Source of the DNA: Chromatiales bacterium
GTDB taxonomy: Bacteria > Pseudomonadota > Gammaproteobacteria > Thiohalomonadales > Thiohalomonadaceae
DNA: 46,772 bases
Reading direction: 5' to 3'
NCBI GenBank assembly: GCA_003251535.1
Contig: QKFD01000024.1
Location: 161,837-208,608, forward strand
The notes beneath the pieces are model-generated. The model was given only the letters and a program-made list of their open reading frames with translations. It had not been told where the DNA came from and ran no database searches. Positions 1-46,772 of the stretch are shown piece after piece. A program made the position numbers and the translations under genes. Positions within the stretch are counted from its first letter, which is position 1; the number at the start of each line of letters is the position of its first letter.

Positions 1-94
1 GTCGATGGCCCCAAGGGGCCCCAGCCAAATATGCCATCCCCCCTGCCCTCTCCCCCATGCGAGAATTGGAGAAACCCCCACTGATTCCCCCCCC

Positions 95-1036
95 ATGTCC
101 CACCCTCATGACGACCCCTCCCACTCTCACCACCATCACCACCACGCGGCGGCCGGTGGCCGTCTGCTTGGCGCCCTCATCATCACCCTGCTATTTGCCG
201 CCGTTGAGGTGGTTGGGGGGCTCATCTCCGGCTCCCTGACCCTACTGGGTGATGCCGGCCACATGGTGACCGATGCGGTCGCCCTCGGCCTGGCGGCCGC
301 CGCGGCCCGCTTGGCGCAACGCCCCCCCTCCGCCTACCACAGCTATGGACTTGGACGGGCCGAGGTGGTGGCCGCGCTGACCAACGCGGTCTTTATGCTG
401 GCGGTGGTCGCCTCTATCGCCATGGAGGCGGTGGCGCGCATCACCGCACCGGTGCCGGTAGCGGGCGGCACGGTGATGGCCGTGGCGGCAGCGGGGTTGG
501 TGGTCAACATCCTGGTGGCCTGGTGGCTGGCCCACGGCGCAGGGACACTCAATGAGCGGGGAGCCCTGCTGCATGTCCTGGGTGATCTGCTGGGTTCGGT
601 GGCGGCCCTGCTCTCCGGTGCGGTGATCTGGCTCACCGGTTGGGAGCTGGTGGATCCCCTCCTCGCCTTAGGGGTGGTGGTGCTGATCCTCTTCTCCACC
701 GTACAGCTGGTGCGGGAGAGCCTGCATGTAGTGATGGAGGGGGTCCCACCCCACCTGAAACTGGAGGAGATCGGCCAGGCAATGGCGGGGATCGGGCAAG
801 TGCAGTCGGTCCACGATCTCCATATCTGGACCCTCTCTTCCGGTTCTATTGCCCTCACTGCCCACATCGTAGTGGCGCGCATTGAGCAGTGGCTGGAGGT
901 GCAACCCCTCCTTCACCACCTGCTCGCCGAGCACTTCCACATCGATCACATCACCCTGCAACCCGAGGCGACCACCCGTACCGTCCCCTTTCCCCCCGCG
1001 GAGAAGCGGCGGGAGGAGGAGACCACCGATGGGTAG
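95..1036 (+). CDS. CDF-family divalent metal cation exporter
   Basis: This protein of about 313 aa should export divalent metal ions (typically Zn2+, Co2+ or Cd2+) across the inner membrane in exchange for protons. The N-terminus carries a histidine-rich stretch (six consecutive His near residues 12-17), typical of CzcD/ZitB-type proteins. About six hydrophobic segments follow, then a soluble C-terminal domain. The HMVTD motif in the second membrane segment and the HVLGDLLGS motif in the fifth match the paired HxxxD metal-binding motifs of the family. The reading frame is open further upstream, but I chose the ATG just before the His-rich tail because family members start there. No convincing ribosome binding site is visible. 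Specificity cannot be read from the sequence. Confidence 0.9.
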   Translation: MSHPHDDPSHSHHHHHHAAAGGRLLGALIITLLFAAVEVVGGLISGSLTLLGDAGHMVTDAVALGLAAAAARLAQRPPSAYHSYGLGRAEVVAALTNAVFMLAVVASIAMEAVARITAPVPVAGGTVMAVAAAGLVVNILVAWWLAHGAGTLNERGALLHVLGDLLGSVAALLSGAVIWLTGWELVDPLLALGVVVLILFSTVQLVRESLHVVMEGVPPHLKLEEIGQAMAGIGQVQSVHDLHIWTLSSGSIALTAHIVVARIEQWLEVQPLLHHLLAEHFHIDHITLQPEATTRTVPFPPAEKRREEETTDG

Positions 1037-1050
1037 CGGGCCCCCCCTGG

Positions 1051-1359
1051 CTACCCCTGCCGAGCCAACATCTTCATCCCACCAATGAGGCCCGCGATAC
1101 GGCGCCCCAACTCAGTGGCCGCTGCGGCCGGTTCAGTGGGTAGAGGCCAGGTGACACAGCGCAAGGGGGGGGGCAACGGCAGTGCAGGGAAGTGAGAGGG
1201 GTCCAGTAGAATCAACAGATCGCCCCATGCCAGCCGCTCAGGGGCAAACGGGCGCGCCACCGCCCACCCCTCGGCCATGGCATGGAGGCGGGTAACGGCA
1301 TGGAGTGCTACGGCGGGATCGGGGTGGTAAAACAGGAGCTGGGCGGGGCGCTTGTACAC
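1051..1359 (-). CDS. Small protein resembling low-molecular-weight phosphatase / arsenate-reductase fold
   Basis: A 102-aa protein convergent with the CDF exporter. The central part (a G-W-A-V-A turn, then DLLILLDP, then CVTWPLPTE) resembles the middle and C-terminal parts of the LMW-PTP/ArsC fold, where an Asp-containing strand is followed by a 'W..P.P' segment. The N-terminal CX5R catalytic loop of that family is absent, so it would not be a phosphatase by the usual mechanism. The assignment is tentative and rests on pattern resemblance only. The frame is clean and the coding style matches its neighbours, so the gene itself is more certain than its function. Confidence 0.45.
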   Translation of the reverse strand: MYKRPAQLLFYHPDPAVALHAVTRLHAMAEGWAVARPFAPERLAWGDLLILLDPSHFPALPLPPPLRCVTWPLPTEPAAAATELGRRIAGLIGGMKMLARQG

Positions 1360-1456
1360 GCAGGAGGCGGGGCGTCAAAAGGTGGGGGGGCTGGGAAGAG
1401 TCATATTAGTAAAGTAGGATATTCTCACCTCTCCCCCCAGCCGACCGAGGTACACG

Positions 1457-1564
1457 ATGCTGACGTTCGACGCCCTGACCATCGGTGGTATCGCCGTCGC
1501 GATACTGTTTGCCATTGTGATGCTGGCCACCTGCCTCACCAAAGGGTGTAGTCGAACCCGCTAA
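1457..1564 (+). CDS. Small single-span membrane protein (35 aa)
   Basis: A short ORF begins with ATG preceded by CGAGG at a seven-base spacing. It encodes a 35-aa peptide with one hydrophobic helix (about residues 8-27) and a short basic tail containing two cysteines (TCLTKGCSRTR). It lies alone between two minus-strand genes, and a strong hairpin follows about 20 bases after the stop. Small membrane peptides of this form exist widely, but I recognise no family. The ribosome binding site, membrane helix, basic tail and downstream hairpin together make it more than a chance ORF. Confidence 0.5.
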   Translation: MLTFDALTIGGIAVAILFAIVMLATCLTKGCSRTR

Positions 1565-1584
1565 CGCCCGTCATCCTCTCTGCG

Positions 1585-1617
1585 GGTAGGGCCTAGGGAG
1601 ACCCCCTAAGCCCTACC
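1585..1617. terminator. Hairpin between convergent genes
   Basis: A 14-base stem (GGTAGGGCCTAGGG pairing with CCCTAAGCCCTACC, one mismatch) closes a short loop. It sits after the small membrane ORF and before the end of the MlaC-like gene on the opposite strand. No U-tract is present on either strand, so it may work as a bidirectional or Rho-assisted terminator. Confidence 0.5.
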
Positions 1618-1654
1618 TACCCCCCCCTCGGGATCGCTTAAATGAGGGGGTAGC

Positions 1655-2821
1655 TCAACTCCCCAGACGCATGACCATGCCATCAACGCCATAGCGACTG
1701 GCCATCTCGCTCAACATCTGCCGGTAGTAGTGCACGGCGCTGGCCCCTCCCGCCTCGACATCAATCACCCGCCAGCCGAACGGCCCCTCGCTGAGACGGA
1801 ACTGCAACTCCAGCGGCGCGCCATCGCGCGATACCCGGATCCCCAGCTGCACCTCACCCTCCTCGATATTGCCGCGGGGGCGCAGATACTCGATGTTGCC
1901 GATGGCATGGCCCGCCAGCTGACGCGACATGGCATCCAGGAACATATTCTCCACCGCTACCCGCACCTGCCCATATTGGGTGCTGGTCACGGTGCGGTTC
2001 ATCGGCCCCAACGCCCAACGGGTCATGGTGTCAAAATCGAGCAGGGGACCTATCTCCTCCAGCAAGAAGCGACGCAGCTCCGCCGGCTGCCCCTGGGGGC
2101 GACTGTTGAGCCAAGCGGTCAACCGCTCGATGCCATATTGGAGCGTCTCACCCGGGGAGGGATAGGCGGCGGGAGAGGGTTGATAGGGCTGGTAGCCGCC
2201 GGGAAAACCGGCCTGGTAGCCACTGGGAGAGTAACTCCCCTGTTGGCCAGAATGCCCCTCCACTGGGGAGCGTTGGGGCATGGGCTGGTAGGGCTGATAG
2301 CCGTAGTTAGGGGTCACCCCCTCGCTGTACCCCATGTTGGGGAAGGGTGCGCCGGTGTTCATCCCCGGCACTGGATAGCCGCTAGAGCCGCCCCCCTGTG
2401 GCGGCAGGCCCGCCCCACTAAAGCCCGTCTGGGGGAAACTGCTCCCGCCAAAGCCCTGCGGCGGCAGGCTGTTGGCGCCATAACCGGCTTGCGGGAATTG
2501 GCCGCTCGTAAAACCCTGTTGAGGGAAACTGCTACTGCCCCCTTGCGGCGGCAAGGTGCCGCTGTTGTAACCCTGCGGAGGAAAATTGCTAGAGGGGAAT
2601 GTCGCCTGGGGGTTACTGCTGAAATCTGGGGAGCTGGTAGGGAAATTGGGGAAGCTGTTGTAGCCATTTCCACCCTGCTCAAAGCGGGGGTAGGCGTTGG
2701 CATCATAGCTCCCAGGAGCGACTGTTGAGTTGGGGAAGGACAGGGTAGTAGGGGCTGCGATTGTGAGGCCAGCCAGGGAGAGGAGGGCCAGACTGGCAAC
2801 CACCGGTACACGTCTCATCAT
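1655..2821 (-). CDS. MlaC/Ttg2D-family periplasmic phospholipid-binding protein with long disordered region
   Basis: The 388-aa product begins with a signal peptide (MMRRVPVVASLALLSLAG). A low-complexity region of roughly 170 residues, rich in Pro, Gln, Gly, Ser and Phe, follows, with repeated units of the type PPQG-F/Y-x-S/G. The C-terminal 170 or so residues match the MlaC/Ttg2D fold, whose family members ferry phospholipids between outer and inner membranes: a helical start, LLDFDTMTRWALGP, then beta-strands ending in FGWRVIDVE. The start is supported by AGGAG five bases upstream; an upstream open extension has no such site. The disordered insert is unusual, since typical MlaC is about 200 aa. 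No other mla genes are adjacent, so it is a solitary paralogue. It is divergent from mutH. Confidence 0.85.
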   Translation of the reverse strand: MMRRVPVVASLALLSLAGLTIAAPTTLSFPNSTVAPGSYDANAYPRFEQGGNGYNSFPNFPTSSPDFSSNPQATFPSSNFPPQGYNSGTLPPQGGSSSFPQQGFTSGQFPQAGYGANSLPPQGFGGSSFPQTGFSGAGLPPQGGGSSGYPVPGMNTGAPFPNMGYSEGVTPNYGYQPYQPMPQRSPVEGHSGQQGSYSPSGYQAGFPGGYQPYQPSPAAYPSPGETLQYGIERLTAWLNSRPQGQPAELRRFLLEEIGPLLDFDTMTRWALGPMNRTVTSTQYGQVRVAVENMFLDAMSRQLAGHAIGNIEYLRPRGNIEEGEVQLGIRVSRDGAPLELQFRLSEGPFGWRVIDVEAGGASAVHYYRQMLSEMASRYGVDGMVMRLGS

Positions 2822-2903
2822 TGTCGCTCCTGAGGCAAATGAAGGCGGCGCAAGCATACCACAGGCCCTTGGCCGACACGGGCCAGGGGGCGATACTGCC
2901 CCG

Positions 2904-3593
2904 ATGCCCCCTTCTCCACCCTTCCCCCCGCCACCGCCCGCCACCGAGGATGAGCTGCTCCAGCGCGCAGCCCGCCTGGCCGGCGCCACTCTGGCAGAGC
3001 TGGCGGCCCAGGCCGGCCAGCGGGTACCCCACGATTTGCGGCGCCATAAGGGGTGGGTTGGGCAGCTGCTGGAGCGGCACCTGGGGGCGAGTGCCGGATC
3101 CGCCCCAGAGCCCGACTTTCCCCAGCTCGGCATCGAGCTGAAGAGCCTACCGCTGGATCGACGCGGCCTACCCCGAGAGTCCACCTATGTCTGTGTCGTG
3201 CCGCTAGAGGGGGGCCAAACGGGGCACTGGGAGGGCTCGCTACTACAGCGCAAGCTGGCGCGGGTGCTCTGGCTACCGGTGGAGGCCGATCCTGGGTTAG
3301 TCCTGGCAGAACGCCAAGTGGGGGTGGCGCTACTCTGGTCCCCTGATGCCGCGGAGCAGGCACAGCTGCGCCGCGACTACGAGGAGCTGATGGAGCTAGT
3401 GGCCTACGGGCGGCTGGAGGAGCTGGATGCCCGCTTCGGCGAGGTATTGCAGATCCGCCCCAAGGCGGCCCACAGCAGGGTGAGGGGTAGTAGTGTTGGG
3501 CCGGACGGGGCACCACTCCAGGTCAACCCCCGCGGCTTCTACCTGCGCCCCAGCTTCACCGCCGGACTGCTCCAGCGCCACTTCCAGGGCTAG
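2904..3593 (+). CDS. mutH: DNA mismatch repair endonuclease MutH
   Basis: A 229-aa protein, the same length as E. coli MutH, with a closely matching layout. MutH nicks the unmethylated strand at hemimethylated GATC sites after activation by MutL in methyl-directed mismatch repair. The catalytic D-(X)n-E-X-K motif is visible as Asp71, Glu78 and Lys80 (PDFPQLGIELK), one residue off the E. coli positions. KGWVGQLLE, GASAGS, QIRPKAA and the final PRGFYLRPSFT are also family hallmarks. The start was chosen to match family length; the frame is open further upstream. Its presence implies Dam methylation and places the genome in or near Gammaproteobacteria. Confidence 0.96.
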   Translation: MPPSPPFPPPPPATEDELLQRAARLAGATLAELAAQAGQRVPHDLRRHKGWVGQLLERHLGASAGSAPEPDFPQLGIELKSLPLDRRGLPRESTYVCVVPLEGGQTGHWEGSLLQRKLARVLWLPVEADPGLVLAERQVGVALLWSPDAAEQAQLRRDYEELMELVAYGRLEELDARFGEVLQIRPKAAHSRVRGSSVGPDGAPLQVNPRGFYLRPSFTAGLLQRHFQG

Positions 3594-3600
3594 AGGCGCA

Positions 3601-3969
3601 TCAACCCAAACTGGAACTCTTGTAGAGCTGGTGCAGGCGGGCGTCGATGAAGCGCTCGTAGGTCTGCTTGCCATCATCGACAAAGCGCACAAAGTTGAGA
3701 CCGATCCGGTAGGCGTTCAGCTCCCCGGCGTAGATCACATGGACCACGCGCACATGCACCTCCAGCTCGACGGTGGTCTGGCTGGAGATATCGACCACGG
3801 AGAAGAAGATATCGAACTCATCCCCTTTGTCGGCGCTATATTCGGAGATGATCTGCAACCCACCCTTGGAGAGGTCATAGGTCCAGGTATAGACCATCTC
3901 CCCGCTGCTAAGGCGGATCCCAACGCGGCGGCGTTGGCGGACTCGGGGGGCGGCGCGTCTGTCGAACAT
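3601..3969 (-). CDS. PilZ domain c-di-GMP-binding protein
   Basis: A 122-aa single-domain protein. The N-terminal arginine-rich stretch (MFDRRAAPRVRQRRR) supplies the RxxxR motif, and YDLSKGGLQI about 20 residues later is the (D/N)xSxxG motif of PilZ domains, which bind cyclic di-GMP. It has no membrane segment, so it is a cytoplasmic effector. It is convergent with mutH, and no pilus or flagellar genes lie nearby, so its output is unknown. Other c-di-GMP enzymes occur in the window (17637-20447). Confidence 0.9.
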   Translation of the reverse strand: MFDRRAAPRVRQRRRVGIRLSSGEMVYTWTYDLSKGGLQIISEYSADKGDEFDIFFSVVDISSQTTVELEVHVRVVHVIYAGELNAYRIGLNFVRFVDDGKQTYERFIDARLHQLYKSSSLG

Positions 3970-4076
3970 AGGTAGAGCTCAGCGAGCCATGGCGTTACGA
4001 GCGACACCCGTCGGGTGCGCTGGAGGTGAATGGCGGGACGAGCGGGCTTTATACCACATCTTCCTGCCCCCTGCCG

Positions 4077-4754
4077 TCATCCATGCTGGCCGAGGGTGCG
4101 ATTGAGGAACTCCACCGTCACCTGCCACGCCGCCTCTGCCACCTCCGAGTTATAGCGCTCGCTGGTGGGATTCACAAAGCCATGACCCGCATCATATGCG
4201 TGGGACTCCACCTGTTGACCGGCCTCAGCCATGGCGGCGGTGAACTTGTTGCGCTTCTCGGGATAGGTGGTCTCGGCAGTGGCGTAGATCGAGAGCACCG
4301 GCCCGCGCAGGGTGGTTAACGCCTCGACATCGGTCACCATGCGACAGTAGTAGAGCACCACCGCATCCACCGCCTCCGGGTCGAGCAGTGCCGCCTGCAT
4401 CGCCTGGCGGCCACCAAACGACCAACCGAAGGTGGCGATGCGCCGCCCCGGTCGCTTCAGCTGCTCCAGGGCGGCGAGCAGCTTGGTATCGGCCTCATCC
4501 TGGTCCACGGCCCGCATCATCTCCCCCGCCTGACCGGGATAGTGGGCCCGCTCGCCGTCGTAGAGATCGATCACCAAGGCCAGATAGCCCAGCTCCGCGA
4601 AGCGATCCGCCCACTCCTTGTTGTAGTCGAGCAGGCCCCACCAGTCGTGGATCATGAGTAGCGCGTTGGGCGCCTCCTCCGCTCCGCTCTGATAGGCATC
4701 GAACTCGACTCCGTCGAGCGTCTTCAGGTTGAGCATTTGCCGTTCTGTCTGCAT
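4077..4754 (-). CDS. Dienelactone-hydrolase-family alpha/beta hydrolase, Ser nucleophile
   Basis: A 225-aa soluble alpha/beta hydrolase of the dienelactone hydrolase family. HDWWGL near residue 36 and LALVIDLYDG near residue 59 are family motifs. The nucleophile elbow reads GWSFGG (Ser112), where classical dienelactone hydrolases have Cys (GxCxGG). The catalytic His sits in DAGHGF near the C-terminus. The Ser variant suggests an esterase-like activity rather than true dienelactone cleavage, and no aromatic degradation genes are adjacent. The start is uncertain, as a second Met lies six codons downstream. Confidence 0.88.
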   Translation of the reverse strand: MQTERQMLNLKTLDGVEFDAYQSGAEEAPNALLMIHDWWGLLDYNKEWADRFAELGYLALVIDLYDGERAHYPGQAGEMMRAVDQDEADTKLLAALEQLKRPGRRIATFGWSFGGRQAMQAALLDPEAVDAVVLYYCRMVTDVEALTTLRGPVLSIYATAETTYPEKRNKFTAAMAEAGQQVESHAYDAGHGFVNPTSERYNSEVAEAAWQVTVEFLNRTLGQHG

Positions 4755-4820
4755 ACCAGTATCGCGTCGGAGGTGAAGTGAAGATTGGGTGGCGCGGCCA
4801 AGGCGCTCGGGGGCGCTATG

Positions 4821-5015
4821 CTACTCCACCGCCACTGCGGGTTGATATACCCGGCAGCCGCTGAACGGAGTGGAAAAAGCGACGGGAAACAGTGAGCTGC
4901 CCGATGGCTGGAACCTCACCTCACCGCAACCCACAGATCGCGCCCACTCCGTCAGTGAGCGGAAGGAGAGATAACAGATGATGGCGAGCAAGAAAAGCCC
5001 TAGCGGGAAAACCAT
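4821..5015 (-). CDS. Possible small membrane protein (64 aa)
   Basis: A possible ORF in the 400-base gap between two clear genes. It would encode one hydrophobic helix (FPLGLFLLAIICYLSF) followed by a soluble tail with two cysteines. No good ribosome binding site is seen at the ATG chosen, and a longer version would need a TTG start near 5099. I recognise no family, and it could be chance. Confidence 0.3.
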   Translation of the reverse strand: MVFPLGLFLLAIICYLSFRSLTEWARSVGCGEVRFQPSGSSLFPVAFSTPFSGCRVYQPAVAVE

Positions 5016-5152
5016 CCTGGTTGCCAATAGGGGAGGAGTAGGAAACACTTTTAGCAGCAGGCCGGCAGGCCACCACGCACCCTGAAGCCATCCCAACAAC
5101 CCCTGGACCGAGGCCTATCACGCCCGCCCAACTATCGAGCTGGGGTATCCCC

Positions 5153-6316
5153 ATGGCCGCGTCCATTGACCCTCCCAACTACCAGCGCTCACTCATCTCC
5201 TTGATGGCCGCCCTCGCCCAGGGGTTGGGGGTTGAGCAGATCCACTATGAGCCCCTGCCTGAGCTACCCGTGGAGCGCCTGCGCGGTCGCACGGTGGTGC
5301 TACTGGTCGTGGATGGACTCGGCTTACAGCTACTGCGCCACCTACCGGCGACCGCCCCCCTGCGCCGCCACTACACTACCCCGCTCCAGTCGGTCTTCCC
5401 CACCACCACCGCCGCCGCCATCACCACCATTGCCACCGCGGCGGCGCCGGCCCGTCATGCGGTCACCGGGTGGTTCACCTGGCTCAAGGAGCTGGGCAGT
5501 GTCGCCACCCTGCTGCCATTTCGACCGCGCCTTGGTAGCGCTGGCTATAGTGGCGTTACCCCCCAGGAGCTGGTGGGGGCCACACCGTTGACCGCCCGCA
5601 TCGCGCTGGCAAGCGCCTACTTCCAGCCCGCAGAGATCGCCCACTCGGTCTATAGCCGCTTTGTCTCCGGCCCCGCCCAGCAGTGCGGTTTCCACGGCCT
5701 CAGCGGGCTGTTTGATGGTCTCGCCGCAGCGGTGCAGGCCAACGCTGCCCCGCGCTACCTATTCGGCTACTGGTCGGAACTGGATGGCCTGGCCCACCGT
5801 TTTGGCAGTGAGAGCGCGGCGGTGCTGGAGCAGCTCTATGCCATCGACAACGCCTTTGGCCGCTTCCTGGAGACCATCGCCGGCAGCGGCGCCCTGGTGC
5901 TCCTCACCGCCGATCACGGCCTCACCGACAGCCTCCCGGAGCGGACGGTGGACTTGGCCGCCCACCCCCGTCTCGCCGCCGCCCTGACGCTCCCGCTCTG
6001 CGGCGAACCCCGGGCCGCCTTCGCCTATCTACGCCCAGCACAGCGGGCCGCCTTCATCCACTATGTCACCCAGGAGTTGGCAGAGCGGTGTGATCTCATC
6101 AGTGCGGAGCAACTGCTGGAGGAGCGTTGGTTTGGGCCCGGCCCAGAGGACCCACGCCTGACCGACCGCATCGGCGACTATCTGCTACTCCCCCGCGATG
6201 GGGTCGTATTCCGTCAACGGTTGCCGCACGAGGCGGGGTATGAGCAGAGAGGTGTCCACGGCGGTCTATCGCAGGCAGAGCGGACCGTCCCGCTGATCAT
6301 CGCGGAGTGTGGCTAA
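5153..6316 (+). CDS. Alkaline-phosphatase-superfamily phosphodiesterase/phosphatase
   Basis: A 387-aa protein of the alkaline phosphatase superfamily, type I phosphodiesterase/nucleotide pyrophosphatase branch. The first metal site is LLVVDGLG (Asp54). The nucleophile threonine lies in VFPTTTAA (about residue 84). Later metal ligands are in YWSELDGLAHRFG and LLTADHGLTD, and a last His is in RGVHGG near the end. No signal peptide is evident, so the enzyme is probably cytoplasmic, unlike many relatives. Substrate is unknown. It is divergent from the preceding gene and convergent with yecA. Confidence 0.88.
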   Translation: MAASIDPPNYQRSLISLMAALAQGLGVEQIHYEPLPELPVERLRGRTVVLLVVDGLGLQLLRHLPATAPLRRHYTTPLQSVFPTTTAAAITTIATAAAPARHAVTGWFTWLKELGSVATLLPFRPRLGSAGYSGVTPQELVGATPLTARIALASAYFQPAEIAHSVYSRFVSGPAQQCGFHGLSGLFDGLAAAVQANAAPRYLFGYWSELDGLAHRFGSESAAVLEQLYAIDNAFGRFLETIAGSGALVLLTADHGLTDSLPERTVDLAAHPRLAAALTLPLCGEPRAAFAYLRPAQRAAFIHYVTQELAERCDLISAEQLLEERWFGPGPEDPRLTDRIGDYLLLPRDGVVFRQRLPHEAGYEQRGVHGGLSQAERTVPLIIAECG

Positions 6317-6328
6317 GGTCGTAGGGGG

Positions 6329-6931
6329 TCAGTGGAGGGTACGCGGCACACCACAACAGGTAGCGAACGGCAGGCCGCTCCCGCAGGGACAGAGCGGCGC
6401 CCCCCGTTCGCCATGCCAGAAGGCGTAGATCGCCTCGACCCGGTCGGGGATGGCCGCGGTAAACTCGTCGCGGCTCTCCTCATCCGCCACCAGGGGCGGC
6501 CCCTCCCGACCCGGCTCGGCATCGGTGGCAATGGCCAGGATGGGGTAGAGCAGATCGGCCAACTCGCTATCCAGGTCCTGTAGCCACTGCCCACCCTGCA
6601 TCCCCATCCCCTCGGCAAAGCCGCAGCACCAGTCGGTCGCCTCTACCTCCAGCCCACCATCCACCAGCCGCACCTCCGATAGGACGGGCTGAAACTCGCC
6701 CCGCACCAAACCATCCCGGATCTCGTTGTGCAGCTCCAGCAGCAGACCGGCCGCCTCGGCCCGCAGCGCCCCCTCCCCCACCAAGACCAGTGGCAGCCAA
6801 TCACGGGGGGCCGTGGGGCGGGGCGCGCAGATGAGGGCGGTGAGCAGACCATGCACGTAGTCGAGCGCCCGACCATCGCCATCCATCAGCAGCTTATCGA
6901 GGTAGTCCAGTTCGGTATCGTTCAGGGCCAT
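6329..6931 (-). CDS. YecA/UPF0149-family protein with C-terminal SEC-C zinc motif
   Basis: The 200-aa product has the all-helical UPF0149/YecA domain (about residues 10-150, with the DWCCGFAEGM signature) and a C-terminal SEC-C zinc-binding motif (CPCGSGLPFATCC). SEC-C tails bind zinc and, in YecA and SecA, contact ribosomes or SecB. The role of the family is still poorly defined. I took the start at MALNDTEL, since upstream codons overlap the adjacent kinase gene. It lies immediately downstream of the kinase gene at 6951-7631 on the same strand. Confidence 0.88.
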   Translation of the reverse strand: MALNDTELDYLDKLLMDGDGRALDYVHGLLTALICAPRPTAPRDWLPLVLVGEGALRAEAAGLLLELHNEIRDGLVRGEFQPVLSEVRLVDGGLEVEATDWCCGFAEGMGMQGGQWLQDLDSELADLLYPILAIATDAEPGREGPPLVADEESRDEFTAAIPDRVEAIYAFWHGERGAPLCPCGSGLPFATCCGVPRTLH

Positions 6932-6950
6932 GGCGCCGCTACACCAACTA

Positions 6951-7631
6951 TCAAGGTAACCAGAGCGAAAAACGGGCGCCGCCCAGGCTACTCCCGTTAT
7001 CCAGCTCGATGCGTCCCTCGCGCTCACCATTCTCGTGCATACTGGCGACCAGAGAGCAAAAATAGAGCCCCAGACCAGTGCGACCACTCTGGAAATCGAG
7101 TTCGGAGTGCGTCTCTTGCGTCATGGCCGCGGGAAAGCCGCCGCCATTGTCCTCGATATAGAGATGGAGATAGGCCCCCTCTTCCCGGGCCACCATCCGC
7201 AGTCGATCGTGGGTATAGCGCAGGGCGTTGTGGGTGACGTTGTTGATAACGCCGATGATGAGTTCGCGGTCAAAATACCAAGTGAGTCCGGGATCACAGT
7301 CGATCTCCATGGCCACATGGCGGTGTTGCAGCAGCGGCAGATTGAGCAGGTAGACCTCCTCCAAAAACTCCGCTACCAGGTATTCATCGATATGGGGGCG
7401 GTAGCGACGCTCCTGGATGCGATAGAGGGTCAGCAGCTGCACCAAATTGTCATTGACCCGCTTCGCCTCGTACTGGAGCTGCGCCACCTGTTCAGCGGTG
7501 CACTGACACTCCTCCCGCCGCTGATCGACGATCTCATCTAGCGATGAGAGCACCATCCCGAGGGAGTTCTTCATATCGTGGATGGAGGAGGCGAGGATTG
7601 CTGAGAAGTCGAGGCTGCGGGGCTCTCTCAT
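6951..7631 (-). CDS. Soluble sensor histidine kinase
   Basis: A short 226-aa histidine kinase with no membrane segment and no separate sensor domain. The H-box is SSIHDMKNSLG (His18), the N-box is INNVTHNALRYT, and the ATP-lid glycine motifs are EDNGGGFP and GRTGLGLYFC. The first bases overlap the stop of the upstream response-regulator gene, so the two are translationally coupled and very likely a phosphorelay pair. With no input domain, the signal probably arrives through partner proteins or through the TPR part of the regulator. Confidence 0.9.
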   Translation of the reverse strand: MREPRSLDFSAILASSIHDMKNSLGMVLSSLDEIVDQRREECQCTAEQVAQLQYEAKRVNDNLVQLLTLYRIQERRYRPHIDEYLVAEFLEEVYLLNLPLLQHRHVAMEIDCDPGLTWYFDRELIIGVINNVTHNALRYTHDRLRMVAREEGAYLHLYIEDNGGGFPAAMTQETHSELDFQSGRTGLGLYFCSLVASMHENGEREGRIELDNGSSLGGARFSLWLP

Positions 7632-9244
7632 GCCGTCCCCGCACCACTGGCTAGACGCCGATAGACCGGCAACATCTTCTGGAGGGTGGGGTTGTCCGGC
7701 TCCATCGCCTTCACCCGCTCCAGATAGCGGCGCGCCTGCTCCAGGCGCTCCCGCTCCACCCCTTGCCGCTGGAGATGGAGCAGGAGCGCCTGAGCCGCGT
7801 TGAGATAGAGGGTCTTGTTGTTGGGCATAGAGGCGATCGCCTCCTCAAACAGCGCCAGCGCCTCGACGATCTTGCCCTCCTTCACCAGCGTGACGCCGCT
7901 GTTATTGAGCTTCACCACCTCGCCAGTGGTGCGGCGAATGACCTCCCGCCCCTCCTCCTCCAAGCCGGCAGCACTAAACGCCTCCTGGGCCTTGGCCAGC
8001 AGACGGCTATCCTCATGGTGGTTGCGCACCAGGTCCTGCATCAACTGCATCCCGGCCTCCCGATCCCCAGTGAGGAGCTGCACCTTGGCCAGCTCCAGGG
8101 CGGTATCGGCGTTGACCTTGCCCTCTATGCCGGCAAACAGCTGGCGGGCATCGGCCACCGCCTTACGGGCCTCCTCTTCGCGGCCGGCATCGCTCAATAG
8201 CAACCCCTCCGCCACCACCGCCTTGAGATTGGCCTGGTCATTGCCAGCAAACTCGTTCCGCACGCTCCCCAAGGTGCGCAGGGCATCGACGAGGCTACCG
8301 TTCTTGGCCTGCACCTGGGCCAATCCGGTGTAGTGGCCGGGATCCTTGTAGACCGAGAGCCGGCCGAGGGCGATGGTGCGTCGGAAGGCGCGCTCAGCGG
8401 TGTCGAGATCGGCATTGCGCATCGCCAGATCGCCCAGGGCGTGCTGGCGCCGTACCGATTTAGGAGAGATGCGTGCCGCCTCCTCCAGCACCCGCTGCGC
8501 CTCCTGCCCTTCTCCCAACTCATCGAGGGTACGGGCGAGGAGATCATGGGCCTCCATGTAGGTGGGGGTGTGCTCAATCACCGACAGGAGGATCTCGCGC
8601 GCCTCTTGCAGGCGCTGCTGGGAGCGGCGGACCTCGGCCAGCCCCACCTGGGCCCAAGGGAGCTGACGGATAGCCAGCACCTCCTGATAGACCGCCTCGG
8701 CCTTGGCGTAGTCCCCCACCCGCATACAGAGCGACGCCTTGAGTCGCAGCAGCTCTCCCACATGGCGCGGCTGCTCGGCGATCTTCTCCTCACACAGGGC
8801 GATGGCCCGCGGGAGATCGCCCTTATGGACGGCACCGTCGATGGACTCCAGCTCCCGCTTGCGCGTCATCAACCGATCCAGGCGGGTGCGCAGCAGCTCT
8901 TTGGTAAACGGTTTGGTGAGGTAGTCATCGGGGCGGTACTCCATCGCCCCCATGACCATATCGGAGGTGTTCTCGGCGGTGATCATGACGAAGATGGAAG
9001 AGGGGCGCAGGTAGTTGTAGAACTTCGCCTCCTCCAGCACCTGCTGGCCATCCTTGCCCTCGCCCAGGTTGTAGTCACAGAGGACGATGTCGTAGGCACT
9101 GCGGCGCAAGGCGCTGAGCGCATCCTTACCATTACTCGCCACATCGATCTCCTCAAAGCCGATGGCAAACAGCATCTGCTTCAAGGTGGAGCGCATTTGA
9201 CCGAAGTCGTCGACGATCAATATCCGTTTTGGGTGTGGAGGCAT
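7628..9244 (-). CDS. Response regulator with CheY-like receiver and TPR output
   Basis: A 538-aa protein. Residues 6-125 form a receiver domain with phospho-acceptor Asp57 (DIVLCDYNLG) and the conserved Lys in YLTKPFTK. The rest is a long array of tetratricopeptide repeats with no DNA-binding or enzymatic output, so phosphorylation probably changes protein-protein contacts. The gene starts at MPPHPKRILIVDD; the open frame upstream has no family match. It is followed with overlap by the soluble kinase, its likely partner. Receiver-TPR proteins occur widely in Gammaproteobacteria, but their pathway is unclear. Confidence 0.9.
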   Translation of the reverse strand: MPPHPKRILIVDDFGQMRSTLKQMLFAIGFEEIDVASNGKDALSALRRSAYDIVLCDYNLGEGKDGQQVLEEAKFYNYLRPSSIFVMITAENTSDMVMGAMEYRPDDYLTKPFTKELLRTRLDRLMTRKRELESIDGAVHKGDLPRAIALCEEKIAEQPRHVGELLRLKASLCMRVGDYAKAEAVYQEVLAIRQLPWAQVGLAEVRRSQQRLQEAREILLSVIEHTPTYMEAHDLLARTLDELGEGQEAQRVLEEAARISPKSVRRQHALGDLAMRNADLDTAERAFRRTIALGRLSVYKDPGHYTGLAQVQAKNGSLVDALRTLGSVRNEFAGNDQANLKAVVAEGLLLSDAGREEEARKAVADARQLFAGIEGKVNADTALELAKVQLLTGDREAGMQLMQDLVRNHHEDSRLLAKAQEAFSAAGLEEEGREVIRRTTGEVVKLNNSGVTLVKEGKIVEALALFEEAIASMPNNKTLYLNAAQALLLHLQRQGVERERLEQARRYLERVKAMEPDNPTLQKMLPVYRRLASGAGTA

Positions 9245-9423
9245 ACGACCGTCAACCCTATGCTGGTCATCACGCACCCCGCCCACGGGCGGGGCTCCGG
9301 CGGCAACCACCGCACGGAGATGCCAAGATAGGCATCCCCGTCAGTGATCCGCAGCGGTGTCCCCAGGGAGGAGACACCTGTCGATACATTATGAAATAGA
9401 TCCCAGCCTTACAAGGCACAGGC

Positions 9424-9843
9424 TCACTCCCAGTCGCGGCGCCCCCGCCCCCGCTTCATCGCCCCATCGCGCCGCTTGGCCGCCAACCGGCGCTCCTGTG
9501 AGCCGCGGGTGGGGCGGGTGGGGCGCCGGGGACGGGGACGATACAGGGCCCGTAGCAGCAACTCCACTAGCCGCTGCCGCGCCTCGGCCCGGTTGCGCTC
9601 CCGCTCCCGATGGGCATGGGCCTCAATGACCACCTCACCCGCCGCCGTGATACGGCCATCGGCCAGCGCCAGCAGCCGCTGACGCACCGGCTCTGGCAGC
9701 GAGGGGGAGTGGGCCGCATCGAATCGTAGCTGCACCGCGCTCTCGGTGCGATTGACATGCTGGCCGCCCGGTCCGGGGGCCCGGATGAAGCGCTCGGCCA
9801 GCTCCGCCTCGGGGATACTGAGTTCAGGGGAGACAATCAGCAA
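9424..9843 (-). CDS. arfB: Peptidyl-tRNA hydrolase ArfB (ribosome rescue)
   Basis: A 139-aa release-factor-like protein. Its GGQ motif (residues 26-28, in PGPGGQHVNRTES) hydrolyses peptidyl-tRNA on stalled ribosomes. The C-terminal tail is strongly basic (PRPRRPTRPTRGSQERRLAAKRR), as needed to enter the empty mRNA channel. Length and layout match E. coli YaeJ/ArfB. The start overlaps the end of the upstream gene by about 20 bases, which suggests an operon with the receiver-like and two-helix membrane proteins before it. Confidence 0.94.
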   Translation of the reverse strand: MLIVSPELSIPEAELAERFIRAPGPGGQHVNRTESAVQLRFDAAHSPSLPEPVRQRLLALADGRITAAGEVVIEAHAHRERERNRAEARQRLVELLLRALYRPRPRRPTRPTRGSQERRLAAKRRDGAMKRGRGRRDWE

Positions 9844-10204
9844 GGGTGGCCTCCAAGGTCGCCTCCGTCACCGGGAGCGGCAGGGCGACGAAGCGATCGG
9901 GGAAGCGGCCGGTGAGCCGATCCAGAGCGGCTTGCTGCTCCGGCCGATAGAGCACGATAACCGCCATAGAGGGGTAGTGGTGGGCCAGCGCCAGCAGCGA
10001 CTCCAACGCCGAGGTGCGATCCCGAAACTCGATCTGGTGGTTGAACTCCGCCACCAGCACCGCCGGGGGAGAGCGCTTCAACTCACCCTGGGCCTTGCGC
10101 CCCTGGGCCACCACCGTGGGCTCAAACCCCAGGCGGCGAAAGAGGGCCGTGAAGTCGGGATAGCCCCCCAACTCGACAAACTGTAGGAGCGGTTGCGGGC
10201 TCAT
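9824..10204 (-). CDS. Degenerate response-regulator-receiver-like protein
   Basis: A 126-aa protein with an alternating strand/helix pattern like a CheY fold. The usual phospho-acceptor position is replaced: the strand reads AVLVAEFNHQ instead of ending in Asp. The sequence FRDRTSALESLLAL is distinctive, but I can attach no named family. It overlaps the upstream small membrane gene by an ATGA junction and the downstream arfB by about 20 bases, so the three form a compact operon. It is probably a non-phosphorylated receiver-like scaffold. Confidence 0.65.
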   Translation of the reverse strand: MSPQPLLQFVELGGYPDFTALFRRLGFEPTVVAQGRKAQGELKRSPPAVLVAEFNHQIEFRDRTSALESLLALAHHYPSMAVIVLYRPEQQAALDRLTGRFPDRFVALPLPVTEATLEATLADCLP

Positions 10205-10392
10205 GTGACGCTGATGACCAGCAGGATCACAAACAGGATCACCGCGCTGATCGGCACTATCACCCCCATCCAATCCCGCGGGGCACCGCGGCTACGGGCC
10301 ACAGCGGCGCGCACTCCAGGGACCCAGAGGAACATGAGCAGGAGTAGGCCAACACCCAGTAGGGCCCACTCCCAGGTCGCGGTCTGTCCCAT
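10201..10392 (-). CDS. Small two-helix membrane protein
   Basis: A 63-aa protein with two hydrophobic helices (about residues 8-24 and 42-62) joined by a basic loop (RAAVARSRGAPRDW). GAGGT upstream supports the ATG chosen. Its stop overlaps the next gene's start as ATGA, so it is translated together with the receiver-like protein. Family and function are unknown to me. The positive loop would face the cytoplasm. Confidence 0.6.
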   Translation of the reverse strand: MGQTATWEWALLGVGLLLLMFLWVPGVRAAVARSRGAPRDWMGVIVPISAVILFVILLVISVT

Positions 10393-10536
10393 GGCGCTAC
10401 CTCGACCAAGTGCGGCCAAACTGGCCGGTGACCGGGTTTGGCGGGTAAGAGAGGTGGGGCATGGCAATCTCCCAATGGCTGACAGGAGGCGATCCCGAGC
10501 GGGCGATCGCCGGTTGGCACGGCCCCCCGCAGGGGG

Positions 10537-11754
10537 CTAAAACTGATACCCCTTGGGCACCACCACCACCCCCCGCTCGGAGACGGTAAAGCGGCTGCGA
10601 TCACGCTCCAGGTCGTAACCGATCTGCTCGCCGGATGGCACCACCACATCCTTATCGATAATGCAGCGCCGCAGCCGGGCGCCATCCCCCACCCGCACCC
10701 CTTGGAACAGGATCGACTCCTCGATGAAGGTCTCATCCCCCACATGCACCTGGGGGAAGAGGATAGAGTGCTGCACGCTGCCGCCGGCGATCACCACACC
10801 ACCGGCCACACTGGCATTGATGCAGATCCCCTCGGAGCCGGAGCGGCCGGGAACGGTACGGGCAGGGGGGGTCTGGACCTGGTAGGAGCGGATGGGCCAA
10901 TCGACCTGGTAGAGATCGAGCGGCGGCACCGGCTTCAACAGGTCCATGTTGGCCTCGTAGTAGGCATCGATGGTCCCCACATCGCGCCAGTAGCGATCTG
11001 GGGTCACCCGACCGGTATCACCACCAAAGCGGTAGGCCATCACCCGCTGGCTGGTCAGCAGCCGTGGCAGGATATCCTTGCCAAAATCGTGATGGGAGTC
11101 GTTACGGCCGGCATCCTGCTCCAGGGCCGAGAGGAGCAGTTCCAGATCAAATACATAGATCCCCATGGAGACCAAGGCGGCCTCGGGGTCGCCGGGGGTG
11201 GCCGGCGGATCGGCCGGTTTCTCAATGAAACTGACGATGCGCTCCTCATGGTCCACCGCCAACACCCCAAAGGCGGTGGCCTCCATCCGCGGCACGGTCA
11301 TGCAGGCCACCGTCACCGCCGCCCCCCGCGCCTGGTGGGCCGCCAATAGGGCGGCGTAGTCCATGCGGTAGATATGGTCGGCGGAGAGCACCAGTACCTG
11401 GCTCTTACCGGAGCGCTCCAGCAGATAGCGGTTCTGATGAATGGCATCGGCGGTGCCCTCGTACCAGCGCTCGCCAGAGCGCATCTGGGGAGGCACCGGG
11501 GTGATGTACTCGCCGATCTCGGGATTGAAGATGGACCAGCCATCCCGCAGATGCTTTTGCAGTGAGTGGGACTTGTACTGGGTAAGCACCAGTACCTGGC
11601 GCAACCCGGAGTGGAGGCAGTTGGCCAGACAGAAGTCGATAATGCGGTACTTGCCGCCAAACGGCACCGCCGGTTTGGCGCGATGCTCAGTAAGGGGGTG
11701 GAGGCGCGTTCCGGTCCCGCCTGCCAGGACCACCGTAAGGGTCTTATTCACCAT
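10537..11754 (-). CDS. glgC: Glucose-1-phosphate adenylyltransferase (ADP-glucose pyrophosphorylase)
   Basis: A 405-aa enzyme that makes ADP-glucose from glucose-1-phosphate and ATP, the committed step of bacterial glycogen synthesis. The N-terminal nucleotide-binding signature (LAGGTGTRLHPLT, then RAKPAVPFGGKYRIIDF), the catalytic region SADHIYRMDY and the C-terminal left-handed beta-helix (repeats such as VHVGDETFIEESILF) are all present. AAGG precedes the ATG. Together with the phosphorylase at 12463-14985 on the same strand, it forms a glycogen storage group; glgA and glgB are not adjacent. Confidence 0.95.
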   Translation of the reverse strand: MVNKTLTVVLAGGTGTRLHPLTEHRAKPAVPFGGKYRIIDFCLANCLHSGLRQVLVLTQYKSHSLQKHLRDGWSIFNPEIGEYITPVPPQMRSGERWYEGTADAIHQNRYLLERSGKSQVLVLSADHIYRMDYAALLAAHQARGAAVTVACMTVPRMEATAFGVLAVDHEERIVSFIEKPADPPATPGDPEAALVSMGIYVFDLELLLSALEQDAGRNDSHHDFGKDILPRLLTSQRVMAYRFGGDTGRVTPDRYWRDVGTIDAYYEANMDLLKPVPPLDLYQVDWPIRSYQVQTPPARTVPGRSGSEGICINASVAGGVVIAGGSVQHSILFPQVHVGDETFIEESILFQGVRVGDGARLRRCIIDKDVVVPSGEQIGYDLERDRSRFTVSERGVVVVPKGYQF

Positions 11755-11890
11755 ACCAGCCTTGTCTCGCCCGCAGTTGGAGAGGTAGCGGGGGGCTATT
11801 TTGGGCGAGACGGAACGCTATGGGTAGGTGTTAGCACCGGTAAAATGGCCCTTTTTATCCGCCGATGGGTGGAATAGGCCCCCCACCCCC

Positions 11891-12379
11891 TCAATCCATA
11901 CCGTTCAGCTTGGCATCCACCTCGGCCTCTGCGGCGAGCCAGTGCTCCGCCGGATCACCGCCAAAACCGGCCGCTTCGGAGCGCAGATAGGCGGCCAACT
12001 CGATGAGGCGGTAGCGCTCTTCCGCCGAGACCTGCGGCTGCATGGCGACCGTCACCGCCGCCTCCTCATCGGGCAGAGCGGGCGGCTTGGCCCGGCTGGC
12101 GCGCTTGGGTGCCGCCTTCTTCGGGGCGGCCTTCTTCGGCGTGGCGGGGGCAGCGGCCACCACCACCTCGGCCGCGATCATTGATTCGGCGGCAACCGCC
12201 TCGCTTGCTGCCAGCAAGGCGGGCTCGGCGGCGGCCGGGCGGCGGGACTTGGGGGCGGCCTTTTTGGGCGGCGCACTCTTGGCAGAGGCCGTAGCCGTCT
12301 TGGGGGTAGCCGGTTTCGACCGTTTGCCCTTGGTTTCGGGATCTGCCGCAGATTTGGGCTTTTTGGTCTTTTCGGCCAT
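11891..12379 (-). CDS. DUF2934-family protein with histone-H1-like Lys/Ala/Pro-rich linker
   Basis: A 162-aa protein. The first 100 residues are low complexity, rich in Lys, Ala and Pro, with repeats such as KKAAPK, like histone H1 tails. The C-terminal segment (EERYRLIELAAYLRSEAAGF...DPAEHWLAAEAEVD) matches DUF2934, a short helical motif often encoded next to glycogen genes. It sits between glgP and glgC, consistent with that association. The basic tail could bind nucleic acid or polyphosphate, but this is a guess. Confidence 0.8.
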   Translation of the reverse strand: MAEKTKKPKSAADPETKGKRSKPATPKTATASAKSAPPKKAAPKSRRPAAAEPALLAASEAVAAESMIAAEVVVAAAPATPKKAAPKKAAPKRASRAKPPALPDEEAAVTVAMQPQVSAEERYRLIELAAYLRSEAAGFGGDPAEHWLAAEAEVDAKLNGMD

Positions 12380-12462
12380 GGCTTGCAGCCTCCAAAGCTA
12401 GATTGAGAGAGAAATGGGGCCGGAACAGCTCGCTCCGGGCGCCCCAGTATGGGAGCCGAATG

Positions 12463-14985
12463 TTACAGCGGCGAAGAAGCCTCCACCGCCAACGGCGCCA
12501 CGTTATCGAGCTGCCAGATCCCGGCGTTGTACTCCCGCATGGTGCGATCCGTGGAAAAACGACCGCTGGAGGCGCTGTTGATAATGCTCATGCGGGTCCA
12601 TCCCTGTACATCGCGGAACGCCGTGGCAGCCCGCCGCTGCGCCTCCACATAGCCGCGAAAATCGGCCGCAGTCATCCAGGGATCACTGGGGCTGCGGATG
12701 GCCGCAATGATGGGATCGAACAGGCCCGGCTCAAATTGGTTGAAGTGGCCCGACTCGATCAGCGCCAGCACCCGCGCCAGCGCCTCATCGCCATTGATAA
12801 TAGCCTGTGGATCATAGTTCGCCCGCGCCGCCTCCACCTCCTCCGCGGTCAAACCGAAGAGGAAGAAGTTCTCCGCACCGGCCGCCTCCCGGATCTCGAT
12901 GTTGGCACCATCGAGGGTCCCAATGGTCACCGCCCCGTTCATCATGAACTTCATATTGCCGGTGCCCGAGGCCTCTTTGCCGGCGGTGGAGATCTGCTCG
13001 GAGAGATCGGTGCCAGGGCAGATGATCTCCATGGCCGTCACCCGATAGTTGGGCAGGAAGGCCACCTTGAGCAGCCCCCCGACATCGGGATCGTGGTTGA
13101 TCACCTGCGCCACCTTGTTGATGAACTTGATGATCCCCTTGGCCATGGCGTAACCCGGGGCCGCCTTGCCCCCTATCAGCACACAGCGGGGGGTCCAATC
13201 GGCGGTGTCGCCCTGCTTGATGCGATCGTAGAGATGGATGACGTGCAGCGCATTGAGTAGCTGACGCTTGTACTCGTGGATCCGCTTCACCTGGACATCA
13301 AACAGCGCCGTCGGATCGAACACCACACCACACTCCCGCTTCACCCACTGGGCAAGACGGCGCTTGTTCTCCTGCTTGACCGCCCGCCAACGCCCTTGGA
13401 ACGGCTCATCGTCAACATACTGTTGCAGTTGCGCGAGCTGTTCGAGATCGGCCACCCAACCCTCGCCAATGGTCGCACTGAGCAGGTCGCGGAGCCCCGG
13501 GTTGCACCAGGCAAGCCAGCGGCGTTGGGTCACACCATTGGTCTTGTTGTTGAATTTGTCGGGCCACAGTGCGGAGAAATCACGAAACATGCCATCGGTG
13601 AGCAGCTGCGAGTGCAGCTCGGCCACTCCATTAACGGAGAAGCTGGCCACCACCGCCAGATAGGCCATGCGCACCTGCGGATCCGGCCCCTCCTCGATGA
13701 TGGACATGCGCCGCAGTCGGTCGGTATCGCCCGGCCACTTCAGCGCCACCTGCTGCAAAAAGCGGGCGTTGATCTCGTAGATGATCTCCAGCAGACGCGG
13801 CAGCAGCTGCCGGAATAGCCGCACAGACCACTTCTCCAGCGCCTCCGGCAGCAGGGTGTGGTTGGTGTAGGCCATGGTGGTAGAGGTGATCTGCCACGCC
13901 TCATCCCACCCCAACTCCGCCTCGTCCATCAGCAGGCGCATCAACTCCGCCACGGCGATGGTGGGATGGGTATCGTTGAGCTGGAAACAGTTTTTCTGGG
14001 CAAACTGGCTAAAGTTGTCGCCGTGGCTGAAGGTCCAGTGGCCGAGCACATCCTTCAGACTGGCGGAGGCGAGGAAGTACTGCTGACGCAGCCGCAGCTC
14101 CTTGCCGTTTTCACTGGCGTCGTTGGGATAGAGCACCATGGAGATGTGCTCTGCGGCGTTCTTTGCCTCCACCGAGCCGGCATAGTCACCGGCGTTGAAC
14201 TCGCCGAGGTCAAACTCATCGGTCGCCGCCGCGCCCCACAGTCGCAGGGTGTTGACGGTCCCGTTGCGGTAACCGGGCACGGGGATGTCGTAGGGCACCG
14301 CCAGCACATCGTGGGTATCGACCCAGCGGAAGCGCAGCTGACCGGAGGCATCGCGGTAGCCCTCACTGCGGCCCCCAAAGTGGACCCGCTGGGTAAACTC
14401 AGGCCGCTCCAGCTCCCATGGGTTGCCGTTGCGCAGCCAGTGATCCGGCTCCTCCACCTGCTGACCATCCTCGACCCGCTGGCGGAACATGCCGTACTGG
14501 TAACGGATCCCATAGCCCCGCACCGGCAGTTGCAGGGTGGCGCAGCTATCGAGAAAACAGGCGGCGAGGCGGCCAAGACCACCATTGCCGAGACCGGCAT
14601 CCAGCTCCGCCTCCTGCACCTCCTCCAGTAGCACGCCCAGGTCATGCAGCCCCTGCTCCACCTCATGGCAGAGCCCCAGGTTGAGCATGGCATTGCCCAG
14701 CGTGCGGCCGATCAGAAACTCCATGGAGAGGTAGTAGACCCGCTTGCAGTCCTCCTCATCGTAGGCATAACGGGTGGCCCGCCAACGCTCCATCAAGCGG
14801 TCACGGAGGGCCAGCACCAGTGCCTCATACATGTAGAAGGCCGATTTACAGCGCCGGTCGCGCCCCAAGGTGCGGTTGAAGTGGCGCCGAAAATCTTCAG
14901 CGATGCTCTTTGCATCCATCCCCAAGGCGGGGAGTTCGGTCAGCTCAGGCTTCGGCGAGCTACTGCTTACCCGGGTGATCTGCAT
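12463..14985 (-). CDS. glgP: Glycogen phosphorylase
   Basis: An 840-aa GT35-family phosphorylase that releases glucose-1-phosphate from alpha-1,4-glucans. Clear hallmarks are DAGLGNGGLGRLAACFLDS in the N-terminal part, FQLNDTHPTIAVAELMR, VQVKRIHEYKRQLLN, and the PLP lysine in SGTGNMKFMMNG. AAGG lies eight bases before the ATG used; another in-frame ATG with weaker support is at 15009. Length is standard for the family. It is the first gene of the glgP-DUF2934-glgC group and would mobilise the glycogen made through GlgC. Confidence 0.95.
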   Translation of the reverse strand: MQITRVSSSSPKPELTELPALGMDAKSIAEDFRRHFNRTLGRDRRCKSAFYMYEALVLALRDRLMERWRATRYAYDEEDCKRVYYLSMEFLIGRTLGNAMLNLGLCHEVEQGLHDLGVLLEEVQEAELDAGLGNGGLGRLAACFLDSCATLQLPVRGYGIRYQYGMFRQRVEDGQQVEEPDHWLRNGNPWELERPEFTQRVHFGGRSEGYRDASGQLRFRWVDTHDVLAVPYDIPVPGYRNGTVNTLRLWGAAATDEFDLGEFNAGDYAGSVEAKNAAEHISMVLYPNDASENGKELRLRQQYFLASASLKDVLGHWTFSHGDNFSQFAQKNCFQLNDTHPTIAVAELMRLLMDEAELGWDEAWQITSTTMAYTNHTLLPEALEKWSVRLFRQLLPRLLEIIYEINARFLQQVALKWPGDTDRLRRMSIIEEGPDPQVRMAYLAVVASFSVNGVAELHSQLLTDGMFRDFSALWPDKFNNKTNGVTQRRWLAWCNPGLRDLLSATIGEGWVADLEQLAQLQQYVDDEPFQGRWRAVKQENKRRLAQWVKRECGVVFDPTALFDVQVKRIHEYKRQLLNALHVIHLYDRIKQGDTADWTPRCVLIGGKAAPGYAMAKGIIKFINKVAQVINHDPDVGGLLKVAFLPNYRVTAMEIICPGTDLSEQISTAGKEASGTGNMKFMMNGAVTIGTLDGANIEIREAAGAENFFLFGLTAEEVEAARANYDPQAIINGDEALARVLALIESGHFNQFEPGLFDPIIAAIRSPSDPWMTAADFRGYVEAQRRAATAFRDVQGWTRMSIINSASSGRFSTDRTMREYNAGIWQLDNVAPLAVEASSPL

Positions 14986-15161
14986 AGCGGGAACCTTGTA
15001 TCTGTTCATGGATGAACCTGGCGGCTCACTGATGCGCCAGGGTGGCAATGGGTGGACCTCGCCCTGGCGGAGGCGCCGGAGAGGTACCGCTATTGGGGGG
15101 CGATTATACTGGCCACAGCTCGGATATACTGCCCCACCTACCGCTATCGTCAGGATTCCCC

Positions 15162-16094
15162 ATGTGGCTGCGACGCACCATCGCCTATAAGAAGGAGGCC
15201 CTCCTTGCTCTAGTCGAGGCCCCTCTGGCGGCGTTGGCCGAGCGCTGTAGCGCGCTATGGGGTGAAGCGCTGGCCCTGGATGCCACCCTGGCGGAGGGGC
15301 TGCAACAGCTACCCCACTGCCACCTGCTCTACGCCATCGGCACCAACGGCATCCAGCTCAGCGCCAACATCAGCCCCAAAGGGGATGATGACCACTACCG
15401 CGGTCAACGGCTAGCAGGGCGCCCTTACCACGCCGATAACCTCCCCTATCGCGGCCTGATGCTCTCCACCGTCTACCTCAGCCGGGTGAGCGGACAGCAC
15501 TGCATCACCGCGCTCCAGGCGGTACAGCGCAACGACGAGCTAGTCGGCTTCGTCGCCGCCGATTTCAACGTGGATGAGATCCCGCTCGCGGAGGGTGAGG
15601 GGCAGGAGCGGGGTAGTGTCTGGACCCAGTACAAAGGCGATCCGGCCATTCGCAGCGTGGTGTTTGAGCAGCGGCGGATGAAGAGCCTGTTGGATGGGCG
15701 CATGGACGAGGTGGTGGACCGACTCGACCTCCTGATGCGCGGCCACGGCGTTTACCACATCATTCTCCACTTCTCTAGTTCACGGGCCATCTTCTGGGTG
15801 GTGGATGACCCCTACCGCTACCGCTTCCACGGCGTAGAGGAGTTCCTCGACCCGGAGATCTGGCTCGCCTACCCGAGTCGCCCCTACCCCGGCCAGGCGG
15901 TGGTCGCCCCCGGTCGCATCCGGGCGGTGCTAGAGCAGTTTCGGGCGCTGCGGGAGGGGGATGAGAACATCTATCTACGCTCCGGCTCCCTCAATCTGAT
16001 GAACGGCGTCATCGGCCTGACCTTCTCCTGCGACGGCTCCCACTACCTCTCGGTGGATGAGTTTCTCAACCGCGAGCACCCGTTCTGGGCCTGA
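15162..16094 (+). CDS. PDC/Cache-type sensor domain protein without obvious output
   Basis: The 310-aa product contains a PDC (Cache-like) ligand-sensing fold: helix (KKEALLALVEAPLAALAERCS), then LLYAIGTNGIQLSANIS, GQRLAGRPYHADNLPYRGLMLSTVYLSRVSG and TALQAV, the classical order of that domain. The rest has an unassigned mixed alpha/beta region ending near EFLNREHPFWA. No transmembrane helix or signal peptide is evident, which is odd because Cache domains are usually extracytoplasmic. AGGA precedes the ATG. It is divergent from glgP. Confidence 0.7.
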   Translation: MWLRRTIAYKKEALLALVEAPLAALAERCSALWGEALALDATLAEGLQQLPHCHLLYAIGTNGIQLSANISPKGDDDHYRGQRLAGRPYHADNLPYRGLMLSTVYLSRVSGQHCITALQAVQRNDELVGFVAADFNVDEIPLAEGEGQERGSVWTQYKGDPAIRSVVFEQRRMKSLLDGRMDEVVDRLDLLMRGHGVYHIILHFSSSRAIFWVVDDPYRYRFHGVEEFLDPEIWLAYPSRPYPGQAVVAPGRIRAVLEQFRALREGDENIYLRSGSLNLMNGVIGLTFSCDGSHYLSVDEFLNREHPFWA

Positions 16095-16109
16095 CGGATC
16101 TCTGCGCCC

Positions 16110-16580
16110 CTAGGGGTCGCCGGCAACCCGCAGCTTGGCGGCGATAAAGTCGGCATGGGGCACATAGAGCAGATCGGCCACTTTGCGCACCATGTGCTCT
16201 TCATAGAGATCCAGCCGCCCATCGGCGTAGGCGACCCGCCACAGCAGCTCCACCATCTGGATCTTCTGCTCCATTGAGAAACGGTCATTGATGAGGGAGG
16301 TGAACTGGAAATAACCGCTGGCGGCCGCCGCCGCCCCCTCCGCCAGGGTCATCAGCTCTTGGGCCTCGGCCGAGGTCATGCCGAACTGCCCCACCAGCGA
16401 CGCCTCAATGGTCTGTCGCTCCTCGGGCGTGATCCGCTCATCCTGGCGGGCCATCTCGGTGAGCAGGGCGGCGGTGGCCAGGCGTAGCGCCTGCTCACCC
16501 CCATCCCCACTCGCCATGGGCACAAAGAGGCGGGTCTCAAAAAAGCGTTTCAGGGCTTCCAACACGTGCAAGACCTCCAT
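16110..16580 (-). CDS. TerB-like protein
   Basis: A 156-aa all-helical protein resembling the TerB/DjlA-N domain. The repeated acidic motifs EMARQDERITPEER and RVAYADGRLDLYEEHMV are the two D/E-rich helix-loop-helix halves of TerB folds, which bind divalent metal ions. Solitary TerB-like proteins are common in proteobacteria and have no agreed function. It is convergent with the sensor gene, with 15 bases between stops. Confidence 0.8.
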   Translation of the reverse strand: MEVLHVLEALKRFFETRLFVPMASGDGGEQALRLATAALLTEMARQDERITPEERQTIEASLVGQFGMTSAEAQELMTLAEGAAAAASGYFQFTSLINDRFSMEQKIQMVELLWRVAYADGRLDLYEEHMVRKVADLLYVPHADFIAAKLRVAGDP

Positions 16581-16791
16581 CAGTTGTTGGGATAGGGGGG
16601 CGGTCGTCCATACGCTGCCGCCGCTGCCTCCATACGCTGTTCGACGGGTGGGCCCCTGGGGAGTTCAGAGCCCCCATCCTCACCGCTGACCAACAAATGG
16701 GCCCCAATCTAGGAGTTAACGATAGATAGCACTTTCTTACTGAAGCGCGCTTACGCATAATCTTCCTTGCATCTCCTGCCACGGTGTCTCT

Positions 16792-17634
16792 ATGGCTATC
16801 CGTTCTCTGCTCGTTTTCTTGGTATCCGCGCTCTGCTGGATATCCAACGCACAGGCATCGGATGCCTACTCCTTCGGGGTGCTCTCCCAGCGTAGTGCCG
16901 TGCTCACCGCCCAGTACTGGAATCCCATTCTGGACTATGTACAGCAGCGGAGCGGCGTCGAGTTGCGCCTGAAGGTGGCGCGCACCGCCCCGGAGTCCAA
17001 CGCCGCCACCGAGCGCGGCGAGTACGATTTCGTCTACTCCAACACCATCTTTCTCCCGGCCATGGCAGAGGCCAACTACCAGGTCATCCTGCGCCCACGG
17101 GCCGAGGCGATCGCCGGGCAGATCGTCACCCTGGCCAACTCCCCCATCCACGACCTGCATGAGCTACAGGGGCGGGAGGTGGGCTTCCCCTCCTTGGCCG
17201 CCTTTGTCGGCTATGCGGTCCCCATGGACCACCTACTGCGCGAAGAGATCCAGGTAAATCCGGTATTCGGCGGCAACCAAGAGGGGATCATGGGCCAGCT
17301 GAAGGCCGGCAAGGTGATCGCCGCCGGGGTGAACAGCCTGGTGATGCGCGACTTCGCCGCCCGCGAGCAGCTGCAATACCGGGTGTTGTGGCAGTCAGTG
17401 CCCTACAACAACCTCCCCATCTCGGCCCACCCACGGGTCCCGGCCGAGGTGGTCAACAAGGTGCGCCAGGCCATCGCCAGCATGAACGACGACCCGCAGG
17501 GGAGCGCCGTGCTGAAGACCAGCGCCGCCATCATCAAGCAGAAGCCGCCCTTTGGCTTCGATCTCGCGGATCAGAGCGACTACCAGAGTTACGTAGACTT
17601 CTACCGCCACACTCTGGTCAACGATATCCGCTAA
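16792..17634 (+). CDS. PhnD-type periplasmic binding protein coupled to a c-di-GMP enzyme
   Basis: A 280-aa exported binding protein of the PhnD (phosphate/phosphite/phosphonate) family. It has a signal peptide (about residues 1-22, ending in NAQAS), then SFGVLSQRSAVLTAQYWNPILDYVQ, YDFVYSNTIFLPA and a ligand-closing segment LQGREVGFPS. No cognate ATPase or permease is adjacent. The GGDEF-EAL gene begins two bases after the stop codon, so the likely role is ligand sensing for that membrane enzyme rather than import. A possible -10 (CATAAT near 16756) lies upstream in the 211-base gap. Confidence 0.88.
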   Translation: MAIRSLLVFLVSALCWISNAQASDAYSFGVLSQRSAVLTAQYWNPILDYVQQRSGVELRLKVARTAPESNAATERGEYDFVYSNTIFLPAMAEANYQVILRPRAEAIAGQIVTLANSPIHDLHELQGREVGFPSLAAFVGYAVPMDHLLREEIQVNPVFGGNQEGIMGQLKAGKVIAAGVNSLVMRDFAAREQLQYRVLWQSVPYNNLPISAHPRVPAEVVNKVRQAIASMNDDPQGSAVLKTSAAIIKQKPPFGFDLADQSDYQSYVDFYRHTLVNDIR

Positions 17635-17636
17635 GC

Positions 17637-20447
17637 GTGACTACCCCCGTTGCACGCCTATGGGCCCGGCTGCCCTTCACCGGCCGGCTGCTGTTCACCG
17701 CCAGCATCGCCCTCATTATCGCCGGCGGTACCATGCTCTACTCCTCGGCGCGCCGCGATGCCGAGGAGGCGCAGGCCGATCTGCGCGCCGCCCTAACCGC
17801 TGAGCTATCCACCCTGCCCGCCTCGCTGGCGGAGATTGTGGTCATTGGCGACTTCTCCACCCTGCAACAGACGTTGGAGCGCCACGTCACCCGGCAGGAG
17901 ATCGCCCACATCACCTTCCACGACATCTCCGGCACCACCATCGAATCGGCCGATCGCCAGGTGGCCCTCGCGGCACCCCAGTGGTTCGTGAGGTGGTTGG
18001 GGGTGGAGGATCGCCGCGGCACCACCGAGACCCTCATCGGCGGGCGTAGCTACGGCACCCTGGAGATCACCCTCACCGCCCGCCCGGCCATCAACCGCTC
18101 CTGGCAGCGTCTCAAGAGCCACCTCTCGATCCTGGCGCTGGCGGTCCTCCTCGACTTTCTCGGCATCTGGTTGGTACTGCGCAGCGGCTTGCGGCCGCTA
18201 CGCGCCCTGGATGCCAGCGCCCGCGCCCTGGCCCAAGGGGAGTTCACCAGCCGCATCGCCCCCCAGGGCAGCCCGGAGCTACGCCGCTCCATCACCGCCT
18301 TCAACCAGATGGCCGACGCCATCCAGCGTGCCCATGAGGTGTTGGGGCAGGAGAAGGAGAAGTGGCGGATCACCCTCAACTCCATCGGTGATGCGGTGAT
18401 CGCCACCGATGGCGTTGAGCGGATCGAGTTTATGAATCCGGAGGCGGAACGCCTGACCGGCTGGTCTGCCCAGGAGGGGATAGGGCAGCGGCTACCGGAG
18501 ATCCTGCGGCTCATCGATGAGCTGAGCGGCGCCAGCAAACCGAGTCCGGTGGAGGAGGCGATCACCAAGGGCCACGCCATCAATCTCGCCAACCACACCC
18601 TGCTGCTGGCCAAAGATGGACAGAGCCGCCCCATCGCCGATAGTGCCGCACCGATCCGACTGGCCACCGACGGCACCATCATCGGTGCCGTCATGGTCTT
18701 CCGTGACGAGACCCGCGAGCGGCGGCGACTGGAGCAGCTCCGGGCGGTGGCCGAACAGCGGCGCCTCACCGCCAGTGTCTTTGAGAATACCCATGAGGGG
18801 ATCCTCATCACCGATCCGCAGGGCAAGATCATCGAGGTCAATGCCGCCTTCAGCCGCATCACCGGCTACGACCGCGAGGAGGTGTTGGGGCGCAACCCAC
18901 GGCTGCTCAAGTCGGGCTACCACGAGCAGGAGTTCTTTAGCGCCATGTGGCAGGTGCTGACCGAACGCGGCTACTGGAGCAGCGAGATCTGGAATCGGCG
19001 CAAGGATGGCGAGGTCTACCCAGAGCTACTCACCATCTCGGCGGTGCACGATGAAAACGGCGAGGTCACCCACTATGTGGGGGTGGCCACCGATATCACC
19101 CTCATCAAACAGCACGAGCAGCAGCTGGAGCGCATCGCCCACCACGACTCGCTCACCGGGATCCCCAACCGGGTCCTGCTGGCCGATCGGATGCGCCAAT
19201 CCATCGCCCAGACCCGCCGCAGCGGCCACCTGATGGCGGTGGGCTATCTCGACCTCGACGGCTTCAAGCCGATCAACGACTCCTTTGGCCATGAGGCGGG
19301 CGATCAACTGCTCATCGAGGTGGCCGGCCGCATGGAGAGCGGTCTGCGTGACGGCGATACCGTGGCCCGGCTGGGGGGCGATGAGTTTGTCTTCCTACTC
19401 CTCGGGCTGCGCGATATCCATGAGTGCGAACAGACCGTCACCCGGCTCCTCTCGCTCATCGCCCAACCCATCGCCCTCGGCCCAGAGACGGTCACCATCT
19501 CCGCCAGTATCGGCGTCAGCATCTACCCCACTGACGACGCCGATCCCGATACCCTGCTGCGCCACGCCGACCAGGCGATGTACCTCGCCAAGCAGGCGGG
19601 CCGTAACCGCTATCACCTCTACGATCCAGAGCACGACCGACGCGCCCGCAGCCAGCGGGAGGCGCTGGAGCGGATCACCCAAGGGCTGGCGGTCGATGAG
19701 TTCGAGCTGTTCTACCAGCCCAAGGTCAACATGCGTAGCGGCGAGGTGGTGGGGGCCGAGGCGCTGATCCGCTGGCGCCACCCCGAACGCGGCCTGCTGG
19801 CGCCGGCCGACTTCCTGCCCCTGCTGGAGGGGAGCGATGAGGCGCTGGCGCTGGGCGAGTGGGTGCTGGCAACCGCGCTCTACCAGGTGGCCACCTGGCA
19901 CCGCCAGGGGCTCAACCTCGGGATCAGCGTCAACATCGCCGCCCAACATATCCAACAGCAGACCTTCGCCACACGGCTCCAGGAGCTACTGGCGCAATAC
20001 CCCGATCTACCGCGGGGCAGCGTCCAGCTGGAGGTGTTGGAGACCGCCGCCCTGGAGGATATCGGGCGGGTCTCCCGCATCATCGATGCCTGCCGCCAAC
20101 TGGGCGTCGGGTTTGCCCTGGACGACTTCGGCACCGGCTACTCCTCCCTCACCTATCTCAAACGACTGCCAGCCGAGGCGCTCAAGATCGACCAATCCTT
20201 CGTCCGCGACATGCTCAAGGACCCGGAGGATCTCGCCATCGTCGAGGGGGTGGTCGCCCTGGCCAACGCCTTCGGTCGCTCTGTGATTGCCGAGGGGGTA
20301 GAGTCCCTGGAGCACTGCCTGCGGCTCATGCAGCTGGGTTGCGACATCGCCCAGGGGTATGGCATTGCCCGCCCCATGCCAGCGGCCCAGATCCCGCAGT
20401 GGGTCGCCGCCTGGCGGCCCGATCCGCGCTGGCAGCAGGAGGCTTAA
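17637..20447 (+). CDS. Membrane PAS-PAS-GGDEF-EAL c-di-GMP turnover protein
   Basis: A 936-aa inner-membrane protein. One helix (about residues 15-35) leads to a periplasmic domain of about 125 residues, a second helix (163-183), a HAMP linker, two PAS domains (about 243-490), then GGDEF and EAL domains. The GGDEF site is intact and has an inhibitory RxxD site five residues before it (RDGD). The EAL site is intact (EALIRW, DDFGTGYSS, KIDQSF, AEGVES). The protein can therefore potentially make and degrade c-di-GMP. I start at GTG because it is two bases after the preceding stop; the open frame extends upstream only as out-of-frame overlap with the binding-protein gene. The periplasmic domain is the obvious docking site for the PhnD-like protein encoded before it. 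Confidence 0.93.
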   Translation: MTTPVARLWARLPFTGRLLFTASIALIIAGGTMLYSSARRDAEEAQADLRAALTAELSTLPASLAEIVVIGDFSTLQQTLERHVTRQEIAHITFHDISGTTIESADRQVALAAPQWFVRWLGVEDRRGTTETLIGGRSYGTLEITLTARPAINRSWQRLKSHLSILALAVLLDFLGIWLVLRSGLRPLRALDASARALAQGEFTSRIAPQGSPELRRSITAFNQMADAIQRAHEVLGQEKEKWRITLNSIGDAVIATDGVERIEFMNPEAERLTGWSAQEGIGQRLPEILRLIDELSGASKPSPVEEAITKGHAINLANHTLLLAKDGQSRPIADSAAPIRLATDGTIIGAVMVFRDETRERRRLEQLRAVAEQRRLTASVFENTHEGILITDPQGKIIEVNAAFSRITGYDREEVLGRNPRLLKSGYHEQEFFSAMWQVLTERGYWSSEIWNRRKDGEVYPELLTISAVHDENGEVTHYVGVATDITLIKQHEQQLERIAHHDSLTGIPNRVLLADRMRQSIAQTRRSGHLMAVGYLDLDGFKPINDSFGHEAGDQLLIEVAGRMESGLRDGDTVARLGGDEFVFLLLGLRDIHECEQTVTRLLSLIAQPIALGPETVTISASIGVSIYPTDDADPDTLLRHADQAMYLAKQAGRNRYHLYDPEHDRRARSQREALERITQGLAVDEFELFYQPKVNMRSGEVVGAEALIRWRHPERGLLAPADFLPLLEGSDEALALGEWVLATALYQVATWHRQGLNLGISVNIAAQHIQQQTFATRLQELLAQYPDLPRGSVQLEVLETAALEDIGRVSRIIDACRQLGVGFALDDFGTGYSSLTYLKRLPAEALKIDQSFVRDMLKDPEDLAIVEGVVALANAFGRSVIAEGVESLEHCLRLMQLGCDIAQGYGIARPMPAAQIPQWVAAWRPDPRWQQEA

Positions 20448-20454
20448 GCGCGCC

Positions 20455-22158
20455 TCACTCCTCCCGCACCAGGGCGTAGTTCTGCCGCCGCACGCCATGG
20501 AGCAGTAGATCCACACTCTCGTCGGCCACCCCAATCGCCTCCAGCACCTCGGCCCCGAGGCGCAAGCTCGCCTCTAACGCCTCTGGATAGGCGCCGGTCG
20601 CCCCCGCCTCCAGCAGCGCAGAGACCGCCATCAGGTCCCGGGCGCGGGCGATGATCTTGAGATGGGGATAGCTGCTGCGCAGCAGGGTAACGGCCTTCAA
20701 CATCGCCTGGGGTCGATCAATGGTGAGCACCACCGCCACGACCCGCTCCAGATGGGCGCGGGCCATCAGCTTGGGGTCGCTGATGTCGCCATAGTAGACC
20801 GGGCGGCCATCGGCCTGCCCTTCGGCGACATGGGCGGTATTGTTATCGAAGGCGATATAGGGCACGGAAGAGCCCTGGAGCAGGGTCGCCACCGTGTGGC
20901 CCACCCGACCATAGCCGGCGATCACCACCCGTGCCTCCCCCTCCATCCCCTCCGAAAAGCGGTAGGGGCCCTCACTCACCGGCACCCGCCGCGCCAAGCT
21001 AGCGCTCAGCCGATCGCCCAGTTTCACCAACAGTGGAGTGAGGAGCATCGAGGTGGAGATGACCCCCACGGAGAGGGCAAAGGTGGCGTTATCGATCACC
21101 CCCAGGGCATGGGCGGCGCCAAACAGCACGAAACCGAACTCGCCCCCCTGAACCAGCAGGAATGCCACCTTGACCGCCAAGGGGCGCTCAAACCCAAACA
21201 GCAGCAACAGGCCCAACAGCACCCCGAGCTTGATGGCAATGATGGCGCTCACGTGGAGGGCAAACAGCAGCGGTGCCTGGGCCAGGGCCGCAATGTCGAT
21301 GGACATCCCCACTGCCACAAAAAAGAGGCTCATCAGCAGCCCTTTATAGGGCTCCACCAGCGCCTCGATCTGGTAGTTGTAGCGCGTGCTGGAGAGCAGC
21401 AGGCCCATCAAAAAGGCGCCCAGCGCCATGGAGAGCCCGGCCATGTGCGTGGCCCAGGCGGAGGTGAAGACCGCCAACATCACCACCAGGAAGAACCCCT
21501 CCCGGTTACCCTGACGCGCCATCCGCTCCAGCGCCGTGGGCAGCACATAGCGCCCCAGCCCCCACACCAGCCCCAGCATCCCCGCCACTAGCAGCGCCTG
21601 CCCTCCCAGCGAGCCAGCCTCCGGCGCCGGTGAACTGGTCGCCAACAGCGGCACCAAGGCGAGGAGCGGCACAATGGCCAGGTCCTGCATCAGCAACACC
21701 GCGAAGGTGGTCCGCCCGTGGGGACTGGCCACCTCCCCCCGCTCCTCCAGGATCTGCATGACAAAGGCGGTGGAGGAGAGGGCCAGGGTGAGCCCAATCA
21801 GCAGCGCAACCCCACGATTCTCCAGAAACAGCATGGCGTAGAGACCGATGGCCAGCCCAGAGAGGAGCACCTGGAGCGAGCCGAGCCCGAACACCTCCCG
21901 GCGCATCGCCCATAGGCGCTGCGGCTTCATCTCCAGACCGATGAGAAACAGCAGCATGACCACCCCCAGCTCGGTGAAGTGGCGCACATCCTCCACCTGG
22001 GTCGTCACATAGGGTCCGGGAGAGTGGGGCCCGACGGCGATCCCGGCCACCAGTAGGCCGAGCACCGAGCCGAGTCCAAGGCGCTTGAACAGCGCCACCG
22101 AGAGGGAGGCGACGGCCAGTAGCAGCATCGCCGAGAAGACAAAGGAGTCGAGTTGCAT
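20455..22158 (-). CDS. KefB/KefC-type cation:proton antiporter (CPA2) with TrkA-N domain
   Basis: A 567-aa monovalent cation:proton antiporter. The first 380 residues hold about a dozen hydrophobic segments of the CPA2 fold (for example GLGSVLGLLVAGIAVGPHSPG). The C-terminal RCK_N domain begins with VVIAGYGRVGHTVA, the Rossmann glycine motif that binds nucleotide, and includes the IIARARD segment. The likely role is potassium efflux and pH or electrophile-stress protection. No KefF/KefG ancillary oxidoreductase gene is adjacent. The start is uncertain, as no clear ribosome binding site is visible; a TTG two codons upstream is an alternative. Confidence 0.9.
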   Translation of the reverse strand: MQLDSFVFSAMLLLAVASLSVALFKRLGLGSVLGLLVAGIAVGPHSPGPYVTTQVEDVRHFTELGVVMLLFLIGLEMKPQRLWAMRREVFGLGSLQVLLSGLAIGLYAMLFLENRGVALLIGLTLALSSTAFVMQILEERGEVASPHGRTTFAVLLMQDLAIVPLLALVPLLATSSPAPEAGSLGGQALLVAGMLGLVWGLGRYVLPTALERMARQGNREGFFLVVMLAVFTSAWATHMAGLSMALGAFLMGLLLSSTRYNYQIEALVEPYKGLLMSLFFVAVGMSIDIAALAQAPLLFALHVSAIIAIKLGVLLGLLLLFGFERPLAVKVAFLLVQGGEFGFVLFGAAHALGVIDNATFALSVGVISTSMLLTPLLVKLGDRLSASLARRVPVSEGPYRFSEGMEGEARVVIAGYGRVGHTVATLLQGSSVPYIAFDNNTAHVAEGQADGRPVYYGDISDPKLMARAHLERVVAVVLTIDRPQAMLKAVTLLRSSYPHLKIIARARDLMAVSALLEAGATGAYPEALEASLRLGAEVLEAIGVADESVDLLLHGVRRQNYALVREE

Positions 22159-22311
22159 AGTCAACGGCTGTCATCGGAGCAGGGAGGCGGCGCCATTATC
22201 CCTTGGTTCTCTGTCCGATGTTCGTCTCCAGCATTGGGACCGCAACCACTACAGGGGGGTCTCTTGAGTCCCCAGGGGCCTCTGATATCACTCGCTATGG
22301 GCATTGGTGCA

Positions 22312-22351
22312 ATACACCGTAACCTGTCATATCTGACAGGTTACGGTGTAT
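22312..22351. repeat. Perfect 18-bp inverted repeat with 4-base spacer
   Basis: Two perfectly complementary 18-base arms (22312-22329 and 22334-22351) flank TATC; the core reads CCTGTCA-tatc-TGACAGG. It lies about 155 bases upstream of the Kef antiporter start and about 195 bases downstream of the XRE regulator gene, on the same strand as both. No U-tract follows on either strand, which argues against a simple terminator. It could be an operator, an mRNA hairpin or a small repeated palindromic element. Confidence 0.85.
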
Positions 22352-22546
22352 ATATCACCCCATCAGCCTCATGGATAATAAATAGGGTCAGATTAAAATA
22401 AATGCGAAATCCGCACCGTCAGCCATCGCCTCATCGCCATGACCCCAGCCACAGAGACATTCCAAACCATAGAAGATAAGCACTCTTCTAATAGGAAAGT
22501 GGGCGTAGAATCAGCCAGTAAAGGCAGCGCCTTGCCGTGCGCCCAC

Positions 22547-22927
22547 TCAACTCTTCTTGGGACCACTCCCCTTGCCCCGCGGGCGTGGGGTTTTGCGCCG
22601 CCGACGGATCTCTTCGCATTTGCTACGGGCGAGTGCCCCGCCATCATGGAGAGCGGCTATCGGTCCAAACTTCACCTCAAGTTCGAACATACAACCCACC
22701 CGACGCATGGTATCGAGGGTCGGATTACCCACATTGCGTTCGAAGTCGATATAGGTGCGCTCCGCGATCCCCAGCTCCCGCGCCATCTCCGGCTGCGTCA
22801 TGTTGAGGGCATCGCGCATTCGGCGCGCCGCCTCGTGCAGATAGAGCCGTCCGCTCGCCACCTCGCGTTGCAGCATGGCTCTCAGTGTTTGCTTCTCTTC
22901 ATCCGAGAGTTGGCGCCGTTTCACCAT
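22547..22927 (-). CDS. XRE-family helix-turn-helix protein
   Basis: A 126-aa DNA-binding protein. The helix-turn-helix spans about residues 38-75 (LNMTQPEMARELGIAERTY, then FERNVGNPTLDTMRRVG). An N-terminal helical segment precedes it and a lysine/arginine-rich tail follows. It resembles transcriptional regulators and antitoxin-like XRE proteins, but no toxin gene is recognisable beside it. The next features are a perfect palindrome (22312-22351) and the Kef gene downstream. Confidence 0.8.
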   Translation of the reverse strand: MVKRRQLSDEEKQTLRAMLQREVASGRLYLHEAARRMRDALNMTQPEMARELGIAERTYIDFERNVGNPTLDTMRRVGCMFELEVKFGPIAALHDGGALARSKCEEIRRRRKTPRPRGKGSGPKKS

Positions 22928-23906
22928 TGCACAGCGCTCCTCTCCCGGCGATCTCGCTGCGGGGTTAGAGGGGAAGGAGGACCGAAAAAGAGGGAAGAAA
23001 AAAGCGGTCCAGTAGGTCCCACAAATGGGGGAAGAAGATCCGTAATCGAGTGTAGGTCCACTGTAGCTTGATATTATATTGGCAAGTTAAATGAACAATC
23101 CAGAGACAGCCGCGCCGTATTATATGGCGGACCCAACAAACTGTCTGGCCAACAGGATAATAATTAAAAAAAGATCGCCTACTTTTGCCTACAACAGGAC
23201 TTGCCGCCTCCGCCATCCCCTTGCACAGGGGATGTGTATATACGAAATATAGCCCTCACTTCTCATCCACTTACAATGCGGTTACCGCGGGATGGCACGC
23301 TGCTGCAACATAAATTTTTTGCCGTCCCTACCCCTGCGGTTTTGCGCCGTTCAATGGGGCCCTCTCGCGGCCTCCTCCCCGTCGGGCCGCCCGCTCTCTT
23401 GCGGTATAGATCCGTGCGGCCTACCGCTTCTCAAGGCGTGTGCCGCGACCTTTAACGATTTGCCCTAGCTAGGCTCTGGGAGATATCTGAAAACATATGA
23501 ACAGCGCCCCCTCCTCTCGGCAAAGCCCCGATTCAACCCGCCGCGACGCCTCGGCAAAAATGTGAAGTAGCGCACAAAATGTGCGGCGCGTGGTGAGTGG
23601 AATACGCCATTGCCTGGGCCCCCTAGGGACCCCTATCAATATATATAGTGGGTGGCCTGAACCCACGCCCCCCGCCCGCGGCGCATCCCCCGAGCCAGCC
23701 GCTCCCCCCCTTCAGGCGCAGTGGCAGGGCACCGTAACGGCGCCCCCACCCGGCGGGACGGCCGTTGGGGTGGGGCGACGTCAGCGGCGCTCACCGCCCA
23801 CTTGTCCAAGCGTGGCGCCCCCCTGGGGTAGGCGCCTCGCCAAGACAGGCTTATCATTGCCCGCCGCGACCGTAAGCCACGAGACGACAAGGAGCATTGC
23901 TCCGCC
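22928..23906. other. Long stretch without a recognisable gene
   Basis: About 980 bases separate the XRE gene from the divergent ABC transporter, the largest gap in the window. Part of it (about 23030-23290) is clearly more AT-rich than the surroundings. It includes a perfect 8-bp hairpin at 23214-23234 (CATCCCCT/AGGGGATG, 5-base loop) and a short one near 23570 (CGCACA/TGTGCG). Open frames in it do not look like proteins. The last 250 bases are GC-rich and could form a structured leader for the ABC operon. I recognise no tRNA, known riboswitch or transposon remnant here. Confidence 0.6.
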
Positions 23907-24839
23907 ATGACCCTACCTGCCATCACAGTTGAGGGGGTGATCTTCGAGTACCCCGGGGTACGCGCCCTCGACGACGTGAGCTTCTCCATCCATCGAGGTA
24001 GCACTACCGCCTTGGTGGGCCCCAATGGCGCAGGCAAGACCACCCTGCTGCGCTGCATCGCCGCCCTAGAGCAGCCGCTGGCCGGGCAGATCACGGTGGA
24101 TGGCTTGGATATGCGGCAGGAGCCGCGCTCTGGCCATCGCCGGCTGGGCTATATCTCGGATAACTTCGGGCTCTATGAGTCGCTGACGGTGGCGCAGTGT
24201 CTACGCTATGCCGCGGAGGCCAACGGGGTGGCCCCCGGCGAGGTGGCACAGGCGGTGGCCGATACCGCCGAGCGGCTTGGTCTCACCTGGAAGTTGCCGC
24301 AGCGGGCGGGCGAGCTGTCACGCGGCCAGCGCCAACGGGTGGCCATTGGTCAGGCCATCATCCACCAGCCGGAGGTGCTCCTGCTTGACGAACCCGCCTC
24401 CGGGCTCGATCCGCAGGCCCGCCACGAGCTGAGTCTCCTCTTCCGCCGACTGCGTAACGACGGCATGACACTCTTGGTCTCCTCCCACATCCTGGCGGAG
24501 CTGGCGGAGTACTCCACCGACATGCTCATCCTCAAGGGTGGTCGGGTGATCGATCAACGTCCGGTGTTGGCCCCCCACGCCATCACCCGCCTCAGGCTAT
24601 CGCTGGCCAAGGCGCGCTCAGATGCCGCCGCACTGCTGGCGGGCCAAGCGGGGGTCGGCCACATCGAGGCCCATGGGGGCCATATCCACTTCGACTTCGC
24701 CGGCACGGCCCATGATCGCCACCGTCTGCTGCGGGAGCTGCTGGCCACCGGTCTGCCCATCTGCGGACTGTGCGAGATCACCAGCGATCTCCAGGCCTCC
24801 TACCTCGCCAGCGTGGGCAGTGAGGAGGAGCTGGAATGA
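23907..24839 (+). CDS. ABC transporter ATP-binding protein
   Basis: A 310-aa ATPase. Walker A is GPNGAGKTT, the signature is LSRGQRQRV, Walker B is VLLLDEPASGLDP, and the switch His is in SSHILAE. The C-terminal 90 residues are an extra domain after the nucleotide-binding core, like many type-2 (ABC-2/CcmA-like) exporters. The stop overlaps the start of the permease gene, so the two form one transport system. AAGGAG is visible upstream. The substrate is unknown. Confidence 0.93.
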   Translation: MTLPAITVEGVIFEYPGVRALDDVSFSIHRGSTTALVGPNGAGKTTLLRCIAALEQPLAGQITVDGLDMRQEPRSGHRRLGYISDNFGLYESLTVAQCLRYAAEANGVAPGEVAQAVADTAERLGLTWKLPQRAGELSRGQRQRVAIGQAIIHQPEVLLLDEPASGLDPQARHELSLLFRRLRNDGMTLLVSSHILAELAEYSTDMLILKGGRVIDQRPVLAPHAITRLRLSLAKARSDAAALLAGQAGVGHIEAHGGHIHFDFAGTAHDRHRLLRELLATGLPICGLCEITSDLQASYLASVGSEEELE

Positions 24840-26173
24840 GGTTGAATCCAGAACTACGGCGCCAGCTCTGGCTGGAGCTGAGCCTCCACCGACTGCTGGC
24901 CGCCCCGCTAGTGATCGCCATCCTGCTGGGGGTGAGTGCCATCCTCACGGAGGATGTCGCGCCCGCCCTCGCCCTCACCGCGGCCCTCCTCTTCATGCTC
25001 GTGACGGTGGCCTGGGGCAGCGCCCAAAGCTACAACTCCATGGTGGAGGAGCTCAGCGGCCGCACCTGGGATAACCAGCGGATGTCGAACATTGGACCGG
25101 CGACCATGGTGGCGGGCAAGCTGCTGGGGAGTACGGTATTTGCCTGGTATAGCGGCCTCATCTGCCTGGCGATCCTCGCCGGCACCCTGCCAGAACCCGC
25201 CTGGTTGGCTCCTTGGAGTTCAATGGAGGTGGTCTTCGGCTGCCTGTTGAGCGCCCTCCTGCTACAGGGGTTTGGCCTCTTCTTCGCCCTGCTGGAGATC
25301 AGCGCCGGCAAGGGGCGGGAGGGGGGCCGCTCCCGTCAGCTGGGGCTGCTCACCCTCCTGCTCTTCTGGATGATCATGCAGCTGGCCCTGAGTCCAGGCC
25401 GGGAGGCAGAGACCCAACTGGAGTGGTTCGGCACCCTCTATGACCGGGCCAACTTCACCCTCTGGAGTCTGTTAGCCTGCGTCGGTTGGCTCTGGTTTGG
25501 TAGCTATCGGCTGATGGCGGGAATGCTGGCGGTGCGTACCATCCCCTGGGGTAGCCTCGCCTTCACCCTATTTTTGACCTACTACCTCGCCGGTTTCGAG
25601 GCGCCGCGGACGGCGAGCGACCTGATCGCCCCTATCGGTAGCCTGGTGGCGCTGGTGCTGCTCTATATCGGTGGCTGGATGGCGCCGCGGGACTGGGGTT
25701 CGGTGCGCCGCAGCCTCTGGACCTGGCGGCGTCTGGCGGTGGGTGAGGCGCTGACCACCACCCCCGGTTGGGTCAATATCGCCCTCCTGGGCCTCGGCTG
25801 GGCGCTGTGGGCGGCGCTCCACCCAGACTGGGCAGTCCCCATGGCCGACGCCGCCCCCTCGCCACTACTCCACCTGCTGCCCATCACCCTGCTGCTGATA
25901 GCACTGCGCGATATCGCCCTGCTCTACCTCTTCAGCCTGGGGCAACGGCCCCAACGGGCAGAACTGATGGCAGCCATCTACATCCTGTTGCTGCACACCG
26001 CGCTGCCGGCACTTCTCAACCTGCTGGACCTCGCCTGGCTGGCCAGCCCCGCCTGGATGCTGTTCGAACCGACTCTGCTACCGGGGAGTTGGGGACCTTG
26101 GATCGCCACCCTCCAGCTACTCCTGGTGGTGGCGCTGCTGGGTTGGCGCCTGCGGGATCGACGGACGCCCTAA
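24836..26173 (+). CDS. ABC transporter permease (polytopic membrane protein)
   Basis: A 445-aa integral membrane protein with about ten to twelve hydrophobic segments. It starts inside the stop of the ATPase gene (ATGA overlap) and so is its membrane partner. SAQSYNSMVEELSGRTWDNQRMS near residue 62 is the conserved cytoplasmic coupling region seen in some ABC-2-like permeases. I recognise no substrate family. The absence of a periplasmic binding protein or signal peptide points to export or an internal membrane role. Confidence 0.8.
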   Translation: MRLNPELRRQLWLELSLHRLLAAPLVIAILLGVSAILTEDVAPALALTAALLFMLVTVAWGSAQSYNSMVEELSGRTWDNQRMSNIGPATMVAGKLLGSTVFAWYSGLICLAILAGTLPEPAWLAPWSSMEVVFGCLLSALLLQGFGLFFALLEISAGKGREGGRSRQLGLLTLLLFWMIMQLALSPGREAETQLEWFGTLYDRANFTLWSLLACVGWLWFGSYRLMAGMLAVRTIPWGSLAFTLFLTYYLAGFEAPRTASDLIAPIGSLVALVLLYIGGWMAPRDWGSVRRSLWTWRRLAVGEALTTTPGWVNIALLGLGWALWAALHPDWAVPMADAAPSPLLHLLPITLLLIALRDIALLYLFSLGQRPQRAELMAAIYILLLHTALPALLNLLDLAWLASPAWMLFEPTLLPGSWGPWIATLQLLLVVALLGWRLRDRRTP

Positions 26174-26211
26174 CGGCTATAGGCGCACGGGGAGAGGGTT
26201 GCCTGCGGCAT

Positions 26212-26236
26212 GGTGAGGGCCACGGCGGCCCTCACC
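26212..26236. terminator. Hairpin between convergent genes
   Basis: A perfect 10-bp stem (GGTGAGGGCC/GGCCCTCACC) with a five-base loop lies between the permease stop and the converging hemerythrin-like gene. No U-tract follows, so termination would be Rho-assisted or by structure alone. Confidence 0.5.
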
Positions 26237-26259
26237 CGAGGGGGAGGCGAGAGAGGGGG

Positions 26260-26793
26260 CTATGCCCCCCAGCGCTGACCGCGCCGCTCGGCCATCGCCT
26301 GCCCAATCTTGGCCAGATCGGCGCTGCTCAAGATGTGGCGTGCGATCTCCAACAGCTCCTCCTCCTCCAGCCGAATGTGGCCCTCATAGAGGGCACTAAA
26401 CGCCTCCACCTGGGCGGCAAAGGCGTCGAGATCGGCCAGCAGATTTTCCGGCCGCTGCAAGAGGGGCTGCATCTGCGCCCACCGCTCGGCCATCGCCTGA
26501 TGGTCGCTCCGCAGGCGGTGGATGAGATCCGCCAGCTTCAGACTCTGGCGCACCAGGCGAGGAAAGATCTCCTGCTCCTCATCCTCGTGGTGGTGCTGGG
26601 CGGCGCTGCCAAAGTAGCGCAACACCCGGCCGATCGCCTGCCGGGCCTCACCATCCAACCCCTGTTGGCGCAGGTGCGGCAGTAGCCGCTGTAGGGTCTC
26701 GCAGTGGGCCTGGATACGGGTGTGGCACGCCTTCAACAAACCGATGGGATCGGAGAAGTCCGGGGCGGCGGGGGGAAATAGCGTGTCGCTCAT
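26260..26793 (-). CDS. Hemerythrin HHE-domain protein
   Basis: A 177-aa helical protein of the HHE cation-binding family. His ligands are spread in the expected order: CHTRIQAHCE, QHHHEDEEQEIFPRL, RSDHQAMAERW and YEGHIRLEEEEL. Such proteins bind a di-iron centre and handle oxygen, NO or iron. It is divergent in sequence from the bacteriohemerythrin at 35833-36303 and is in an operon with an isochorismatase-family hydrolase and a TolC-type gene. Confidence 0.88.
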   Translation of the reverse strand: MSDTLFPPAAPDFSDPIGLLKACHTRIQAHCETLQRLLPHLRQQGLDGEARQAIGRVLRYFGSAAQHHHEDEEQEIFPRLVRQSLKLADLIHRLRSDHQAMAERWAQMQPLLQRPENLLADLDAFAAQVEAFSALYEGHIRLEEEELLEIARHILSSADLAKIGQAMAERRGQRWGA

Positions 26794-26803
26794 GGTTCGG
26801 GAT

Positions 26804-27361
26804 TTACTTGATAAGGGCGGAGACGGCCTTGAACTGCGGATGCTGGGCGTCGCGCAGCCACTCAAACAGCACCGACTCGCTGTTGCTGATAACGGCACAG
26901 GCCCGCATCCGCTCAATGGCGTTGCGGTGGTGCAGCGGACTGCGAGAGCAGATGGCATCCTCCACCACAAACACCTGATAGCCATCCGCCGCCAGGCCAA
27001 AGGCGGTCTGGAGGACACAGACATGGCTCTCCATGCCCGCCACCACCACCTGGCGTCGATGCAGCTCGTTCAGCTGCTCCTGGACGGGGGCGGCATCGGT
27101 GCAGGCGAAACAGCTCTTCTCCAGCACCGGCGTCTGTGGTGGCAGCTTGGTCGCCACCGGGTCGGTGGTGGCGCCCAGCCCCCGCGGGTACTGCTCAGTC
27201 ACCAGTACCGGTACCCCAAGCAGTGCCGCCGCCTGGGCCAGGATCCCCGCACTCCTCTCCACCTGGGCGCGCTCCGCCCCTGCCATTGCAGCGGCGAGGC
27301 GCACCTGGATATCGACCAGTAGCAGTACGGAGTCCTCGCGCCGCACCAGCTGCGGCTGCAT
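26804..27361 (-). CDS. Isochorismatase-family cysteine hydrolase
   Basis: A 185-aa cysteine hydrolase. The catalytic triad is visible: Asp17 (LLLVDIQ), Lys82 (LEKSCF) and Cys115 (MESHVCVLQT), with the cis-peptide region before the Cys. It resembles the YcaC/nicotinamidase-like branch. Substrate is not predictable. The preceding tolC-like gene ends nine bases upstream, and the hemerythrin gene follows after ten bases, so all three are probably co-transcribed. Confidence 0.92.
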   Translation of the reverse strand: MQPQLVRREDSVLLLVDIQVRLAAAMAGAERAQVERSAGILAQAAALLGVPVLVTEQYPRGLGATTDPVATKLPPQTPVLEKSCFACTDAAPVQEQLNELHRRQVVVAGMESHVCVLQTAFGLAADGYQVFVVEDAICSRSPLHHRNAIERMRACAVISNSESVLFEWLRDAQHPQFKAVSALIK

Positions 27362-27369
27362 GGCGCGAC

Positions 27370-28683
27370 TCACTCCAACCAACCGTTCACAGCGCGGATA
27401 TCCTCCGCGTCGAGGGTCCCCGCCGCCTGCTGCAACAGGAGGGTGGCCAGGATGTAGTCGTAACGGGAACGAGAGAAGTCACGACGGGCGAGGAACAGCT
27501 CGCGCTGGGCATCCAGCACATCCACCGCGGTGCGGGTCCCCACCTCGAAACCGGCCTGGGTGGCGCGCAGGGCGGTCTCACTGGAGGCGACCGACTGGCG
27601 CAGCGCCTCCACCTGGCTCTTGCCGGAGATGACGTTGAGGTAGGCGTTACGGGCGGAGCGGACGGTGGAGCGCCGGGTCGCCTCCAGATTGTCCTGTGCC
27701 TGCTGATAGAGGGCCACCGCCTCGGTCACGCGGGAGCTGACCAGGCCACCGGTGTAGATGGGGACCGAGACCTGGAAGCTCAGGGTGTTGTCGGTGCTGC
27801 GATTGCCATAGGCATAATCGGTGGTATCGCTGTAGCTGTGGTCAGCGACAAAGTTGACCGTCGGATAGTGGCCGGCGCGCTGGCGGTCGATCTCCTCCTG
27901 GGCCACCCGAGTCCCCGCCACCGCGGCCATCAGATCGGTGTTGTTATCCAGGGCGCTCTTGACCCACGCCTCCACATCGGACGGATCCGGTACCACCAGG
28001 GGGAACTCACCCAGCCCGGCCAGGGTATCGGGGGCGGTGCCGATGATCTCGCGGATGGTCTCGTGGGCGAGGTCAAGGGCGTTGCGTGCCGCGATCTCCT
28101 GTGACACCGCCAGGTCGTAACGCGCCTGCGCCTCGTGGACATCGGTGATGGCCGTCAGCCCCACCTCGAAACGCTGCCGGGTCTGGCGCAGCTGCTGCTC
28201 GATGGCGGCCTTCTCGGCCACGGCAAACTCCAACGTATCCTGGGCCGCCAGCAGATCGAAATAGGCGGTGGCGGTGCGCAAAATCAAGGTATTGCGGGCG
28301 CTATCCAGGGTGGCCGCGGCCTGCGCCACCCGTGACTCGGCCTGGCTACGGGTCACCAGCGCCTGCTTGTCAAAGACCGGCTGCACCAAGGTCAGCGAGT
28401 AACCGAGGGAGTTGAAGTCATCGTTGCCGTTACCGCTGACGCCACCGCTGTTGTCCTGCCAGATATGGGCAGCGCTGCCATCGAGCCCGATATTCGGCAG
28501 TAGACCGGCCTGTGCCTGAGGGATCGCCTCTTGGGATGCCCGATAGGAGGCGTCGGCGGCGGCAAACTGCGGGTCGTTCTCCAGCGCCTTCTGGTAGAGC
28601 CCCCACAGGTCCTCGCCGGCGGCGGGAAGGGCAGCAGAGGCAAGGCCGGTACTCAATAGGAGGGAGAGCAGTTTCTTACGCAT
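27370..28683 (-). CDS. TolC-family outer membrane efflux protein
   Basis: A 437-aa outer-membrane channel component for type I secretion or efflux. It has a signal peptide (MRKKLLSLLLSTGLASAALPAAG) and the two repeated helical/strand halves of TolC, including LYQKALENDPQF, SYSLTLVQPVF, GLTAITDVHEAQARYD and the second-half GTRTAVDVLDAQRELF. GGAAG precedes the chosen ATG. No inner-membrane pump or adaptor gene is adjacent, so it probably serves pumps encoded elsewhere. Confidence 0.94.
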   Translation of the reverse strand: MRKKLLSLLLSTGLASAALPAAGEDLWGLYQKALENDPQFAAADASYRASQEAIPQAQAGLLPNIGLDGSAAHIWQDNSGGVSGNGNDDFNSLGYSLTLVQPVFDKQALVTRSQAESRVAQAAATLDSARNTLILRTATAYFDLLAAQDTLEFAVAEKAAIEQQLRQTRQRFEVGLTAITDVHEAQARYDLAVSQEIAARNALDLAHETIREIIGTAPDTLAGLGEFPLVVPDPSDVEAWVKSALDNNTDLMAAVAGTRVAQEEIDRQRAGHYPTVNFVADHSYSDTTDYAYGNRSTDNTLSFQVSVPIYTGGLVSSRVTEAVALYQQAQDNLEATRRSTVRSARNAYLNVISGKSQVEALRQSVASSETALRATQAGFEVGTRTAVDVLDAQRELFLARRDFSRSRYDYILATLLLQQAAGTLDAEDIRAVNGWLE

Positions 28684-29133
28684 GGGGAGTGCTTCCTTCA
28701 TACCTGGGGGGAATAGGGGTGACCGCACCGCCATGGTGCCAGCCCGCCTCGCTCACCGACCGCCCACCCGGGCGGACACTGGCCGGTGAGAAAGGACGGG
28801 CTAAAGCCGAGACGACAATCCGCACAAGGATGGGGTCTTTGCCGGGCCGGTTCAAGCCGTGGAGTGGTGGATGGCGCCTACGCTGCGGCGATATTGCTGC
28901 ATAGGCAGCAATATGGCGGGGACGCCGGTGGCTGTCAACGCCATCCCGTGGCGAAAAATAGGCAGTTTTATGTCCACTTTGTCACCACTCCCTGGAGTCA
29001 TGCTAGGCTCCGGCCCAACCATGGAGAGAGGAGTGGCATGGAACCCTGGCCCTCCCGAGCACCATAGACGGTGGCCCCGCCGCCACCGCAACCACCCCGG
29101 TTTCATCGCTGTCACCCACATAAGGAGAGCCCC
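28684..29133. other. Divergent intergenic region with perfect hairpin
   Basis: This 450-base gap separates the divergent TolC-like and alpha/beta hydrolase genes, so it must hold promoters for both. It contains a perfect 10-bp hairpin (28891-28914, ATATTGCTGC/GCAGCAATAT with loop ATAG) and a second one near 28767 (CCGCCC/GGGCGG). I see no convincing protein gene and no clear sigma-70 pair. Confidence 0.5.
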
Positions 29134-30381
29134 ATGCCAGCCCATCTGCCTACCCACCTAACCGATCTCCTCCAATCACTGGAGCAGGCGGTACTTGATC
29201 GCGATCGCGCCCAGGCGGAGTCGCTGGCACAACAGCTGCGTCCGCAGATTGCCGAGTTGGAGCCAACCCAGCGCAGTGCCCTGGAGCACTACCTCGATGC
29301 CCTCTTGGCGGAGCTGGAGACGCCGCCGGTCAAGCTCCCCCAAGCCACTGCGCGGCGGCTATTCAGCGAGCGCGGCAGCGATAAGGCCAGCGCCCAAGGG
29401 GTGGTCTATCCGGTCTGGTTTGCCACCAACCGCCGCCCCAACAGCGATGGCAGCGGTTTCACCAACGAACGCGCCGATCAGATCACCCGCGGCCGGGCCG
29501 AGGTCTACATCCCTGAGGCGCACCGTTTCGGCGAGATCGGCAATAGCTTCTGGACCCGGCTACTGCGCTTTGATCTGCGGGACGACCACCTGCGCCTACA
29601 ACAGGTCACCCCCCAGGAGCAGGCCGCCTTCTTCGCCGAGTTGCAGCAGGCGATGGCCCAGGCGCGTGAGCAGGGGGGCCCGGCCCACGCCCTCTTCTTT
29701 CTCCACGGCTTCAATGTCAGTTTCGCGGAGGCGGCGATCCGCGCCGCCCAGCTAGGGGTGGATCTCAAGGTACCGGGGGCCACCGCCTTCTTCAGCTGGC
29801 CCTCCCGGGGCAGTGTGGCCGCCTACACCGTGGATGAGGCGACCATCCAGGCGAGCGAGCAGGCGATTGCCGACTTTTTGGTGGAGTTTTGCGACCACTG
29901 CGGCGCAGACAAGGTACACCTCATCGCCCACAGCATGGGCAACCGGGGCCTGCTGCGGGCGATGCAGCGCATCGCCGGTGATGCGGAACTGCGCACACGG
30001 GTAAAACTGGGGCAGATATTCCTCGCCGCCCCCGATGTGGACCGCTCGCTATTTCTCGACCTGGCCACCCTCTACCCCCACTACGCCCAGCGCACCACCC
30101 TCTACTCCTCCAACGGCGATCTACCGGTCTACCTCTCCTTCCGTCTGCACGATGCGCCGCGTGCCGGCTACTACGAGCCCTACACCGTGGTCCCCGGCAT
30201 CGACACCATTGCCGTCCCCAATCTGGATGTCGATCTACTGGGCCACTCCTACTTCGCCGAAGCGGAGGCGCTGCTGCATGACATCTACGACCTGATGCGC
30301 AACAACACCCCGCCCAACCAACGCCAACGACTGGTAGCGGCCACCGCCGGCAGCGAACACTTCTGGCGGTTACAACGCTAA
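29134..30381 (+). CDS. Alpha/beta hydrolase of the DUF900 type
   Basis: A 415-aa protein with a helical N-terminal part (about 100 residues) and an alpha/beta hydrolase domain. VYPVWFATNRRP, FFLHGFNVSF and FFSWPSRG are DUF900 hallmarks. The nucleophile elbow is AHSMGN (Ser), and a C-terminal His is in LGHSYF. TAAGGAGAG precedes the ATG at a good spacing. No signal peptide is visible. Substrate is unknown. Confidence 0.88.
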   Translation: MPAHLPTHLTDLLQSLEQAVLDRDRAQAESLAQQLRPQIAELEPTQRSALEHYLDALLAELETPPVKLPQATARRLFSERGSDKASAQGVVYPVWFATNRRPNSDGSGFTNERADQITRGRAEVYIPEAHRFGEIGNSFWTRLLRFDLRDDHLRLQQVTPQEQAAFFAELQQAMAQAREQGGPAHALFFLHGFNVSFAEAAIRAAQLGVDLKVPGATAFFSWPSRGSVAAYTVDEATIQASEQAIADFLVEFCDHCGADKVHLIAHSMGNRGLLRAMQRIAGDAELRTRVKLGQIFLAAPDVDRSLFLDLATLYPHYAQRTTLYSSNGDLPVYLSFRLHDAPRAGYYEPYTVVPGIDTIAVPNLDVDLLGHSYFAEAEALLHDIYDLMRNNTPPNQRQRLVAATAGSEHFWRLQR

Positions 30382-30401
30382 GCGGACCGCAGCGCCCGCC
30401 C

Positions 30402-30422
30402 CCCCAGCGCTGATCGCTGGGG
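30402..30422. terminator. Hairpin between convergent genes
   Basis: A perfect 8-bp stem (CCCCAGCG/CGCTGGGG) with a five-base loop lies just after the DUF900 gene and before the converging nucleotidase gene. No U-tract is present. Confidence 0.5.
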
Positions 30423-30457
30423 AGGCGCCGCCAGGCTCACGGCGGGCCCGGCGGCGC

Positions 30458-31993
30458 CTATTCCGCACGGCGCTGGATGCGGCCATCCAACCCGCCGGTC
30501 AAACGCCCCCCCGGCAGCGCCTGCAGATACCCCTCCACCACCTGGCGCAGATTGGGGCGCTCGCTGGAGAGAGGGCCCGGCCGGGTGGCCGGTGCAAACA
30601 GGGTGTAACCTTCATGGAGGCCGTTTTCATAGACGTAATCGACGGTGGTAGCGCTGTAGGTCGCAGAGAGGTCGAGCGGCCGACCCGCCACCGTCACCTC
30701 AGCCACCCGAAACCCCGCCCCCTCGCGGCCATAGCTGAAGCGCACGCCGGACACCTGCAAGAAGTGGCCGGCGCCAGAGTCGGCCTCGGCCACGGAGTGG
30801 TTCAGCAGTTGGAGTAGTTGGCGGCCGGTGATGGGGAAGGAGACCAGCCGATTGTCATAGTAAAAGACACCATCCAGATCCCCCTGGGTAATGGGACCGG
30901 GGGGGATGTTGTCATTGATGCGGATGGCGCCGCCATTGATGAAGGCGATATCGGTACCCATGGCCTGACGGGCGGCATCGGCCAGCAGATTGCCCAAGGC
31001 GCTCTCCTGACCACGCACCACAGGCTCTACCCCCTCCAACATCACCGCCGTCTGACCCACCACCTGTTCACTATCGAGGCCGGCCCGTCGCAACGCCGCC
31101 AACCACTCCGCCACCAGCGCCGCCATCTGCGGGTCGGCAGGGATGTGGTCATCCACACGGATGCGCAACGGCACCGTGGAGAGCGGCCCCCCGACGGGCA
31201 GCACAACGTCGTAGACAATGGCGCTGGCGATGTCGGCATCGGCCTTGGTGATCCAGGTGGTACCCACCCGCTGGCGGAAGTAGCGGTGATCATGGCCACC
31301 GATGATGAGGTCGATCCCCGGCACCGCCTGCGCCAACACCTCATCCATCGCCTTCCCCTGGTGGGTGAGGGCGATGACCAACTCCGCCCCCTCCGCCCGC
31401 AGCTTGGCCAGGGCGACCCGGGCGGCCGGGATCACCGGGGTTGAGCGGACATAGGCGGGGCGCTCCAGCGGATAGAGCAGCCCCATGAGACCGACCCGCA
31501 CCCCGCCTATCTCCAGCAGCAGGGTCTCCGGTACCCCGGGGAAGCGCTCGCACTGCGCCGCCTGGCAGTGGTAGGCGTTGCTGGAGACCCACTGGAAACG
31601 GGACTGGGCGAGGCGCGCCAACACCACCGCCTCATCGGCGGCATCGAACTCGTGGTTGCCAAAGGTGGCCACCAGCAGCGGATCGGCCGCCTCCGGGTCA
31701 CCATCAAGCAGGTTCATCGCGGCGATCATCGACTCCCCTTGGGAGAACTTACTCATCACCGAAGGAAACAGCATGTCACCGGCGTGGAGCAGCAGCACCG
31801 GTGTGCCATCTTCCGCCAACTGCCGACGGAGCCCCCGCAGGCGGGCCATGCCCCCCACAGCGCCCCGCTCCAGGCCCTCAATCTTGTAGACATCGTTGAC
31901 CTGGAGGATCCGGAAGTGACGCCCCTCCGGGGCCGCCAGGGCCAGGGTGGGCAGCAGGCTGAGCAACAGCAGTGGGAGGATGGAGCGGAGCAC
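30458..31993 (-). CDS. Periplasmic 5'-nucleotidase / UDP-sugar hydrolase family protein
   Basis: A 511-aa exported metallophosphoesterase. The signal peptide follows a GTG start (AAAGG eight bases upstream) and ends in LPTLALAA. The N-terminal dimetal domain shows LQVNDVYKIE (a variant of the usual N-D-x-H motif), LLLHAGDML, ATFGNHEFD, ALTHQG and IIGGHDHRYF. The C-terminal 5'-nucleotidase domain shows FINGGAIRINDNI and YDNRLVSFPITG. The Tyr in place of the first His of D-x-H is a deviation worth noting. It is divergent from the FecR-TPR gene. Confidence 0.92.
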   Translation of the reverse strand: MLRSILPLLLLSLLPTLALAAPEGRHFRILQVNDVYKIEGLERGAVGGMARLRGLRRQLAEDGTPVLLLHAGDMLFPSVMSKFSQGESMIAAMNLLDGDPEAADPLLVATFGNHEFDAADEAVVLARLAQSRFQWVSSNAYHCQAAQCERFPGVPETLLLEIGGVRVGLMGLLYPLERPAYVRSTPVIPAARVALAKLRAEGAELVIALTHQGKAMDEVLAQAVPGIDLIIGGHDHRYFRQRVGTTWITKADADIASAIVYDVVLPVGGPLSTVPLRIRVDDHIPADPQMAALVAEWLAALRRAGLDSEQVVGQTAVMLEGVEPVVRGQESALGNLLADAARQAMGTDIAFINGGAIRINDNIPPGPITQGDLDGVFYYDNRLVSFPITGRQLLQLLNHSVAEADSGAGHFLQVSGVRFSYGREGAGFRVAEVTVAGRPLDLSATYSATTVDYVYENGLHEGYTLFAPATRPGPLSSERPNLRQVVEGYLQALPGGRLTGGLDGRIQRRAE

Positions 31994-32213
31994 GGAGATG
32001 ACCTTTCGCAACAGAAGAGGGGGCGGAGTTAAGCGCCGAATCCCACCCCAGGTCAATGGCGCGCCACCAGGGCAAACAAGGCAGGCGCCGCGCAAGATAC
32101 ATGTGCAGGATCCCAGCGGCGGGGCCATGGGCAACAGTGGTCGACTGCGCTACCCTCGCTACCGCCCCGCGCCCCAGCGAGCGCTGCGTTACCACCCCCT
32201 CCGAGGAGCCCCC

Positions 32214-35200
32214 ATGTCCCGCATCCTGCGCCACCTCGCCCCCCTCACCGCCCTACTACTACCGCTACCACTGCTGGCCGCCCCGGTAGCGGAGATAGTC
32301 AGCCTGAGCGGCCATGGCGACTGGCGGCCGGCCGGTGAGGCGCCATGGCAGCCCGCCAACCTGCGCCAGCCGCTCGACAACGGCAATGCAGTGCGCACCG
32401 GCTCACTCTCTGCCATGGCGCTGCTGTTTGCCGATCAGACCCAGATCAAGCTCGGTAGCGGCTCTGAGTTCCAGATTGACCAAGTGGCCGGCCGGGAGGG
32501 GACGGTTGTGGATCTGATACGGGGCCGCTCCTGGTCGCAGACCAAAAACGCCCCCTCCGGCGGTGTCCACTTCCGCACCCCGAGCGGTAATGCCGCCATC
32601 CAGGGCACCGAGTGGCTGCTGGAGGTCGCGCTGGATGGCCGCACCACCCTCACCGTCGTGGAGGGGGTGGTGGCCTTTGAGAACCCCTATGGCCGGGTCA
32701 CCGCCGGCCCCGCCGAAGAGGTGACCGCAGCGGTGGGCGAGGCGCCGGTCAAACGCCGCCTGATCAACCCGCGGGCACGGGTCCAGTGGGTGGCCACCTG
32801 GCGCTTCCCCAGCGAGCGCTACCCTGAGCTGGCGGAGCCGGCCTGGTCGGCCCTGGCCAGCCAGATCGCCCAAGGCGAACTGGCCGCCGTCCGCACGCAA
32901 CTCGGCACCGATCCCCGCCCCCTCGCCCCACTGCTGCTGGCGGAGTTGGATCTGGCCGAAGGGGAGAGCACCGCTGCCCGCCAACGCCTGGCGACACTCC
33001 CCCCCAGCGGGCGAGTGGCAGCACTACAGGCCGAGGCGTTGCTGCGGGAGGACAACCTCGATCGGGCACGGCAGACCCTCGCCGCCGCCCCCAGCCAACT
33101 GGAGGTGGCGCTGGTGCGGGGCGAGCTGGAGCGACTCGCCGGCCACGGCGAGGCGGCCGCCGCGGCCTATGCCGAGGCGACCGCGCTGGCCCCCGCCGAT
33201 CCCCGTGCCTGGTGGGGACGGGGGCGGGTGGCCGCCGAGCAGGAGCACTACCAACCGGCAGCAGAGTGGCTCCAGCGGGCCATCGCCCTGGCCCCGGAGC
33301 GACGGCTGGCGGAGGGGGACCTCGCCCTATTGGAGACCCTCGCCGACCAGCTGGAGGCGGCCAAGGGGCGCTACCAACAGGTGCTGGAGCGGGACCCGGC
33401 CGACTATGTGGCCCTCACGGGGCTGGGGCTGGCGGAGCTGAAGAGTGGCCACCCAGAGGCGGCCTTGACGCCGCTGCTGGCCGCCACTGCGGTGGCCCCG
33501 GAGTATGCCCGCGCCCCGCTCTATATCGGCGTCGCCTACTACCAACTGGGGCGGGAGGCGGATGCCCTCGCCAGCCTACAGCGGGCCGCCCGCCTCGACC
33601 CCCACGACCCGCTCCCGTGGTTCTATATCGCCCTCATCCGCCAGGACCAGATCGATCCCGCCGGCGCCATCACCGCCGCCCGCGCCGCCAATGACCGGCT
33701 CCCCTATCTGAAGTCGCTCAACCAGCTGGCCAACGACCGCCAAGGCAGCGCCAACCTCGGCGCCGGCTACGCCCAGTTTGGCCTGGAGGAGTGGGCACTG
33801 CGGGAGGCGCACCGCTCGCAACTGCCGTTCTGGGCCGGCAGCCATCTGTTTCTGGCCGACCGCCTGCCAGAGGGCCATGCCCAACGCTCGGCGCTGATGC
33901 AGGGGCTGCTCACCGACCCCACCGTCTTCGGCGCCTCCCCGCTGCGCCACCCCCTGATCCCCGCCCCCAACGCCGCCCTCACCCTCAAGCTGCGCGCCAG
34001 CGAGCAGGAGGCGATGCACAGCCGCGAGGGGCAGGCCACCGCCAGCGGCTATAGCGTTGCCCCCTTCCCGCTGGCCGGCTTCATCGAGCTGCACCAGCTG
34101 GCGGTGACCCCGGCCGAGGCGCCGTTTGACGCCCGTGTCCCCAGCGCCATCGTCGCCGCTGGTGCCCGCCCGACCCCACAGCTGGGGCTGTTCGCCTACG
34201 CCGACCGTAGCGAGCCCCAGGTCTACCGCATCCCGCTCGGCAGCGACGAGGCGACCCTGGAGGGGCGCCAACAGCGGATCGATCTCGGTGGCAGCTGGCG
34301 CCACACCCCCTCGGCCCAGAGCTGGCTCCAGCTGGGCCAGGGCGAGGAGCAGAGCATCGATCGCCGCCCGCAACGCCAGCAGCGACGCAAGGTGCGGCAG
34401 GATGAGGAGGAGCTGGCGCTGCGCCACACCCGCCGCAGCGGTACCACCGAGTGGAGCGTTGGGGTGGAGGCGGCCCGCCTCCAGTTCCCCCAGATCACCG
34501 ACCGCTTGGACAGCAACGAGTACGCCAGCCTGCTCTACCACCATGTGCGCGACGTAGAGCTGAACACCTCGCGCAGCTGGCTGGGGGCGCGTTGGGAGCC
34601 GGACCGCCACTGGCTGCTGGAGGGGACCCTGGAGTATGCCGGGGTGGCGGCCGACCTCGACCTCACCACCGTCAGCACCCCGCTGGATGGCAATCCGCCC
34701 CTCACCTACTACCCACAGAGTTGGACCACCGAGCGTGACCGCTGGTACCCCCGCCTCGGCCTCGCCCTCTCCCCCAACCCCCGCCACACCTATCGCATCG
34801 CCTACCAACACTGGCTACGGCCGGTGGGGGCCGCCGGCCTCGCCCCCATCACCACCGCCGGCATCCCGCTCACCGCCCCCGGGCTGCTACGGGGCGGTGA
34901 GCTGCGACGGCTGCGCCTCCAGGGGGAGTGGGAGCTAAACGACCGCCTGCTCCTCACCGCCTTTGCCGATCGCCAACGGATCAGCAACCTCCATGACGGT
35001 CAGGACGACCCGTTCGACTACGCCGACTCAGCGGCCCAGTACCAGCAGCTACGCCAGCAGAGCGCCACCCACTTCGGCTCCCTGGAGGCGCTGGAGTGGC
35101 AGCCCATCTTTGCCTCTGGTGAGATCGAGAGCGTCGGCCTGCTCGGCAACGCCATCCTCTTGCCCCGCCTCTCCCTCGCCCTCGGCTACATCCAGAGCGC

Positions 35201-35501
35201 GGAGGAGAATCGGCGGGTGGCGGAGTACCACCTCCCCTATATCCCCCGCCACCGCGCCACGACCGGCCTCACCTGGCTACCCGCCAGTGGCTGGACCCTC
35301 CAGAGCCGTCTCAGCTGGCGCAGTGAACGCGCCTCCAGTCAGAAACTGGCAGAGCCGGACCTCGCCGCTGACTTCGACCTCGCCCTGCGTGCCGCCTGGG
35401 AGTCGGCCGACAAGAGTTGGTTGCTGGAGGGGTTTGCCGGCGGCTTACTGCGCAAGGATGACGGCTGGCTGGTGGGGGGCCAGTTGGTGCGCCGCTTCTA
35501 A
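32214..35501 (+). CDS. FecR domain-TPR-outer membrane beta-barrel fusion protein
   Basis: A 1095-aa exported protein. A signal peptide (about residues 1-23) is followed by a FecR domain (about 50-150; LFADQTQIKLGSGSEFQI and GNAAIQGTEWLLEV are typical), then TPR repeats (about 220-560), then a C-terminal region of about 470 residues with alternating amphipathic strands ending in a terminal Phe (LVRRF), the usual outer-membrane beta-barrel signature. GAGGAG precedes the ATG. The TPR-barrel layout recalls PgaA-type exopolysaccharide exporters, but the FecR addition is unusual. No polysaccharide synthase genes are nearby. Confidence 0.85.
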   Translation: MSRILRHLAPLTALLLPLPLLAAPVAEIVSLSGHGDWRPAGEAPWQPANLRQPLDNGNAVRTGSLSAMALLFADQTQIKLGSGSEFQIDQVAGREGTVVDLIRGRSWSQTKNAPSGGVHFRTPSGNAAIQGTEWLLEVALDGRTTLTVVEGVVAFENPYGRVTAGPAEEVTAAVGEAPVKRRLINPRARVQWVATWRFPSERYPELAEPAWSALASQIAQGELAAVRTQLGTDPRPLAPLLLAELDLAEGESTAARQRLATLPPSGRVAALQAEALLREDNLDRARQTLAAAPSQLEVALVRGELERLAGHGEAAAAAYAEATALAPADPRAWWGRGRVAAEQEHYQPAAEWLQRAIALAPERRLAEGDLALLETLADQLEAAKGRYQQVLERDPADYVALTGLGLAELKSGHPEAALTPLLAATAVAPEYARAPLYIGVAYYQLGREADALASLQRAARLDPHDPLPWFYIALIRQDQIDPAGAITAARAANDRLPYLKSLNQLANDRQGSANLGAGYAQFGLEEWALREAHRSQLPFWAGSHLFLADRLPEGHAQRSALMQGLLTDPTVFGASPLRHPLIPAPNAALTLKLRASEQEAMHSREGQATASGYSVAPFPLAGFIELHQLAVTPAEAPFDARVPSAIVAAGARPTPQLGLFAYADRSEPQVYRIPLGSDEATLEGRQQRIDLGGSWRHTPSAQSWLQLGQGEEQSIDRRPQRQQRRKVRQDEEELALRHTRRSGTTEWSVGVEAARLQFPQITDRLDSNEYASLLYHHVRDVELNTSRSWLGARWEPDRHWLLEGTLEYAGVAADLDLTTVSTPLDGNPPLTYYPQSWTTERDRWYPRLGLALSPNPRHTYRIAYQHWLRPVGAAGLAPITTAGIPLTAPGLLRGGELRRLRLQGEWELNDRLLLTAFADRQRISNLHDGQDDPFDYADSAAQYQQLRQQSATHFGSLEALEWQPIFASGEIESVGLLGNAILLPRLSLALGYIQSAEENRRVAEYHLPYIPRHRATTGLTWLPASGWTLQSRLSWRSERASSQKLAEPDLAADFDLALRAAWESADKSWLLEGFAGGLLRKDDGWLVGGQLVRRF

Positions 35502-35832
35502 GGGTTGGGCGGACAAGTGGAGGGCCATTGGGCTGGATGGATCCCCACCGCCATGCCCCTGTCATCGGGTCGTCACTTTTCCCCACAGGCTGTGGATGAC
35601 TCTGTGGGTCTTTTTGGGGGAAGGGGCGGAGAGCCGCGTGGCAGTTGGCCTGGCGTTAAAGTGGTCAAATTTTGACCAACAGGCGCCCCACCGACCGAGG
35701 TGGTTGGCGCCCTAAGCGGCCACCGCCATGACAACGCCCCCGGTACCGACACGCTGATCGGCACCGGGACCGCCATGGGGTCTTACTAACGGCAGGCCTG
35801 GGGCACCGCCTCCAGGCCCCACCACGGGCCGC
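35502..35832. other. Intergenic region with several inverted repeats
   Basis: This 331-base gap follows two converging genes. It holds GGTCAAA-T-TTTGACC near 35663, an imperfect hairpin near 35739-35772 (CCCGGTACCGA against TCGGCACCGGG) and GGCCTGG/CCAGGCC at 35795-35818. The last lies 14 bases after the end of the hemerythrin gene and is the best candidate terminator for the vnf-linked transcript, though no U-run follows it. I see no gene in this stretch. Confidence 0.55.
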
Positions 35833-36303
35833 TCACCGCCAGCTGAAGATGCGGTGCCAGGCCCGTTGCAACCAATACTGCTGCGGTGCCTCCGCGGGCT
35901 TTGACTGCTCTCCCTTGTAGTAGGAGACATAGTGCCGATCATCATTTTTGATGTGGTTGGTGAGCCAGATTTGCAGGTCGGAGATTAGGCGCCTGGTGAT
36001 CTGCTCTCCCGCGGCATGGCGTTCGGCGTAACGGTTGATATGGGTGATGAAGGCCTCATGCACCTTCTTGTGGCCCTCTGACAGTGGGTATCCAACCCGC
36101 GCCATCAACGCCTCCTCGAAGGCAAAGTGGGTGACGGTGTAGTCCACCAGTCCATGTAATACCCGCGCCACACCCTGCTCATCCTGCTCCTTGTGGGCCC
36201 CTTGTAGTTCATTGATGTAGGCCACTAGACGCTTGTGCTGCTCGTCAATCGCATCGATACCGATGGATAGGGAATCGTCCCAGGACCAGTATTCCACGGC
36301 CAT
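35833..36303 (-). CDS. Bacteriohemerythrin at the end of the vnf cluster
   Basis: A 156-aa single-domain hemerythrin, an oxygen-binding di-iron protein. All seven expected ligands are visible: His23, His59, Glu63, His78, His82, His117 and Asp122, at spacings typical of bacteriohemerythrins. It is the last gene in the same direction as the vanadium nitrogenase cluster, 29 bases after the Nif11 gene. In other bacteria such proteins bind or deliver O2; here an oxygen-scavenging role that protects nitrogenase is plausible but inferred from position. Confidence 0.92.
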   Translation of the reverse strand: MAVEYWSWDDSLSIGIDAIDEQHKRLVAYINELQGAHKEQDEQGVARVLHGLVDYTVTHFAFEEALMARVGYPLSEGHKKVHEAFITHINRYAERHAAGEQITRRLISDLQIWLTNHIKNDDRHYVSYYKGEQSKPAEAPQQYWLQRAWHRIFSWR

Positions 36304-36332
36304 CTCTCCTCGTTCGCTATTAGTCGTACCAC

Positions 36333-36527
36333 TTACAACGGGGTAATGCCGTACTCCTGATATATCAACGCCTGCGCCTGCTTGAACTCCTGCTCGGTGA
36401 AGCAGTAGCCGTGCTGTTCAAGGAGCTGCCATCCGGCCTCCTCGCTCGCGCAGTCATTCACTGTACGACGAAATGGCTCGTCGCTGCGCATCCGTTCGAT
36501 ATAGGCACGTGCAGACTCTACCGACAT
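36333..36527 (-). CDS. Nif11-family small protein
   Basis: A 64-aa protein. The pattern MSVESARAYIERMRSDEPF, then a helix and GYCFTEQEFKQA, matches the Nif11 domain, first seen in nitrogen-fixation clusters and also used as a leader of some ribosomal peptides. There is no double-glycine cleavage site or core peptide, and no peptide-modifying enzyme gene nearby. It is therefore a nitrogen-fixation type Nif11 of unknown function. It lies between the transporter permease and the hemerythrin, on the same strand. Confidence 0.85.
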   Translation of the reverse strand: MSVESARAYIERMRSDEPFRRTVNDCASEEAGWQLLEQHGYCFTEQEFKQAQALIYQEYGITPL

Positions 36528-36538
36528 AACATTCTCCT

Positions 36539-37372
36539 TCAGTGACGAATGCCACCCAATAGGGCAGCGCGGATGCGGGCACCGACGATATTGATCAGAC
36601 TCACCAGCGCCAACAGAACCAGGATCAAGGCCAACGCCTCGCGGTACTCAAACTGATCGAGCGCCACCACAATCTCCTGACCGATGCCGCCGGCACCGAC
36701 CATGCCCAGCGTGGTGGCGGCCCGCACGTTGTGCTCCCAGCGGTAGAGCGTCACATCCACCAGCCGCGGCATGATCTGGGGCCAGACGCTGAACCGCAGC
36801 ACCCCCAACTCGCTGATCCCGTGGCTGCGCAGGGCGTTGCCGGGGGCCGGATCCATGTGCTCTAAGATCTCGGCGTAGAACTTGCCCAACATCCCACTGG
36901 AGTGGAAGGCGAGGGCAAAGATCCCCGGTAGCGGCCCAAAGCCCACCGCTGCCACAAACAGCACGCCCCACAGTAGCCCCGGGATCGAGCGCAACGTGTT
37001 GAGCAGTAACAGCACCGGCCCCCGCAACCCAGCGGGGGCGACCCCACGGGCCGCCAGCGCCCCCAACGGCAGGGCGACGAGCGCCCCCATGACCGTGCCC
37101 ACCACACTCATCGCCAAGGTATCGAGCAGTGGCTTGCCCCAGGTGTGCCAACGGCTGAAATCCGGTGGCAGGGCATCCCCCAACAGGATGGCGATGGTAG
37201 GCAGGGCGTCCCGGTAGCGCTGCGGATCGAGGGCATCGGCATAGAGGAAGGCGGTCAAGATGACCACCGTCGCCAAGGCGACGGTGGTCCCGCGGCGCCG
37301 ATCCCGGCGCCGCCCCTCCAGCAGGATGGCCTCGACTTGGCTCGCCTCAGCACCCGCTGTCAGCTCGCTCAT
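36539..37372 (-). CDS. PhnE-type ABC permease, probable vanadate importer subunit
   Basis: A 277-aa inner-membrane permease of the phosphonate (PhnE) family with about six helices. The binding-protein-dependent permease loop (EILEHMDPAPGNALRSHGISELG) is in the second half. The start overlaps the stop of the binding-protein gene (ATGA), so they are co-translated. With the PhnC- and PhnD-like genes it makes a complete importer with one permease type, presumably a homodimer. Its location in the vnf cluster suggests the cargo is vanadate, an oxyanion similar to phosphate. This is inference, because no direct specificity signature is known to me. Confidence 0.88.
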   Translation of the reverse strand: MSELTAGAEASQVEAILLEGRRRDRRRGTTVALATVVILTAFLYADALDPQRYRDALPTIAILLGDALPPDFSRWHTWGKPLLDTLAMSVVGTVMGALVALPLGALAARGVAPAGLRGPVLLLLNTLRSIPGLLWGVLFVAAVGFGPLPGIFALAFHSSGMLGKFYAEILEHMDPAPGNALRSHGISELGVLRFSVWPQIMPRLVDVTLYRWEHNVRAATTLGMVGAGGIGQEIVVALDQFEYREALALILVLLALVSLINIVGARIRAALLGGIRH

Positions 37373-38250
37373 TTCAAGAGATCCTGCGACTCGGGGTGGG
37401 CCGCGGCAATGGCCTTAATCCAGTTGCGCACCCGATCAACATCAGAGTCAACACAGGGGATGAAGGCCTCGGCCCGAAACACGGATAGGGCAGCCGGGTC
37501 ATCCACCTCGATAAACGCCTTGCGGATCTCCTCCTTGAAGTCGGGATCCAGCCCCTGGCCGAAGGTCCACATGTACTCTGGAATGGCGGGCGATTCTGCC
37601 AGCACGCGCACGCTTTTGGGATCGAGCTTGCCCTCTTTGAGCAGCCGCTTGAAGATGGGCATGGAGAGTCCGCCGGCCCCCAGCTTGTGGTTGGCAACCG
37701 CAAAGGCGACCCGATCGTGCGCCCCTAGCACCCGCAGGGTGTAGTCACGCTCGGAGACCAGACCGGCATCCACCAGCATGTAGCGCGGGACCCAAGTGCC
37801 TGAAGTAGAGGCCGGATCGCCAAACCCGATCTCCTGCCCCTTGAGATCCGCCAACCCCTGGGCCGGGCTATCCGCCGGCACGATAATCACCGCCTGAAAG
37901 GTGGGGCCCACCCGCTCATGGGAGGGGCGCGCAAACGGCTCCATGGCGGCATATTTGCTTTGCAAGATGTAAGCGACGGGACCGAGATAGGCGATGTGCA
38001 AGCGGCCAAAACGCAAGGCGGCGCTGGTGGCGGCGTAGTTGCTCCCCACCACCAGCTCCACGGGAATGCCCAGGCGCTTCTCCAGATAGGCGCGCAAGGG
38101 CTCATTGAGACGCAGCACCGTAGTCGCCGACTCACCGGGCAGCAGCCCAATCAGCAACTTCTCTGGGCGATCAGCCGCCTGGGCAGGGACCACGACGAGG
38201 GTAAAACAGAGGGCGATAAGGGCGACAAAACGGGTGAACAGGATGCGCAT
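37369..38250 (-). CDS. PhnD-type periplasmic binding protein, probable vanadate-binding
   Basis: A 293-aa exported binding protein. The signal peptide spans about residues 1-25 (ends VPAQAAD). The family regions LLIGLLPGES, YLGPVAY and GFGDPASTSGTWVP (the oxyanion-binding Ser/Thr loop of PhnD/PtxB proteins) are clear. AGGAGGAG lies close before the ATG. A sigma-54 type promoter sits directly upstream (38305-38320), so this gene starts its own transcript even though it is also downstream of vnfK. It differs strongly from the PhnD-like protein at 16792-17634. Vanadate or another vanadium species is the likely ligand because of this regulation and position. Confidence 0.9.
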   Translation of the reverse strand: MRILFTRFVALIALCFTLVVVPAQAADRPEKLLIGLLPGESATTVLRLNEPLRAYLEKRLGIPVELVVGSNYAATSAALRFGRLHIAYLGPVAYILQSKYAAMEPFARPSHERVGPTFQAVIIVPADSPAQGLADLKGQEIGFGDPASTSGTWVPRYMLVDAGLVSERDYTLRVLGAHDRVAFAVANHKLGAGGLSMPIFKRLLKEGKLDPKSVRVLAESPAIPEYMWTFGQGLDPDFKEEIRKAFIEVDDPAALSVFRAEAFIPCVDSDVDRVRNWIKAIAAAHPESQDLLK

Positions 38251-38304
38251 GGTTCTCCTCCTGAAGGTATGAACGAAAGCGACAACACGCCGCCCCACAC
38301 CCAT

Positions 38305-38320
38305 CGCAATTCCTTTGCCA
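38305..38320 (-). promoter_or_regulatory. Sigma-54 promoter of the phnD-like gene
   Basis: The minus strand reads TGGCAAAGGAATTGCG, giving exact GG-N10-GC spacing for the -24 and -12 elements (GG at 38319-38318, GC at 38307-38306). The expected start of transcription is about 38294, leaving a leader of some 44 bases before the ATG. It lies in the 213-base gap between the ATPase and binding-protein genes. I found no clear activator site upstream of it. Confidence 0.72.
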
Positions 38321-38463
38321 ACCGCGACTCGATGCGTTAGCTATTTGAAATCCAGTCCGTTATTTAGCCCCCATCGCCCTCCGTCCCCCTCCGGCCGGCG
38401 CCCCGCCGCACCTGCACGTAAGGCCGGCAGCGGCGGGTGAACATTTATGCACCTACACGCCAC

Positions 38464-39195
38464 TCACTGCGCGGCGAGCGGAAAGACGCGCCGCTGCGCC
38501 TGCGCATCGAACGCCTGGGCTGGACCATCGAAGGCGATGCGGCCATCCACCAGACCGATCACCTTGTCGGCCAGTGCCAGCGCGGTATCGATCTGATGCA
38601 TCACCAGCACCACCGTCATGCCGCTGTGCGCCACCTGCTCCCGTAGCAGTGCGGCGAGCTGCTGCACCAACACCGGATCCACCGAGGCGAACGGTTCATC
38701 GCCCAAGAGCAGTCGCGGCCGGCGCACCAGCGCCCGGGCAACGCCTACCCGCTGGCGCTCCCCCCCGGAGAGGTGATCGGCCCGCGCAGTGGCGCGATGG
38801 AGCAGCCCCACCGCCCCCAACGCCGCAGCGGCCTGCCGCCGCATCGCCACGGGCCACGGCAACGGGGAGAGTGGGTGGCGTCGATCGGCCAACCCCAATA
38901 GCACGTTATCGATGGCCGGCAGACGATCGATCAGGGCGTGCTCCTGAAACACCGTGGCGGTACAACGACGGTAGGCGCGTAACGCCGAGGCCCCCTCCAC
39001 CGCCCCCTGCCCCGCCACCAGCAGGCGCCCAGCGGCAGGCCGAATCAGGCCGTTGAGGACCCCGACCAAGGTGCTCTTGCCCACCCCTGAACGGCCCACG
39101 ACCGCGGTAATGGCGCCGGCCGGGATCTCCGCGCTCACGCCCCGCAGCACCTCGCGCTCACCGCGCCGCACCGAGACCGCCTCTAGCGCGATCAT
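38464..39195 (-). CDS. PhnC-type ABC ATPase, probable vanadate importer subunit
   Basis: A 243-aa ATP-binding subunit. Walker A is GRSGVGKST, the Q-loop follows TVFQEHALI, the signature is LSGGERQRV, Walker B is LLLGDEPFASVDP, and the switch His is in VMHQIDTAL. It resembles the phosphonate-type PhnC branch. The start overlaps the stop of the 69-aa gene (ATGA), so it belongs to the vnfK-downstream transcript. The binding-protein gene begins 213 bases later behind its own promoter. Confidence 0.9.
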   Translation of the reverse strand: MIALEAVSVRRGEREVLRGVSAEIPAGAITAVVGRSGVGKSTLVGVLNGLIRPAAGRLLVAGQGAVEGASALRAYRRCTATVFQEHALIDRLPAIDNVLLGLADRRHPLSPLPWPVAMRRQAAAALGAVGLLHRATARADHLSGGERQRVGVARALVRRPRLLLGDEPFASVDPVLVQQLAALLREQVAHSGMTVVLVMHQIDTALALADKVIGLVDGRIAFDGPAQAFDAQAQRRVFPLAAQ

Positions 39196-39401
39196 GAGAG
39201 CGGGCGGGAGAGGTGCGCCCGCTCCCGTTCATAGGTACGAAACGCCGTTACCAACCGGTCGAGCACCTGGGCGGCGGCATCAAACATGGCCCGCAGCAAC
39301 GGCTCCTCCGCCTGCGTGGCATCCTCTCGCAGGCGCCCGGCGGTACCCTCCAGCTGATACGCCACGTGGCGCACCTGCTGTAGTGGATCACTCTGTGGCA
39401 T
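39192..39401 (-). CDS. Small vnf-linked protein of unknown function (69 aa)
   Basis: A 69-aa, probably all-helical protein rich in Ala, Arg and Glu, with heptad-like spacing in the second half (LLRAMFDAAAQVLDRLVTAF). I do not recognise a family. AGGGGG precedes the ATG. It lies 11 bases after the VnfX-type gene, and its stop overlaps the start of the ABC ATPase gene. This tight coupling says it is translated with the transporter or cofactor genes. It could be an accessory factor for either. Confidence 0.7.
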   Translation of the reverse strand: MPQSDPLQQVRHVAYQLEGTAGRLREDATQAEEPLLRAMFDAAAQVLDRLVTAFRTYERERAHLSRPLS

Positions 39402-39412
39402 CGCTCGCCCCC

Positions 39413-39955
39413 TTAGGCCACTGCCGCGTCGTCGTCGTCATCGTCCGCCTCACTCGTCCGCTGTAGTGGCGTACGACGTACAGTGGCACTGGCCTCAGTG
39501 GCCGGCGTATGGCCCAGGGCGCGCCGCATCCACAGCGGCGGGTTGCCCGCCATCATGCGCTGGAGATAGACGATCACCTCATCGATCTCCCGGTCACGCT
39601 CCAACTTCACCGGAAAGACCCCGGCATCCCGCAACTTCACGGCGGCGAGATCACTCAACCCCTTGGTGAAGATCACCTTGCAGTCGGCCACCGCCTCCAC
39701 CCGCGGGGTGATGCGATCGCCACCATTACCGCTCCCCTCCACCTCATCCATCCAACAACCGCCACCATTCTTGGCGCGTCCACGCCCCTCGCCACCGCCA
39801 CCACCACCGCCGGAGAAACGGGCCACATCAATAAACTCGGCACCATCGATGGTGACGTCATAGAGGACGATCTGCTTCGCTAAGGCGAAGGCACAATCGA
39901 CGTGGGTGAGGCTCTTGGTGGTCATGGCGACCTTCAGGTGACCAACTTGGGACAT
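39413..39955 (-). CDS. vnfX: NifX/VnfX-type cofactor-binding protein
   Basis: A 180-aa protein of the NifX/NafY/NifY family, which hold nitrogenase cofactor precursors such as NifB-co or FeV-co. LKVAMTTKSLTHVD opens the domain, and NPPLWMRRAL, close to the NPPPWL motif of the VnfY-type protein at 44725-45417, follows it. The usual His in the HFG-like loop is Ala here (CAFALAK). There is a glycine-rich insert near residues 49-70 and an acidic tail with a run of six Asp. AAGGAG precedes the start. In Azotobacter the gene downstream of vnfK is called vnfY, so the symbol is a matter of judgement; I use vnfX for the shorter NifX-like protein. Confidence 0.82.
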   Translation of the reverse strand: MSQVGHLKVAMTTKSLTHVDCAFALAKQIVLYDVTIDGAEFIDVARFSGGGGGGGEGRGRAKNGGGCWMDEVEGSGNGGDRITPRVEAVADCKVIFTKGLSDLAAVKLRDAGVFPVKLERDREIDEVIVYLQRMMAGNPPLWMRRALGHTPATEASATVRRTPLQRTSEADDDDDDAAVA

Positions 39956-39994
39956 GGCGCAGCTCCTTCGGTGAGGTAGGTTGAGCGAGCGGAT

Positions 39995-40885
39995 TCAGGT
40001 CATGGGTAGACCGACCACCATCACCTCGCGGCCGAAGCGGTGGCGGAAACGGGAAGGTAGTTCAGTGCCGTAAGGGTCACGGACACGCCAACGGGACAAC
40101 TCCGCGCTGGCCAGCCAGCCGGCTTGCAGCGCCTCCACCGGCACGATGTGCAGGCCGTCTTGGAGTGAAACAAAAAAGTCGATGGGGTAGCGCAGCGGAT
40201 CGGCGTAAGGGGGGGAGATCTCGAAGCGGTAACCCCCATCGACAACCGCAAAACGGGGATTGTCACAGTCGAGCCGAAAGTGGCGATTGAAATAGCCCGG
40301 CGACCGGAACTGGTAGAGGATCCGATCCTCATCGGCAAACTTGCGGATCTCAGCGACGATATCGACAAAGTACTGCCACAGCAGCCGCTCTACATAGGCC
40401 TCGGCGTAGGGCTGGCGGGGCGCATCCAGATAGGTATAAACAAACGACTCCAGCAGCCCCAACCCCACGGGGGTGATGTTGAGTGACAAGGCACAGCGCT
40501 CAAAGGTACAGGCACAACGCACCAGACCCTCTTCCAGTTCGCAGTACCCATCGCGGTGGCTGGTGGCGATACGAAAGATGCGCAGGATACGGTAGACCTC
40601 TGCCACCAACTTCTCCGTCACCGAACGCCGCGGTAGCGCCAGGTAGCGCTGCCATGAGCCCACCCCCTCCATCAATGCAGGGTCTTGGCCCACGAGGCTC
40701 GACTCCAACAAGAGCGCCGCCACGTGCACCCCCAATGTCCCGTGCGGGGCCATGGAGGGCGGATCGTCACAGAAGGTCAACCGCTTGCGCTTGGTGTAAA
40801 GCTCGATCTGCCGATACTCCGGCAGGGACCAACGGTGGCCAAAAGAGCGACGACTATCCTGGAGCAGATCGGCTAACGGTTGCAT
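39995..40885 (-). CDS. Uncharacterised vnf-linked protein with a Cys cluster (296 aa)
   Basis: A 296-aa soluble protein encoded between vnfK and the vnfX-type gene on the same strand. I recognise no family. A distinctive cysteine group occurs near residues 115-131 (C-x8-C-x-C-x4-C, in GYCELEEGLVRCACTFERC), which could bind an iron-sulfur cluster or another metal. Further on, a mixed region holds DEDRILYQFRSPGYFNRHF and YADPLRYPIDFF. A longer in-frame start lies 21 codons upstream, but MQPLADLL is the more protein-like start. Its position directly behind vnfDGK suggests a role in V-nitrogenase maturation or in vanadium handling. Confidence 0.8.
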   Translation of the reverse strand: MQPLADLLQDSRRSFGHRWSLPEYRQIELYTKRKRLTFCDDPPSMAPHGTLGVHVAALLLESSLVGQDPALMEGVGSWQRYLALPRRSVTEKLVAEVYRILRIFRIATSHRDGYCELEEGLVRCACTFERCALSLNITPVGLGLLESFVYTYLDAPRQPYAEAYVERLLWQYFVDIVAEIRKFADEDRILYQFRSPGYFNRHFRLDCDNPRFAVVDGGYRFEISPPYADPLRYPIDFFVSLQDGLHIVPVEALQAGWLASAELSRWRVRDPYGTELPSRFRHRFGREVMVVGLPMT

Positions 40886-40923
40886 GGTCGGTCTCGGCAA
40901 GAAAACGGTGGAGAGGGCCAGAA

Positions 40924-40945
40924 CCGGCCCCCCAAGGGGGGCCGG
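40924..40945 (-). promoter_or_regulatory. Strong hairpin directly after vnfK
   Basis: A perfect 10-bp stem (CCGGCCCCCC/GGGGGGCCGG) with a two-base loop lies 15 bases after the vnfK stop. No U-run follows in the direction of transcription. This is more like an mRNA 3' stabiliser or partial terminator that would keep structural-gene levels above those of the downstream accessory genes. Confidence 0.65.
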
Positions 40946-40960
40946 CACAGAGGCGCTGGA

Positions 40961-44585
<3,625 letters not shown>

Positions 44586-44673
44586 TTAACTACAGGCCCT
44601 TGATGCCGCGAGGTACCGACGTAACAACGGTCGGACTCAAGGATAGATAACGGCGGGATTAGGCAGGAAAAGA

Positions 44674-44716
44674 GGGTGAGGGGAGACGACCCCCATCGTC
44701 GTCGCCCCCCTCACCC
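44674..44716 (-). terminator. Rho-independent terminator after vnfY
   Basis: A large hairpin (10-bp stem GGGTGAGGGG/CCCCTCACCC, then a 6-bp GACGAC/GTCGTC inner stem) begins nine bases after the vnfY-type stop, and a CTCTTTTCC tract follows on the minus strand. It should end the vnfH-fdx-vnfY transcript and so insulate vnfDGK, which has its own promoter. Confidence 0.85.
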
Positions 44717-44724
44717 AAGCGTGG

Positions 44725-45417
44725 CTACTGCGTATAGCTGGCGAGACGATCGGTGGCGGGTAAACCGGCCGCCTTCGCCAGCCAGGGAGGGGGATTACGT
44801 TGCAGGACCTGCTGTAAAACCGTCAATGCCGTGCGCGCCGTCACCGGCTCCGGCTGCTTGAGTGCGTGGATATCAGATCGCGCCAAGGCAGCCGCCTCCA
44901 AGGCGCCGATGGAGGTGACAAAGACCAAGGCGCAGTCCGCCAATAGGGCAAGGCGCGCCTGGGTGCGATGGCGGCGGTGACCACCGCTGGGATTGGGGCG
45001 CACGGCAACTAAACGAACCGCCTCCGCCGCCACTTGGAAGATCAGAAAGTGGCGACAGGTGGTGAAGAGCCCATCGAGCTGCTCACCACCATTTGAGGCC
45101 ACGGCCACCCGTACCGAGTGGCTCAAATCACCCTCAAAATAGGGCTCAGCGGTCGGTATCGGATCGGCCACGACCTCAATGGCCTCCGTGCCATTCAGAT
45201 AGCTCAGGGCCCGATAGAGCTGGGTGGCGGGGATCCGGTTGAGGAGCCCGCGTTGGGCGCTGCGTAACCGCGCCATGGTGACTCGCCGCAACTTCTCCTC
45301 GGTGATAGGCAAGCCTACCGCGGCGATGACGACCTCTACCCAACGCTCCATGGTGATATCGGCGAGGGCGCGCCCGGCAACGCCGATGCGCAGGGCCAAC
45401 GGTGGGGAGAGCGTCAT
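44725..45417 (-). CDS. vnfY: NafY/VnfY-type nitrogenase cofactor chaperone
   Basis: A 230-aa, two-domain protein. The N-terminal 95 residues form a helical domain (ERWVEVVIAAVGLPITEEKLRRV), as in NafY, and residues 100-215 form a NifX/NafY-type cofactor-binding domain (SVRVAVASNGGEQLDGLF, later ALVFVTSIG), ending in NPPPWLAKAAGL. In NafY an important His lies in a GHFG-like loop; here that stretch reads DGLFTTC, so the His is replaced. The next upstream gene, the ferredoxin, ends five bases before this start. It would hold or insert the FeV cofactor. In Azotobacter the gene named vnfY lies after vnfK, so the name is by fold, not position. Confidence 0.85.
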   Translation of the reverse strand: MTLSPPLALRIGVAGRALADITMERWVEVVIAAVGLPITEEKLRRVTMARLRSAQRGLLNRIPATQLYRALSYLNGTEAIEVVADPIPTAEPYFEGDLSHSVRVAVASNGGEQLDGLFTTCRHFLIFQVAAEAVRLVAVRPNPSGGHRRHRTQARLALLADCALVFVTSIGALEAAALARSDIHALKQPEPVTARTALTVLQQVLQRNPPPWLAKAAGLPATDRLASYTQ

Positions 45418-45421
45418 GGTA

Positions 45422-45622
45422 TTACTCCTCTAGCGGCAAGATGCAGTCGTCTACCGGACAGACCAAGAGGCACTGCGGTTCATCACCGCTCTCCTCACAC
45501 TCGGTACAGCTCTCCGGATCGATCACATACAGACCCCGGCGCCGGGTGATGGAACCGTTGGGGCAGACCGGTTCACAGTCGCCACAACCGGTACACTCAT
45601 CGCGGTTGATCATCATCGCCAT
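45422..45622 (-). CDS. 2[4Fe-4S] ferredoxin of the vnf cluster
   Basis: A 66-aa bacterial-type ferredoxin. The first cluster motif is CTGCGDCEPVCP, and the second is CTECEESGDEPQCLLVCP with an eight-residue insert, a form common to nitrogen-fixation ferredoxins. In Azotobacter a ferredoxin gene follows vnfH in the same way. It should feed electrons towards VnfH or serve cofactor assembly. It follows vnfH by 22 bases and precedes the VnfY-type gene by four. Confidence 0.94.
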   Translation of the reverse strand: MAMMINRDECTGCGDCEPVCPNGSITRRRGLYVIDPESCTECEESGDEPQCLLVCPVDDCILPLEE

Positions 45623-45644
45623 GACAACTCTCCCCTACGCCGCC

Positions 45645-46575
<931 letters not shown>

Positions 46576-46576
46576 T

Positions 46577-46592
46577 TACAAGGAGCGTGCCA
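46577..46592 (-). promoter_or_regulatory. Sigma-54 promoter of vnfH
   Basis: The minus strand reads TGGCACGCTCCTTGTA. It matches the -24 consensus exactly and the -12 with one change (GT instead of GC, spacing of ten correct). The expected start is near 46567, about 40 bases before the vnfH ATG. Confidence 0.75.
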
Positions 46593-46609
46593 GAATTCAT
46601 CAATCTGAC

Positions 46610-46622
46610 CAACAGGCTGATT
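46610..46622 (-). promoter_or_regulatory. IHF binding consensus upstream of vnfH
   Basis: The minus strand reads AATCAGCCTGTTG, an exact match to WATCAR-N4-TTR. It lies between the activator site and the sigma-54 promoter of vnfH, the classical position for IHF-assisted looping at nif promoters. Confidence 0.55.
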
Positions 46623-46690
46623 TAAAAGCACTTTCCTCAACAGGCCGAGGCAATTTGGAACAGTTCTATCTACGACAATGCCTCTAACGC

Positions 46691-46706
46691 TGTGCGGTTA
46701 CCGACA
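46691..46706. promoter_or_regulatory. TGT-N10-ACA activator site upstream of vnfH
   Basis: TGTGCGGTTACCGACA has the exact TGT-N10-ACA form of NifA upstream activator sites with an inner CGGT/ACCG dyad. It is about 115-120 bases upstream of the -12 element. Either NifA or VnfA could act here. Confidence 0.6.
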
Positions 46707-46772
46707 AAATGCCCGACAAGAGCCACCCCACCCTACCTCCCACCAGCCGAGTGCCCATCAATCGGTGCAATC

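Follow-up and report, generated by a model that had tools for sequence, protein, structure and literature searches.

A phosphonate-type ABC importer in a Chromatiales vnf cluster is a probable vanadate transporter of the VodABC kind

The window analysed here is a 46,772-nucleotide stretch of DNA at the end of contig C85 in a draft Chromatiales assembly (130 contigs, 95.6% complete). On its minus strand, directly downstream of vnfDGK-orf296-vnfX, lies a trio of genes for a PhnC/D/E-type ABC importer (Table 1), which very probably constitutes an ortholog of VodCAB from Azotobacter vinelandii that imports vanadate with high affinity. This reading is based on gene order, protein families, phylogeny and pocket residues. 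Vanadium had been proposed as the cargo in the initial annotation of this DNA and is supported as the best reading, which is already in print for orthologs (PMC9542535, PMC3223731). Because the A. vinelandii genes have already received the names vodA, vodB and vodC, on the prediction that they transport vanadate (PMC9542535), the window trio represents a new instance of VodABC rather than a novel system.

Table 1. Importer genes, neighbouring vnf genes and putative promoter elements, in window coordinates.
Feature	Coordinates	Strand	Supporting match or remark
Nif11-domain protein, 64 aa, directly behind vodB	36333..36527	-	same place in e.g. L015, L074
vodB-like permease, PhnE family, 277 aa	36539..37372	-	TIGR01097 264.5 bits, cut-off 216.7
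vodA-like periplasmic binding protein, 293 aa, predicted vanadate binder	37369..38250	-	PF12974 (Phosphonate-bd) E=1.6e-62
Weak sigma-54-like GG-N10-GC site before vodA	38305..38320	-	9/12 consensus positions
vodC-like ATPase, 243 aa	38464..39195	-	PF00005 E=2.9e-28
69-aa ORF	39192..39401	-	no Pfam or NCBIfam match
vnfX-like gene	39413..39955	-	NifX family, PF02579
orf296	39995..40885	-	no Pfam match; between vnfK and vnfX
vnfK	40961..42397	-	TIGR02932 887.1 bits, cut-off 873.95
vnfG	42394..42747	-	TIGR02930 166.3 bits, cut-off 141.7
vnfD	42747..44174	-	TIGR01860 985.7 bits, cut-off 823.1
Sigma-54-like site before vnfD, 1 mismatch	44255..44270	-	one of two 1-mismatch sites in the window

The initial annotation described a complete PhnC/D/E-type importer inside the vnf run, and the three genes, their coordinates and their families were confirmed. 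The vnf context itself is real, since the neighbouring VnfD, VnfG and VnfK all exceed curated NCBIfam cut-offs. Also borne out was the proposed coupling of the ATPase to vnf-linked genes, in that the ATPase gene shares four bases with the 69-aa ORF, which has phmmer matches at the equivalent place in three other vnf loci (L029, L056 and L074). A second four-base overlap joins the binding-protein gene to the permease gene. The ATPase is related to PhnC and falls under the PhnC equivalog cut-off (TIGR02315, 192.4 bits versus 266.1). Similarly, the binding protein, which has a signal-peptide-like stretch at its N-terminus, scores above the cut-off for the broad subfamily TIGR01098 (235.4 bits versus 112.05) and below that for the PhnD equivalog (178.8 bits versus 261.1).

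The importer genes are likely expressed together with the vnf genes, as predicted from their position after vnfDGK-orf296-vnfX, in one direction, behind the sigma-54-like site at vnfD. The other site in the window with a single mismatch precedes vnfH (46577-46592). In addition, VnfA-like half-sites are present at 44359-44402, before vnfD. Only these are singled out because the 38 near matches in the window (26.1 expected, with 4 of 100 shuffles reaching 38) lie mostly away from vnf promoters.

A separate sigma-54 promoter for the binding-protein gene, which had been suggested earlier, fared less well. When tested, the candidate site proved weak and is not significant alone, with 13% of 2000 first-order Markov sequences matching as well, and sites with at most two mismatches occur in the window about as often as expected (23 versus 24.1). 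A good site (11/12) at the same distance from vodA (64-69 bp) was found in only two of 32 other loci, L074 and L029, which are also the only loci besides the window where vodC and vodA lie 143-234 bp apart. These two genes overlap or are separated by at most 86 bp in 28 of the 32 loci measured, and therefore a separate vodA promoter would at best be confined to a few lineages. In one locus (L083), the gap is 2075 bp and vodB lies in between.

The closest known counterpart is VodABC of A. vinelandii (Avin_02550/02540/02560), whose locus (L015) has the order vnfDGK-orf-vnfX-vodC-vodA-vodB-nif11 in common with the window. Its VodA is 71% identical to the window protein and falls in the same clade. 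The two loci differ in the additional 69-aa ORF before vodC in the window and in the vodC-vodA gap, which is 213 bp in the window, with the weak sigma-54-like site inside it, versus 16 bp in A. vinelandii. Both Azotobacter species have been described as carrying the same genes after vnfDGK, with a suggested role in vanadate uptake (PMC4465626). Experimental data exist for RPA1385 of Rhodopseudomonas palustris, a vnf-cluster PhnD-type binding protein like the window VodA that is annotated as phosphonate-type (COG3221) and that showed high-affinity vanadate binding in a thermal-shift screen (PMC3223731). RPA1385 is presumably orthologous to VodA, as judged from the protein at locus L034, whose genome is labelled R. 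palustris. This protein is 71% identical to the window VodA in the alignment and has the same pocket block (L118), although its transporter genes run opposite to vnfDGK, unlike those in the window.

A different vanadate importer, VupABC of Anabaena variabilis, has a Km of about 3 nM and is most similar to tungstate transport genes (PMC4284476). It has its vnf linkage and presumed cargo in common with the window importer. However, VupABC is TupA-type, whereas the sole Pfam family of the window binding protein at E≤0.001 is PF12974, so that the two are set apart by Pfam family and by published description. Because VupABC is tungstate-type and the same paper states that A. vinelandii and R. palustris lack 'similar genes' (PMC4284476), we regard it as being of independent origin. 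The main text of one review (PMC13102585) makes no mention of vup, vod or RPA1385. Rhodoferax antarcticus is described as having no vanadium transporter (PMC5374385).

The initial annotation called for a survey of such importer genes beside vnfDGK in other genomes. A VnfD scan with the window protein as query yielded 78 loci from the best 80 of 89 stretches, a few of them from the same genome, with flanks of up to 10 kb on each side where the contig allowed and with bit-score limits picked from the result table. Within this set, a VodA-type gene is present in 32 of 58 Pseudomonadota loci and in none of the 20 loci from other phyla (9 labelled Cyanobacteriota, 7 Bacillota, 2 Methanobacteriota, 1 Acidobacteriota and 1 Myxococcota). 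VodB is found in 34/58 and VodC in 31/58 of the Pseudomonadota loci from these best 80 of 89 stretches, and orf296 in 48/58. No PtxB-type protein of at least 60 bits occurs in any of the 78 loci. One locus labelled Cyanobacteriota (L057) is a MAG contig of 4.5 kb whose VnfD resembles those of proteobacteria.

Genome-wide searches were made for 10 of the 26 proteobacterial loci that lack VodA. Six of these genomes do encode VodA, in five cases 11-14 kb off on the contig that carries vnfD and in the sixth on a separate contig. In two more the only match is of the VnfZ type, and the last two give no VodA match at E≤1e-60. Since several vnf genomes are without a VodA match, we rejected the idea that VodA always accompanies V-nitrogenase. 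At the same threshold, matches among 369 genomes of the class are confined to the window's genome and two others (39-40% identity), and vnfG occurs in the window's genome only. In the overlapping set of 398 phylum genomes, five genomes besides that of the window have VodA matches (39-47%), and vnfG occurs in the window's genome and one other (G541), which has no VodA match in that search. In the genus to which L034 belongs, 16 genomes contain one VodA-type protein, in L034's own genome, and one PtxB-type match (42%). A search of 72,556 plasmids gave 38 records with a VodA match at E≤1e-60, of which a single one exceeds 60% identity. This is a VnfZ-type gene of Azotobacter chroococcum beside iron-chelate ABC genes; one other plasmid match that was inspected lies in an operon with genes for a phosphonate dehydrogenase and a LysR regulator.

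The initial annotation had named, as an outcome that would speak against vanadate, that relatives carry this importer chiefly beside phn genes. Instead, VodA-type genes occur in vnf loci, and the more distant relatives examined from genomes without a VodA-type gene are all PtxB-type by pocket residues (8/8). A PtxD-like ORF is present in the fetched stretch for seven of these eight; the genome of the exception (L097) yielded no PtxD hit at E≤1e-20 to a single query.

A phylogeny of 49 proteins unites VodA and VnfZ-type sequences in a clade (support 95/99) apart from PtxB (96/93), with long outgroup branches about which the tree program issued a warning. The VnfZ group is supported at 100/99. 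The window VodA pairs with the protein from L074 (100/100) and shares a 13-row clade with A. vinelandii VodA (98/95). A single VodA group to the exclusion of VnfZ is not recovered, as L056 falls outside and 14% of bootstrap trees contain such a group. The distribution of VodA over vnfD loci and the VodA plus VnfZ clade apart from PtxB are new here.

The pocket of the phosphite-binding protein Ps_PtxB provides the reference for residue roles, which we transferred by alignment. Its published contacts are an STS-H set (S124, T125, S126 and H155), Y49, Y94 and a capping Y203 with its partner D16 (PMC5700983). Across 33 VodA rows and 8 VnfZ rows, STS, the His and both Tyr residues (Y72 and Y226 in the window) are unchanged. 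The surroundings differ: PtxB D16, Y94, S127-H128-L129, Q202 and P204 correspond to VodA G39, F118, G151-T152-W153, E225 and M227. The changes of Y94 to Phe, S127 to Gly, L129 to Trp and Q202 to Glu are present in all VodA and VnfZ rows. D16 is replaced by Gly in 32/33 VodA rows (Thr in the remaining one) and 8/8 VnfZ rows, H128 by Thr in 33/33 VodA rows and by Ser or Thr in VnfZ rows, and P204 by Met in 30/33 and 8/8, respectively. None of these changes occurs in any of the five PtxB rows.

Sequences fetched later keep the same split, namely six VodA (L114-L117, L120 and L121), three VnfZ (L124, L125 and L127) and six PtxB-type rows (L126 and L129-L133). There are a few exceptions among them: position 39 is occupied by Thr in L120 and L121, and position 152 by Ala in L125 and L127, which also carry Leu or Val at 227. 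The first Ser of STS has been lost in L127, which is the plasmid-borne paralog from A. chroococcum. The shared diagnostic set comprises G39, F118, G151, W153, E225 and mostly M227. Judged from the alignment, loss of the Asp latch on the capping Tyr, together with the adjoining changes, may make room for a fourth oxygen.

The window's genome encodes both protein types. In addition to VodA, a second close relative is found at C66:26135-26914 (62% identical to VodA), which is one of eight VnfZ-type proteins in which the hydrophobic N-terminus is absent. Upstream of the conserved core, the highest hydropathy over 12 residues ranges from -0.32 to 1.72 in the VnfZ type and from 1.97 to 3.24 in VodA rows, with L086 (1.72) being the VnfZ-type case nearest the VodA range. 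VnfZ has been described as a signal-less paralog of VodA with VnfA3 and VnfA1 as interaction partners (PMC9542535). In A. vinelandii the VnfZ type is located at a second site (L125). The C66 paralog has its pocket block in common with A. vinelandii VnfZ (Avin_47110), whereas no vnfA3-like gene is adjacent to it. Rather, it is divergent to genes for a TonB receptor and a Peripla_BP_2 protein. A TonB receptor gene also adjoins the VnfZ-type gene at L022, and at L074 a GAF/sigma-54 activator gene follows the VnfZ-type gene. We infer that the C66 paralog senses vanadate. There is about an even chance that VodA, as the periplasmic part of an importer, and VnfZ, as a cytoplasmic sensor, represent one fold in which one set of residues converts a phosphite-type into a vanadate pocket.

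Other cargoes were weighed against vanadate. Pfam and NCBIfam place the binding protein in the phosphate/phosphite/phosphonate family, and PtxABC phosphite importers are the nearest family with solved structures (5o2j, E=1.1e-57), whose oxyanion contacts (STS, His and two Tyr) are retained in VodA. Nevertheless, it is highly unlikely that the trio imports phosphite or phosphonate and lies in the vnf cluster by chance, as the PhnD equivalog cut-off is missed, the phosphite-site surroundings are changed in 33/33 VodA rows to residues unlike those of PtxB, and the vnf linkage recurs across many families. The initial annotation had pointed to an absence of phosphonate-degradation and phosphite-oxidation genes nearby, and genome-wide searches for PtxD and PhnI point the same way. 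PtxABC operons carry ptxD, whereas PtxD has no match in the window's genome at E≤1e-20 with one query. Likewise, PhnI of the C-P lyase system served by PhnCDE was not found genome-wide in this 95.6% complete assembly by a search that did find the E. coli control.

Import of a different oxyanion during N2 fixation (molybdate, tungstate or phosphate, for example) is slightly more probable and still very unlikely. Proteins of related fold have a range of oxyanion ligands, the weaker PDB matches include arsenite-linked AioX/ArrX-type proteins, and there is a weak match to a selenate-type model (TIGR04553, 128.7 bits with a cut-off of 250). However, VodA tracks V-nitrogenase loci and not nitrogen fixation generally, with no VodA-type protein in the other 368 of the 369 class genomes, and the R. 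palustris vnf-cluster relative binds vanadate (PMC3223731). Finally, the beginning of VnfH and the remainder are in different reading frames, and this shift in a neighbouring gene raises the prospect of a dead or relic operon. This is highly unlikely given that VodA, VodB, VodC, VnfD, VnfG and VnfK are intact and the pocket residues are conserved; the shift is close to the end of a contig in a draft of 130 contigs, and misassembly may account for it.

On the vanadate reading, the window VodA is predicted to bind its ligand (HVO4 2-/H2VO4 -) in the periplasm between its two lobes, where contacts would be made by the STS loop, His178, Tyr72 and the capping Tyr226. The loaded protein would dock onto VodB, ATP would be hydrolysed by VodC, and the imported vanadate would supply FeV-cofactor assembly. 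The VnfZ-type paralog encoded elsewhere in the genome, which has no signal peptide, probably uses the same pocket to monitor vanadium inside the cell.

V-nitrogenase needs a supply of vanadium, and genome annotation labels importer genes of this type as phosphonate transporters. The candidate residue signature is given as new here, without a claim that it is absent from print. If this residue set is the pocket determinant, vanadate importers and vanadium sensors should be recognisable, and swappable with PtxB, from sequence alone. A signature that distinguishes vanadate from phosphite pockets would allow such annotations to be corrected, would give a short list of residues for swaps, and would tie the importer to VnfZ, the proposed cytoplasmic vanadium sensor.

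The orf296 gene, whose product gave no match in a Pfam search, has counterparts at 48 of the 58 proteobacterial vnfD loci and at none of the 20 loci from other phyla, among the matches listed, and these occupy the interval between vnfK and vnfX. Given this distribution, orf296 is probably a gene specific to V-nitrogenase. Nif11-like ORFs are present at 35 of the 58 proteobacterial loci (among the matches listed), either behind vodB or near vnfH. Adjoining the cluster in the window is a hemerythrin-like gene, and weak-to-moderate hemerythrin matches also occur at two other vnfD loci (L018 and L083). The initial part of VnfH lies in one frame and the remainder (ORF 45645-46511) in a different frame, close to the contig end; the shift is either genuine or an artefact of the assembly.

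Coordinates of features in the window and in L111, a stretch of another contig of the same genome (G000:C66:48001-68000)
Feature	Location	Strand	Details
Second PhnD-family binding protein	window 16792-17634	+	PF12974, E=9.8e-43
Multidomain ORF	window 17388-20447	+	LapD/MoxY_N, HAMP, PAS, GGDEF and EAL domain matches
Hemerythrin-like gene	window 35833-36303	-	PF01814
Nif11-domain protein, 64 aa	window 36333-36527	-	behind vodB
orf296	window 39995-40885	-	between vnfK and vnfX
vnfH start	window 46429-46570	-	two reading frames
SBP_bac_6 protein, CobW/HypB-type GTPase, ABC ATPase, 397-aa protein without assignment	L111 1123-5703		consecutive
GAF/sigma-54 activator	L111 10088-11779		further along from the SBP_bac_6 row

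The second PhnD-family gene overlaps the start of the GGDEF/EAL ORF; the pair may link the sensing of an oxyanion to c-di-GMP. The L111 genes resemble the operon Avin_02430-02390, which is described as VnfA1-dependent in PMC9542535.

In Parasulfuritortus cantonensis (locus L060), nif11 directly follows vnfX without an intervening vodCAB, and a genome search for VodA returned a single kind of match, which is of the VnfZ type (the signal-less VodA paralog and proposed vanadium sensor). This organism has apparently kept the sensor and lost the transporter. At two other loci (L025 and L026), a VnfZ-type gene sits downstream of vodB inside the transporter operon, which ties together the importer and its signal-less paralog.
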